Made by a program: the position numbers and the translations under genes. Below the pieces are notes generated by a model. It saw only the letters and a list, made by a program, of their open reading frames with translations, had not been told where the DNA came from and ran no database searches. From the NCBI GenBank assembly GCA_037042915.1, contig CM073195.1:806001-870000 (forward strand): a DNA stretch of 64,000 nucleotides. The letters run 5' to 3'. How positions within the stretch are numbered: position 1 is the first letter of the stretch; each line of letters opens with the position of its first letter. The stretch is from Auricularia sp. M13. Taxonomy: Eukaryota > Basidiomycota > Agaricomycetes > Auriculariales > Auriculariaceae. Below, piece by piece: positions 1 through 64,000 of this stretch.

Positions 1-1511
1 GTCGACTTCCGCATCCTCGCGCGCATCCACTCCCGGTGCTAGTGATGACGACGACAGCGATATCGACATGGAACCCGTGCACGCGGCCGATCCACCTGCG
101 GCAAGATACTTCGAGCCGTACGAAGCGGTGCTCGAGCGGAGCCTTGCCAGGGAGGACGAGCGATATCTCTACGAGCCTTCTGCGTGGCGGCACGTCAAAA
201 AACGCCAGAGCCGCGCCATGAAGACTTTGACTTGGTGGCAGGAAATGGACTCGAACCTTACCGAAGACGACGTCCTGGAGTTTGCTGCAGTCGGCGAGAC
301 GAGGCGAACAAGGATGCTGGACGAGATGGAAGATTGCGATATCTGGTGGGATTATGAGCACGGTTGGGTCTTCGTCTTTGAGAACGCTCCGATGGCGCAC
401 GAGGGTCCTTTCATTGGAGAGCGACTGACGAAGCCTGTGCGACTGTGGGACGGCAACCGGACTAACCCCAAGTACATTCGCGGTACATCCGCGACGCAGA
501 CAGTGCAGTTGCGCTTGTGGCACTCGCAGAACTGGAGCACAAGGTCAGTTTCTTTCTACTCATGCCCATGAAGCTAGCTCACTCTGTGCAGCGTTCTAGT
601 GCCAATGATGCCGCTAGGTGCAGTTGGATGTCGCTCGAAGTTGGGGTGGGACCTCAACGACGACGACTACTACTTCTACTTCCCGTCGGTGCCGCGCCGC
701 GCATATCAGCAACCGGACGAGAACACTTCGTCTGCCACTGCTGCTGCTGCGCCGCCACAGCCTGCTGTCGCACTTCCTCCGCCGCCGCCTGTCGTCGCCG
801 CTGCCTCGCAGCCCGCACCGCCCGCTGCTCCTACTCCAGTCGCACTGCCTCCGCCGCCGCCTGTCGTCGCCGCTGCCTCGCAGCCCGCACCGCCCGCTGC
901 TCCTCTCCTGCCGCCGCCGCCGCCTGCTAGCAATGTTGCGCCGCCACCGTCTGCTAATCCGGTCGCGCCGCAGGGCATTTCGAAGCCGCTGAACGACCTG
1001 TTGTCGCCGCAGCGCATCATGCGGTTCAACGACATCGAGCTGACAGAGTGGAACCCTTCGGACGGGGATAAAGAGTACTCTTGGCCCAGTGACCAGGAGC
1101 GTCGTCTCATCGTCTGGGACATTGCTGAGCTCGTTCCGGCTGAGGCTCTTCCAGTTTGACGATAAATTGCGGACCATGTACCCGTCCGATCCGAAGCTGA
1201 CTGCTCAGTCCAACCTGGAGCGGTCTCAGATGATTTGCGCAATCTGGGACTCAGACTCATTTGTGCCCAAGTCGGCAAGCCCGCTGACATCGCCTGAATG
1301 GACACAGCGGATCGAGCCCGTGTTGGCATTCCATACCATTGTCTCCAGCTGGCCGCGCGTCGAGCTCCCTTCGAGGCAGCAGGTATTCGACACAGAAGAC
1401 AAGTTTGTTGAGTTCGAGAAGGCGGTTTGGAATGCGTACGCGCGCACATACTCGGACTATTGCTTCTGCGAGGCTCCTGTTCCGCTGCAGTACCCTGATG
1501 ATGTTCTTTGA
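1..1511 (+). CDS. Partial hypothetical protein with Pro/Ala-rich linker
   Basis: The frame is open from the window edge, so the true start lies upstream. Exon 1 ends at 543. A 48-nt intron (544-591, GTCAGT...CAG) keeps the frame and the second exon runs to about 1110. A change of frame is then needed to reach the last coding stretch (about 1155-1511). Either a 43-nt intron at 1112-1154 or an indel would supply it; I cannot decide. The N-terminal part is acidic and rich in aromatics (WWDYEHGW, DDDYYFYFP). The middle is a Pro/Ala low-complexity linker created by a 72-nt tandem duplication. The C-terminal part has two look-alike segments (QERRLIVWDIAEL and LERSQMICAIWDS). I recognise no family and infer a lineage-specific protein. 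Confidence 0.6.
771..904 (+). repeat. 72-nt coding tandem duplication (Pro/Ala linker)
   Basis: Two copies about 62 nt long, offset by exactly 72 nt (771-832 and 843-904), are almost identical and encode the same PPPPPVVAAASQPAPPAAP block. The period is a multiple of three, so the frame is kept. This is a recent in-frame expansion within the partial gene at the left edge. Confidence 0.85.
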
Positions 1512-1634
1512 TAGATAGGACTGCCTGTACTTCGGTTTGCATGTCTCGGTGTCACTCAATGAAATGTTTGCCTGCTTACAGTGCTTGTTCACGACTTGGA
1601 CTCAGTGCAGTTCAAACACTTGGAAGTCTTGGCA

Positions 1635-1750
1635 CCGGCATGCCATCGCCGGCATACCCCAGTCACCGGCATGCATCGCATTGGCATGCCACCCTTACCG
1701 GCATGCCGCACCGGCATTCTTACCCCACTGGCATGCCGGCATGCCGGAGC
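1635..1750. repeat. Cluster of GGCATGCC-type palindromes
   Basis: About eight copies or near-copies of (C)CGGCATGCC occur in about 115 bp, several of them perfect 8-bp palindromes, the last two directly abutting. The block lies downstream of the partial gene and beyond the 3' end of the truncated flavoprotein gene. The rest of 1512-1893 has no gene that I can support. Confidence 0.8.
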
Positions 1751-1812
1751 AATCATTAAGTTGCCCGTCTGAGACTCAGCGCAGTATTGTACAAGGGCCT
1801 GAGGTAGAGTCT

Positions 1813-1855
1813 GGGGCCCCCTAAGGTAGGGGCCCCTAAGCTATAGGGGTACCCC
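1813..1855. repeat. Three evenly spaced perfect palindromes
   Basis: GGGGCCCC occurs at 1813-1820 and 1829-1836, and GGGGTACCCC at 1846-1855, starting 16 and 17 bp apart. They sit 40 bp beyond the stop codon of the truncated fumarate-reductase-like gene. The role is unknown. Confidence 0.85.
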
Positions 1856-1893
1856 ATATGTGGGGGGGTTATACCAGAAACGCGACCCTATGG

Positions 1894-3440
1894 TTATCCG
1901 CCGCCCATAGTCTGTAGATGCGTCAGTTTTTCCACCATCAGTCAATGCTTGTAGATTCGAGAATACACACATAGTGGACAACGGGCGTGATAAGCGCAGC
2001 ATAGATTGGAGCATCAGGTTGGAAATCGGGATGCGGGAACAAGGCTGACGAATAGTCAGGTCTCATTCACAGCTATGGCGCATGCGGGATGCGCAATGTG
2101 CTCACCTTTCCCAAAGGCATCCTGTTTGGAGCCAGCAGCACTTGTGCGATACGCCTCAAAGGTCGCTGAGACGACGTCTGCCGAAAACCCAGCCTCCTGC
2201 GCCAGGAGCGCGGTCGTATCGAAACGCTTCATGAGACCCTTCGCCACGTAGAATTTGCCTTTAGCACCGGGTCAGTAACTGTGTATATCCTTAAGCTATG
2301 ACGCGCACAATGTTCTTTGATGCTGTCGACAGCGCTCTCCGTCATGAGCAACCTAACTGGTCCGTCGCCGGCCGCAAGGACTGCTTGGATCTTGCTGCTC
2401 ACGACGTCACGCCGGTCGAGCTCGTTGATGAATCGGTTGCCCTTGCTGTCGACGAGGATGCCGCCTGCGCCGCGGAGCGCCTCTGCTGCCAGAAATTTTG
2501 TAGAAGACTCTGGCGCGCTGGGATCAATGAAGCCTGTGGGATGGACCTGCACCTGGTCGAGATCCACAAGCGAAGCTTTCGCAGCTGAGGATGAGAGCAG
2601 GATGTGCAGGTCTCCGGTCGCATGTGGGCCGGAAGTGGTGGGCACCGTCAGGAGATCCGGACGATGCTGAGAGAGCAATGCACGAGAAAGGGAGTAACCT
2701 CTGTGTTCGTAGGTCAAAATGTCTCCCACAGGATACAGGAAGAATACTGCGCACCCGCTAGCTACAACGACCCTCCCGCGCACTTCGCTTTGAGTTCCCT
2801 GCTGTTCGTACGTGACACCTTCGACGGCGCCGTCGGATGCGAGGAGCCCAACGACCTTGGCGCCTCGATGGATGGTGAGCGCGCCTTCCTTCTCCTTTTC
2901 TTCCAGTTTCTTGACCAGGACGCTTGTGATCGCCCATCCGGGAGCTCCTCCAGTGCCACGATGGGTGCGAGCTGCGCTGTGGCCTCCGAGCTGGGACACG
3001 ACAGATAGGTCGATTTTGAAGGTGTCTGTGAGCCAGGACACAGCAGTCGAAGACTGAGAAGTGAGCTTGTTAATTAACGCTGGTCTCGCGAGTTCTTGAG
3101 CGGATTTCGTGGTATCGTTTGCACTGTTCTTTTGTCAACGGATTCATCGAAATGCGCATATGTAGCAAGACGACGAACAAGAGTTCCGCGCTATCCTGCA
3201 CACCCAGGGTTTTCTGGGTAACCGTATGTGCCCCGTTTATTCCGGAGCTAGCTTTCAGCGCGTTGCCTCCAAGCCTGACTGGATGAGCAACTGCTTAGTG
3301 GCAACGAGGGATCTGAACACGCACTTGGATTCCTTGTCGAGCAGGATCACGCTGGTAGCACCGAGCTCCAGCGCTCTATGGGCGCAGGAAAGGCCTGCGA
3401 GTCCTCCGCCGACAATAACAAGTGGTTTCTGGGCGGCCAT
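1894..3440 (-). CDS. C-terminally truncated fumarate reductase-like flavoprotein (probable pseudogene)
   Basis: Soluble FAD-dependent fumarate reductase family (yeast Osm1/Frd1 type), which uses reduced flavin to reduce fumarate. Seven exons give one continuous frame: 3440-3325, 3274-3179, 3123-2755, 2700-2303, 2258-2106, 2044-1971 and 1911-1894, 407 residues. Visible family motifs in order: VIVGGGLAGLSCA dinucleotide fold, GGNALKASSGING, LGGHSAARTHR, VVVASGGYSLS, DLDQVQVHPTGF, KFLAAEALRGAGG, NRFINELDRRD and VVHYTMGG. The protein ends one residue after TMGG, so the last segment, which closes the FAD site in relatives (usual length about 470-500), is absent and is not found downstream. The family TGDG motif reads TGDL. 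One donor (GTCATA at 2302) is weak. The frame also continues upstream of 3440 through a hydrophobic stretch, so the true start may have been lost to the adjoining palindrome. Confidence 0.8.
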
Positions 3441-4169
3441 GAAGGGTAAGAGCAGACGGGCGGAGTAGGCCACTAGGGCGGCGATGGCGGCGGGAAGCAG
3501 CTTGGCGAGGGTGTGTAGTGGCGCGCGCCTTGAAGGGAAGCTATGCTTACATACAGCTTCCAGTTGCCCAGACGGTTGGCCGGGACCGGGCCAGGCATCG
3601 GACATGCACTGCGTAGAGCCGGTTGAATACGAGCGGCGAATGCCGTCCGTATTCCCTAAATACGGCTTGAATATGACCAACATACAGTCCGCATTTTCCC
3701 GTGTATATTCATCCCATATACTACAACTATGACAGGAATATGTGCGGAATATTCCCAGCTGCAATGACGTCGCATCACGCGCGCACGACGCGTACGCCCT
3801 CGCTGAATCCGAAGTCCGCCCACGTCCCTTGGCTCTGATCATTACCGCGTTGTCTGCCCGCTGTGCATGCAGCTCGGCTACGCCTAGCCTCACGCTCGCA
3901 GTCGCTGAGCCAGCCCAGATGCAGAGCCTCTCTTGCCATTGCCCGCGAGGCTGTCCAAGCGGCCGTCCTGCTTCTGCCCGTGCCACAGTCCTGGGTTACA
4001 CGCGCCCCAGGCGCGTTAATATCTCTCTAAACGCTGGGTTTTGCCCCTTGCATGCGCTAACGACGCCTCTAGGCATTCCCTTATACGTTGTTTCACCACG
4101 TCCATGCAAGCGCGCAGGTATGCATTAACAATTTTCACCGCTACTGAACATGCCTATAGGACCTTCTAG

Positions 4170-5000
4170 CCAGTGCATCAAGCTCCCCACTGCCGTGTGA
4201 AGTTCTGGGCTTCGTTAGGTGCGTGGATTCTCTTGCAACTATCTTGTGCCTGCCTTTCATATTGCCCGCACTTTGCCTCTGCTAGCTGGGTCACGAGCTG
4301 TGCCTTCTGCAGTGACTCTGGCACGCGTTCCAGCCGACCGTGCTTGCGCCACGAGCTCCAGTGCGTACGAGACCCCAGTAGCACCATTTTTCAAGCGGAC
4401 TCAATAGCCAGCTCAACTCTGGCGCGCAGGACAGAGGTGTTGGACGGGGGCGCGGTTGTGAGCACCGTAGCGGTCTCCGCGCCCATTGTGATATGCTGAT
4501 ACCGCCGCCTCGTAGCGCCCTGGGTAGCTGGTCAGCGCCGGACGACACGGTGAGCACGCGCGTCTCGCGCGCGATCTGTGTTGTTTGCTAAGTCCATCTC
4601 TTGGTCCCACCAGGCTCGACACCGATTCTAGATCCAACCTGCTATTTGGGTAAGTATGTCTTACGGTACGCGGCTGGCATGCTGAACTGCCGCTAGGATT
4701 TCTTTGTCGAGAAGAGCAGGAAAACCGAGCGCGCAGGCCTTGCGCAGCGCGGGATATGACTGTCGGTACGCCATTTCAGTCGTCGCTTCAGGTCGATTGA
4801 TCTTCTGACAAGACCTATGTCATGCGCACATGCAGCCACGGCGCGGGGGCGGAGAACTTGGTGTATGCGTACGGCTTGGACGGGTCGCAGAGCCGCCGTT
4901 CGATGCCTGTGAAGGGCATTCGGCCTGGTGAGTAAAGTCCTATTCTTTGCTTCCATGTCCTCGATCGTTTCTCGTCGTGCTGGTAGATATTGGAATAGAA
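4170..5000 (+). pseudogene. Decayed gene copy A in left arm
   Basis: This block is a diverged homologue of the reverse complement of about 8250-9280. Both share intron-like signals (GTGAGCAC...CCAG near 4551-4611; GTAAGT near 4650) and a shared read of PVAPFFK / LVAPPFK and of VSTVA. Stop codons and indels break every frame in copy A. I do not recognise the ancestral protein. Confidence 0.5.
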
Positions 5001-5224
5001 TCAATTTTCACTTGATGTCCTTCCGCTTACCGAATGACTGCCTTCTGCACTGAGAATTAAGACACAAAGCCGGGGGCTGGACAATCCAGGCTGGCAGGTT
5101 GCTTCCGTGCCCGTATATGTATTCCATATTCAAGCTAAATAGCGGAACCTCTGGCCAAAATATGGCCGGCTATATGCGAGTGGTATTTGCCACGAATTCG
5201 AAGCATATTCGACGACATTCGGAC

Positions 5225-5333
5225 GGAATACGGCTCTCGTATTCAACCGGCTTTACGCGGTGACAACTCTGTGAGCGGGGCTCAAAAGCGCGTTTCACCG
5301 CGTAAAGCCGGTTGAATACGAGCGGTGTATTCC
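5225..5333. mobile_element. MITE-like hairpin, about 109 bp
   Basis: Two 39-bp inverted stems (5225-5263 and 5295-5333), starting GGAATAC and ending GCGGTGA, pair at about 36 of 39 positions around a 31-bp loop. The right arm of the palindrome lacks this stretch, so an insertion-free site is present in the same window. The stem sequence (CGTAAAGCCGGTTGAATACG) also forms the two outer tips of the palindrome at about 3607 and 9752, which suggests one transposon family. Confidence 0.65.
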
Positions 5334-5689
5334 ACCCGAGCGGTATACCAAACAAGCCTAGTTAGGCCTGTATCACCGGGGGGTGATGCAAGCCTAACTA
5401 GGCTCAGTAGGCCTTCATACGCACACACGCGTATAATACCTCTAATATCTCCAGAAAGTGCGGCCCGAGCAAAGGAGTTCAGAGTGCAGGGGACACTGGG
5501 CGTCACCGGAACGGCCGCCCGGCCGCATCAACGCCGGCGATCAGTCGGCGCCATCGCCCGCCGCCTGCCAAACATGCCCGGCATCGTCAGCGGCGGCGAC
5601 GACGACGAGCCCGACCGTCGCTTCCGCTGCAAATGTATATAGGCAACCCTTATATCGATCGGCTCCGATTTTCGAGCTCTGTTCAATGG
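5332..5689 (+). repeat. Near-identical inner arm section (left)
   Basis: 358 bp that match the reverse complement of 7645-8002 with one mismatch (g at 5673 side against a) and no gap. Identity stops abruptly at 5332 and 5689. It contains a GC-rich block and a hairpin. Open frames here and in its mirror copy are the same sequence read twice, not independent genes. Confidence 0.9.
5354..5404. repeat. 51-bp hairpin, mirrored at 7930-7980
   Basis: AGCCTAGTTAGGC...ATCACC pairs with GGTGAT...GCCTAACTAGGCT around a four-G loop, giving a stem of about 23 bp with one or two mismatches. The same hairpin is present in the right arm. It could act as a terminator-like or transposon-end structure; the sequence does not say which. 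Confidence 0.8.
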
Positions 5690-7644
5690 TACTACTGTCT
5701 TCCATGGTGCACCACTTGGCCGCTGTAATATGACGGTGCAGGGAGAAAAACTGCATTTACTCGAGATATAACTACTGTTTATCTGTGTATATGGGCTGGA
5801 AGACATGTCAAATATCCTTATATTAAGGAATCAGCGTACCCAAGGTCATCGGGGATCATGTGGGTGTGGAGGAACTGGCCGCGGGTGGCAGCGGCGCGAT
5901 CAACAATATGAGCGGTTATATGGCGACGAATAATGCATGGAAGAGGATGGGGAAGGTGGTCCTGTGCTACCTGAAACGTGGGGAGGCCGTTGTAGCTGCA
6001 TTAAATGAGCAACGGCCATTATCGGGATGGGAGGTAACCCGCGCGAAAAGAGCGAGGCTCTCCAGATGCAACCATGCTTCAGGACACGAGATCTACGTCA
6101 AGGCAAGTTGAAATATACGCAAATATCATAGTATACGCGTACCGATGATGATATGGGGTCACAATGGCGCGGAATGCATGTTTCAGGTTCCACCCGAGGA
6201 AGCCGCGTCGTCCATTCCCCGGCGGGCACAGATCAGAGAGCCTCCAAAGAGCAATTACAAGTAATATAGCATGTAAGACATCACATAAGGTATATATAAG
6301 AGGAGAGTACGCACCACTGAGGTCTGTATCGCCCGAGAGCGGATGGCAGGTTGCTACCAACGCACCATTGAGTGCACCGTGACTTGTAGGTTGGATATAA
6401 ACGCCCCAAGTGCCTTGCATTAAAAATTGCATGCATACAATGCTCTAAATAGGCACCAGAGCTCGATAAATCTCGAGAACTGTGGGTAGGTAAGCAAGAG
6501 CAAGGTGCAGAACTGCTCACACACCTTCGAGACCCCTAGCACAAGGCTCAGGAACAGAAGCAGTGTGACAATGCAGGTTTAGGCTCTCAGATGGTATGTA
6601 GTCCTGCGTGCGAAGTTGCAAGATGGGACAGGAAGCATTGAATCGGGGGGTAGAGTGTCATGGTGGTTGAGGACAAGAGTGAACAAACTCGCCGCAACAT
6701 GCATTCCCAACGCTAGACGTTCCCGGCGGCCATGAGACTCTGGAATTCACTGTATCTAGTCGTCACAAATGTCGTTGTAGCGCGAGTAACAGAATATACC
6801 TTTACTTTCGTGCCCGGAGGTGCGTAGAGTAGATAATGAACAGTCTTGCACTCCAGGGTATTCCCAGAGGTAATAGATACTCTCTCTTCGCAATAATATT
6901 CCTTACATATAATTCACTTATAGAACGCAAAGACTCAGCCATGCAGCGCAGCTACAAGGAGATATAGGCCGAGGAAGCCTGGGTGTTGAATGTCGAAGAG
7001 ATCTTCATCAAAAGAGCCGCAAATCTCGCCAGAAGCTACCAGTATAGCATATATTAGCTGGAGTACTCTGTGCGGCCGACGGGTTAGCTTAAATCGTACT
7101 CTATCGGCTGCCTAGACTCCGAGGGAGGAGGAAACTCCAACTCTACAAGGATCCAAGGACAATGCAGATGTTTAAGCATTGATAATAGGCAGTATAATTA
7201 TGGGAGAGTATAATCCAGCAAGATATATACTTCTGGGTCCTGAAATGGCCGTGTCTCAGCGGCAGTGAACGAGAACAACACGAAATGAAACTCCGCTCAA
7301 TCTCAACTTCCTTTGTGCTTTCTCACCGTAGCTCAATTCATACGAGCCTGAAGCAACATGGATACACAGGTGTGGGTCTTAGGATCAAATGTCCAGCGTT
7401 TTCAGCGAAGCAGGGACCCTGATGCGGAGTATAAGCCCTTACTTCTCATCCAAATCGCATTTCTGTATTGTATACATTCAATATAGATCTAGACACTAGC
7501 TAATATAGTGCCATATACTGCTAGCTCTGCTTAAGTCTATAGACAGACTACAGCACCGATTGTCTCTCAGGAATAATGCTGTGCCTAAGTACTTCCATCG
7601 CCTCTGGGAGCGAAAGGAAAGGCATTCCCAACGTAGGAACACTG
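5690..7644. other. AT-rich core of the palindrome, no supported gene
   Basis: About 1.95 kb between the arms, visibly more AT-rich than the flanks, with no open frame above about 120 codons and no family that I recognise. An 83-codon frame at 5860-6111 is the only one with a coding look. It is not supported by splicing or a known motif. Confidence 0.5.
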
Positions 7645-8002
7645 CCATTGAACAGAGCTTGAAAATCGGAGCCGATCGATATAAGGGTTGCCTATATACA
7701 TTTGCAGCGGAAGCGACGGTCGGGCTCGTCGTCGTCGCCGCCGCTGACGATGCCGGGCATGTTTGGCAGGCGGCGGGCGATGGCGCCGACTGATCGCCGG
7801 CGTTGATGCGGCCGGGCGGCCGTTCCGGTGACGCCCAGTGTCCCCTGCACTCTGAACTCCTTTGCTCGGGCCGCACTTTCTGGAGATATTAGAGGTATTA
7901 TACGCGTGTGTGCGTATGAAGGCCTACTGAGCCTAGTTAGGCTTGCATCACCCCCCGGTGATACAGGCCTAACTAGGCTTGTTTGGTATACCGCTCGGGT
8001 GG
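7645..8002 (-). repeat. Near-identical inner arm section (right)
   Basis: Mirror copy of 5332-5689. Coordinates pair as x with 13334 minus x. The flanking arm sequence is far more diverged, so this piece was either copied recently or homogenised by gene conversion. Confidence 0.9.
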
Positions 8003-8249
8003 TTGAATTCTGGTCAAATACTACTCGCATATAGCCGACCATATTTTAGCCAGAGGTTCCGCTATTTAGCCTGAATATGGCCTACATATATGCGACACGG
8101 AAGCAACCCGCCAGCCGGGATCATCCAGCTGTCGGCTTGCGGTTCTGATTCTCATTGTAGTTCCCAGTTATTCGGTCATTGAAAGGGTAAAAATCAATAA
8201 ATTAATGCTATTCAACTATCTACTAGCACAACGACGATCGCCCGAGGCA

Positions 8250-9280
8250 TAGAAGCATGGGTTAGCGGGATTCCATTCGCCAAATCAAACGCCTTCCCAG
8301 TCACGGGCATCGCGCCGCGACTGCGCGGCTCGTCCAGGCCGTACGTATACACCGTCTTCCTTCACCAGCCGCGTGAGGACGCACGGTAGTCTCGACAATG
8401 CCAGGGAAGGCCTCCGTGCCGAACGCGTCGACGAGGCTGAAGCTGACTGAGTTCAGAGTGCGCTTCGACACGTTTCACGGGCGAGGGTCTGCACAGACAG
8501 CTTGGTCAGCATGAACAGCGTCAGCGTAGGATCAAGAACATGCCGCCGCTACGTGTGCCGCATGATATGGTTCTACAATGGCGGGTTAGACTCGACGCTT
8601 TCCACGACTGGAGCGACATACCAATTGTATACCGCGCTACAAGGCCTGCGCGCTTGGCCCGCCGGCTTCCCTCGATAGGGTACTCCTAGCGGTGGTCAAA
8701 TTCAGCATGCCAGCCGCGCATCGTGAAACTCACTTACCCAGATTGTAGCCTGGGGTTAGAATCGGCGCAGCCCCTGGTAACACCAGAGGACGGCGTCAGA
8801 CAAGAACACAGATCGCGCGAGACACGCATACTCACTGTGTTATATTTCGCTGGCCATTCGCTCAGTCTCGAGCGCGTCTGTAAAGCGGCAGAATCAACCA
8901 ATCGCAATCGGTGTTTGCTACGGTGCTCACAAACCGCAACCAGCGTTCCTGCCTATAACTCTGATGTTTTGCGCGAGTGACTTGAGCGGCCATCAGAGTT
9001 CCTTTGAAAGGGGGTGCTACTAGGGCTATGCGCGCATGTAAACTCGTGTCGGAAGCCCGGTTCGCTGGGACGCCTGCATTGACGCAAGTCACGGTCGTGA
9101 GCCCGCTTGCAAACGTAGGAGACGTAAGATTTAGAAGATACACGCACCGAATGAGGCCGGGAGTCCAATGAGGTGGGAGTCAGCTTTTCACTGGCAAGAA
9201 ATCGCGTGAGTGTGGCGCATAAGTACAACAATAAAAGAAAAAAGGGAACACGTACCGGAATTAACAGCGCACCCAAGTAG
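8250..9280 (-). pseudogene. Decayed gene copy B in right arm
   Basis: Counterpart of 4170-5000 on the opposite strand. Better preserved pieces read NSVSFSLVDAFGTEAFPG-like and TYGLDEPRSRGAMPV-like, depending on frame, with conserved splice-like signals (GTGAGT near 8834, CCAG near 8778). No complete frame survives. Family not recognised. Confidence 0.45.
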
Positions 9281-9752
9281 CTGAATCTGGTGTCAGAAAG
9301 CCATTATCAGGTCAGAGTCATTGGCATACATAAATCTTGCCGCGATGGCGCCCGTAGCCCAGAATTCTGGAAGCGTGACGGTCGTCGCAGCAGCGCGGGT
9401 GATGGCTTTAGAGGTGCCGGGCTGGCTCAGCGACTGTGAGCACAAGACCAGGCGTGACAGTGCAGAAATTGGCTGAAATAAGTGGGCAAAGACTTGCTGC
9501 AGCAGGCACAGGAATGCGGGCAGAGGCAAGAGGCGTGGGCGGACTTCGGATTCAGCGAGCGCGTACGCGTCGTGTGCGCGTGATGCGACGTCATTGCAGC
9601 CAGGGTATATTCCCTACATATTTCCGTCATAGTCTTACGATATGGTACGAATACACACGGCAAAATGCGAACTGTATATCGGTCATATTCAGGCCGTATT
9701 TGGAGAATATGGACGGCATTCGCCGCTCGTATTCAACGGCCTTTACGCAGTG

Positions 9753-10452
9753 GTTCCTTGCCTTCCTCGACGTGCGCAGCCAAAGCAGCGTCATTCATTC
9801 GCTTAAACTGCCCGATGATTGCATTCTCAAGGGTCGCATGCGCCTGCGTTCATTACCGGCCTGCCTGCACGTGCTTCGACTCAGCGCCCGCGTCAATCTG
9901 CAATGAGCAGCGCAGAACCCTCGGCCCCTGTACATGCCAGTTTCTCTAATCTATGCGCTACCTAGGCTCTCTTCTTGCGCGCTCGATACTCGGGACTGCT
10001 GTTGCCGAATTCCGAGTCCTGGGCGTGGGTGGCTCGTCACGCGGCTACCATGAGGCCGAACTGCTCGCGAAAGGTAGGATCGATAGCAGTTGCGTCCTTC
10101 TGGCAGCACGGCCTGCAATCTGGAAACAAACATCGCGATCCTTGCTGCACATCCCTCAGAGCCTGGTTCCCTGCCGAAGCCTCTGTTGACTGGGAAACCT
10201 GTTCAATCGGCGGTCCTGCGCCTCTCCTCCCGCAGCCAAATGAAGTCAGTTGACGCCTCCGCCATTGTCACTGTGTGTCCTTGCATGTCCCACGCTGCGC
10301 GGCTCCAAGCCGGCCTGCAAATGATGTCAAAGCCGCCACTGTAATCTATGCCGATGGATGAATTCCTTTCAGACTCAAGAGGCGCCTCTGTGTTTGTCTT
10401 TCCTCCGCTGTTGCACGTCCAAACCTACCACGTCTCTTCTCTATTTCTCTGA
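9753..10452. other. Intergenic, no supported gene
   Basis: The right flank of the palindrome up to the kinase start. Only short overlapping frames are present. The last about 100 bp are CT-rich and probably hold the kinase gene's promoter and 5' leader. Confidence 0.5.
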
Positions 10453-13400
10453 ATGGCGCACTTGGTCGCCGCCGTGGCTGGCGGCGCTATCCGCGACGCG
10501 CTGCAGTTCGCGCCAGTCCCTGCGCTTGGAGCCTGCTGCGCCACTCTCGCCGCCATATACACCATTTGCAACGATCTGAAGGCACAGAGGTCTCAAGTAT
10601 GGACATTTGAGTCCACCATCCTGATATTGTGGACTAACCTCACTGTATCAGGCTCTTGAGCTCTGCAATATCTGTGAACGCGTACTCGCCGCTATCAACG
10701 CCAAGATCTCCTCGACACCGGGCCAAAACGCCTCGCCACTCCCACCAGACTCGTCTCTCGCATCCAACATCCACCAGCTCGAAATGTGCGTGCCACCGGA
10801 TTACCTGATGTCAACCTGACACAATTGTCCTTCATTAACAGCGAGCTGACAGCCATCTACGAGGACCTGAAAGCCATGAGCGGACAGAGCTTCATCAAGC
10901 GTCTCATGAAGAAGGAGAACCATGCGGACCTGCTCTCGGGCCACCTGACGAAGCTCCAGTGGGCCGTCGAGGTGTTCGAGATCCAGAACCTCGTCGACAT
11001 CGCGGCGTTTATCCAAATCGACCATGACGCGCGGCGGCGCGACGCCGCGCGCCTGCAGGAGCAGCTCGAACTCATCACGGCAAACGACCAGCGGCTCGAG
11101 GAGAACCTCCAGCTCGGCTTTGAGGGCACCGCGTCGCGCATGGCCGAGATTCGCGATTTGCTCCTGTTGGCCTTGAGGCAGAAGAATCACTGTCCGCCGG
11201 GACCGGAGCGCAAGTTCTACGAACTCACGCAGAAGAAGATGATCTCGCTTTCAGGTATAGTGCACAGGAGCCAGTAACCTCGTGCTCCGCAGGAGGTCTG
11301 AACACGCATGCAGGTGGCGTGGAGCCCCCCATTCCGCCATGGGTTGTCAGCTCGCTGGAGGTCGATTGCATCGAAGGTATGACTGTATTCCGAGGCAGGT
11401 CTGCCAATGGGGCTGATCTGCTCCAGTCATCGGTAGTGGCGCCCACAGCTTGGTCTATCGTGGCAAATGGAACGGCGAAGAAGTCGCGGTCAAGCGCTTG
11501 CTCGACGGCGTCTCTGACGATGTAAGCAGAGAGCATCACGCCGGTGCACAGTCTGCTCATTACCTTCCAGACGTTCATGAAAGAGGCCGGCTTGTGGGCG
11601 AAGTTGGATCACCCTCGCATTCACCGATTCCTGCGCGCTTGCCTCTCCCCGAAGTACATCATATCCGCATACCATCGGTATGGGGACGTGGGCAAGTACC
11701 TTGCATCACACCCTGGCGCAGATCGAGTTGCTTTGGTAAGTTGAGTTTGCTTGAGGCCGCGAGCTGGTAAGCTCATTGCTTATCCACTTCAGATGCGGGA
11801 CATCGCTGCTGGTGCGCACATCTTCCCAGTCATAGTCATGTAGGCTGACGGCAGTCAAAGGCATGGACTTCTTGCACAAGAATGGCGGCATCCACGGTGA
11901 CCTCAAGGCCAGCAACGTCCTCGTCGATGACGGAGGCAAAGCATGTATAAGGTCCGCACACGCCTTTCCAACAAATCTTACATTATAATTCAAACCGTCA
12001 CAGTGACTTTGGTCTATCCGAAGTGCGGCAAGAGTCGGAAACTATTTCCCAAGCTCTTCGGGAACGGAAAACCAATGGTCCTGTCACGGGGACGATGCGG
12101 TGGATGGTGAGCAGACATTAACTCTTCATTCATTTATTCACCCAGTGCTAGTCGCCGGAACGTCTCAGAGGGGGCGCACTTGACACCAAAGTTGACGTCT
12201 ATGCTTTCGCGATGACATGCTATGAGGTGAAGACTCCTTAGTCGCGCCTCAATGCAGCCCTTCATTCATCGACCGCTGCAGATTTTCGCAGGCGAGATCC
12301 CATTTGCGCAGTTCGGGAACGCCGAGGTCTTCGAGCTTGTCGTGGAAAAGAAGATACGACCCATGCGTCCTTCGTCAGGCGCGTTGACCGACGTCGTATG
12401 GGATCTTGTGACTCAGTGTTGGCACCACGACCCTGCTCTCCGCCCGTCGTTCAGCAACATCGTTTCCAAGCTCGAAGGGCTAGTCATACGCCCCGCTCGT
12501 ACGCCGAGCTATACGTGGCAGTCGCAACACAGTGGGAGCCAGCAGTCGTTGCAAGGTCGCTCGGATAACCCATCCCTTGGTGTTACCAGTAACACGTCTC
12601 CCGCCAGTACATTCGATACTTGGAACTGGCCGAGTAATGCTTCTCGCGGGAGCATCATTACTCCTCCGACATCTCTCGACTCCTTTGGAGCTTCCACGGC
12701 TGTTGAGTCGAGTGTTCAGGCGATGTCAAAGACGGGATCTGGGCCAGCGGAGCCAGGCAAACTGCCATCGAACCCTGACACTGTCGATTCATGGGTGCCC
12801 AACCTCGACTCGTCGTCCGCTGCAGCGCAGCCACCGAACTGTGTCTCGCAGGCCACGACGAGCTCATCCAGTGGGGCGGAGCCCCATCGCGAGAGTGTAT
12901 TTGCGGTGCCAGCTATCCCAAGGGACAAGGCGGGCGGCATTCCCCCACGTCCGCCTCTTCGGGCCGCTTCACTCATCAACTCGGGACAGAACGACCAGAC
13001 CAAGATGCCAGCTCAAGATATCGGCTGGCTCTTGGGTAGAGGAGACGAACGCGCACCGCGTCAGCGTGGAGCATTTTCTCTCGTAGACCGCCCTACTGAA
13101 GCGAAGGCATTGATAGCCCAATATTCGAATGCGAAGGATCCCCGAGTTGCCTCAGAACCTGTCCTCCCGCCATCGCCGACTGCTCGGACTGCACAAGAAG
13201 CTTTCCAGCCTCCAGTCTCTCTCATCGCTCGCACTTTGCACGCAATTGCCTCTCCAGCCGCGCCAACTAAGCCGACTGATAGAGAGCGTCCTGTTGGTCA
13301 GAATCGTGATTCCGACACATCGTCAGTCGCCGCTTCCAAGCCAATGCCACCAGCGAGCGAGGAACCTCGACAATCGGCCGAGCAGACGGAGACCTTGCCT

Positions 13401-16032
13401 ACCCTCCGTGGCACCGACGCTGGTCTGAACTCCAGCAACTCTCCGGGATTGCGCTCTTCATCTCCGCTCAAATCCCCTGATCCAGTCACTGGGACCCTGG
13501 TGCATTTTCACGAGGACGCAGCGCCGGCAGCTAAGGCGCCTGCGGCTTCTCTCCTCGATATTGATATCCCTACCCCAAATCTTATCTTATTCACGCCCTC
13601 AGCTACAGAAGATGCCGACCGGACGCCGAACAATGTCGCGACACCCACGAACGAGGGTTACTTCGACTTGCACCCGACTCTGTCTTCCAGTCCGACCCCA
13701 GAGTTCCAGTCTGCAATATTGCGCGACATGGCGATGTCTAATAACTTCGTCCAATCCCCTCTCCAGCACAACGCAAACCTTGCGACTGTGGATGACGCGA
13801 ATGGCAACATTCCCTTTCCTCATATCCCGACACCGCGCGCACGTCCCATTTCGTTGCATGACTCAATATCGCGCGACCCGCAGGGAGCGTACTTTCCGTC
13901 ACCGCCTGCTCCGAAACTACGGGCTCTGAGCACTATGTCTGAACCTCGTGCCGCAGGGCACGAAATCAGCCATACTGCACCATCATTTATATCGGCGCTC
14001 TCGACTGAAGCTCCTCACGGTTCCGCACCAGCGCGGTCGGCCACAGAGCCTCTGTTGGCAGTGCAAAGGCCGTCGTTGCACGAAACGTCGTCAGAGCCCA
14101 GTCCGATTGGAAGCGACGCGGTCCCCGTGGGCCAGCTTCTTGATATTCCTGGCGATCTGCTCGACGACTGGGAGAATGACAGCAGCATTTTCAGTCCCAC
14201 ATCGAGCAGTGTTTTCAGTCCCTCGTCCAGCGTACGGAATCTGGAGCCAGAGAACAAGCCATGTGAGTGGAAACCGAGGCGACACCTGGGAGATTCACTA
14301 ACTGTCGAATTGTCAGTGCTGGACGCTCTCAGTCTGCGTGATTTGCCAGAGACGGGAGAGTGGTCTGGTGATTACCACTTCGCGGTGGCCCAGCTAGGGT
14401 AAGATTGCGCGTGTCGATCCGCCTTAGCGACCCATTCACTCTCTTTATAGTCATTCGTCTGAAGAAGTACGCCAAGCAGCGCTCGAGCTCATTGCAGAGA
14501 TGCTGGAGCGCGCCAACAACTCAAGGAGCGTTGTGATCGAGAAACTGGTCGACGCGAACCTCTTGGATGCCCTCAGTCCCGACCGTTGCCAATCTTCAGG
14601 GAATGAACGCTCGTCTTTTCTGTGGTGTCGAGCAGTTGAGTGTTTATCCAAGCACGAAAATACCGGTGGCGCAATTCTTCACGACAAGGCGTTGATGGAG
14701 CACATTTGGCATTGCGTCCTGTGTGTCCAGGTTCCTAGTGAGATTATAGCCTGCTAACTTTTGACTTTACAGGGAGCATCGCACCTCCAATATGGCGTGG
14801 CATATTCTTTTGGCCCTTGCCCAGACTCCGAATATTGCTGTTCAACTGGTGTCACGTTCGCTCTTTGAACGAGTTCTCGGACATCTGGCAGAACCCTCGA
14901 TCGATCTCGTTACCTATCATGTCCAGTTCTTGCAGGCATGTATCGCAGTATCCGATGAGCGACGCATTCGCCAGATGATTGAGCATGGCCTACTGGACAT
15001 CCTGATACGAGCCGTCATACTGTGAGTGGCTTTGGCGACGTTCATATATTGTGTTCTAATAATTTCTCAGACCCCCGCCCAGCGCACCGGAGTCTATAGA
15101 GGACGCTCGGAAGGCCCACGCCCGTCGACTACTTGCGTTTGCTGCTCTGCGGGACGTAGCAGCCAAATCCAACGGGATGTGCGATGCGATAGTGCCCACG
15201 CGCGCCTTCCACACTCTGGTCGATACATTGCGGAACGATCTTTCTACGCGCCCTCCCCCGACAGCGATTGAATTCTTTCGCTCCGTTGTCGAGGGCACCA
15301 CGGAGGAAGGAGCTGCATTCGAAGTGCTCGTGGACGGAAATACAAGCATTGCGCCGATTCTTGTGTGCGCCATATGCCCGTACGTGATCTCACACTATGC
15401 ACCGTCAACCAGTTGCCTGACATGCATTTCAGGGCCGAGAATGTGCGCACATCTCTTGCGGCGTGGGAAGTCCTCAATGCCTTGTTGGACAAACTTGCCC
15501 TGTACCACAACACGCGGAGCTGGGCTCTGCGCAAGACCGTCGGTAAAGACGCCGCCCTGCAAGAACACCTTCGCGACGCACTGGAAAGCCCCACCGTGGA
15601 TGTCGTCTGCGCCGCTTGCGTTATCATCGCGGGCGTCGTGAACATTCCAGAGGGCGCTGCAAAGGAGCAAGCTGCGCGCGCTTTGCGGGACGTGGCCGTG
15701 GTGATGACAGAGACGGGACTGTGCAAAAGCCTCGTTGACTTGCTCAAGTATGTGCAAGCTGTTTGTGGACTCGGAGTCGTTGATGCTAAGATAATTGCAG
15801 GGACTCAAATGCCACCATACAGCCCGCTGCCATGCGCGCACTCACCAAGATCGGCTTGTGCTTGGGGTCCACGAAAGACGAGCGCAAGGCGGTCCTCGAG
15901 TTGCTTATCCCGTACAAGAAGGCGCTCATGAGCTCGAAAGACGCCGACGTGAAAGCTGCGGCCACGTCCATGTTTGCGGAACTGGATCCTCCTGTGCGGA
16001 GCATGTTCAAGAGTTTGATTGGGAAGAAATGA
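10453..16032 (+). CDS. TKL-family protein kinase with MLKL-like N-terminal helices and ARM/HEAT-like tail
   Basis: A long multi-exon gene starting at MAHLVAAVAGG. Early exons are 10453-10596, 10652-10785, 10842-11254, 11314-11376 and 11427-11521. The first about 230 residues are helical and resemble the four-helix N-terminal domain of MLKL-type kinases, which in known members senses or drives membrane permeabilisation. The kinase domain follows: glycine loop IGSGAHSLVYRG, lysine in EEVAVKRL, catalytic HGDLKASNVLVD (HGD in place of HRD, usual in fungal TKL kinases), SDFGLS, MSPERL and DVYAFAMTCYE. About 650 Ser/Thr/Pro-rich residues come next. After five more introns there is a leucine-rich helical-repeat region ending in PVRSMFKSLIGKK. 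All key catalytic residues are present, so it should be active. It is convergent with NBS1, 137 bp away. Function in defence or cell death is inference from the N-terminal domain only. Confidence 0.85.
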
Positions 16033-16169
16033 GGAATGGTGATGGGCTTCCACGACCTTTGACGACACTACACGACCAGCATTGCTTCTTACTGTCAGGT
16101 CCCCATAATCCGCATGTGCTGCATTCATTTATTTTAGCATCAGGGCTCAATGAACGATACGTATCAAAG

Positions 16170-19100
16170 TCATCTACGCGTGCTGGCTTTCTTTCTAAAG
16201 CTTTTGAACGTCATGCCGTCGTCGGAATCGCTATCCTCGAGCACAGGCTTCCGAGTCCGAGACGAGGCAGCTGTTGAACGCGCGCCTCTGCCTTGCGTGA
16301 GCGTTGCAGCCAGCGTACTGGGAGCGTCGTCATCAACGATCATTGCGTCGTTTTCGTCGTCGTCGTCGTCAGCGATGAAGAGCGGAGTTTTCTTCTTCGC
16401 AGCTTGGCTCGCTTTCTTCGGGGACTGTGTGGCTTGTGAGCGCCCAGCGCGGGCCTTTGGTTTAGGGGCAGGCTCGTCCGAGTCGGAGGCTCCAAAGTCT
16501 GGCATAAACGTCTTCGCCCGTGACCCTGGTTGCATGGGAGCAAAGGATTCGTCGGCTTGAGATTGCGACTGCGACTGGGAGCCTCCCGGATGCGACCAGT
16601 ACGCTTGCCGATGAGGTATGTCAGTTCATTGCTTCATAAAAGAACCAGGGAAAGGGAAGAGAACGCACCACTGCCTATGCCAAAGTCTTTGTGCTCCGGA
16701 CACACAAGTTCGATCTTTGCCTTGCCGCTCGGCGAGCTGTTCAGCTGCTCCCGCCTCCTGTGAGTGTCGCCACCCGCAACGACCTTCTTGAACTTCTTGA
16801 AATCCGGCGCGCGCTCCCATTCGGGCTTCACCACGCCGAGCGGGCCCCTGCCCGCCACCCGCGCGCCCTGCGCGGCGGCAGCCCCGCGGCGCTCGCTGCG
16901 GTCGGGGAGGACGTACTCGCGCACCTCGAAGCACTTCTTGCCGCGGAGGTTCTCGTCAAAGTCGAAGTGCGCGAAGAGCTCGTCCTCCTCGCGCGCGCGG
17001 CGCTCGCCGTCGGACTCGGGGCGCGAGATGCGCAGCGCGTTGAACTCGCGGTCGAACGCGTCCTCGGTGCGCTTCCCGCGCTTGAGCGACGCGAGCGCCG
17101 TCAGCACCTTCTCGTTCTTGTCCGGCGCGCTCAGCACGCCGCCCACCGCGCCCGTCTTGCCCTTCTCCTTCTTGGACATCCCGGCGGCGGCATTGAGGGA
17201 AGACGAGGCCTGGCTTTCTTCTTGCGCGCTGTTGGCGTTCTCTTTGCCCGTGGCGCGCCGCTTGGCCGTGGGGGGGCGTCGGCCATCTCCACATCCACGT
17301 CTTCGGCGCCGCGCTTGCGCTTCGTCGCAACGGACGAGGACGACGCCGAGGACGCCATAGTCGTATTCGTGAGCGGCAACCCGCGGCTCACCTCCGACAC
17401 GTCCTCGTCGACCTCCATCACCGCCGTCAGGCCCGATGCCTGGCTCTTCCCAAGGCCATTTTGAGTCTTCTGGCCCCGCGCCTGCTGAGTCTGCGTCTTG
17501 GCTCGAGATTGCGACTGCGACTGAGATTGTGAGCTCTCCAGCAAGTCCACGAAGCTCTCGTTCTCCTTGGAGCTCCAGCCCTCCTCGGTGCCGTCGAAGA
17601 GCGCCTTGAACTTCTTGAGCGGCGGCTCCTCGCCCGTCGATGCGGGGATGCTGCTGTCATCATCATCATCGTCGCCAATCTTCAAGCTGAACCCGCCCGC
17701 GCGGCGCTTGAGACGCGACGGCGGGCGCAGCGACTGCGTCTCGGGTTCGGGCTGCGTGGCCTGCGACGGGACGCTCGCGACGGACGTATCGCCATCCGCG
17801 TCGATCTCCAGACTCGCCAGCCGCGTGCGCCGGGCCCGCAGCAGGCGCTTGGGCGGCGCGAAGATGTCCTCTTCCTCTGCTGCAGGCTCGGGCTCGGGCG
17901 CAGGCGGTTCTGGAGCTGCAGATGTCGCGCGCGTCCTACGTTTGGTGACGGGTGCGGGCGCAGGGGCAGGCGGTTCGGGCTCCGGCTCTGGCGCAACGGA
18001 CGACGCGCGCGTCCGGCGCGCCGTGCGCCGTGGCGGCTCAGGCGCAGGCTCGTCTTCAACCACCTGCGTCGCGGCGGGCGTCGTCCCGCGCTTGCGCGCC
18101 GCCCGTTGCCGCGGCAGGGGTGCAGCTGCTACGGGCGCCTGCGAGGCCGGAGCCAGTTGAGAGGGTTCGTCGGATAATGTGCCCGCGACATATTCGTTCT
18201 CTGGTTCGGCCGGCTCGTAGGCGCAATCGAGGTCTTTGAGCTTCCTGTCGAGTATCGCGAGCCGCACCGCGTCGCTGGCTACATACGTGAGACCGGCGCT
18301 GCCATGCGTGAGCAAGCTACGCGCATGAGATGCGAGTACATACCTATTCAACGACGCAACCAATGGACCCCACGCCCGTGTGACGGCAGGCTTGATATCC
18401 TCTTCGTCGAGCACGACAACCAAGGCAGAGCGTAGTCCCGCCTTTGCGGTCCCCGCGCGCTTTTTGCTGGCAGCGATCGCTTTGTCCCACTTCGCAGCAG
18501 AGTCCGCGCCAACGTCGCGGACATCCAGCACGTCGTATCCGCCTCCACATCTGGAAATATTTTCGCAGAACATGGGGCTCGGCGGTCCATCAGAGACGAT
18601 GAGAAAGCGGATGCCGGTGAAGAGCTCTTCGCGCTCGCCATTATCGCCGACACGCCACAATGTTTGCTGTGCCCATGGAGCGGCAGCAGAGGTCGCAGGG
18701 AAGGGCGGCGCGTAGTCTGCTGGGTCGGGGAGGAGGAAGGTATCTTCCAGACCGTCTATGGGCAGCTGCGCAAGTTCAAAGACGCGGTCGATCCAGGCTT
18801 TCGTAACGGGCGCGGCGCCGGCAAGCAGGGAAGCTACGTGGGCGTCTGATAGCTCCATCGTTGCGGTAACATGGTGAGTGATGACGGGCGCGAATGTCAG
18901 CGATAGTTTCATGCCTTTGGGACGAGGTTGGTCAATGTGGCTGAACGGCCGGTGAGAGCACGCACCAATGGAGGCGCATATTTTGGTCGCAGGCGAGAGC
19001 TCCTTGCCGGACGGCTTCCAGAACAGAACGACGGGCTGCCAGGTCGCGCTTTGACGCGTTCAGACGCGGTATCGTGCAGCCACAAAGCGCGACTCACGTG

Positions 19101-19553
19101 ATGCCTTTGCGGCCCAGGACGACAAAGTCGCCAGACTTGAGAGCCATGTCGGTCAGCGGCTGCAGCAGAAGGTCCTCACCGCCACGTCGGACGGTGATGG
19201 GCTTTGTGTCGCGCTTGTTGGTGATCTTGAGGACGGGCACGACGTCGAGCCGGGTCTGCTATAGCGTGAGGATGGCGGCACCGGCGACGAGCGCGGCTTA
19301 CGCACGACGTCGTCTTCGGAGTGTTTTACGACCTGGATGCGGGCATGGTCCTTTGAGACGGACTTGGAGTTGACGCGCAGACACGGCGGCGGGTGGTTCT
19401 CTGCGCGGGTCAGGGTGTACGAGACGCCGGTCTTGAGCAGTTTGGATTCTGGGCGGAAATACAGCCAAGTTCGCAGCATACACGCAGCCCGTACGCACTG
19501 TTCTCAGCGCCGGCCTCGTCCTTGGTGTCGAACGGGGCGTTGAGCAGCCACAT
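16170..19553 (-). CDS. NBS1: NBS1/nibrin, DNA double-strand-break sensor subunit of MRN
   Basis: Nibrin bridges MRE11-RAD50 to ATM/Tel1 at DNA breaks. Exons: 19553-19499, 19448-19306, 19258-19098, 19045-18966, 18914-16669 and 16603-16170. The N-terminus (MWLLNAPFD, SKLLKTGVSYTLTRAEN, SKSVSKDHARIQV) is an FHA domain with the phosphopeptide-binding S/H positions. A BRCT-like region follows (GMKLSLTFAPVITHHV, APVTKAWIDRVFELA). The middle is low-complexity and rich in Arg, Pro and acidic residues. Near the C-terminus, PDFKKFKKV matches the MRE11-binding motif, and the last residues (DDGMTFKSFRKK) fit the FxF/Y ATM-binding element. One frame change is required within exon 5, at a seven-G run (17270-17276): an eighth base joins DVEMADAPP to TAKRRATGKEN. 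I read it as a sequencing error. Its start codon faces the GT69 gene 55 bp away. Confidence 0.88.
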
Positions 19554-19608
19554 TGTCGGACAAGAGCCTGGCGGAGTTTGCGCCGCCTGTCTCCTGCCTG
19601 CGCTCGCC
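19554..19608. promoter_or_regulatory. 55-bp bidirectional start-to-start interval
   Basis: The ATG of NBS1 (minus strand, 19553) and the ATG of the GT69 gene (plus strand, 19609) are separated by only 55 bp. Any core promoter for either gene must lie here or inside the other gene's first exon. No TATA box is visible. Confidence 0.6.
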
Positions 19609-21637
19609 ATGGCCGTGTCGATTGGAATCCCGTTGCGGCGACGGACGCTGACCCGGCTGCTGCTCCTCGGTCTGCTGGTGTATTTCCTCAGGGCCGTCTT
19701 TGCGCCAGCCCAGCCGCGGCGGGCAAAGGAGATCAAGCACCACGGCGTGCTCGAGCTCGTGACCCGGCCGGACAAGGTGCTCGACGTCCACAAGCACGAC
19801 TTCCTGCAGGCCAGGCTCGGCCGCGACGAGCGCCCCGACCTGCTCTCCGACGTCGTCAGGAACGGCGTGCTCGACTTCTGGCACCGGTTCCAGCTGCCGT
19901 TCATCGCCAGCAAGCAGACGTCGCACATGGACTCCCAGGTCGTCCGCAGCGCCATCGACGACCTGCTCTCGCTCAACGGCTGGGTCGCCGCAGCCTGTCC
20001 GACGCTCATGCGCCCGTTCGGCCAGAACAAGCGCGAGGACGCGTACGACGATCTCGCCCGCCAGGGCCACCTGTACTACATTGCCATTGTCATCCACTCC
20101 GCCGACCATTTCCTCGTCGACCAGCTCGCAGTCATCGTCCAGATGGCCAAGCGCCTCGGCACCCACTCGCTCTTCGTCTCCATGCTCGACTACGACTCCA
20201 CAGACGCAACACCCACCCTCACTGACCTCTGCGAGGCCGTCCTCACCATGCTCGGCATCGCCTTCCGCATCCGCCGCGTCCCGGGCATGACCGAGGACCC
20301 CACGGCCTCCTACTACCCGCTCGAGGAGGCCTATGCCCGCAATCTCGCGCTCGAGCCGCTCATCGAGCTCTACGAGAAGCGCGCCGTCACCTTCCACCGT
20401 GTCATCTGGCTCAAGGGCTTCACCTGCCCGAATGACATCCTCGAGACCATCAAGGTCTCCCAGCTCAACGACGCCGCCATGGTCTGCGGCATGGACTGGG
20501 CCGAGCACAACGGTTTCTTCATCTTCTCCGACCGCTGGCGCACCCGCGACATGGACGGCGACCAGTTCCGCCAGTCCAAGTCCTCCTCGCGCCCCGAGGC
20601 CGGCCCCCCGCGCGACAAGAACGGCGCCGCCCGCTACGCCCTGCATCTGCCGTTCCAGGCCTTCTGCTGCGAGAGCGGCACCCACGTCGTCGACCCCGCC
20701 CAGTCCTACTACGCCGGCATCCACTACCGCGCCGCCGAGACCTTCCACAACCTCACCGCGTCCGACCCCGCGCCGGACTGGGACCCCGACGCGCCGTGCA
20801 TGGACTCGACGCAGGCCTGGTTTGCCGCGACCTCTGGGTCCACGCCGCGCGCGAGGGCATCCGCGCGGAGGCCGCTGACAAGGGTGGCCGCCGCGCCGCG
20901 TGGAAGGACGTTGCGGGCGACGCGCAGCGCGGCTGGGCGCACAAGAAGAACCCCGACGCTGCGCCCGCGAAGGAGAAGCGCAAGCAAAAGCGCGAGGAGC
21001 CGCCCCCACCGCCAGCGCCCGCAAAGCCCGCCGCGCCCAAGGAGAAGCCGCCTGCCGCCGCCGCTCCCAAGGAGAAGCAGCCAGCCGCACCGGCCAAGGA
21101 GAAGCAGCCCGCCGCACCGGCCAAGGAGAAGCAGCCCCCACCTGCGGCCGCCGCCGTAGCTGGTGAGGAAAAGCCCGTCGTGAACCCCGTGCAGGCGCAG
21201 GCAAAGGTACCGGGGACGGACGCCGACGCGAACGTCGGCTCGGACTACGACGCGATGCCCGACACGGACGAGGGCTTGGACCCGATCGTGTCGCGCCTCC
21301 TCATCCCCAACTCGGCCTTCCGCCCCGCGCGCATCTTGATCAACCCGCGCTGCGTCACGACGTACGCCGGCGTGAGCCACACGCAGCTCGCGCGTGATCT
21401 GTTCGGCGACGAGAAAGACGACACCAAGGACCCCATGAAAGCTGGCAGCAAATACGTCCTCGACGATTGGGAGGGCGCGCCGGACAGCTTTGTGTGTCAG
21501 GAGCAGCGGTATGTCTGCGCTTCCCAGCGTGCAAATGTTTTTACTGACGGCTGGCGTGCAGTCAAACGGGAGGGCGCAAGGCGACCAAGACGCAACGGCG
21601 TCTGTCATTCGGCATCCACGTGGAGCTGGAGCCTTGA
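19609..21637 (+). CDS. GT69 (Cap59/Cmt1-type) alpha-1,3-mannosyltransferase
   Basis: Golgi type II glycosyltransferase of the CAP59/CMT1 family, which adds mannose in wall or capsule polysaccharide synthesis. A short basic N-terminus precedes the anchor RLLLLGLLVYFLRAVF. Family blocks follow: YIAIVIHSADHFLVDQ, SMLDYDSTD, VIWLKGFTCPNDILET, NGFFIFSDRWRTRDMDGD and AFCCESGTHVVDP. At 20824-20827 the frame slips: WFA must continue in RDLWVHAAREGIRAE, which needs one more C in the CC of TTTGCCGCG. One intron near the end (21510-21561, GTATGT...GCAG) gives a final exon ending LSFGIHVELEP. Unusual for the family is a long inserted Pro/Ala/Lys-rich stretch (PKEK and AKEK repeats, 20960-21150) between the catalytic part and the conserved tail SDYDAMPDTDEGLDP. 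Confidence 0.87.
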
Positions 21638-21983
21638 GCACGCTTCAGTACAAGTCCCGCTCCGTCCTCTGCGAGTCTACAAAAGCCTCTCGCCATCTTG
21701 CATGCGCACGCAGTATTTATGTACTAGAAGCATCCCATCACTGTACCATCTCCACCGTCGTTGCCGGCGTGCTCGACGCCGAATTAATTCAACTCCTGCT
21801 TTCTTGGTCTCCTCTCTTTCTCAGTCCGTGCCTCCAGACTGCAAAGTAGGATCAGGGAAATGCGGACATAGACATTTGGCCCAAGTAAAGAGGCTACTGG
21901 TACAAAAATCTTCGTGAAGAGAGGTGCAGGTAAGAAATACAAAACGCGGAACAACAGCAGAGCAAAGCAAAGTTTCTCAATGA
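21638..21983. other. Convergent 3' intergenic region
   Basis: 346 bp between the stops of the mannosyltransferase and the methyltransferase. No gene is seen. Presumably it holds the two 3' UTRs. Confidence 0.6.
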
Positions 21984-24900
21984 TCAGCGAGCATTGATAT
22001 TGAGCTCGCGCTCGATAGCAGCAATGCGCTTTTGGCCGCTGGGCGACTCGCACCAGTCGTTGAACATGCTCTTGAAGAGTTCGCGACCAATGGCTTCCGC
22101 AAGAGTCACCGGACAGCATTGCCTGGCCCTTCCGTGAGCAAAAAGAGGGCAGCTGGCTGACAGGAAAGACGAACCGATCTGCCGCTGCATCTCCATAGGG
22201 GTACCCACGAATTCAAAGTCGTCCGTGAATCCTTGCGCGCGGGCTTGCTCTCGCACAGTGATCAGGCGGAATTGCTGAGAAGGGTCAGTCAAGATGATAG
22301 AGAAGCAGTGCGTGCACTCACGAAGGGATGCAGAACTTGCGACTGCTTCGCCATCGGTCGCACATTGGTGACTAGTGTTGCGAAAAATTCGAGCAACTTG
22401 AGGCGTCGGTAATATCTGCCTGTAAATCTTGTTCACAGGCTGCCGTACACTCGTTCGGAGAGAAAAACACCTTCGCCCAACCCAGCCCTCCCCATGTGTG
22501 ACGTTGGGATCGGCCAGGCCGAATTGTGCACGACGGCGGTCCTGATTAATCGCTGTAACTGCAATGAGAAAGCGCCACAACGAACGGGTCGGACGACATG
22601 TCCACCCCGAAGGGGGATCGTCATGTCCTCCTCCGGCGCGGGGCACAGGGATATCCCATACGCTGGAATAGGTTCAGATTCTGGGACTGAACAGGAGGGA
22701 AATGGTCACAGACTTTTCGACGATATATTGTTTGAAACCGGCAGTCACATGCTTGAGCTGCTTGGCCGTTTGGGGACCAACCTTCTGGCGCAGGCGAACT
22801 TGATATTCACCTCGCGGAGCCCGCGTGTAGGCGTTGGGAATGTCGGGGATGCACCCCTTTTGAGATCGCAATGGAAGGATCGCACATCACTGCGCGGTCT
22901 CCGTTGCTCGCTTTTCCTGCGACAATGATGAGGTCAGTGCGTCAGGCAGGTTATCCAGCCGACGAACCAGTTGAATGCCGCAAGGTCACCGATGGCGTCC
23001 TCGACCGTGATTCTCGGATGAGGCACGCAAAGAGGAGGAAGCCGCATTTGATCATCGCCGACGGCCTCTACTCCCGCGTCCACAGGCCAGCCAGGCTGTG
23101 CATTGGGGAACGCCGCCATCTTCAGTGTCTTCGCGGCCGGGAACGCATGTGTCGGGTGCGGGAACTCCGGCAGCGTGCTCTCAGAGTCGGCCGCGATGAG
23201 GAAGAATCGACGACGGTTCTGCGGGGTGCCGTGCATCCCAGCGTTCAGCAGGCCGATACGAACCTGGTATCTGTAGCAGCGTCAATATGGTGCGTCGAGA
23301 GAGGTGCAGAAACGCGCCCAAGTCGAAGCAGGATAGCAGTTATAAGATACACGCCGCCGTGCTCCTCCCCACCGCGGATAATCCCTTGGCCTCGTTGCTG
23401 GGCCATCAGTCGCCAGCCCAGAATCATTGAAACCTAATAAGCTCCAATCAGAGGGTGCAGGTCGAAGACGTTGTGACATGGCGACCAACGTTTTCGAGGA
23501 CGAAGTAGCGGGGTCGCAGGTGCTCCACCAAGGAAAGCGCAGTCAATACAAGGCAGTTCTGTCAAATACTCAGATCGAATAAACCAATTTCAATACGGGC
23601 GACGCACCTTCGGGTCATCTGCCGTCCTGTGCGAGTTCAACGTCGAGTGTCCTTGACAAGGAGCTCCTGCGCAGATGACCTCGACGCGGCCATGCTCCTT
23701 ATCACTCGCAGGAAAAACCGTAACACCATTTATGTCTGTTAGGCCTGTTTCCTGGACGAGGGAAGCTAGAAAGCTGTTCGCATCGGCGTTAAATGCCTTC
23801 GCATGAGGATGATTTTTCCTGGTGCCATTGAGACGTTGAAAGCAGCAAGATTGGTCGAAAACGTACGCGAATGTTTTCACAGCCGGCCTGTCGATGTCCA
23901 CCGCGAATTTAGTTGCGATTGTGCCGCGACTGCCGCGTTCAATGCCGTTTGTCAGACCTGACGGCAAATATCAATCATCATAGGATAGTCCTGCACGGCG
24001 ACGAACCTCCGGCACCACAGAATGGGTCAATCATCTGAAGCTTCTTGCCCTGCTGCTCTTTCTTGAACGCCTCAGTAAGCAATGTGTACCGCATCTCTGA
24101 TCTTTTACAAATTGCACACGAGTCCGCAACGGGTCGCTCTGCGTAGAAAGATCAGCCTAATATTCCACTGGAACATCTCGACCTGCCGACATAGAATAAC
24201 CAAGGGTCTTCGATGAGCGCTTCATCCGTAGGTTTCCCGACGACGACTCGACAGCGGCCCACAATGTGGTTGGCAGGGACGAACAATGGATCTCCAGTCA
24301 ACATCAAGCGTCGCTATTTCGCGTAAGAACACAGTGTTGTCCAGGCGTAGGTGAACTGAGCTTACCTCGCCTAGCTTGTCGTCCGGGCGCCCGCGCTTCA
24401 GAGGAGATACCTGCACCTTGCCGTCGTCCTTAACCATGCGAATTTGAGCAATGGTGGACACGTCCGTCTCTCGTGGGCGAAGGAAGACGAAATCGTAGCG
24501 ATGATAGAGCACACCGCGAGAATATACCGTTTGGTCGCGAGCGGAATGTCGCGTTGTCGTCTGATCGTGCAGGCTCCGTTTTGCGGCCTTTACGAAGCAC
24601 TGTCCACGCTGTTTGCGGGCCTTGTCCAGGCGTTGCACAGCAGTGAATGCCGACCCGCTGAAAATATGCCTGCAGAATAGCTGAGAGCCTCCGGGCGATG
24701 TCTGAAGGTAGATGGGAGGACCGATGATGGAGTCCAGCGAAACGTTATTGCACAGCAGTACGACAAACATTTCCATCGGGTCGGCGACTTTGCCCAGGAC
24801 CTTCGAGGCCCGCTCAAGCCATTCTGCATGAAACCATTTCTGGCCCTTGTCGTCCACGAAGAAATATGCGATGCGCGCGATCCTGGAGTGGCGGTCATCT

Positions 24901-26249
24901 CAAGTAAGTGATGCAACGATATCCTAGACCGACCAGATGTCGTCCTCCGAAGCGACCCTCACGAAGTCATGAGTCACATAACGATGCTTGCCGCGCTTCA
25001 GCATGTTGTAGCGAATGCTGTCGGATTCGCTGTCACAGGGACAGTCATCTGGTCCAGGAGGCACCGGCGGGAACGGCTCGCTAAACTCGGGGATACTGGA
25101 TTTGAAAGAATATAACTGGTCATCTTCAGATTCGAAGGCGATAGACTGCTGGCTAGCGTATATGTGCGGCGGTCCGACATCGTCGCCGTCCAGAACGTGC
25201 CACCGCGTGCGAAACCAGAGTCGGCTGTATTGATTCACGATCGGCCCAACTTTCAGTTCCGCCGGAGGTACAGGCACAATATCATTGACTGGCGTAGGAC
25301 CTAGAATTCCTTGTACGAGCGTAGAAGAGCGCAATTCGTCGTCGTCCAGGGAGTCTAAGATATCAGATAACACCTTGCGGATGTCGTCTACCTGAAGAAA
25401 GATAGCAGGCTGAATCTCCCTGTATGCAAGTAGAATACTACTGACGTACGTGTTCGTTGCGCAAGTCTTCATATCTCCAGAGCCTGTCGAGAAGATCATC
25501 CCACTGATATTGCAGCCATGTTTCAAAGTCACGGCGTCCCCAGCCGGGACAGTCCAATGCTTGCCGAATGGTCAGTTGCGCCGCACGATACGGCAGACCG
25601 GCATCTGGCATCTCCTTGCAATACTCTGTGGAAGGCGTCCCGAGGGCATACCACGCCGTTCGAGTCTTGGCCCAAATGAAACTGCAGTGGCCTTCAGCTA
25701 ATGTATAAGCGAATATCAGACATCAGGAAAGCGTACTCATTCATACAGACCCAGTCCGGGTTCTTGCCGCAGTAGTCGAACTCGACGGCGACCACGTCGA
25801 GCTTGACCGGCACCCAGGTTTGCTCGGGCGGCGCGACGGTGTCGTCCCACTCGTCCTTAGACAGGTAGTTGTCGACGAAGCGTGCGGCATGTCCAGTAAT
25901 CGTCACAGACGTTATCACAGTCCTTTTGAGTAGAGCGTCCAGCGAGATCGGCTTCTTTGTCAACGGGCAATACAACATCCAGTCGCTGACGACACGGCAC
26001 CACATAGCTTCGTCAGCTGGCGTCTCATCCTCTAGATGCTCTGGTTCGTCGTTGTATATGGGATCTGGTGTATATATGTACTCCGGTTCGGTGCGCTGAC
26101 GTTTGGAAACGGGGGTGCTGTGTGCGGTCGAAGACTGGATAACGCCCGAAGCATCGCATCAGAACGCGCCAACGGTTCAGAGCAACGCGACCTACGGTAG
26201 CAAGGCTGTCGTCCCACATAGACGAGGCAGAAGGACGTTTACGAGCCAT
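21984..26249 (-). CDS. DNMT1-type DNA (cytosine-5) methyltransferase
   Basis: Maintenance-type C5 methyltransferase acting on nuclear DNA. Exon 1 (MARKRPSASSMWDDSLAT) joins across an intron to SKRQRTEPEY, forming basic nuclear-import-like clusters. Then comes an RFD-like domain (EFDYCGKNPDWVCMNE, FIWAKTRTAWYALGTPS) and two BAH-like regions (KHRYVTHDFVRV...ARIAYFFVDDKGQKWF and HRYDFVFLRP). Catalytic motifs: I DPFCGAGG|LTNGIE (split by an intron near 23960-24010), IV GAPCQGHSTLN with the catalytic Cys, VI YFVLENV, VIII GTPQNRRRFFLIAAD, and IX-X RLITVREQARAQGF and QRQIG-NAV-PVTLAEAIGREL. Motif X needs one extra G at 22111-22112 to restore NAVPV. All essential residues are present, so I expect an active enzyme. 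At least ten introns. Mago lies upstream in the same direction. Confidence 0.88.
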
Positions 26250-26611
26250 GGTCAAGAAAACGAAAGCAAGCGATTCAAAGCAGCCTGCAACAAAAAAGCC
26301 AGGCTGCGGACACAAGGGCAATCGCAGCTCAGATGCGCTCTAGAGTATCGCAGGCACGCAGAGAGCAAGAAAACACCAGTTGCGATCAAGTAGGTCTGTC
26401 ACTCGTCACCCTTGGTTGCCACACGGCCCAGGTCCCAGGACAAGAGCAGTGGTCGGAGTTCAATTTCGCGACTTGCGGTGTTCCGTCAAAAATAGGTAGC
26501 ATCACCGTTCACGGTCTTTTATCATTGTACGGGCTATGGAATCATACGACGACACTATACACGCAGGGCAGATTTTTATTGGCAGGAAGATAGCGGCGGC
26601 AGCGGCACAGA
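26250..26611. promoter_or_regulatory. Intergenic between mago 3' end and DNMT1 start
   Basis: 362 bp holding the mago 3' UTR and the presumed DNMT1 promoter. No TATA box is seen near the methyltransferase start. Confidence 0.5.
26575..26580 (-). terminator. AATAAA polyadenylation signal of mago
   Basis: An AATAAA hexamer on the minus strand lies about 32 nt after the mago stop codon, a normal position for 3' processing. Confidence 0.65.
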
Positions 26612-27392
26612 CTATATCGGCTTGATCTTGAAATGGAGCGTAATGAGGGAGAAAATAAAACACTAGTCACTCGTCAGCGCCAACACGAGAACATGCACAT
26701 GGATAGAGCACCTTCAGATCCTGCACAAGATAGTAAAAGACCCGCAGGCCTTCTGGATCTTCCGTGTCGTTGACCTCGGACAGCGAGCCGATCTTGGCCG
26801 TCTACAAGACAATTAGAAATGGCGGCTGCGGGTATACGCAGAATGCTCGGACCTCGAAAGAAATATGGTTGTTGCCCAAACGGATCTCGAGGACCTGCTT
26901 GCCGACAACATTCTTCTTCGGCCACTTCGCGTCGTCCTCGCTGACGCATAGAACGATTGAATACAGGTCAACCGGCGCAGCAAGCAGCGTACCGCATGAT
27001 ATCGCTGGCCTCAATAATCCTTTTGAGCTCGTTGATGACCAGCTGGGAGGGATACACTGTGCATGGCAGTCGCTCAGCCCCGCAACCTTCGAGGCACAAA
27101 TCTGAGATCGCAGACTTAAGACGTACTCTCTTTCTTGATGAGCGTGTCGTTGCGGTAGTTGGACGAGTTGGCGTAGCGCAGACGGCCCGCGCTGTACTCA
27201 AAGTCGAGGAACTCGTGCCCGTGCTTGCCTATATGGCCGGTGCTAAAACGCCCAACGCGTCAGCCAGGGCGGGGGAGCATAATGCGGACACTTACTAGTA
27301 TCTAGAAATGAATGCCCAGTCACCTGCATGCCCCGATGCATGGGCGACTGGGCGCACCTGAAGTAGAACGGGTCCTCGCTTCCGGACGACAT
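26612..27392 (-). CDS. mago: Mago nashi homologue, exon junction complex core
   Basis: Core EJC protein that binds Y14 and marks spliced mRNA. Seven exons: 27392-27358, 27301-27296 (6 nt), 27242-27127, 27056-26993, 26940-26853, 26801-26712 and 26662-26612. They sum to 450 nt (149 residues plus stop), the usual Mago length. Only by including the 6-nt microexon does the protein read [17 protein letters not shown], which is highly conserved. Other family blocks are [62 protein letters not shown] and the terminal LHFKIKPI. Every junction has GT-AG borders. Confidence 0.95.
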
Positions 27393-27718
27393 GGCGTTCT
27401 ACAAGAGCTGTGTTTGGTTTGGCCAAACTATCCTGCTTGAACTGCTCGGATGCGGCCGAGGTTCTCGTCCTCAGAAATACTTACTCAACTGTAACCTGCA
27501 CTACGTACAAGTCAACGCCTTCAAAGTCGAATATTTACGGATACGGCATTACGTCAGACCGAGTACTCAATGGTTGTTAATATATAGTTCAACCGTTCTT
27601 CACCCCACCCCCGCGTCCTTTGCTACTTACTTTCCGAGGACGCGGTTTCAATTTGCTACATCTTGGACAGTCTTCCTGCTTTAGACTGCGACCGCCGCTC
27701 AGCAAACGACCAATCCTC

Positions 27719-27838
27719 ATGCAGCTTCGCGCGGGCCACTGGAAATATCCAGCCGCGCGGCGGTCAGACCACGTCGACGTGTGCGCGAGCAAAAACAACG
27801 GTTCAGTTCGCGTTCCCGATCCATATGAATGGCTCGAA
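27719..27838 (+). pseudogene. N-terminal relic of a prolyl oligopeptidase
   Basis: About 40 codons read KYPAARRSDHVDV...VRVPDPYEWLEH, the characteristic N-terminus of S9 prolyl oligopeptidases (the DPYxWLE signature is unmistakable). No propeller or hydrolase segment (such as GGSYGG) follows in any frame before the NTF2-like gene. It is probably a fragment left by deletion or duplication. The rest of 27393-28350 has only an unsupported 92-codon minus-strand frame (27962-28240). Confidence 0.6.
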
Positions 27839-27961
27839 CACGCGTTCCTCCTTGCCCTCCCGCACTCGTGCTGCCCAGACTCGCGCACGGAGCACCGCCA
27901 ACCGCCATGCGCATCAGGTAACACAACTTACATACTACAGTACAAAGGTCCGATACACTGT

Positions 27962-28240
27962 CTACGGCGGCGCCAAGTACAAAATAATCAATGACCACTC
28001 TTCTCTACCAATCGTCGTCCTCCAGGCACCTTCTATGTGATACACAACCTCATCGCCGGTGCGCAATTCCCGTTCAGCCAGAGAATCCGTGCTCACTTTT
28101 GTCGAAGTAGCTGAAGGAATACGCACACCGCAAAGCAAAGGATGTTCCAAAATATTTTGGAAGCTATCAGTGTCTACTACATGATCATATCTCCCATCGT
28201 GAATCTCAGCTTTGATCACCAGCTTATCAATGATCCTCAT
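27962..28240 (-). CDS. Possible small hypothetical protein
   Basis: A 92-codon frame with a coding-like composition ending ELRTGDEVVYHIEGAWRTTIGR..., a pattern reminiscent of small Tudor-like beta-barrel proteins. Not recognised with confidence. An intron could begin at GTAGAG after TTIG. Could equally be noise. Confidence 0.2.
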   Translation of the reverse strand: MRIIDKLVIKAEIHDGRYDHVVDTDSFQNILEHPLLCGVRIPSATSTKVSTDSLAERELRTGDEVVYHIEGAWRTTIGREEWSLIILYLAPP

Positions 28241-28350
28241 CGGCGCCTCCGGAGATCATGCACATCCGGTGGCAACGAGCTCAGCTTAAAGGCACCTATC
28301 CCGGGTCAACTGGCTACCACTTTTCACCGAGCTTGTCTTTTCGTCGCCTG

Positions 28351-28995
28351 ATGTCCACCCACTCCACCTCTGTGGCCACTCCTACGAGCGATGTCGAGGC
28401 CGTAACGAAGTTCCTTTCGGCGTACTCTAGCATGTGCGTCTTTGGCCTCGTACTGTTGCGCGCAAGGTTACGAAACATTCGTACAGGGATTACGAGGCGC
28501 TCAAGGCTGCTGCCACGCCAGACTTCCACTTCCGCGACCAGGCGTTCCCCAAGCTTACACGTGTGTGCGCTTCACCGCGTTTGAGCATAGTTTACGACGT
28601 TTTCATTCGCAGCCGGCGAGCAGTCTCTAGGCATGTTCCACTGGTTCATCCACGACCGCGCACGGACGAACATGAAGATCATCTTCGACCCGTCCACCGT
28701 GACACAGAACGCCGACGGGACGGTCACCGCGCACTACACCGCGGACTACACCTTCGCGGCCGGCTTCGGGATTATAAGCCACATCGTGAACCCCATCACC
28801 GCTGTGTTCACCGTGAAGGACGGGCTCGTGAAGACTGAGGTCGACACGTACGACAACGGGTTTAATGGCTGGGCAGCTCAGGCGTTTGGCCCGCGCTTAG
28901 GGCCGTGGCTGAAGGACAGCTTCGTGACGCTGCCCCTCATTCAATTCATGGGCGGGAAGAAGCTTGCGGCGTTTATCAAGGCGCACCCGTCCTAG
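28351..28995 (+). CDS. NTF2-like/SnoaL-type small protein
   Basis: Three exons: MSTHSTSVATPTSDVEAVTKFLSAYSS, then (after a GTGCGT...CAG intron near 28433-28484) MDYEALKAAATPDFHFRDQAFPKLT, then (after GTGTGC...CAG, about 28561-28611) PGEQSLGMFHWFIHDRART to the stop. The spacing helix-helix-sheet, with a Tyr/Asp-rich start and strands such as NADGTVTAHYTADYTF and GLVKTEVDTYDNG, fits the cone-shaped NTF2-like fold. About 170 residues, no signal peptide. Members range from enzymes to binding proteins, so the activity cannot be named. Confidence 0.7.
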
Positions 28996-29099
28996 ACTCC
29001 ATGGGGACTCTGCGGCTCGTCGTTGAACTTGCACTGTACACCGAGGCCGGACATCATGCAACATGCATCATGCCGCATAGTTTCGCCGCACGTTCTCCT

Positions 29100-29345
29100 C
29101 GCCGCCAGTCATGTCGCTCAACGATTTGTCACGCACGCGAGCCCGTATCCAGTTTTCGCTCAACGCGCTATGATGTCGCTTACAGCCAAGGGTTCAAATC
29201 GATGGCCTGAACAAGCCCGGGATGGACGATGCTGCTTTCTGCCCGCTCGTGGCGATCTTTCCGCGCATGACATCGTTCCACTTGAAAGTCTATCACTTTG
29301 GATGGGCAGGGAACACCTGCTCCCACAGCATGCTAGCAGACTTTA
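29100..29345 (+). pseudogene. Broken duplicate of the neighbouring F-box/LRR-like gene
   Basis: MDDAAFCPLVAIFPRMTSFHL at about 29223 matches MDDTAFCAVIARFPNLLSLHM of the gene at 29889-30863, with weaker similarity upstream (SLTAKG.../SLRIQRS...). It is interrupted by stops and ends within 120 bp. It is a tandem, same-strand fragment. 29346-29888 has only a minus-strand 115-codon frame (29431-29778) that I cannot assign. Confidence 0.6.
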
Positions 29346-29888
29346 CGGAGGAAGATAATCGTTCCAAAGTAAATAACAGCATGCCTTCTCGAGGCTCAAT
29401 GTAAAATTCATCGAGTCCTACCACGATATCCTACTCATGGCTGCTAGTTCTTTCCAGCTGCTGTCTGGTGCCTGCACTGCAAAAGCTCGGCTGAATACTA
29501 TGATACACGAGCTGGGTGTAACCAGAGCATAAGCACTGAGACGATACAACCAAGGTCACCTGGGGTGGTCGGTCGTACGAGACCAACACGGGCTTGGCCT
29601 CTGGCTCACTGATCCAAGAGCCCATCGACGTTGGTGACGGGTTCGAGCTCTCCGCCACGGAAGCTGTGTTAGTCGAGTTCTCAGAGTAGCTGTGAACCCA
29701 GTTCATGGCGAGTCTTGCGTCGGAGACACCGACAGACGAAGGACTTATTCCGAGGAAGTTTTCCATGTAACAGCGCATTTGATACTGTGATTATTGCGGA
29801 AAGCGAGTGGTATGCGACTTTTCGGATCCGAGGGTGCCGCGGAGTCTGCGCACATCATGGTTCTTTCCTGTTGGTCATCTTGCCATGC

Positions 29889-30863
29889 ATGCCAGTCCCG
29901 CTTTTCGTTCGCACGCACCATGTCGCCGCGATTGTACCCGTTCTTCACAACGCCTTCCTTGCGGATGCTGTGACCTCGTTGAGAATCCAGAGGAGCTGGA
30001 TCGAGAGGTCTGACTGGCTAGCTGAGCCCACGATGGACGACACCGCGTTTTGCGCGGTTATCGCACGCTTTCCGAACCTGTTGTCGCTGCATATGCACAT
30101 CTTCGGCTTTCAATCAATACAAGAGCATCTGCTGTCGCAACTCGCATTCTCGAAGCTGACCACGTTCGCTCTCGGGGGATACAGGATGTCGGTGCCCACT
30201 TTCTTCACGCTCTTGTCGATGATGCCTGCACTCAAGATACTAGAACTCGGCAACGTTTCCTCAGAGACGGGATTCGGAGGAGCACCCGATCCTAAAGACG
30301 TCGACGAATCCGTGCTCGCGCGCCCTGCGTGCAGCCTCACACATCTCGTTGCGTACGATACGATAGGACTGACCCCGGCCACTGGCTTTGCGCACTACTC
30401 GCTGCTTCTCTCACGCTCGCACGACACGCTCGAGGTTGTCGAGCTGAGGTGGCTGCCCTACCCCGAAACGGGCGACGACATGCGCGCGGCGCTGCTGCTT
30501 TGCACACGTGTGCGCCATCTGGTCGTCCTTCGCAACGAGTTCCCCGCCGCGCCGCTCATTGCTGTGTGTCCGCGCCTCCAGACGATGTCGCTCACTGCAG
30601 TACCCACCGCCGAGGAAGTAGCCGCCCTCCACGCGCCTCTATTCAGGCTCGAGATCTACTGCACCTGCGAGCCTGAGCTATTCTTCACCGAAACCTTGCA
30701 CCAGTTGCGCGCGATTGTTCATGACATTCCAATGCTCCAGATTATCTGGCTCAATCTGCAAGGGTGGCCTTTGTTTAGTGAGGCGGGGGCGTATCGCGAA
30801 CTGCGTGCGCTCTGCAAGGAGCGTCGTGTCCACCTGTCGGTAGTTTATGAAGACGGACCTTAG
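29889..30863 (+). CDS. F-box/LRR-like protein (Agaricomycete-type), 324 residues
   Basis: A single long exon with leucine-rich-repeat-like units (FPNLLSLHMHIF, FSKLTTFALGG, MPALKILELGN, HDTLEVVELRWLP, CTRVRHLVVL, CPRLQTMSLTAV) and a typical tail RALCKERRVHLSVVYEDGP. Such proteins in mushrooms are substrate receptors of SCF ubiquitin ligases. No F-box is visible in this exon. The frame stays open back to 29715, so an upstream exon may carry it. The start chosen is the first Met before the recognisable repeats. Confidence 0.6.
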   Translation: MPVPLFVRTHHVAAIVPVLHNAFLADAVTSLRIQRSWIERSDWLAEPTMDDTAFCAVIARFPNLLSLHMHIFGFQSIQEHLLSQLAFSKLTTFALGGYRMSVPTFFTLLSMMPALKILELGNVSSETGFGGAPDPKDVDESVLARPACSLTHLVAYDTIGLTPATGFAHYSLLLSRSHDTLEVVELRWLPYPETGDDMRAALLLCTRVRHLVVLRNEFPAAPLIAVCPRLQTMSLTAVPTAEEVAALHAPLFRLEIYCTCEPELFFTETLHQLRAIVHDIPMLQIIWLNLQGWPLFSEAGAYRELRALCKERRVHLSVVYEDGP

Positions 30864-31500
30864 CTCGATTAGTGTCCACAAAGTGCCGTGTTACTTGCGT
30901 ACAGTATTGCTATCTCTCCCTGCTCTCCCCGGCCCCACGCGCGTCAAGTTCAGCTCAAATCAAGCTTGCGTTTCGCCACCGTGTCCAGGAGGTTTTCGGT
31001 ACACCCTCCCGTGTGCAGCGCGAAGTTCGTAGCTCTACTCCAAATGCAGCGGACCTTGCCAGCAAACGAGTCGCTAGTAGAGTCGGAAGCACCGTGCCAG
31101 TGACAAACCGGGTTGCAACGGCAGTGGCTACTGAACCTGCTGCCATATGTGCGACCTCTCCTCTTTTTGTTTAAGACGCTTTTCTGCCGTAGTAGCAGCC
31201 GTACACTGTGGCTTCCAGGTGAACCTAATCGACAGCTTGTCCCAACCTGTTACAACGAAGCATTCTGCGGGTTTGGCACTCACCTTCCTAATCCACTGTC
31301 ATCGCACATGGAAAGTTTTTCCAGTATGTCAGATCACACCACCAGCATCGGAGGTTGCGACTCCTGAATTTTGCTCCTGCTGGACAACAGCACACACCAT
31401 CGAATATCCTACTATACAATACTCCACACCCCTGCGCGGCTGCACATAATCTATCTCTGCGCTGCTCTAAGCTCCCGGATACATCGTCGCCTATCCGCCA
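30864..31500. other. Intergenic, no supported gene
   Basis: About 640 bp between the convergent F-box-like and DUF6533 genes. A 100-codon frame at 30872-31174 has no recognisable motif. Confidence 0.5.
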
Positions 31501-32988
31501 TCATCCCATCCAATCAGTGGTAAGCGTTGCGGTGGTGAAGCGTGTGAATCCATATTTGTTGTCCGAGCGCTCGCCTTGCACCATGGTCTCGTGGTAAACC
31601 TCTGGACGCGTCAGGTTGTCGAACGTGCCCTGCTCGGGGCGTTGGTCGTGCGGAACGTGTCGCAAGTTCAGAATGAGGCGCTGGCTCAGCAGCATGGGAA
31701 TCACGGAGACGATGCTGGAGGGGTGCGAGATGAGTATGTGGTCAAACCGCATATGGACCGGACGTACACTGATAACGCGCTGCGAATCTTGACTGTGGCA
31801 AACTGAAGAAGCAGGTTGAGGTCTCTCCGATGCATCAATGGGCATGGGTCTGCGCACCACTTCCAACACTATGCAGAAGGCGTAGACAAAGATCATGGCC
31901 CTGTTCAACATCAGTTGTCGATTTCTCCCGCATTGGAGGAGACTCACCCAAAGAATCCGCAACCTTGAAACAGTCAGGCATTGCCCATAGCAATCAAGCA
32001 AGCAGGAAGACTCACCATCCCGAATCAAGACGTGCAACAACGGCGTGTTGGAGAGGTTCGCGCGGCGGAACACGATGGACTTGTACACCGTGAGGCCGAA
32101 GATGATGGCGTCGTAGGACACCTGATACGTCCAATATACCAAGGCCCACTTCTTGCCCGGGAACTCGGGCACCTTCGGCGGGCCTGCGCCCTCGGACACC
32201 AGCTCGTGCGCGTTGAAGCCCGGCACCGTCCTGCCGATGATGTAGAACAGCAGCGCGGCCTCGCCAAGGACGAGCGGGACGAGAACCATGAGTAACCGGC
32301 GGTCGCGGCCATACAGCGCGTAGGAGCGGATGACGAAGGCGACGTGGGTGAGGATCAAAGCAAGTCCGATAATGGCTGAAGCCGCGAGACCTATAGCGAG
32401 GCCTCTGTGCCAGTGTTCAGAAGATGCCAGGCGCGCTGGCTGGCGATACTCACAACTGTGCTCATCGAATATAGGTCAGTGAAGGAATCAGACTGGCAAG
32501 GAAAATCTGGAGCGGCTTACCGAGGCGTTGCCAGCGACATGGCTAGATGTCACTGCATAGCAGGGAGCATGAGGATGTTTCTAGCATCTCTATTCAGAAC
32601 GACGTACGGGAAGCGCTCAATGCGAAGCCTACGATAGGCAAGTATCGCAACTGGGGTCCAGTGAGACGCTAGCAAGGCAGAAGGCGTAAGAACACACCAA
32701 GACCCAAAACAACTTGAAGCTCCAGTCGTTCGATAACCATACGCATTCAATCTCGTCACCCGCGGCGATTACTACGGGGAAATTGAGCGAAACGGGATGG
32801 CGGACGCTGTCTCGGCTCACCGAGGTCCCACACGAATACTGCCAGAGCTGCCACAATCGTGTATCTGTGGTACGTCCTTTGTGAAGGCCGTTAATCACTC
32901 AATTAAGCTTGCCTCCCGAACGGAAGTCTTACAGCTGGTCGAGCATGTCCAGTATCGTCTGGAAGTACGGCAACATGGCTGCAGACAT
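31501..32988 (-). CDS. DUF6533-type seven-helix membrane protein
   Basis: Mushroom-specific polytopic membrane protein. The first exons join MSAAMLPYFQTILDMLDQL to YTIVAALAVFVWDL, then to GDEIECVWLSNDWSFKLFWVL and LRYLPIVGFALSAS, which is the DUF6533 pattern (D-x-Ix-Fx-DEVxxxW followed by WSxxKxLFxLxRY). Later exons hold further helices (LTHVAFVIRSYALYGRDRRLLMVLV, ALVYWTYQVSYDAIIFGLTVYKS) and a cytosolic tail ending TTDWMG. At least five short introns. Function unknown; the architecture is receptor-like, but no ligand is known to me. Confidence 0.75.
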
Positions 32989-33357
32989 GGCCGGCAGCAG
33001 CGAGCAGGGGCAGAGAGTAGGTTAGGGTGCGGTGGGGCACCAAAGTATAAGAGTAGCACATCGTGCAGCTAGACCTAGGCGCGATCGAGGGCATCGTGCG
33101 GCGCGGGCGCCGCGCGGAAGACAAGACGCCGATGAGCCCTCCTGAATAATAGGTGTCTCAGACCGTTCGATCAAAGGTTATTCGAAGGGCATGCTGGAAC
33201 TGTACAGTGAGAGCGCAGGGATGCAGATTCTGAGAATGAGTTCAAGAAGAGAAGGCGGACTCGGAGACGGACCGGAATCCCATGTCGCCGTTCTATTCGT
33301 GTCCGTGACTCGCTGTCTGGATCACGGTCCAGCTCTGCGCGCTCTCCTTCCCCCGCC
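32989..33357. promoter_or_regulatory. Divergent promoter region
   Basis: 369 bp between the starts of the DUF6533 gene (minus) and the methyltransferase (plus). No clear TATA box and no other gene. Confidence 0.5.
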
Positions 33358-34645
33358 ATGGCCACATTCGCAAAGGCAGGCTACAGCGCAACGTCCTACG
33401 CAGCATACAGGCCCACGTACCCGCGCCTGCTGTACGACCGCGTCCTGGCCTTCCACCGCGCTGGCCCGCACCCGCAGTGGCGCAAGGCGCTCGATGTCGG
33501 CTGTGGAACGGGTGCGCTCTCTGCTACGGCGCGCTGGCTTCCGCTGAGCAGCCCGCAGGCCAGGTGACGACGGAGCCGGTGCTCAACAGCGCGTTCGCCA
33601 AGGTCGTGGGCATCGACCCGTCGCCGCAGATGATCGCGCAGGCGCAGAAACTCGCGCGCGAGCTGCCGCCGGGCGTCAAGGAGCCCAAGTACATCCAGGG
33701 CAACGTCGAGAGCATGGACTTTCTGCAGGACGGCTCTGTCGACCTCGTCACCGTCGGTGCGCAAGTCACAGCTAGCGACCCGCTGTCTCTGACGCCGCAC
33801 GCGCAGGCCAGGCTGCACACTGGTTTGACTATACTCGCGTCTGGGGCGAGCTCGCCCGGGTCATGGCGCCTGGCGCCAGCTTTGCTTTCTGGGTGCGTAC
33901 TGCGCCCGCATACAGACGCTGGGGATGGCCGGCAGCAGTGCATGTGCCTGCCGCACGTCCAGGCCGCGTGCATTTCACATGCGGCCATCGGACACGGTCT
34001 CCGCGGCGCTCCTTGTCGCCAGTCTCCTATACGGTTACCGGGCGCAGTAGGTGCTAATGCATGCCAACAGGGTTACTCGGAAATGCGGCTCACACAGCAC
34101 CCGTCGCTGACGCCGCTCATTACCCACTACTCGCAGGGCGCGTCGTTTTCGCCCCAGGCCAAGCCGCTGAGCGCGACGGCGCAACCACCTCCACCCACGG
34201 AGGAGGACCTGGACACGCTGGGCCCGTACTGGCAGCAGCCTGGCCGGTGGCTCATAGAGACCATCTGCAACACGTCCCGCAGCCACCGCGGCCGCCGTTT
34301 ACCGACGTGCGCCAAACGTTCTTCGTCGGCCAGCACTTCCCGCAGTACGTGGCGCAGGGGCGAGACGTGCAGCCCGTCATTCTGCAGAAGAGACTCGACT
34401 GGCCGGGCGTCGAGGCGTACCTGCGCACGTGGAGCAGCCTGCACACGTACCAGGAGGTGCATCCGGAAGACAAGGCGCGCATTGGCCCGCAGGACGGCGT
34501 GGGCAGCGAGAACGGCGACGTCGTGCAGCGGCTGCTGTGTCGGTTGCGCACAGCGATTCTGAAGGAGACGGGCGGCGAGAAGGTCGAGGACGAGGTCGAG
34601 CTCGAGTGGCCGATGGTGCTCATTATGGGCCGCAAGGAGGCGTGA
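33358..34645 (+). CDS. SAM-dependent methyltransferase (class I, Tmt1/Crg1-like)
   Basis: Starts MATFAKAGYSATSYAAYRPTYP, typical of fungal trans-aconitate-methyltransferase-like enzymes. Motif I is ALDVGCGTG|Q (intron 33509-33552), followed by GIDPSPQMIAQAQ (acidic post-I), VTVGQAAHWFD (motif IV region, second intron) and ELARVMAPGASFAFWGYSE (third intron). The C-terminal cap reads RLDWPGVEAYLRTWSSLHTYQE. At 34251-34258 (GGCTCATAGAGAC) the frame slips: RWL must run into RDHLQHVPQPPRPPF, needing one extra base. The substrate cannot be told. Confidence 0.82.
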
Positions 34646-34875
34646 GTGAGAGTCAAGGGACGGTGTATTTTGTATTGTACAGTAGGAATGAAGCCGAACA
34701 CGAGGCCGGATGGCACGAGGGTCACACGCTGCGGGTGGAGAGCGCTGGAGCGAGGGGTATATAGTTAGAGTGGGCCTCAGGCGGCAGAATATGGGATGGA
34801 CGGGAAATGACAACGGTCGGAGTATCAAGTTTCTCTACATACTGTGTTGCTGGACGGCGGGGAGGGGCTTTCTCG

Positions 34876-37800
34876 ATGCCGAGCATCTTTTCGCGCAGCA
34901 AGTCGTCGTCGTCGTCGTCGGCCGCAGCGCACGGCAACGGGCACGGGCATGCGGACGAGTTCGGCCGAGTGGACTCGCGGGGCAGCGCGACGACGGCGAA
35001 AAAGGACTCGAAGAAGCTGCCGGCCCGCCTGCGCACGTTCTCGACGCCGACCGAGCCGACGGACTACTCCAAGGACGAGCCCCAGCTGCCGCCCGACGGC
35101 TCCTTCCTCCCGCTCAGCCTGAGCCCGCCGGACCACGGCGACCCGTCGGAGCCGCTGCTGGACTACGGCTATCTGTTCTACGAGAAGGAGATTGTGCTCG
35201 GCGTCGACGACGTTGCGCGGCTGGTCCATGTTGTCGGCGCCGAGCTGGCGCTGCGGGGTGCGTGTGTATGCTGCCAATTTATTCCCCATTTATTTATTTA
35301 TTATTTTTTGCGGTCGCAGGCCTCACAACGCCACTGCTCTTCTCCACCCTCGCCCTCGACGTCTCGCTGCCGTTCATCAAGCGCATCATCTCCGCCTTCC
35401 TCAGGACCTGCCCGTATCCCTCGGCGTCCGCGGAGGCAAAGGCCCGCTGGCTCGAGGAGGCCCGCGTCGCCTCGCCGCACGATCTCGCCATGACCCTCCG
35501 CTGGGCGCTCGCCCGCATAGTCCGCATCGAGCGCGGCCAGGAGTCGCGCGGCCTGCTCTCGATGGAATACTACTCCCGCTGGCGCGCAGACGAGTCCGCA
35601 AAGCGCTTCCCCGTAGACCACTTTGCCGCCTTCCGCGTCGGCATCGACAACCCCGACGTCCGCACGCTCTTTGACGCCCTCTTCGCCCTGCTCTCGCGCC
35701 TCACCGCCAACTCCAACTCGTCCGGCCTCACGCCGCCCACCCTCGCTTCGCTCTTTGGCCCGTTGCTATTCGGCCTCGGCTCGGCGAACGGCACCTTCCA
35801 GCTCGCGTACTCGAACTACCTGCGCGCCAGCCACGCCACAGAGCATCTGCTTCTGGCCTACATCGCTCGAGTGGCAACAACCTGCCACCGCGTCTGGCCG
35901 ACTGGGTGCGCGGCTACCCGGCCATGCTGCCGTCCACGAGCCAGCTCGACAGCGCCCGCCGCGGAGCACGGACGGTGCGCGTGCTCGCCGTGCGCCGCAA
36001 CGTGCGCATGTACTCGTCCGACCTCGTCCGCCATGGCGCATCCTGGCAGCTCCCGCCCACTTCCAAGGAATGGAACAAAGTCACCGCTAACGACACCCGC
36101 CCCCCGCGCTATTCCGACGCCTTCCGCAAGCGTCTCCATCTTGCCGTCAACTTCGTGCCCGAGGGCGCCGACTCCAGGAAGAAACAGGCCGACGTCGAGT
36201 CCGTCGTCGAGTCCGAGCACTTCCGCTCGTTGACCGATCTTAAATGGGGCGAGTTCGAAGCGCTAGGATTCGGCACGCCCGACGACACCAAGCTGCAGTT
36301 CGACCTCACCGAGAGCGCGCGAAAGGTTTGTTTTCCTTTCTGCTTTAGGCTTAGAATCGCTCCCTCACCCTCGCCCTTTGCTTAGGCACGGTTGGAGAAG
36401 CACAAGACCCTCACCTGGAACGACTTCTCGTCCGCGGGCTTCTCGCGCTCTGACGCGCCGCTGTCCGCTACGCTGCAGTTCTCCGCGCCCATTGCCGCGA
36501 CGATCGGCAACATGAGCGCACAGCAGGCCGAGCTGCACCGCAAGCTGAAAAAGGCGCAGCGCGCGCTGCCACCGTTCGGCTGGGACACTAAGCCGGTGCT
36601 TGGCGCGGAGGAGATCGTCGAGGAGGCTTTCCTCGACGTATTTTGCGACCTCATCTGGAGCGCGGGCTGGCAGGACCGCCGGGAGCAGACGTTCCGCGAC
36701 TGCAATTGGGCCATGGTAAGCCTTCTAGTGTCGGTGCATACAGGGCGCCGCTGATGGTGCCATGTGCAGGTCGAATACAAAGCACTGCCGAGCGGCAGGG
36801 CAAACCTCACAGCGCCCAACGCCGATCCGCGAACAGGGACGCAGCTTGTGCTGTATGAGGAGTTCGTGCCGTCCGAATACCGCGCGCAGCTCACCGCGCC
36901 AAAGCGCCGGTTGCGACTGCCCTTCCAGGCGCGCTCACAGCGCCAGTGGAAACCCGCACAAACTCTCAATGGACGTCCGTACGCGATCGGGTCTGTGCCG
37001 CGCTCGCCATCGCAACGCGAGCTCGATTTTGAGAATATGCTCAACGACAAGAGCGGCGTGCTCACCAAGGTGCTTTCGGCATCTGGTGCCGTGCGCTCTG
37101 CGTCGCCACCGCTCCCGCCTGTCCCGAAGAAGCCCGGCGTCAATCCGTCTATACAGATTGTGTTGCCGGACAAGGACAAGGAGAAGCGCTCGGAAACCCC
37201 ACCGGTCCCCCCTGTTCCCTCTGTAGTCGGTGCGGGGGAGACGACGAGCCCATTGTTCGCGCGCACTGCGCTGGCCGGCAGTAGATTTCGCGTAGGCAAG
37301 CGACGCGAGGGCATGTCGCTCATTCCCAGCCAATACGACTCCATCGAGTTCGAGACGCGCGAGACGGACGACCTGACGGACGACGAAATGCCCACCAAGG
37401 AGCGGAGAAAGAGCCGCGACGATGCTTGGGTCGACATCCTCGTCGCGAGCGGCTCGCGACGCATGCCCGGGCAGGATGCCGAGCTCCCCCCGCCGGGGAG
37501 CCGGCGTCGCCTGGTCGGCGGCATCGGGGGCGGGCGTGGCAACCGCAGCGACCCTGAGCTGGCGCGCGAGGAGGTTGAGCGCGTGCTCGCGCAGGCCGGC
37601 CGGCGCCCCAGCGAGGACGAGGACGCCGTCCGGTACGGTGCGCCGGAGCCGACGGCGCCCGAGCCGCCGCAGTTCAACGCCGTGCGCGACTCGGTGGACT
37701 CCATCGACTTCGAGCCCGTGCATGTGCGCACGGCGAGCTCGGAGGCGGCCCTGCCGGACGTGCCCGAGACGCCGCGCGACTTCGGCGAGGACGAAGAGGT

Positions 37801-37972
37801 CCATCGCGGGTCCATGTACAGCGAGGCGGAGAGCGAGGACAGCATGCTCCCGCCGCCCCCGCCTGTTCCGGCTGTGGTGGACCCCAATTCGGGAAGGAAT
37901 AGTCCATGGCGGTATGTGCATGGACAGCCATTGCACAACGTCCTCGAGGAAGAGGAGGAAGTCGTAGAATGA
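34876..37972 (+). CDS. Msb1/Mug8-type morphogenesis protein (RhoGAP-like domain)
   Basis: Cell-polarity and septum regulator family (fungal Msb1/Mug8, DUF1708), linked to Rho1/Cdc42 signalling and glucan synthesis. Begins MPSIFSRSKSSSSSS. The domain then runs from LLDYGYLFYEKEIVLGVDDVARLVHVVG through an intron (35257-35318) to LTTPLLFSTLALDVSLPFIKRIISAFL and SLFGPLLFGLG, and on to VRVLAVRRNVRMYSSDL. At 35864 (ACATCGCTCG) one extra C is needed so that LLLAYI runs into RSSGNNLPPRLADW. Further introns at about 36328-36385 and 36716-36769. The C-terminal third is disordered, with Pro-rich PPLPPVPKKP and acidic tail EEEEEVVE. A 518-codon frame on the other strand (36382-37938) is a GC-rich shadow. 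Confidence 0.8.
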
Positions 37973-39185
37973 TTCCCTTCTCTCCCCTCCTCTTCCTCGG
38001 CGCTTTCTCGTCTTTTTATTCAAGTGGATTCCAGTATCATCCTCCATCTGTGTCCTTCTATATGCCCGCCGCGTCTTATATTTCCGGGCGGCCGCCAGCT
38101 GTTCTACTGCACGCTCACCTCGTCCTCCTCCGATCCCCCGCTGCCGCACTCGTCGATACCCTACCGGTTGAACTCGCGTCGTGCGTCCTCTTCCCACCTT
38201 CCCCTTCCACTCGTTCTGCTCTCCCACATTACAGTTACAGTATCTCGCTCCCATGGCTCAGTTTGCGTCTGCGATTCTGGTGCTCTCTACATTCGACAGT
38301 AAACATGTTTACACACACACGCCCTCGCTCAGCGCCGCGTCCCTGTTTGCTGCAATCTCTCGTGACCATACTACATGTCGATCATCATCAGCTCCTCCGT
38401 TGCTCTCCCTCTCGTTCTCTCCCTTTCTCTCCCGCTTCTCCGCACATTGGGTTCTCTTGCGCGACGCTGGCCTTGTGCGTGCTGTCGGCGTGTTGAAAGT
38501 ACTGCATGTCCATTGTCAATGCATCGAATATGAGGTTGGATTTCCGGATAATGACGCGGTTGCTTGTCGGCACCGCTTGGGATCTGGAACAGGGCCTCAC
38601 GATAATTAGATCTATCGCATAGATTGGGGTCATCGCAGCGCATGAGGCATGCAATGGGGGCGGCCTGCCTTCATTTTGCCACGCGAGCTGCGCGTGGAAT
38701 GCAAAAGCCATTCCTGGACGTTCGTGCAATCACTCAGCGCCATTTGCCTGTCATACCGAGACCCTGATCAGTTTCATGATGATCCACAGGACTTGTGCCT
38801 TTTCGAGCGGACCCGTCGACGTCAAATGCCAGCGTGGTTGGGGCTTCTAAAGCGCCCGGGTTCATGAATCTGACCCGACTCCCGAATAGGCGTGTGAAAA
38901 CGGTCCGTTGCCAACCTCCTCCTCAAGCGCAACGGCGCTGCGAGCCCCCAACCATCCGTGGGAATACCAGCCTTGGCAGCTCCTACCCGATTACTCGTAT
39001 CACGACTAAGTACAGATGTAGATGTCACCTCTAGAGCGGCGGATATATCTTATAAATGCAGCATCAAGAGCTGATACACCACCCATCATTCTTGTTCTCG
39101 GGTGCAGCGCACCTGGACTCCGCAAACTGCGCAGTCGTCAGTTCCTCTCTCTCACTGGTTTCTTTCGCCCGCCCCAGTCGCGCTC
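37973..39185. other. Intergenic, no supported gene
   Basis: 1.2 kb. The first half is strongly CT-rich (38100-38450). No recognisable gene. The last 140 bp hold the promoter of the wall-sensor-like gene. Confidence 0.5.
39050..39057 (+). promoter_or_regulatory. TATA box
   Basis: TATAAATG lies about 130 bp upstream of the ATG at 39186. Confidence 0.5.
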
Positions 39186-40687
39186 ATGCGCGCCCTTACG
39201 CTCGTTTGGCTGTGGCTCGCACTTTATGTCACGTCTAGTCTCGGGGAGGATGCCGTCTCGGTCGGCCATGACAACTGGGGGATGAAGGTCTATATCTCGA
39301 GCGCCCCGCGCGAGTGCGCGCCCTTCCACCTGTACTACGACATTAACCGGAACGGGGACCCGCCCAAGGACCTCGCGCTGCCTGACGATGCGGCGATCTC
39401 CTTCCTCACGCCTGACAGCGGCCTGAGCGAATGGATGGTGCGTGAGCGGTATCCCTCCCGCGGACTAACGTTGATAGCAGCGGCATAGGTCTTACGGCCG
39501 CCGATGGGCAAGGGCATGCTCAGTTGGACATGTACACTGCGCGCTGGCAAGCAGTTCGTCGTTAGAAACGGCAACGGCTATAAGCAGGTCTTCACCGTCG
39601 GCTCCGGGTCCGGCACGCAATGCGGACAGAACGCTCCGACCGTGACGACCTCGTCGTCGTACGGCTCGTTGAACGCGCAGGTGTACAAATCGCTCACCGC
39701 GAACAACTATGCGCCAACGAGCATCTCCCCAGCGAATCAGTTCTCGTGCGTTGCCAGGCTCGTCTTGTGTTTCAAATTGGCTTTCTCATCTCGCGCAGCG
39801 GTGTCAATATGCCTGGTACAGCGGGGCTGAGTGTTATCAATGTCCCGTTAGGCGCTGCAGTGTGAGTCTGGCCGCTCAGTTCTGCCTTCGTTGACTGACC
39901 TTTGCACTAGCCCGAGCAGTAAGCCAGACCCGCCTGTTTCTCAGAATCCGACGCCTGACCCGGACACTTCCTCTAAACCATCCTCTCCGCCCCCTGACAC
40001 GACAACCAAACAACCAGACTCCCCCTCGGACGAAACGCCAGGCAAAACCCCCAACGTCGTCCCGGACAATGGCAATGACGACACCACATCGGTCCCCCGG
40101 TCGACGAGCACTGCTGGAGCCGCTACGGACGAACCTTTCAACACTCGTACATCCGAACGTGGGCAGGCCACTGTAGATCCTGGAACGGTACCGAACGAGC
40201 CTGATTCTGAGGACGACGGTGACCATCCGAATTCAGCCCCGGTAGGAAGTGGAGGTGGTGGTTCAGCACAGGCGCCCACCGGCTCCAAGACCAACATCGG
40301 TGCTATCGTCGGAGGGGTTATCGCCGCCCTTGTCGTTGGCGGTCTCATTGGTGCACTATTCGTCTGCCTGGCCAGACGGAGAAGGCGCCAAAAGAGACTG
40401 ATCCAGGTGACACCGATGGACATGGCTCCAGCTGCTGAAGCCCCCTCAGTCGGTTAGTTAGTCATTTTCCCACTCGTACGCATTTGCTGAAGAGGATTCT
40501 AGCACCCACACAATACATGGACCGCAAGTATCCGATCCCCATCCCAACAGTCCCGACAGCAGGCTCGTCATCAGCCTCTGGCTACGAGACTTGGGACGGA
40601 TACGGTACTTCGGTCGGAACAATGGATATGCGACGACCTCTGTCAGACTTGTCAGAGGAGCCGCCGTCGTATTCCAGATTCGGGTAA
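39186..40687 (+). CDS. Secreted-ectodomain single-pass membrane protein (wall-sensor-like)
   Basis: Signal peptide MRALTLVWLWLALYVTSSLG, then an about 160-residue ectodomain with few cysteines (APRECAPFHLYYDIN, GMLSWTCTLRAG, GTQCGQN). A Ser/Thr/Pro-rich, mucin-like stalk follows, then one helix (IGAIVGGVIAALVVGGLIGALFVCL) with a strong stop-transfer ARRRRRQKR. The last exon supplies a cytosolic tail with EEPPSYSRFG, a PPxY motif that could recruit WW-domain ubiquitin ligases. Introns at about 39437-39487, 39748-39799, 39862-39910 and 40456-40495. This layout (signal, stalk, helix, short tail) is that of fungal stress sensors, but I recognise no named domain. Confidence 0.7.
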
Positions 40688-40931
40688 TATTTGCATGGAC
40701 TACTTTCACTCACATTGCGAAGATTGCTCTGTTGCTCTGTGCTCGTCACTGCTGCGCAGGATTCATGTGTTCAGTTATAGTTGTAACGCTTTCTTATTCG
40801 CAATTCACAGAGTACACAGATATGAAGGAGAATGTACTAATAGGATTGGAGAGGTAGAGTTGTCCGCTTTCTCAAGCTCTGCATCGTTTGATTATCGTTT
40901 CGCTCCGGGGTAAGAGAGTGGAGCGGACATA

Positions 40932-41219
40932 CTAGATGCATTTGTGGTTGACAGCGTCGCACCCACAGAATGTAGTCCCGTCGCTGCATGTGATGCAGAT
41001 GTCTGGGCAGGGAGGTCCAACCGTCTTGATCATGCAATGGTGCTCCCCGCTGCAGCCGCAAAGCCACTCTCCCCCAACGCATTCGATGCAGTAGGGCGGG
41101 CAGAGTTCAATCGGACCTCCAGGGTTTACAGCACCGAGTGAAGTGGTCGGGTAAGCGGCCGGGGAGGCGTAGACACGAGAGAGGAAGGTCACGACGACAG
41201 CGACCGATGTGATTTTCAT
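40932..41219 (-). CDS. Small secreted protein with two tandem six-cysteine modules (copy A)
   Basis: 95 residues, no intron. Signal peptide MKITSVAVVVTFLSRVYA, a short Pro/Gly-rich spacer, then two modules. Module 1 is CPPYCIECVGGEWLCGC with a sixth Cys after five residues; module 2 is CPDICITCSDGTTFCGC with a sixth Cys after six. The spacing is CX3CX2CX6CXCX5-6C, joined by MIKTVGPP. Twelve cysteines in about 56 residues imply a disulphide-knotted extracellular peptide. A paralogue with the same plan lies at 48422-48730 in the opposite orientation. Family not recognised. It could be an effector-like, antimicrobial or wall-associated peptide. Confidence 0.85.
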   Translation of the reverse strand: MKITSVAVVVTFLSRVYASPAAYPTTSLGAVNPGGPIELCPPYCIECVGGEWLCGCSGEHHCMIKTVGPPCPDICITCSDGTTFCGCDAVNHKCI

Positions 41220-41272
41220 GCTTGTTGGCTTGTCAACTTTGCTGAGGGATTCAGTTCATAAGAGCAGTCACT

Positions 41273-41279
41273 TTATAGT
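41273..41279 (-). promoter_or_regulatory. TATA box of secreted protein copy A
   Basis: TATAAAG on the minus strand lies about 54 bp upstream of the ATG at 41219. The paralogue has a TATA box at nearly the same distance, suggesting strong regulated expression of both. Confidence 0.6.
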
Positions 41280-42027
41280 CTGCCCACTAATGACCAGGGG
41301 AGACGCTGTAAGGCACACATTTCATCGCCTTGCGTCGTTTTCAGAACTTGGTAGCAAAGGTGAAACGTTGCCTCACCTGAGGGGGACCTGCGACCGGGAA
41401 ATGAATGATGACTCTGAGCCTCTGTCTCTCGCATCTTTAGCGTCCAATGCCAAACGCTGCCCAAGGGCTCCAAGATGACATGCCATGACTGTGGTAGTAG
41501 CCACCATTGAAACTACTACGATGTTCTTTGATAGGCCACAGAAACCTTGAAATGTTCTATTTTCCCGGAATTCGGGCGAGAGCCGACATACAAAACCTTT
41601 CGCAGTATACGAACGGAAGCGCCGGGCTGGGATCGATTGAGCTCGCATCTGGTGCGGTTTGCGGGCTCAAAGCGAGAACTCCAAGGAAGCACACAAAGTT
41701 GTTTGTGTAAACAACGATGTTTGTATAAGTGACGTACGCTCGTGATCAGACAGGCGCGCATGCAGCGCTCAATGCTCAGCCAGTCAGGCGCACAATGAGG
41801 AGGTTTGTCACATGGGGTACAACTCTCATAACAAGTCGCCGAGAAATGAATCACCTCAGATCTTGCAGGTTGTTTCCAGCGCTACCGACCGCAGCCCGTT
41901 CGCAGAGCGAGATGACAAACGTGCATCGGCGCGACGGCACTTCGCACGTCTGTAAGTTACGGATTTATCGACCCTAGAATACAATGCATCGCTGAATGTT
42001 CCTGCTTACATGCGTTCTCAGGCGGAA
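41280..42027. other. Intergenic, no supported gene
   Basis: About 750 bp between copy A and the carboxylase 3' end. Short overlapping frames only. Confidence 0.5.
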
Positions 42028-44258
42028 TTACATCCTGAAGACGCCGAAGTCGCCCTTCCTCCGGTCGGCGGTTGCACCTGCGGCGATACCAAGCCCCAAG
42101 CCGAGTACGTCGCGCGTATCGCGCGGCTGGATAATGCCGTCGTCCCACAGACGCGCGGTCGAGTACAGTGCTGTGGCCTGTGACTCGATCTCGTCCTTGA
42201 GCGTTGCATGCTGTGTCGGGTCCCTTCACGCGCCAGGTGTAAGCACGGATAGACCATGTGGCTGTTGGATGTGTACATACTTTGACACTGTGGTCATGAC
42301 TTGCGACAGCTGCCCGGAGCCCATAACACCGATTTTTGCATTCTGCGAGGCACATGGTCAGCGGCACAGGGACGCGTCTAGCTAGCAAACACCCTACCGG
42401 CCACATCCAGAGGAACCTCGGAGAGTACTGCGCACGTTGTATTGTTAAGGAAGAATATTAATTGGGACGGGGGGTCGGCTTACCGCTCGACCACACATGC
42501 CTGTGGGATCAGTCTGTCAGGTTTGAATCATGCGTAAAATGAGCATGACGAACCGTAGTTTCCAGCACCAAAGCTACCACCAACGACGACGGTAAACTTG
42601 GGCACATCGGCGCAAGCCACTGCCTAACCATCTTCGCGCCGTCCTTAGCGATGCCGCCACGTTCTGCCTTTGAGCCGACCATGTATCCTACAACGCAGTT
42701 ATTAGCAAACCGTGTCCGTCGCAAGGACTAGTATTGTACCTGTAACATTCACGAGGAACACGAGCGGTATTTGTCGTTGATTACACAGTTGGATAAAATG
42801 TGCTGCCTTCTGCGCGGATGTCGAGAAAAGAATACCGTTGTTGGCGACGATGCCGACAGGGTAGCCGTGGATGTGTGCAAAGCCAGTGACGAGCGTGGGC
42901 CCATACTCGGGTTTGAATTCGCGAAAGCGGCTGCCGTCCACAACGCGCGAAATGACGTCGCGCATGTCGAATGCCTGCCGCACGTCTGCGCCTACGATGC
43001 CGCCCAGCTCAGACGCATCGTATAACGGTTGTTCTGGCGCTTGGGGCGGCTGTTCCAAAGCGCAGGTTGGCGGTGTGCGGAGACCCTTGAAGGCAATCAA
43101 TGCTTACTGGTGCGACTCGAGAGCCTGCTGCGCCGAGGTCGGACACAGCTGCACGTGCGCGCGCGATACCTTCCGCGTCGCTGCCGACCAAGTGGTCCGT
43201 CACGCCACTCTCGCGAGAGTGCATGGCACCGCCGCCCAGCGTCTCTTCATCTATCTCTTCGCCTGTCGCGGCCTTGACAAGGGGTGGACCCGCCAGGAAG
43301 ATTCGACCCTGGTTCGCCACGATTATGCTCTCGTCCGAGAGAGCTGGCACGTATGCGCCGCCCGCTACGCTGATGCCATGCACGACTGCTATTTGTGGTA
43401 TACCGCATGCAGACATGTTTGCCTATGCTCGTGTTAGAGAATATAGGCAGAGGACATGCGATGCAGACGTACCATGTTGTAGAATATGCGTCCAAAGTGT
43501 TCCTTGTCCGGAAATACCTGAAGTTGGCGTGATCAGTCAAGAGGACAATGCCAGTTGCTTGCTACCTACATCTGCTTGGTGAGGCAGCGCCGCACCGCCG
43601 CTTTCCACTGAATATGCGTCAGTGCATCGTTAGCCAACTAGAACGTTGTACAGACCGAGGTATATGCATGGAAGTCCGTTTTCCCGCGCTATTTCTTGAG
43701 CCCGAAGTTGCTTCTTGACCTATGGACCTATGAGCTACACAGCGTGGTATGTCCAGCGCAAACTCACAGTCAGTGGATAGTATGCGCCGCCTTTAACGGT
43801 GGGATCGTTGACCAAGATGACGCATTCGCGACCAGAAACGCGCCCAATGCCAGTAATGAGCCCTGCAGCGGGTACTGCACCACCGTACATGTCGTGCGCT
43901 GCCAGAGAGCTCAGCTCGAGGAAAGCTGAACCTGGGTCTAGCAACGCGGCCAGTCTGACAGGGACTCGTTAGATGACCGCGGTCCGACAAGAGGTGCATA
44001 CCGTTCTCGAGGCAACATCTTGCCACGCGACTTCATGCGCTCCTGGGCCTTGGTGCCCCCGCCGGCGCGTGCGTTGGCTCTGAGAACCAGCAGCTCGGAC
44101 TCGAGCGCGGCCATTGCACGCGCTTTCTCGCTGAACTCAGGCGCCGCTGGCGAAACGAGGTTTGGTAGGACATCTGCGTGAAATGCGCGTCTGCATGGCC
44201 TGGGTAGCACTGGGCGACGGGTCCCTGCAAGCAGCTGGACACGTCGGGCAGCGAGCAT
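42028..44258 (-). CDS. MCC2: 3-methylcrotonyl-CoA carboxylase beta subunit, mitochondrial
   Basis: Carboxyltransferase subunit that carboxylates 3-methylcrotonyl-CoA in mitochondrial leucine breakdown. The N-terminus [27 protein letters not shown] is Arg-rich, as mitochondrial presequences are. Blocks in order: [190 protein letters not shown], and the tail [16 protein letters not shown]. At 42622-42624 one extra G/C is needed to join KMVR to [16 protein letters not shown]. At least nine short introns. Its biotin-carrying partner is not in the window. Confidence 0.92.
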
Positions 44259-44511
44259 GGTTGCTGGAGGTAGGGACGGAGCTTGAAGCGCGCGTGACCG
44301 CTTTGTTCATGACGTCCACCCGCCAGCGCTGGTATCAACAAATCTTGACTTGCTCAACGGCTATCGACAACCCCCGCCTGCTGGTCTTTGCTTCGGGTAG
44401 ATCTGCAGTTCTTTCTGGGTTTGGGCGACTTTTTATAAAGGCTACTTTCGACACTTCTGACAGCATTGGCTATTTGTTACATTGGCTGCATCGTAGTACA
44501 CCGCTCGCAGC

Positions 44512-46023
44512 TTACGCCGGAATGGGTTTCTCTGCCTGCGGGGTCAAGCGCGCAGCGTGCCTGATGTGCTTGTTCTCGAAGTCGGGGATCGCAGAGTGCG
44601 CAGTGACCCGGTTATCTATGCGCATTAGCACTTCTCGTATCTGGGATCGACTACGATTACTTACCCCAGACAACGACCGTTCCTGGTCTGTATGTGGCCC
44701 TCACCTGGAAGTCGGCGCCCTTGGCGATGTGGTCGAAGAGGAAGTTCAACAGATAATCGGATTCCTCTTTCCTGTACCCGACGATGTGCCTCACGAAGCC
44801 CTGGTTGATGTACAATGCCTTCTCGCCAGTGACCGGGTGCTCGCGCACAATCGGGTGCTGTGCGACGTGACATTAAATTTACGACTCAGGGCTGCTCGGA
44901 AACTGTGCGTTACCTCGGTCTCCACGGCCTCACGGCGCACAGGCCCGTTGCGCTTGGCAGAGAACTCAGCTTGCTTCACAGCGGAGTGCAGGGCGCGTAG
45001 GCCCGTCAGGCGCTTCTTGAACTCGTCCGACAGACGGTTGTAGGCTTCCACTTGGCTCACGAACAGCGTGTCGCCGCTTCCAGGAACGTCGGGTTGTTGC
45101 CTGCCCGTCGTAAGCGTATCGCCTTCTTTTTCTTGAGGAATGGAACTTACAGCATGAAGAATAGCGTCGTGCCCGGAGGCTGCTTCTCATACGACACGTC
45201 CGAGTGCCATCCCAGGTTGGAGACGCTGTTACCGCGCAGCTCCGAGAAACGGTCTTCGTTCGGGTCACGGTAGACAATGTGGAATTCCGGGTACTGCGGC
45301 AAACCAGGTCAATCTGGCTGTCAGTGTACGTCTGGAAATTCTGCTCACGTTCTTGACGTTGCCGGATGTCGGGTGCACTGGTCATCTCGATGAGAACTGC
45401 TGGTCGCATATATGCGTTCAGGCGTACATTGGATGGGCCCGAAATGCCTGAACGACGCTGCGTCAGCTCGGTTTCTACGCGCTTCCCTAGGCTATAGCTC
45501 ACTTCGCAAATTCGATCTGCTTCTCGACACCAATGTCCTTGAAGTCCTGATCCCTGAAAATGAGAACTTTGCGCTCCGCGGTGTAACAGCGCGAGCTCGT
45601 CGAGTCCTTCCTTGCTGAGTTGGCTGAGCTGGACTCCTGTGATCTCCGTGCCGAGGTATGGGCTGAGGTCTGTGGTCTTGGCGCCCTTCAGCAGGTTAGG
45701 CTTGGCCTTGTCGGCGCGAAGTCCCGGGTCGGTGTGCTCTGCAGGCGACACACGTCGGTGACAGATCCTAGGCTGTATAACAGGTTTTACAAACCGAAGT
45801 ATGGTGTCGGCGGGAACTTCTCGTCGTTGTTGAAGACGGGATAGTATAGCGGGTAGGCAACACCCTTCGGAACATTGTCTGGGACTTCAGCTTTGCGCTC
45901 TTTCTACAACTCATCATCAATCATGCAGTCCACTTCTGATATATCTGCAGCGCTGACCTGTCCGAGCCTGAGCGAATAGACCTGCTCGGTGATTGCCTGG
46001 ACTGTGGTAGTGGTAGTAGCCAT
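44512..46023 (-). CDS. TauD/TfdA-family alpha-ketoglutarate dioxygenase (sulfonate dioxygenase-like)
   Basis: Non-haem iron oxygenase that couples 2-oxoglutarate decarboxylation to substrate hydroxylation. The fungal relatives (Jlp1-like) release sulfite from sulfonates. The N-terminal exons join MATTTTTVQAITEQVYSLRLGQ to KERKAEVPDNVPKGVAYPLYYP and PPTPYF to EHTDPGLRADK. Core: DLSPYLGTEITGVQLSQL, KVLIFRDQDF, HFGPI, YPEFHIVYRDPN and WHSDVSYEKQPPGTTLFFML (iron-binding H and D). Then VTGEKALYINQGFVRHIVGY and VVVWDNRVTAHSAI (distal iron His) with RHAARLTP supplying the 2-oxoglutarate Arg. Near 45583 the reading frame shifts by +1 (CTGTTACACC) between DELAL and TAERKVLIF, so one inserted or two missing bases must be assumed. 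The region around 45310-45450 reads as intron. Confidence 0.82.
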
Positions 46024-46063
46024 TCCGACCGTCGTGCCGTCTCAGTCGCCACCCATATCCCGA

Positions 46064-46071
46064 TGTATATA
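46064..46071 (-). promoter_or_regulatory. TATA-like box of the dioxygenase gene
   Basis: TATATACA on the minus strand, about 41-48 bp upstream of the ATG at 46023. Confidence 0.45.
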
Positions 46072-46581
46072 CCCTGGCAAGCCGCTCCAGTTATGCGATC
46101 TGCGCACATAATGGGGCAGTCTTGCGTGCTCGCCACTATTGATAAGCCTGGGAAGCCTTCGCTCAGTCGCGGGTCTTATCGAGGTTGCGTGCCCGCGGCT
46201 GTTATCGCGACGGCCCGGGGAGCCGGCGGCGACTCGTGTGAGGCTTCCACAGGAGGACTAATAATTCAGGTCCACCAATGTGATAATAGGTGAATCTGTT
46301 CACGAAATATGCGCACCAAATCATCGTAAAGCGTGCTCCGAGGAAAGTCACGTGATCATAGCACGTCGGAGTTGCAATCGTGATCTCAGCTGTATACATA
46401 GTAGGCGTTCTTCCCGGCCACTCGCGGTTATTTTAGCTTTTGCTTTTTCTCTGAATCTGCATAGAGGCCAAATTTGTTTGCTCACTGTTATCAATGTCGC
46501 AATGGTGTCTCTGTTGATACTACGAGCAAATGATGAGTCCGTTCCAATGTCTCAGCAGTGAGAGCTTAGTCGTCGTCGGGA

Positions 46582-47229
46582 TCATCCAAACTCGGAGGTC
46601 CTGGATTTTAGAATGACAGTATCAATGGCAAATACGAGGGTGTCGCTAACGACTTTGAGGGTATGCGCTTCAATAGGATGGTTTGTGAACTGAAGGCTTT
46701 CTGCGAATTCGTCAGTTGCCAATGCTCTCCGAAACGAAAGGGTTCAAAGAGATATTCTGACCATATTATATAAAGTATTGTTGCTTGCCTTATCTAGGCT
46801 GTACGTGAGAAGGAGCTGGTCGTCCAAGTAGAACTTGAGGCTGCCGCCGAGTCTCGGCGGCAAGACAAGCTAGACCGCGATACCGTTGCCGGAGAACTTG
46901 GACTCAACATTTCCACCCTGGAAGATACAATATCGTCGGTGTCTATGCTCCCCGAAGCGATGGCTAGCTTCATACCGCAGGGAGAATGGTGTATCCGTCA
47001 AACCAAGCGTTGCCACTGTTGTCGTCGAAGCGGTTAGCACCCGCAGAGTAAGTCCAGCCCGGGTCTTCAGTGGTATGAGGACGGCCTGCCCTGAACCTGA
47101 GTGCGGGTTCTGCCTACCGACGTCGTCGAGTATCTAGCGGGACTGGCTCTACGGAGGCTGGGACTGTGCCACCGCGACGCCAAATGCAGCTGTAGTGATT
47201 GCGAGAAGACGGGACAAGCGCATCTTCAT
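46582..47229 (-). pseudogene. Dead secreted beta-sandwich-type protein gene
   Basis: Starts with a good signal peptide (MKMRLSRLLAITTAAFGVAVA). Downstream pieces read ILDDVGRQ, EDPGWTYSAG, FSGNGIAV*LVLPPRLGGSLKFYLDDQLLLTYSLD and LQFTNHPIEAHTLKVVSDTLVFAIDTVIL, the pattern of the very common Agaricomycete secreted/membrane proteins with a beta-sandwich ectodomain. TAG stops interrupt it twice just after the signal peptide and again at 46870-46872, where relatives have an aromatic residue. Splice signals persist (GTATGAAG...CCAG). It is therefore a recently inactivated gene. Confidence 0.7.
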
Positions 47230-48361
47230 CGAAATATAGCGGTAGAGACAAATACAGGGACTCTCGCAGGCGTTTCAGGGTATCTCAGACCGATCTATGA
47301 CTCACATAATGATTAAAATATCACGATACAGGCGTCCTCGAGCTGCAAAGCAGAACTCGATTTCCACGCCGCCGAATGCCAAGCTTGTGAATAAGCCGAA
47401 CCGCTGAATCGCGTCAGACGTCCGTGCTTCGGGGCTCAGACCGACTGGTCGACTAGAATCGGGGGTCAAATTCGGGCGCTCAGGATCCGGCGCGAGCGTT
47501 CAAAGCACTTGCTGAAACCGCGCCCATACAGTTCATTCGATATTAGGCTGGGCACGTCAACTTCATGGAGCCGCGCGCCAGGCACCCGACAAAACGCAAA
47601 TGGCAAATATAGCGGGCTCGGAGCGCCCTGGCAAGTCAGTGCAGCTTGGGAAGATGATGGTCATCTTTCGCGCTCAGGATTCGCATGGCACGTCACGAAT
47701 CCTGTGCTAGGAATTCTGTGTTCGAGAGTAGCTCCCCGGCTCCCCGTGGATCCCGAGCCTCGAGGGCTGGTAGAGAGTCTGCCATGGAATGTGAAACAAA
47801 CTGCAACGAGACGACAGCTGGCGGGACTTGAAGGCTAGGATCATGTGCCCAGTAGTATCCCACAGATGACGTTGTTTGTTGTCCAAAGATGTTAGAGTGG
47901 AGGAGCTTGGAGTCAAAGTAAACTGTCGCAGAGCACCGAGCGACAAGACAAGCGCCTTCCGCCCCCGTCACGGTGATCACCGGAGAATATACCCAGAGGG
48001 TGAACGTGCGTATCCCCGGTTATTCGCCCACGTGCATCCTGCTCAGGCATTAAACGGCCTTAGGGAAACTGTGCCTAGCTCCGGGAACGCATCTTGCGGC
48101 ATGCTGTCAGTGCCAGAGAAGCGACGTGAAATTTTTTCGCACACCACGAAATGGTCTGACACGCTCTAGTGCATGGCCAGGGTCGGAAATGTCAAGAGAA
48201 AAATGGGCCGTCTGAGCGATAGTTTTTCGCAGGCGAAGTAGTTTGGTGCCAGTAAAAGCCGACAAGGCGCTGCAAGCCAAGTGTCCCAGCTACCGCCCAA
48301 AGGTGTCAAACTCCAGCATCTGCAAATGTATATTCCGAGTCCTTGAGTCAATCTGCAGGCC
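47230..48361. other. Intergenic, no supported gene
   Basis: 1.1 kb with short frames on both strands. The longest, 95 codons on the minus strand at 47693-47980, has no recognisable motif. Confidence 0.5.
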
Positions 48362-48369
48362 TATAAAAG
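48362..48369 (+). promoter_or_regulatory. TATA box of secreted protein copy B
   Basis: TATAAAAG lies 60 bp upstream of the ATG at 48422, closely matching the arrangement of copy A. Confidence 0.65.
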
Positions 48370-48421
48370 CGTGCAAGTCGGGCCTGAAGTTTCTTCGCTT
48401 CCTGCAAGGCAGCTAACCATC

Positions 48422-48730
48422 ATGCGCTTTGCCTTCGTCGCCATCGCCCTCACCTCATTCCTCCTTGGAGCGGCCGCCTCGCCAGTCTCAGAGGCGGCAG
48501 CCACAACGACGCTTCACTTCGGCCCCGGGCCTGCGAAGCCACCTGGCGGGGTGTGCCCTGCCTGGTGCCTCGAGTGCGAGAACGGAAACGAGATCTGCGG
48601 CTGCGAGCTGAACTATGCGCGCTGTATTCCCAAGAAGGTGGGGCCCATATGCATCCAGATCTGCATCACCTGCAAGGACGGCACGAGCTTCTGCGGGTGC
48701 GACGCAGAGAACCACAGGTGCATCGACTAG
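48422..48730 (+). CDS. Small secreted protein with two tandem six-cysteine modules (copy B)
   Basis: 102 residues, no intron. Signal peptide MRFAFVAIALTSFLLGAAA followed by SPVSEAAATT and a Pro/Gly spacer. Module 1 CPAWCLECENGNEICGC and module 2 CIQICITCKDGTSFCGC each end with a sixth Cys after six residues (CX3CX2CX6CXCX6C). The linker has KKVGPI where copy A has IKTVGPP. Module 2 is the better conserved between the paralogues (CITCxDGTxFCGCDAxNHxC). The pre-cysteine region is free to vary. No named family recognised. Confidence 0.87.
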   Translation: MRFAFVAIALTSFLLGAAASPVSEAAATTTLHFGPGPAKPPGGVCPAWCLECENGNEICGCELNYARCIPKKVGPICIQICITCKDGTSFCGCDAENHRCID

Positions 48731-49537
48731 TAATTGGGCGGTCAGTCGTGTCGACTATGTCATCTGGCCGACTACGTGCTGACAGATTCCTTCAGATCGT
48801 TGAAGTGTCGCTCGGGGTCGTCATAGTTGGTAGTCTAGGTTCCAGTAATCCATGTTGCCGCTGCAATGAGAGTGTTCATAGTTGTTTGATCGGAGATCCA
48901 GTTCCGAGCAGGCAATGATTGAGCTGGAGTACATAGTAAATCCGCAAAGAACATATGCGAAGCAGGACGTTGCATAAGTATGCGAATGAGTTGTGAGAGA
49001 CATTGATTCTAGGCATGATATGCGCATCAATAGACATCAATCCCCGGATTGTCATAGAGTGCAAGTCGTCATGACAGTCGCTTAGATAGAATCAGGTCTC
49101 GCCAGAACTACGCTTGGGGGTATGATGCATGGGAGTTCCAGGGCGGTCCCGCGGTGTACTCGTTATGAAATAGTATGACAGGACCACATGCAGGCATGAG
49201 GTGGCAGCTGGTCATCGCACTGCCTGCGCCGGTATTCGCGGGCTGAGATCTTGTTGGATATCCTTCCTGGAGCCACACTTCATAATGCCCGAGACACAGC
49301 AGTGGGCGCCAAATCGTACGATAATCAGGAGCATGAAGCGGAAAGAGTTCCGGCGCAGCAAAACAACCAGCTGTGGCATATCGTCTCGTTGGTTCATCCA
49401 GGCACTGTTCGAAGAGGAGACAAGCAGGGCAGATGTTTCGAGTATTTGATACAGTAGCCAGGTGTTGCTGCATACCCCGGGCAGATGAAATTAGGAAACC
49501 CTTGCGATGAGAGGAAGGAGCGAAGAGCGAGTCGGCG
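48731..49537. other. Intergenic, no supported gene
   Basis: About 800 bp. Overlapping short frames only. The last part presumably holds the promoter of the USP gene. Confidence 0.5.
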
Positions 49538-52500
49538 ATGTCCGTACGACGCGCCTCAACGTCTGCTGCGGCTCTCATGCCACCGCTCGAACTACCTTCA
49601 CCAGCCAACACCGTCCTGCCCTCGTACGAGGACCAGGCTCCGCCGGACTACCGCTCCGTACCCGTGTCTGTCCAGGATGGTAAGAAGTCCGGGGTGCAGC
49701 GCGATGGCTTGCTCGCTGCTTAAAGTGCATTTGCGCAGTCAGCGAGTTCGTGCGATACCACTTCCCTGTCGGCGCCCACGAGGAGATCGAGCTCAAAACC
49801 TTCGCTGGTACCTGCGAAACTCGAGCTGGAGTCGGCTAGAGGCCAGTGCAACGCCGTTGCAGGGGCCGGACTTTGAGTGCGGTGGCGCGAAATGGTCAGT
49901 GTACCGCACTTCCTTCGTACCAGGATAAAGGCCAAGGCTCATAATACGGCCAACAGGAAGATACTGGCATACCCGGGCGGCGTGCGAGGGGCTCCAGGCA
50001 ACGTTTCGCTGTTTCTCGTCTGGAATCGGCCGCCAGACAAGAAGGCCTACACGTGCGCCCAGTTCGCGTTCGTCATGTGCAATCCCTCCGACCCAACCGT
50101 CTTTGAGACCCAGAGTGCGTGCTCCTGTGCTGCTCGGCATCATTGCGCTCATCTCGAAGACCGGTATGCGCAGTGGCTGAGCACCGATTCACGCACAGTC
50201 AACCGCAATGGGGCTTCGCGCGCTACGTCTCTAACGACGCGCTCCGTGCGACCAACGACCACCGCCCGAAGCCCATCCTGCAGGACGACACTCTCGATAT
50301 CATCGTCTTTGTCCGCGTCCTCCGCGATCCCACTGGGGTGCTAATGCACGACTTCCGAGAGTATGTTCCCGCGGCACAGCGTTTCGTGGCATCGGATAGC
50401 CTCCTGACAAATGCCATACAGTTACGACTCCAAAGCCGTCACGGGTTACGTTCCTCTGGTGAACCAAGGAGCTACCGACTACCTCAACTCGGTGCTGTGC
50501 ACCCTGTTCATGATACCAGCCTATAGAAAGGTGCACCTTAGTTGCGTCCGTCTTCTGTTCACCATTCTAACTACGGGAAGCTCGTGTACAACATACCAAC
50601 GCAAGGAGCATCGCCCACCGAAAGCACTGCATATGCGCTGCAACGGCTCTTTTACCGCATGCAGTCGACAACCGGCAGCGTTAGTAAGTCTGTCTGGAGA
50701 GCGGCCACTACAACATACGAGCTAACTGCATACAAAGCCACAACTGAACTCACAAAAACGTTCGGCTGGCGTGCTATCGACGCCTTTACGCCGCGTGACG
50801 TGTTTGACTTCATCCGCATGCTCCAAGAACGGATAGAGCAGGAATGCAAAGTGTGTAATCTCTTCAAGTTTCTCCCTCCCAGCCCCGTCTCTCCCTTTAC
50901 CTCTTGAAAACGATGGCCTTGTTGCTGATGGCGGTGCCGACCAGAATACCGCGGCTGAAGGCCAGATCGAACGTCTATTCTTCGTTCGATGCGAAACAAC
51001 TCGTGAGTGCGCACACGCGCCGCACGAGCACCGCAGCATCACATCGACCAAGCACGCGTTCCTCAAGCTCGCCGTTGTTGGCATGGACACGATCTACGGC
51101 GCGCTGCGCGAACTCGCATACCCGCACACCGCGCCGTGTCCGCTATGCCCGCCCACACTCCCCGCGCGCGACAACGTGGCGACCTCGCGCACGCGCATCA
51201 CCAGCCTGCCGCCCATTCTGACTCTCATGCTCGACCGCTTCCTGCCTGACGCCACACCTAACGTGATCGGCAGCACGCGCGGCCGCCAACGACGACCGGA
51301 GCTCATGACGTACCCGCCGACGCTCGACATGGGCGAATTCGTCGAGTCGGACGAGTCGTGGACATACAACCTCGCAGGCATAATTGTCCATGAGGCTGTC
51401 GTGACCGATCGCGGGTACCACTACGCCATGCTGCGTTCCGGCAGCAAGTGGTTTAAGTTCGACGACGAGCGTGTCATACCAGCTCTAGAGCGCGACGCGC
51501 TCGAGGCATTCGTGGGCGACAAAGCAGCAGTCGCATACGGTCTTGTGTACGTGCGTGCGAATGAAGAAGCGCGGCTATATGGCCCTGTGGTAGACCTGGA
51601 CGTCCCTCTACATATACGTACGCCGGTCGCTTCATCCCAAGAGGGCGGCTCATCAGAGTTACAGGAGAGCACATTGACGTCGTACCGCCTCCTACCGCTA
51701 TACCAGCATCTGTGCGTTCCGCAGGAGTGAAGACACCGGATCGGCAAATATACGACGTCTCCGTACGGGTACGATAGATTCCAGAGTATTTTTGCTGGTC
51801 GTCGGCTGAAGCGGACACAGCTGATCAACGACGACATTTTCCGGAAGCACCAGGGCTTCGACCTCGCTGCACTCGACAACCTAGACATTCCGCGCGTCAC
51901 AGCTCGATGGGACGAGCGTCTTTCTGATGTCAGGTCGCGATTGCCGCGTGAGGTGTGGAAAGCAAAGACACCGCAGGGCACTCGACTGCGGGTCGTCATC
52001 CAGAGGCAAAACAAGACTTGCCGACCTGCTTGGGCGTTGTCCAAAGCTGACGAAAACATGAGTGAGTGCACCATTATATTGTTCGATAAAATAACTCATC
52101 GTACCCCAGCTCTACAGCAGATTAAGGACAAATGGGGCTCGGCGCGCGAGAAGTCGCTCGTCTTCTACGTTGAGCAGATTACTCCTGCTACTGTGGTGCG
52201 TCCGATGTTTGCAAAATCTTCTGGGGTGCACTGACAGCTTGATAGACCATAGACCCAGCGAAAAGCTTGATTTTCTTGAAGTACTTCGATTATCGAGCGC
52301 AAACGCTCTTGGGCTACGCTGCTGTCTACGTCGTGCGCACTGATCCATTACGATCGCTCAATCGTGTGCTCTGTGAACTGCGTGGTTGGCCGTACAAGAC
52401 CTCCGTCCTTGCCTATTATGAGGTTTGCCTTGCCCGCTACTCCCCAATCGATGCCGGTTGACACAGTCCGCGAATAGGAGATACAGCCCATAATGGTCGA

Positions 52501-52696
52501 ACCCATGTCGTTGAACACCACCTTCGCCGAGGCAGAAATCGACACGGGCGACGTCATCTGCTTCGAGCGGCTCGACGACGACGACGGCAGCATGCCGCCC
52601 ACACCGCGACGCACTCACTTCCGAAACGCCATAGCATTCTACCGCTGGATGATGACGACCGCGTCGTCGGAGGAAACCAGCACACGATCTCGCTGA
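49538..52696 (+). CDS. USP7/Ubp15-like MATH-USP protein lacking the catalytic cysteine
   Basis: Same layout as USP7: N-terminal MATH domain (TF-RWYLRNSSWSRLEASATP, GPDFECGGAKWKILAYPGG, VSLFLVWNR), USP domain, then C-terminal ubiquitin-like modules. The Cys box reads GYVPLVNQGATDYLNSVLCTLF: the codon at 50477-50479 is GAC (Asp) where the active-site Cys belongs. The His box is also altered (AGIIVHEAVVTDRGYHYAML, with GYH where GHY is usual), while KWFKFDDERV is kept. Other fold landmarks remain (LPPILTLMLDRF, YPPTLDMGEF). The C-terminus reads YFDYRAQTLLGYAAVYVV, LCELRGWP and EPMSLNTTFAEAEIDTGDVICFERL. One extra C is needed at 49803 (TTCGCTGG) to join ELKTF to RWYLRN. Predicted to bind, not cleave, ubiquitinated partners. 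At least ten introns. Confidence 0.82.
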
Positions 52697-53971
52697 CACC
52701 TTGTATCTAACGGACTTGCTGTGCATGGTGGCCATGGGTGTTGTTGGATTATTTCGCAGCTTTGTGCGCGCTTGTTGCTTTCGCGCTGTGGTCTGGATGG
52801 AATGTTACTCGGTATAAAATAATGACTCATCCGCTGCGACTAGAGTAGTAGACTATAGCGACTCAAACATGCCGCCCTCGATCCACTCTCTTCGAGTTGC
52901 GAAAGTGACTACGAGGACAGCCGAAGGGTGGATGATGTTGCTACAGTGTGACATTTCGCGGTCCTGGAACGAAACGGCCGCCCCATTCCGCCAAGCCTCT
53001 AGTAGTCTAATTCTGCAGATGAACCAAGAGCTCGTGGGCTTTGTGCAGGGCGAGAATGTTTGCCAATTGGCAAGAGAACTTCTAGTACTATGGAATCTCA
53101 ATTAAAATGAAATTTATCCGCCGGCTGTTTGAGGAGGACGACTGCTCTGTAATGGAGGTATGCAGACAGCCCGATGGCGATGTCAAAGCTGACGAAGACC
53201 AGGTCACACTGTATCAGGAGCTGGGGATGGGAGGAGACGTGTGGGAACCTGAGGCTGCCGTTCTGGAGGCATTTCGCTTTGCCCAGCGAATCTTGTTCCG
53301 TTCACCCATCGAGCTGCACTTAGACGCGAGTGCAACATGAAAGCTCCTAGAATAGTTTGAAAAGATGTCACCAGAACACCGTACCAGGTGAGATTGTCTG
53401 CTATGGAGGCTGGAGTGCGGACCAGTGTCTGCTGGCCGTTTCTTGCAGTACATTCCGCCACTCGATCCTCTTGCGATCCTCTGAAATTAATAGATCTTCG
53501 TGACAGAAGCTTGGCTATGTGACCTGAGTTGGCCAACTCGATGACTAGTCAGTGAAACGACTCAGCCTCATCCAGTTCTGGTGTGGTGAACGCCGCACGC
53601 GCAGGAAGCGTTGATACCTGCTGAATTGTCTCGATCACGACCATTTGTACGACCTGTTCGCAGGGAAGCGCAGACAAATGGGCTCCTGGTGACCGGTGAA
53701 CGGGCGAGGGAAGTAAGACTGACTTGGTAGCTGTCGTCACAACTGCCAGCTCTGCGCAAACTTGGTGATCTGATGGCGGTGGTCAGTGCCGCTGTGTCCA
53801 GGCAATGTGAGCCTGAAACGAGGAAAAATGCAGGCAAGAGCTGTGCGGCTTCCTGGCACTGCGCGCAGGCCCGGGTGGTGGTGGTCATGCATTGGCCAGG
53901 CTGGGATATGAAACCGGGCATCACAGGCGCAAACAACCCGAAGACTTGAACCCACCCACGCGTCACGCGTC
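52697..53971. other. Intergenic, no firmly supported gene
   Basis: About 1.3 kb. Two adjacent plus-strand frames (52869-53105, 78 codons; 53107-53340, 77 codons, MKFIRRLFEEDDCSVMEV...) have a coding look but no intron logic or family. Confidence 0.4.
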
Positions 53972-55178
53972 ATGACGTCCAACGAGCAACCCACTACGCC
54001 TACGCCCGCGCCGGCAGAGACGACGACAAACCCGGAGCCCACCAAGCCCGACGCCGACGAGACGACCCCGACTGACGTGAAGCACGACCCTGACGCGCCT
54101 CGCAACGACGATGTCAAGCCAGACGAGAAGCCCGAAGAGAAGCCCGACGAGAAGCCCGCGTCGCCACCCGCGACGACGAACGGGGTCGCGGCCCAGAAAG
54201 CCCGTGCTCGGACGCCCGAGCCCGACGAGGAGGTCGACTGGGAGGAGGGCGAGGCGCGTTTTACCGTTTGAGCTCGCTGCTGTCCGCGGCTCTGACCGTC
54301 CCCTGCTGCAGATTGAAGACGACGGCAACGAGAGCGACTTTGAGATCGAGACCGAGCAGCGCACGTCCACGCCGCCCGTCGACGACGACACCGTCCAGTT
54401 CAACGTCGGCTGCGGCATTCCCTGCAGGTTTTACAACCACGACAGATGCACGCGCGGCGCTGCCTGCGGCTACCTGCACGCTCCAGACGACAAGTCCGTG
54501 CGCGACACCAGTCAGTCCGCATTTTTTTTTTTGCTGCCTCCAGCGATTGACGCGCTATCTCTGTTCTGACCCCTGTCTCCTATTTCCGTAGACGGGAAGA
54601 ATGTCTGCCGCTATTTCCTGCTGGGTGAATGCAAGTTCGGCATACCCAAGTGCGCATATTCGCACAAAAAGGATCATCTTCCAGCGGGAGGCTGGTGGGA
54701 ATCCGAGGCGGGCATCGAGGAAGAAAAAGCTCGTGTCGAAGAGGAGAAGCGCGCGGCCAAGGATGCTTGGAAGGAGCAGCAACGCGCCGAACGCGCTACC
54801 CGTCGTCGCCAGCAGCAGCAACAGCAACAGCAGCAACAGCAGCATCAGCACCAACAAAACAACCAGAGGCGGAGGGGCGGCGCCAACGCCGGCGGTCCCG
54901 GACGATCCAGGAACCACGCTGGACCGTTCCCCCAGCTCAACGTCGCGCCCCAGCCGGGCTCGTCGCATGCAACGATGCAGCAGGCAATGAGCGTCGCCGA
55001 GCTCGCAGACCGCATGCAGAACTTCGGTTTCACCGAACGCCAGTTGCTCGACCTCGCCGCGTACGGTGTCAAGCCCTGGGACGAAGGCGCCTGGGTGGGT
55101 CCCCCCGCCCCCAGCACACACCACTCCGACTAACCAGCGGACGTCTAGACGACCCTGAATATGCTCTACCACTACTAG
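53972..55178 (+). CDS. CCCH zinc-finger protein with poly-Gln tract
   Basis: Probable RNA-binding protein. Exon 1 is acidic and Pro/Glu/Lys-rich (MTSNEQPTT... DEEVDWEEGEA). After an intron ending CTGCAG at 54312 come two C3H1 fingers: CRFYNHDRCTRGAACGYLH (CX7CX5CX3H) and, after a second intron, CRYFLLGECKFGIPKCAYSH (CX7CX6CX3H). A charged helix (EEEKARVEEEKRAAKDAW), a CAG/CAA-encoded Gln-rich run (54812-54860) and an Arg/Gly patch follow. The last exon, read after an intron from 55095 to a TAG near 55148, gives TTLNMLYHY and the stop. Tandem CCCH fingers of this type bind single-stranded RNA or occur in Makorin-like proteins; no RING is present here. Confidence 0.8.
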
Positions 55179-58100
55179 TTCTCTCCTCCGATGAGGAGCA
55201 GCGCATCGCATCGCCGTTTCCAGAGTGCCGGATTTCCGCCTTCATCGCTCGATACGTTACCATACCGTTACACTCGCCCAATCCCGAATCCGAATCGTCG
55301 CTCGTGCTGCTCTCGTGCTGGTCGCGCTCTCGCTCTCTCCCGATCGCCCTACTGCGGAGGTTTTTTACCCTTGCCTGAATTTCTCATGTCCCGTTGCTGA
55401 TTCTGGCCGCCCCCTACGAAACTATTTCTGCAATGCGGTTTGCATCACGCTGTGTATTCTACGCAAGTGCCACAAGTCTGTCCCAAATCTATTGCGGAAC
55501 GCTGTCTAACTTATACGCTTTTTTGATACTGTTTTACCGAGAGCGTTGCGAGACATTCGGACGGACAATGCTCACATTACTTCACAGTTCCAGACGACAA
55601 GGAATTGGGACGATGGACAACGCGGTGCGTGGGCGCGGTGCTGTACAGGGAGGCTGAACATGCAGGGCGACGAATCCTGACGATGCCAGCACGGTTGTTG
55701 GTGGCACTCACCAACGGTCAACGCGCGCACCGCCTCAATGGCGGCGCTGCGGACGTTCACCTGTACAAGTCGCCTCCAGGTACAGGTCGCTGTGTCCTGC
55801 ACTCGCCGTACCGCATGGATCAGGTCCGTGCCTTCGGGGGCTGACTTGTGCGCATTGTTTCTTGCGAACTGGGAGAGGACACCTGCGGGAACGGACCTGC
55901 ACTGCGCCACTGGTACCTTTTGAAGCTCATTCATGAGACGGGTACGACTTCGCGACTCGTGCAGCTCTTCGAGTCACGAGTCGCCGACCACGCTTGGTCA
56001 ATTCTACATGACGCGGATTTGGTGCGCCTCAATGCAACCTGCTGGCCGCCCAACGTGATCACGGGTGTGGCTGAAGGATCATCGCCCGACGCGCCAGGAG
56101 CAAGTTGTATGTGCGAAACGCGCCTGACCAGCGAGGTCCTCACTTTCGAGTTTCATGGCGTGTGGCCAGCGAACACCCAAGCGCACACCCGATCTGTCTG
56201 TCATCCGCGCGCCGCCCAGGAACGGGGCCTTGCACTGGAGCACCTGTCGCCCACGCGCCTTCAGAACTATCCCGGTGGCCGGGATCGTCGCTCGCGCCAA
56301 CGAAATGGGAAACTGCAACAAAGTTCTGACTGCTTCATGAACTTTGTCACCCCAATGTCACCCTGACCGTATTGCGCGGGCATCAGCTAGTGCGCCCATG
56401 CATTTTTTTTTTCTCGACTGCATGCTCTGCATCGACAGCTCGACTGAATGTTCAGACTTTCCCCCCAGCGACAGTTTTTCAATATCGCTAGGTAGTGTGG
56501 TCGCTATTCAACTGAATGTTCAGACATCCCTAAAATTTCTCCATCTTTCGAGTTCATTCCCGGGCGCCATGGCCGCGGACCCGGCGATGACGGACATGAA
56601 GGTAACATCGAGATCGTCGTTACTTTCTTGGAAACTGGCGGCGTGATTTGTCTTCGATAGACGCTGCGGAGCAGGCGGCCAAGTCTGCTGAAAGGCATGT
56701 CATACCTGTTTCGGCGCACAACGAGCTGTCTTCATCGTCATGAAACGGTGTGCGCGGCCTGGTCGGCGCATCCTTGAGTCCTCCGGCTCGCAGATCCTCT
56801 TTGCTCGGACGGTTCTTGTTCTTGCTTGCGATCGCCGTTGTTTGACGGTACTCATACGGTGCCAGTTCTGCAGGGTCAGCAACGTTGGACTTTTGCTTGA
56901 CACGGGACGCGCAATGCACTAAGTATGCACAATCGCCGATGCGCGCATCTTCGTGAATAATTTCACAACGAATCTCAGTGATTCCCTGTTCCAGGCAGCT
57001 CAGGCGGTTATCTGCAGCGCTGAATCGATGGCCACGCTACCATTTCAGGTTGATGTTCGAGTCATAGATGAAGAGTCCAATCACTGCTTTGCACGTACCC
57101 GATGTGCATATGCATTCGTCTTGTGCGCAACCAGGGAGCCCTGGATCGCACTATATGGGTCTGCTGTAATGATTGATGTAGGGCCCTATCCTGGCGCAGA
57201 GATACGTCCAGCACTAACGCGTGAGGTGGCTGCGGTTGCATTGGTCAGGAAGAATAAACGAGCACATTCACGGGTGCCTGAAAACTGAATGCTCCGATGA
57301 TTTCTGTCTGTAATGCGGCGTCAAATGAACCCGGTTATCTAAACATGGCAATTAGTTATTCGTACATGGCGAAGGCGGGATTCCAATGTAGCATGGTTTG
57401 TGTACTTTGCAGCCACGGCGACCCATAGCAGCCGGTGGGCGATCTCGCGAGGAATACCACCAGCGATGGCGCCGAACAAGACAATCACAGGCTCTTTGAC
57501 GTGGTGGTCATGCAGGCGCAGGCCTGCAACATCCTGTAGGCGCGAGTCCAAGAATCAGTCTCGGCAAGTGGCCCACGCCCAGAACGCGAAAACTGTTTGC
57601 CAGATGGAGAGCGGTGGAAATCGATATTGATGCGCTCTCCGTCCACAGCGCCCCGGCGCGGAGGCCGTCGGTGTTTTTGCGCAGACAAGACCAGTTCCAG
57701 AACCAGTTGAACTCAATGGACCACAGACGTGAGATATCATCCTAAATACAGATGCTCTGAAGCCCAGCTCGGAAATCCTGGGACCAATAGAACATTCCCC
57801 CGCCGTAGTCCACGGGCTCAGTGCGGGAAAGTGCAAGGCAGGCACAAACGGAGGGCCCGGTGCTCTCATATGGGATAGGCGCGGCAAGCGCGGAATTGAC
57901 AGGAGCAGAATAGTCGCCCGTATCACAAAAGAAACGCGTTTTAGCTCTGGCAGCAGGGCACGATGCATTGCCGATGCTGGGAAGGTCAGGATGTGGCGCA
58001 ACCTGGTCGGCAGTACGGCAGCCAGATCTTGTTTGCGCACGCGACAGGCGCAGGTTTGGACACATGTCAAGCACAGGTTTAGGGCAGGAAGCAGCCACTC

Positions 58101-58894
58101 GGCGAAGACATTGCGTGGCAGTGAATGGAGAATCCCAGCGCCCTCGTCCTTCGTCATCGTTCTAGAGGATCGACAACGGCGCTCGCTCGGTAGAGATGGT
58201 GGACAAGCGACCGGTTACAGTGAGCACTGAAAGGCTGGCATAAGCTGATTGCTCCGTTAACTGATGGAAAATAATCCAAGCAAGTGGGCTAGTAACGCCC
58301 AGTGATTCGGTAGACGCCAATAGCAGCCCGAGCGACGTCGACGATGTGGCGCGTGTTGGCAGCTGGCCTTTCCATGGGGCGCCTAGGTGCGCGCTACACA
58401 CTACCTGGATGCAGCCGGACTTGGCGGGCAACTTGGAGCAAAATTGAAGGCAGCGAGATTCGCATTCGGACTTTGAATTCGCTTTTCACCTCACCCCGGA
58501 TCTTCTCACTTGCTGCAGTTCTTCAGGGAATTTAGGGTGCCACGACCATTGGCGTTTTCAGAAATTGATACTACAGGTTGGAACCTCATGGTTCCAGGCT
58601 CGATGCCCGATATCTCTCCTTGCGGCTGTTTTTGACCGTGCAATCGCCCTGATCGGCAGACGACCTTTGACGGGAGGTAACTGATTGTTTGCGGCCGCCA
58701 GTTGAGCGCTGTGCAACTTGACCTTACAGTTATCCAGTCGCATTCGACCCAGCCTATGCCATCTGCCTTGCAATGCTGTTTTCGCATCTTTGCACCCACT
58801 CTACGTGCGCAGACCGCATTACGGCAAGTCTGGCTCGCAGTGGACGCTTTAAGTACCGGGTCTGCGAAACGATAGGACCTCACGCCCCGGAAAC
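55179..58894. other. 3.7-kb stretch without a gene I can support
   Basis: Several medium frames overlap here (for example 55848-56366 plus, 56620-56919 minus with a charged composition, 57339-57551 minus reading KEPVIVLFGAIAGGIPRE, 57555-58157 minus) but none has a known motif or joins into a model. CTGAATGTTCAGAC occurs twice (56445 and 56512), an almost perfect short palindrome repeated 67 bp apart. The mix suggests decayed or fast-evolving genes. Confidence 0.4.
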
Positions 58895-61800
58895 ATGAAG
58901 GCGCTCCTTCCTACCGCTCTTTCCCTCACGACACTCTTTCTCTCCACATATGGACTACAGTCCATTGACCTAGGCGACGTTCCCGTCGGTCTTCACGTAG
59001 TCCATCTGGTGCTTGGCTTACCTCCCTGGGCAGCTCCGACGAAGCAGACACCATGCTGATCTCGCACGGGCCCACAAGCGCCAGGCTCAGGCTGAACCAC
59101 GCCCTCTGCCCGCGGGTTGGACAAACCAAGGCTGCTTCCGTTCGTCCCTCTCGCCTCATCTTCTCCGTGTTTTGACCACCAAGCATAGTCGACAACGTCG
59201 GTGGGAGAAGCCTGACTGAAGACTCCTTCACCGACCCGGCGATGACCCACGAATTATGCGCTAATTTCTGCAACGACAGGAAGTTTGCCTTCGCTGGCAC
59301 AGAGTTCGCCCAGGTATGATTTCCTATCAAAATGTTACAAAAATACTGAATATCTTTCAGGAGGTGAGTTTCATGATTGCGCTGGTTGTGACATTTACTG
59401 ATGGCATTAGTGCTGTACGTCGCTGCCATGTACAAGTTCTACCGTGTCGCTAATGACTACACACAGACTGTGATAACTTCCTCGAGAATGGCGGGCACCG
59501 GCAGAAGATCCGACGACCTGCAACATGGCTTGCGCTGGGAATGCGACCGAAACGGTACGTCCGCCAATATTCTGTCGCATCTACGTACTGATCTTCGGAT
59601 TCAGTGCGGTGAGTCCCGTGTAACCTCTTCCCAGGCGGCATAGTCTTATGGATCATAGGCGGCCCGAACAGACTCACTCTTTTCTTTTCCAACGTCCCTC
59701 CTCCACCACGCCCACCTCCGCCCGCCGAAGTTCAGAAGCATGACCTCTGGGAAACTCTCGGCTGCTTCAGTGAGGGAAACGGTGGGCGTACCCTGCCTGT
59801 TGCCACGGACGGCGGGTTCGGAGCTGCCAACATGACCATCGAAATTGCCTTGACTCGTGCCTCGATCTCGGCTTCCCCTTGGCGGGTGCAGAGTTTGGAC
59901 AGGAATGCTGTAAGTCCCGTTCTGTATTTTTATTTCTTTGTTTCTAAATGCTGAATGTTAAACTTCTTCAGACTGCGGACTTTCGTTTGGATTTGACGGC
60001 GCTCCTGCGGATGATGGTTGCACGATGGCATGCAAGGGCGATCCCACAGAATTGTAAAATCCGCAACGCATATCAGCATCATCGTGCTAACTGCCAACAG
60101 ATGCGGTGGACCCAATCGTCTGAACGCATACAATTACACCGGCGTGATCACTGTGAAGCCCAACCCTCCCAACAACGGCGGCGGAGGCGGCGAAGCTGGA
60201 CCTCTCCCAGTCCCGCAGACCGCAGACCTGATTGATGGCTGGAATTTCATCGGTTGTTTTACTGAAGGAGTTGGCACACGAGCGATGTCTACCCAAAGGG
60301 ACGACAATTCAAGTCTTGTCCCCAACGACTGCCTGCAGTTCTGCGCGGATCGCAACTTCACCGTGGCTGGTAAGTTACGTAAGCATTCGCAATTGGCCGG
60401 CGTGACTGACGCGGTTTCAGGACTGGAATTCTCCGTTCAAGTGAGGACCATACTGGTCGGCTTTCTTTTGACCTGACACGCTCCCCAGTGCTTTTGTGAC
60501 GATCTGCTTCGTGCTGCTGCCGAACCGGCATTGATGACGGACTGTTCGATGGGCTGTGGTGGCAATGCCAGGTACGTTTGCTCCCTCCAGCTCGTGGTCG
60601 GTGATTGAAGGGCGATTTCACATTTCAGTCTTGCTTGTGGTAATTAAACAAGCCGGGAAGACAGTTCTATAAGCTAAAGGCATTTCAGGCGCGGGACAGC
60701 GGTTGACAGTGTATTCCACGAGCCCAACGGTTGAGATCTTACCTGTTCCGACCCCGAAAACCACGGGGTTACCGGACGGATGGGAATACCAAGGATGCAT
60801 GATGTGAGCGTTCTTCGACACCTTCAAAGGTAGAATATGATAGTAACCTTGACCAGAGAACCGGACTTCCCTGCCCCGCGCGTTTTCCCCTACAAGAACG
60901 TCGACACGGCGAATCAGACGATCACGCAATGCCTCAGCCTTTGCCAGAAATACGGCTTTCCTGGGGCTGGTGTTGAATTCGGTATGCCAAACTTGGCGTT
61001 GATGTTCATTGTATATGCTCACAATTGTTCAGGCGATGAGTGCTGTGCGATATCCAGTCATTGTGTGCTTTCCTTGCTGATCCTCGGAAGGGTGTGGCGA
61101 CATCGCGGATACATCCGCGAGTCCAGGTTTCGCTCCAGCAGGCGACTGCTCCTTCCCTTGTCCAGGTTCACCGACCGACCTGTGAGATTTTATAGATCTC
61201 ATTGGTTATCAAATACTGACAAATTTCTAGCTGCGGAGCTGGCAACCGGCTGCAAATGTACTTCTTCAAAGGACCCGCGCTTTTTGAATGGCATACGCCT
61301 GAAGTAACTGGGCGCTATGAGGTACGGTCAGGCAACGCCCCTGTTCAATCTTTATTGAGTTGGTGTCAAGTTCCTCGTCGGCGGCCCTGTGGTCCCTTTG
61401 GTGACTGCATTGGGGATCAACAGTACGCCACATTTTATGCGATAAAGCCTGTTTTTGATTCGACCTCTTGCAGACAAAGTCACCTTCCTCGAGAAGCTCG
61501 GATCCGGACCACAGAACTCGACCCACGCTTATGAACTCGATTACACGCTTGCTGCGGACGCCACGAAAGCGTTCCGTGAAATGCACGTCAAGACCGATGT
61601 ATTCTGTACGCCGAGCCTTTTTCCGCCTTTCACTATGCTTACAATTCTTTAGGTGCTGGAGGCGTCGTTCTGCCGGACAAGGCTGGTCGGCAGCTTAGCG
61701 TCGGAGGTCAGTTTCTCCGGCTTGCTCGGATAGGTCTAATGCCACATTGAAGGCTGGAGTCTTGACAGCACCTTCGGCGTTCGCTTGTACACTCCGAACG

Positions 61801-63524
61801 GCGTCCTCGGTAAGGTGCAGAGATTGTCCTTGGAATATTTTCTGATGCATAATTTCAGGGACGAATGGAACAAATGACTGGGAAGAGAATTTCCAGGAGC
61901 TGAGCCTTCAGGTATATCCCCCATGAAGCCGCGCGCATCATTGCTTACGCATCGCGTCAGGTTGGCAGATGGTACCCCTCAAGCATGATCTTGTCCAACG
62001 GAAGCGTCCTGGTCGTTGGCGGCGAGCGCGGTGCAAATGACATTCCCGAGCCAACTATCGAGATTCTGCCGAAACCTCCAGGTAGCACTGAAAAAATTAT
62101 CCGCTTTTTCAAACCTAACAGCTGAACCTGATGCAGGCGGTCCAACGCTACTGGAAATGGAGTTCCTGCGCGAGCTGGATCCAAACGATCTTTATCCATT
62201 CTTGTCTATTTTGCCGCAGTCCGGTCATCTCTGGATTCTGGGCTTTAACCAAGCCCGCATCCTAGACCCGGTGACGTTCGAGACAAAAACAGTCTTCCCG
62301 ACAATTCCTGGCTCGGTGAACGAAGTTGCTGGCCGCACCTATCCAATGGAAGGCGCAAGTGTCATGCTTCCTCTCCATGCACCGTATACGGACCCGGCAG
62401 AGATTCTCACATGTGGCGGATCTCCTGGCGGTGGCGGCATGGCCCTCGACAACTGCGTATTGATTACCCCGGAGGTCGAAGGCGCGGACTGGCAAATCGA
62501 GCGCATGGTTAGTTTAGCTTGTGGAACGTTCTTCTGCGCTGACCAATGACTCATGCCCATGATAGCCATTCAGACGTGTGATGTCTTGCATGACTGCCCT
62601 TCCAGATGGTGTGCAAACCACTAAATAAACATTACCATACGCTAACAGCAGTTGATAGGCACATTCCTTATTGTCAACGGTGCCCAGAAAGGAGTCGCCG
62701 GATTCGGCCTTGCCAATGATCCCACGCTCACTGCGCTGCTGTACGACCCGACTCTGCCGGTCGGCGCAAGGCTAGTCATCCGGGTCTCTTTGAGCTGTGA
62801 TGCTCACATAACATTGCAGAATATCCATCCTGAACACCACGATCGTCGCTCGCATGTATCACTCTGAATCTATTCTTCTCCATGGTAAGTCCTTCCAGCA
62901 TGACAAGATATTATTAATGATTGTTCGATAGATGGACGCGTTCTAATAACGGGCTCCGATCCGCTCACTACAGTACTTAACGAGGATGGCTCAATTAATG
63001 AGGATCTATCGTATCCCGAAGAGTACCGGGTTGAGGTGCGTCACTACAACCACGTCCAGCTTCCGCGCTGCTTATCATCTTCCAGGTGTACATCCCACCT
63101 TACCTTGCCACTGGTCGCACTCAACCTGAATACACCATCACGAATACCGACTGGGAGTACGGAGGCCAGTACTCGATAACTGTCAAGCTTCATCACGGCA
63201 CTGTCGACACGATGCGTGTCTCTATCCTTGGAGGTAAGGTCGACTTCTAGATTCAGATATTGTCTCATGATCATCGCAGCCGTTGTGAGCACGCACGGCA
63301 ACAGTTTCGGGCAACGCACTCTTTTCCCAGAGTTTTCGTGTACCGGGACGACGTGCAAGATTACCGCCCCGCCGAACAACAAGGTCTTCCCGCCCGGATG
63401 GGCGCAGCTCTTCGTACTCGACGGGCCGACGCCCTCCTTCTCGCAGTGGATTCGGATTGGAGGCGACCCTGCCGGGTTGGGCAACTGGCCCGACCTGCCG
63501 GACTTCACTCGTCCGGGTGTGTAG
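58895..63524 (+). CDS. WSC-domain glyoxal oxidase (copper-radical oxidase)
   Basis: Secreted copper-radical oxidase that oxidises aldehydes and makes hydrogen peroxide for lignocellulose attack. Signal peptide [20 protein letters not shown], a pro-segment ending AHKR, then four WSC modules beginning [38 protein letters not shown] and GWEYQGCM. The catalytic beta-propeller has the residues expected for the family: Cys in VFCAGGVVL, Tyr in [20 protein letters not shown], Tyr-His in [16 protein letters not shown], and His in [10 protein letters not shown], followed by the DUF1929-like end [22 protein letters not shown]. About twenty introns. One, 62771-62819, starts with GC (AAG|GCTAGT...GCAG) and is needed to read [17 protein letters not shown]. 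All copper and radical residues are kept, so it should be active. Confidence 0.88.
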
Positions 63525-64000
63525 CGTCAAAGCTCGCCGCACGTAATCAGGACAGTAAGGGCTTCTGAATATTATTCTTGAGGGACGAACGAACTATTAC
63601 AGATTTCACTGGGCGGCGGAGTAATGTCTCTTGTATATAGCTTTCATCAGCCTTTGCCGAGCGCTTCGTTCAATGTTGTTATATTTACCATCGCGTGCAA
63701 TCGAAAACGATCCTAAGGTCACCAATTACGGAAGATCGGGCTGCCTGTATTGCGGGGTTAATCTAATTGAGCTGCTTTAGCGAGGGAGCCCACCGATTCA
63801 TCGACCGTCGCGGTCGTGGTTCAAGATATTCGGGTCGAGCAGCCTCAAGACGTTGCCTTGATTCTGGCGAGCCCGGTCCCAGTGACTATCATGTTTAGTC
63901 AAACATACGAATGGCCGGTAGGTATGCGGAGCGCGTACGCATTCACATGTGCAACGGCGGTCTGGGCAATGTTAGTTCGACGCGGGGAGGAGACGGCGAC
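63525..64000. other. Right edge, no gene supported
   Basis: 476 bp after the oxidase stop. Short frames only. Probably the 3' UTR and intergenic sequence. Confidence 0.5.

What the first reader, a model, noticed from the sequence alone, without database searches (positions are those of the whole stretch)
40932..48730. A new-looking family of 12-cysteine secreted mini-proteins built from two tandem six-cysteine modules
Seen: two intronless genes, 7.2 kb apart and transcribed outward, encode 95 and 102 residue proteins with signal peptides and the same plan, CX3CX2CX6CXCX5-6C twice, joined by a VGP-containing linker. The modules within each protein resemble one another, so the gene arose by internal duplication and was then duplicated again. 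Known: mushroom genomes carry many small cysteine-rich secreted proteins, often unannotated. Inference: this is a disulphide-stabilised scaffold, possibly effector-like, antimicrobial or wall-related, with a TATA box at nearly the same distance (-54 and -60) in both copies.
Basis: partly seen in the sequence, partly recalled or inferred. Interest (0 to 1): 0.85.

Follow-up and report, generated by a model that had tools for sequence, protein, structure and literature searches.

The report
Twin-module cysteine-rich secreted fungal proteins
A fungus related to wood-ear mushrooms carries a small family of apparently secreted mini-proteins, each made of two copies of a six-cysteine unit; the family matched no named one and looks conserved by selection, but orphan secreted proteins are common in fungi and its function is unknown.

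Summary
Two intact intronless ORFs (40932-41219 minus, 95 aa; 48422-48730 plus, 102 aa) encode a signal-peptide-like start plus twelve cysteines in the stated pattern. Three database homologues, one an annotated hypothetical protein of Auricularia subglabra (79% identity), keep all twelve. No Pfam, NCBIfam or PDB family was matched.

Weak genome hits led to a tandem gene pair on another contig (C8) that, spliced by my reading, encodes the same two-module plan, each with two short introns just before the sixth cysteine of each module. Eight searches of the own genome found these four genes and no convincing fifth. dN/dS is about 0.31 (window pair) and 0.10 (C8 pair).

The fold is unresolved: pLDDT 43.8 and 63.5, no significant fold match. 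The spacing is knottin-like with a two-residue second loop. Best reading: a disulphide-locked, two-headed extracellular binding or defence scaffold, so far seen only in or near Auricularia. Scaffold well supported; target and function inferred.

The parts
40932..41219 (-). gene A40: 95 aa twelve-cysteine protein with signal-peptide-like start, intronless ORF
   Evidence: ORF; spacing; 52% identical to B48 over residues 5-95 in the genome search
41034..41102 (-). A40 module 1, CX3CX2CX6CXCX5C
40938..41009 (-). A40 module 2, CX3CX2CX6CXCX6C
41272..41277 (-). TATAAA hexamer, -58 from the A40 ATG (motif only, no transcript evidence)
48422..48730 (+). gene B48: 102 aa twelve-cysteine protein with signal-peptide-like start, intronless ORF; homologue of A. 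subglabra AURDEDRAFT_116605
48554..48625 (+). B48 module 1, CX3CX2CX6CXCX6C
48650..48721 (+). B48 module 2, CX3CX2CX6CXCX6C
48362..48367 (+). TATAAA hexamer, -60 from the B48 ATG (motif only)

Best explanation
These are two members of a small family of secreted proteins, so far seen only in this genome, in Auricularia subglabra and on two unnamed contigs. Shown: two tandem modules C-x3-C-x2-C-x2-G-x3-C-x-C-x4-6-C behind a signal-peptide-like start, under purifying selection, in four genes at two loci of this genome. Inferred: each module closes as its own three-disulphide unit built on a beta-hairpin (strand through C2 and C3, turn at the invariant glycine, strand through C4-x-C5), so that the variable residues at the two hairpin tips are shown as two binding faces on a protease-resistant, non-enzymatic extracellular protein. 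Most likely role, inferred only: it binds a target outside the cell (a molecule of a competitor or predator, or the fungus's own wall or matrix), the second module giving a two-headed contact. My odds for the parts: real secreted family 0.95; disulphide-locked two-module scaffold 0.85; extracellular binder in defence or competition 0.4.
For: Intact ORFs and exact repeated spacing. P0001 (79%), P0002 (78%) and P0003 (60%) keep 12 of 12 cysteines. C8 pair found as weak hits (best E 1.8e-4) and confirmed from C8a, which finds A40 at E 1.5e-6 and B48 at 9.7e-5. Spliced C8a and C8b both give 12 cysteines and both end KGCPA-stop. dN/dS A40/B48 0.46/1.50, C8a/C8b 0.18/1.76. In 14 of 14 modules the six cysteines and the glycine between C3 and C4 are invariant and position 6 is I, L or V, while positions 9, 12 and 13 vary. 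The best 60-residue core model shows the same strand, turn, strand in both modules. Precedents, passages seen: copsin, 57 residues with six disulphides, a mushroom defence protein that binds lipid II (PMC6272156); cylindracin, a cysteine-rich antifungal protein of the mushroom cap surface (PMC11532979, abstract and passages).
Confidence: 0.45

Rival explanations
1. Double-headed protease inhibitor working like a Bowman-Birk inhibitor: each module offers a cysteine-closed hairpin loop (C3-x6-C4) to a protease of a competitor, predator or the fungus itself.
For: Internal duplication, core of 56-61 residues, one short cysteine-bounded loop per module with variable tip. The analogy to Bowman-Birk inhibitors is recalled, not tested.
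Against: No sequence match to an inhibitor in Pfam or the PDB; the tip carries an invariant glycine and no constant P1-like residue.
Confidence: 0.15
2. Antimicrobial peptide of the defensin or copsin sort, killing bacteria or fungi.
For: Core size and cysteine count equal copsin's (57 aa, six disulphides; passages of PMC6272156); mushroom protein with a signal-peptide-like start.
Against: No Pfam match of any kind; mature net charge -2 to -5 in five of seven proteins, -1 and +2 in the C8 pair; two repeats of one unit, where copsin is described as a CS-alpha-beta fold (passages of PMC6272156).
Confidence: 0.2
3. Fruit-body or hyphal surface structural or signalling protein (wall- or matrix-associated small secreted protein).
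For: In mushroom-forming fungi 20-61% of small secreted proteins are developmentally regulated, and Ssp1 of Pleurotus affects fruiting (passages of PMC7105643). Pro/Gly-containing N-terminal arm of 19-25 residues in the window clade.
Against: No expression data; no wall-binding domain found; C8 members have only 4 residues before the first cysteine.
Confidence: 0.2
4. Metal-binding (metallothionein-like) protein using CXC, CX2C and CX3C thiolates.
For: 12 cysteines in a core of 56-61 residues, with CXC motifs.
Against: Signal-peptide-like start, aromatic residues and strictly ordered, even cysteines point to an oxidising, disulphide setting (inference); no Pfam match.
Confidence: 0.04

Closest known systems
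Hypothetical protein AURDEDRAFT_116605 of Auricularia subglabra (P0001)
   Same: 79% identical over the whole length, same 12-cysteine plan
   Different: An unnamed homologue of B48; 0 papers in the library hold its tag.
Knottins / cyclotides (inhibitor cystine knot)
   Same: Six cysteines per module with a three-residue first loop, six-residue third loop, CXC and short last loop, close to the cyclotide spacing as I recall it; a fungal knottin is known, MLP124266 (passages of PMC6889267)
   Different: Second loop of two residues, against five in MLP124266 (Cys44 to Cys50, passages of PMC6889267); connectivity untested; two modules in tandem.
Copsin (Coprinopsis cinerea CS-alpha-beta defensin)
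   Same: Secreted mushroom protein, 57 residues, six disulphides (passages of PMC6272156)
   Different: One CS-alpha-beta fold; here two repeats of one unit, and no PDB chain matched B48 by sequence up to E 10.
Cylindracin / Pri3 (Cyclocybe)
   Same: 95 aa, signal peptide, short N-terminal stretch, C-terminal cysteine-rich domain, residues 37-95 (abstract and passages of PMC11532979)
   Different: Eight cysteines and a basic domain; here twelve cysteines in two repeats and, in the window clade, an acidic core.
Bowman-Birk double-headed inhibitors
   Same: Internal duplication of a cysteine-bounded hairpin (recalled)
   Different: No sequence match in Pfam or PDB; inhibition untested.

Membership tests
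Knottin (inhibitor cystine knot) | C1-C4, C2-C5, C3-C6 disulphides, the third passing through the other two (definition from passages of PMC6024828) | not testable with these tools
   needs mass spectrometry or a structure; models too poor
Knottin (inhibitor cystine knot) | loop lengths inside the known knottin range | tested here: inconclusive
   loops 3,2,6,1,4-6; the two-residue second loop is below the range I recall; no source for the range was found
Knottin (inhibitor cystine knot) | fold similarity to solved knottins | tested here: inconclusive
CS-alpha-beta defensin (copsin-like) | sequence or profile match to defensins | tested here: not met
   Pfam empty for 7 of 7 proteins; PDB empty for the two tried, B48 and C8a
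CS-alpha-beta defensin (copsin-like) | cationic mature peptide | tested here: not met
   net -2 to -5 in the window clade (5 of 5), -1 in C8b; C8a alone is +2
Hydrophobin | eight cysteines with two CC pairs (recalled) | tested here: not met
   twelve cysteines and no CC pair in 7 of 7 proteins
Kex2-processed repeat protein | dibasic KR/RR sites between repeats (recalled) | tested here: not met
   KR only in C8b; KK in B48; no dibasic pair in the other five
Fungal small secreted proteins (a class, not a family) | under 300 aa with signal peptide (passages of PMC7105643) | tested here: met
   95 and 102 aa, no Pfam match; signal peptide judged by eye, no predictor available

The most novel reading that the evidence does not exclude
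The module is a new minimal disulphide fold, a compressed cystine knot with a two-residue second loop, used in tandem as a natural double-headed knot in wood-ear-like fungi, with an intron marking the same spot of each repeat in the intron-bearing genes.
Probability: 0.2. Interest if true: 0.55.

Novelty: new member of a known kind. Interest (0 to 1): 0.35.

Why it matters
It is a clean example of an orphan mushroom secretome family: a module of 22-24 residues duplicated inside a gene and then across two loci, with intron-bearing and intronless copies. If it folds as two independent mini-domains it would be a compact, genetically encoded two-headed scaffold. Otherwise it is one more lineage-restricted small secreted protein family among many.

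Tried and rejected
Rejected: chance spacing; random cysteine loss (7 of 7 proteins keep twelve). Other own-genome hits: two C4 hits at E 0.28-0.29 match over residues 1-47, mostly signal peptide, and carry CC pairs, hydrophobin-like by eye; C12 (E 0.14), C9 (E 0.14) and C2 (E 0.79) show no six-cysteine module when read on the right strand. My first reading of C9 and C12 took the wrong strand and is replaced.

Led nowhere: Pfam, NCBIfam and PDB by sequence; a 14-module profile against the PDB, two ten-residue matches in one aminotransferase at E 1.2, taken as chance; viral and prokaryote contig scans, 6 and 3 pattern stretches, no relative; protein search with A40 alone, 1 candidate, none scored; AlphaFold of full length and core; fold searches. 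Module identities do not tell whether module 1 of one clade pairs with module 1 or 2 of the other (5.3+5.1 against 4.6+5.8), so the order of internal duplication and locus split is open. Nine literature searches: in the listings, and in the passages of the papers I opened, I saw no such family; the accession search found 0 papers. That covers open-licence papers only, mostly seen as listings. PMC9737898 was opened and gave no passage; PMC4704728 passages were not used.

Full report
What is there. The window holds two intact ORFs, A40 (40932-41219, minus, 95 aa) and B48 (48422-48730, plus, 102 aa). Each starts with a hydrophobic signal-peptide-like stretch ending in an A-S-P step (by eye; no predictor was available), followed by an arm of 21 (A40) or 25 (B48) residues before the first cysteine, and two six-cysteine modules joined by an eight-residue linker with VGP. 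The genes are divergent with 7202 bp between the start codons. TATAAA hexamers begin 58 and 60 bp before the ATGs. The module spacing, last loop 4-6, appears four times in the six frames of the window, all four in these genes.

Is it more than chance? Under uniform codons one expects 0.29 single modules in the 52 Mb genome and about 6e-9 double modules. The protein database gave three homologues: P0001, a hypothetical protein of Auricularia subglabra (79%), P0002 (78%) and P0003 (60%), the last two from unnamed contigs; in the profile search 3 of 4351 candidates scored E <= 10. A40 on its own found none (1 candidate). The three homologues keep twelve cysteines, at B48's spacing. The host is therefore probably an Auricularia or a near relative (inference).

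A larger family. Searching the host's own genome (G000, 52.1 Mb, 14 contigs) with B48 gave only the two window genes at E <= 0.001, but A40, P0003 and a module peptide gave weak hits on contig C8 near 560.7-562.0 kb (best E 0.0038, 1.8e-4 and 0.0046). That stretch (locus L019) holds two tandem genes on one strand. Splicing at GT-AG sites gives proteins of 82 and 83 aa, C8a and C8b. Both have a signal-peptide-like start, four residues before the first cysteine (taking the same A-S/T-P step as the mature start), module 1 (CX3CX2CX6CXCX4C), a linker of 13 or 14 residues and module 2 (CX3CX2CX6CXCX5C), and end KGCPA-stop. Each has two introns (48 and 56 nt; 65 and 62 nt), in both genes in phases 2 and 1, each intron one or two nucleotides before the codon of the sixth cysteine of its module. 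Splicing is my reading, not transcript-proven, but both genes agree and both regain twelve cysteines. Searching back with C8a finds A40 (E 1.5e-6) and B48 (9.7e-5). With C8b the same genes come only at E 0.03 to 1.2, no better than two hydrophobin-like hits at 0.28; a C8b module peptide recovers seven of the eight modules of the genome (E 9e-14 to 0.042) and nothing else up to E 10. In eight searches of the own genome no fifth gene appeared; the remaining hits, on C2, C4, C9 and C12 at E 0.14 or above, show no such module. The search is heuristic and blind across introns, so four is a lower bound.

Evolution. Non-cysteine positions of modules 1 and 2 of the same protein are more alike than shuffles: p 0.00005 or less for C8a and C8b, 0.0006 A40, 0.0033 B48, 0.0046 P0003, 0.012 P0002, 0.026 P0001 (weaker by plain identity). 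The simplest history is one internal duplication, then spread to two loci, with a further duplication at each. The matched intron places fit the internal duplication, though the phases differ by one. The window genes lack the introns, and their last loops (5-6 residues against 4-5) are longer just where the C8 introns lie; loss through a cDNA copy, imprecise loss, or gain in C8 are all possible. dN and dS are 0.46 and 1.50 for A40/B48, 0.18 and 1.76 for C8a/C8b (simple Nei-Gojobori, dS near saturation), which indicates purifying selection in both pairs.

Known families. No Pfam match up to E 10 for P0001-P0003, C8a and C8b, or up to E 5 for the window pair; none in NCBIfam for the window pair, P0001 and P0002; none by sequence in the PDB for B48 and C8a, and with a 14-module profile only two ten-residue matches at E 1.2. 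No relative in viral or prokaryote contigs. The spacing resembles the cyclotide/knottin pattern as I recall it, with the second loop cut to two residues. Fungal knottins exist: MLP124266 of poplar rust (passages of PMC6889267) and predicted ones in Venturia (passages of PMC9632046). Copsin shares size and cysteine number (passages of PMC6272156), cylindracin the overall layout (abstract and passages of PMC11532979). None is a demonstrated relative. How far the family spreads in fungi is not known: the database search needs shared exact words and was not run with the C8 proteins.

Function. Nothing here measures function. The acidic charge of the window clade speaks against membrane-lytic peptides. 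A two-headed, non-enzymatic extracellular binder in defence or competition is the reading I commit to at about 0.4, with protease inhibition, antimicrobial and structural roles as rivals. Neighbours do not help: pieces of a carboxyl transferase (42705-43422 minus), a TauD-like protein (44794-45186 minus) and a ubiquitin hydrolase (50837-51499 plus) lie around the genes.

Verdict. A real, conserved, unnamed protein family, larger than first seen, of an ordinary class: small secreted proteins make up 40-60% of fungal secretomes and many come from orphan genes (passages of PMC7105643).

Noticed in passing
L019 (G000:C8:558500-564500), minus strand, genes starting at 3550 and 2486: Tandem pair of intron-containing members of the same family, with introns just before the sixth cysteine of each module.
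   Followed up: yes
42705-43422, minus strand: Carboxyl transferase domain pieces (Pfam E 1.9e-36 and 3.2e-26), perhaps a multi-exon acyl-CoA carboxylase beta subunit.
   Followed up: partly
44794-45186, minus strand: TauD/TfdA-type dioxygenase exon (Pfam E 7.7e-7).
   Followed up: partly
50837-51499, plus strand: Ubiquitin carboxyl-terminal hydrolase piece (Pfam E 1.9e-14).
   Followed up: partly
39075-40454, plus strand: Open stretches suggesting, by eye, a secreted or single-pass membrane protein with a Ser/Pro-rich stalk; no Pfam match above cut-off.
   Followed up: partly
L019:2275-2280, minus strand: A KR dibasic pair lies between the two modules of C8b; C8a has QR at that place.
   Followed up: partly
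L032 and L033 (G000:C4 near 3,365,000 and 3,359,400): Two very similar hydrophobin-like reading frames with CC pairs, about 5.6 kb apart, picked up mainly through signal peptide similarity.
   Followed up: no
L019:630-1313 plus and 5048-5524 minus: An APP1-type phosphatidate phosphatase piece (Pfam E 2.8e-12) and a weak cupin match below its cut-off flank the C8 pair.
   Followed up: no
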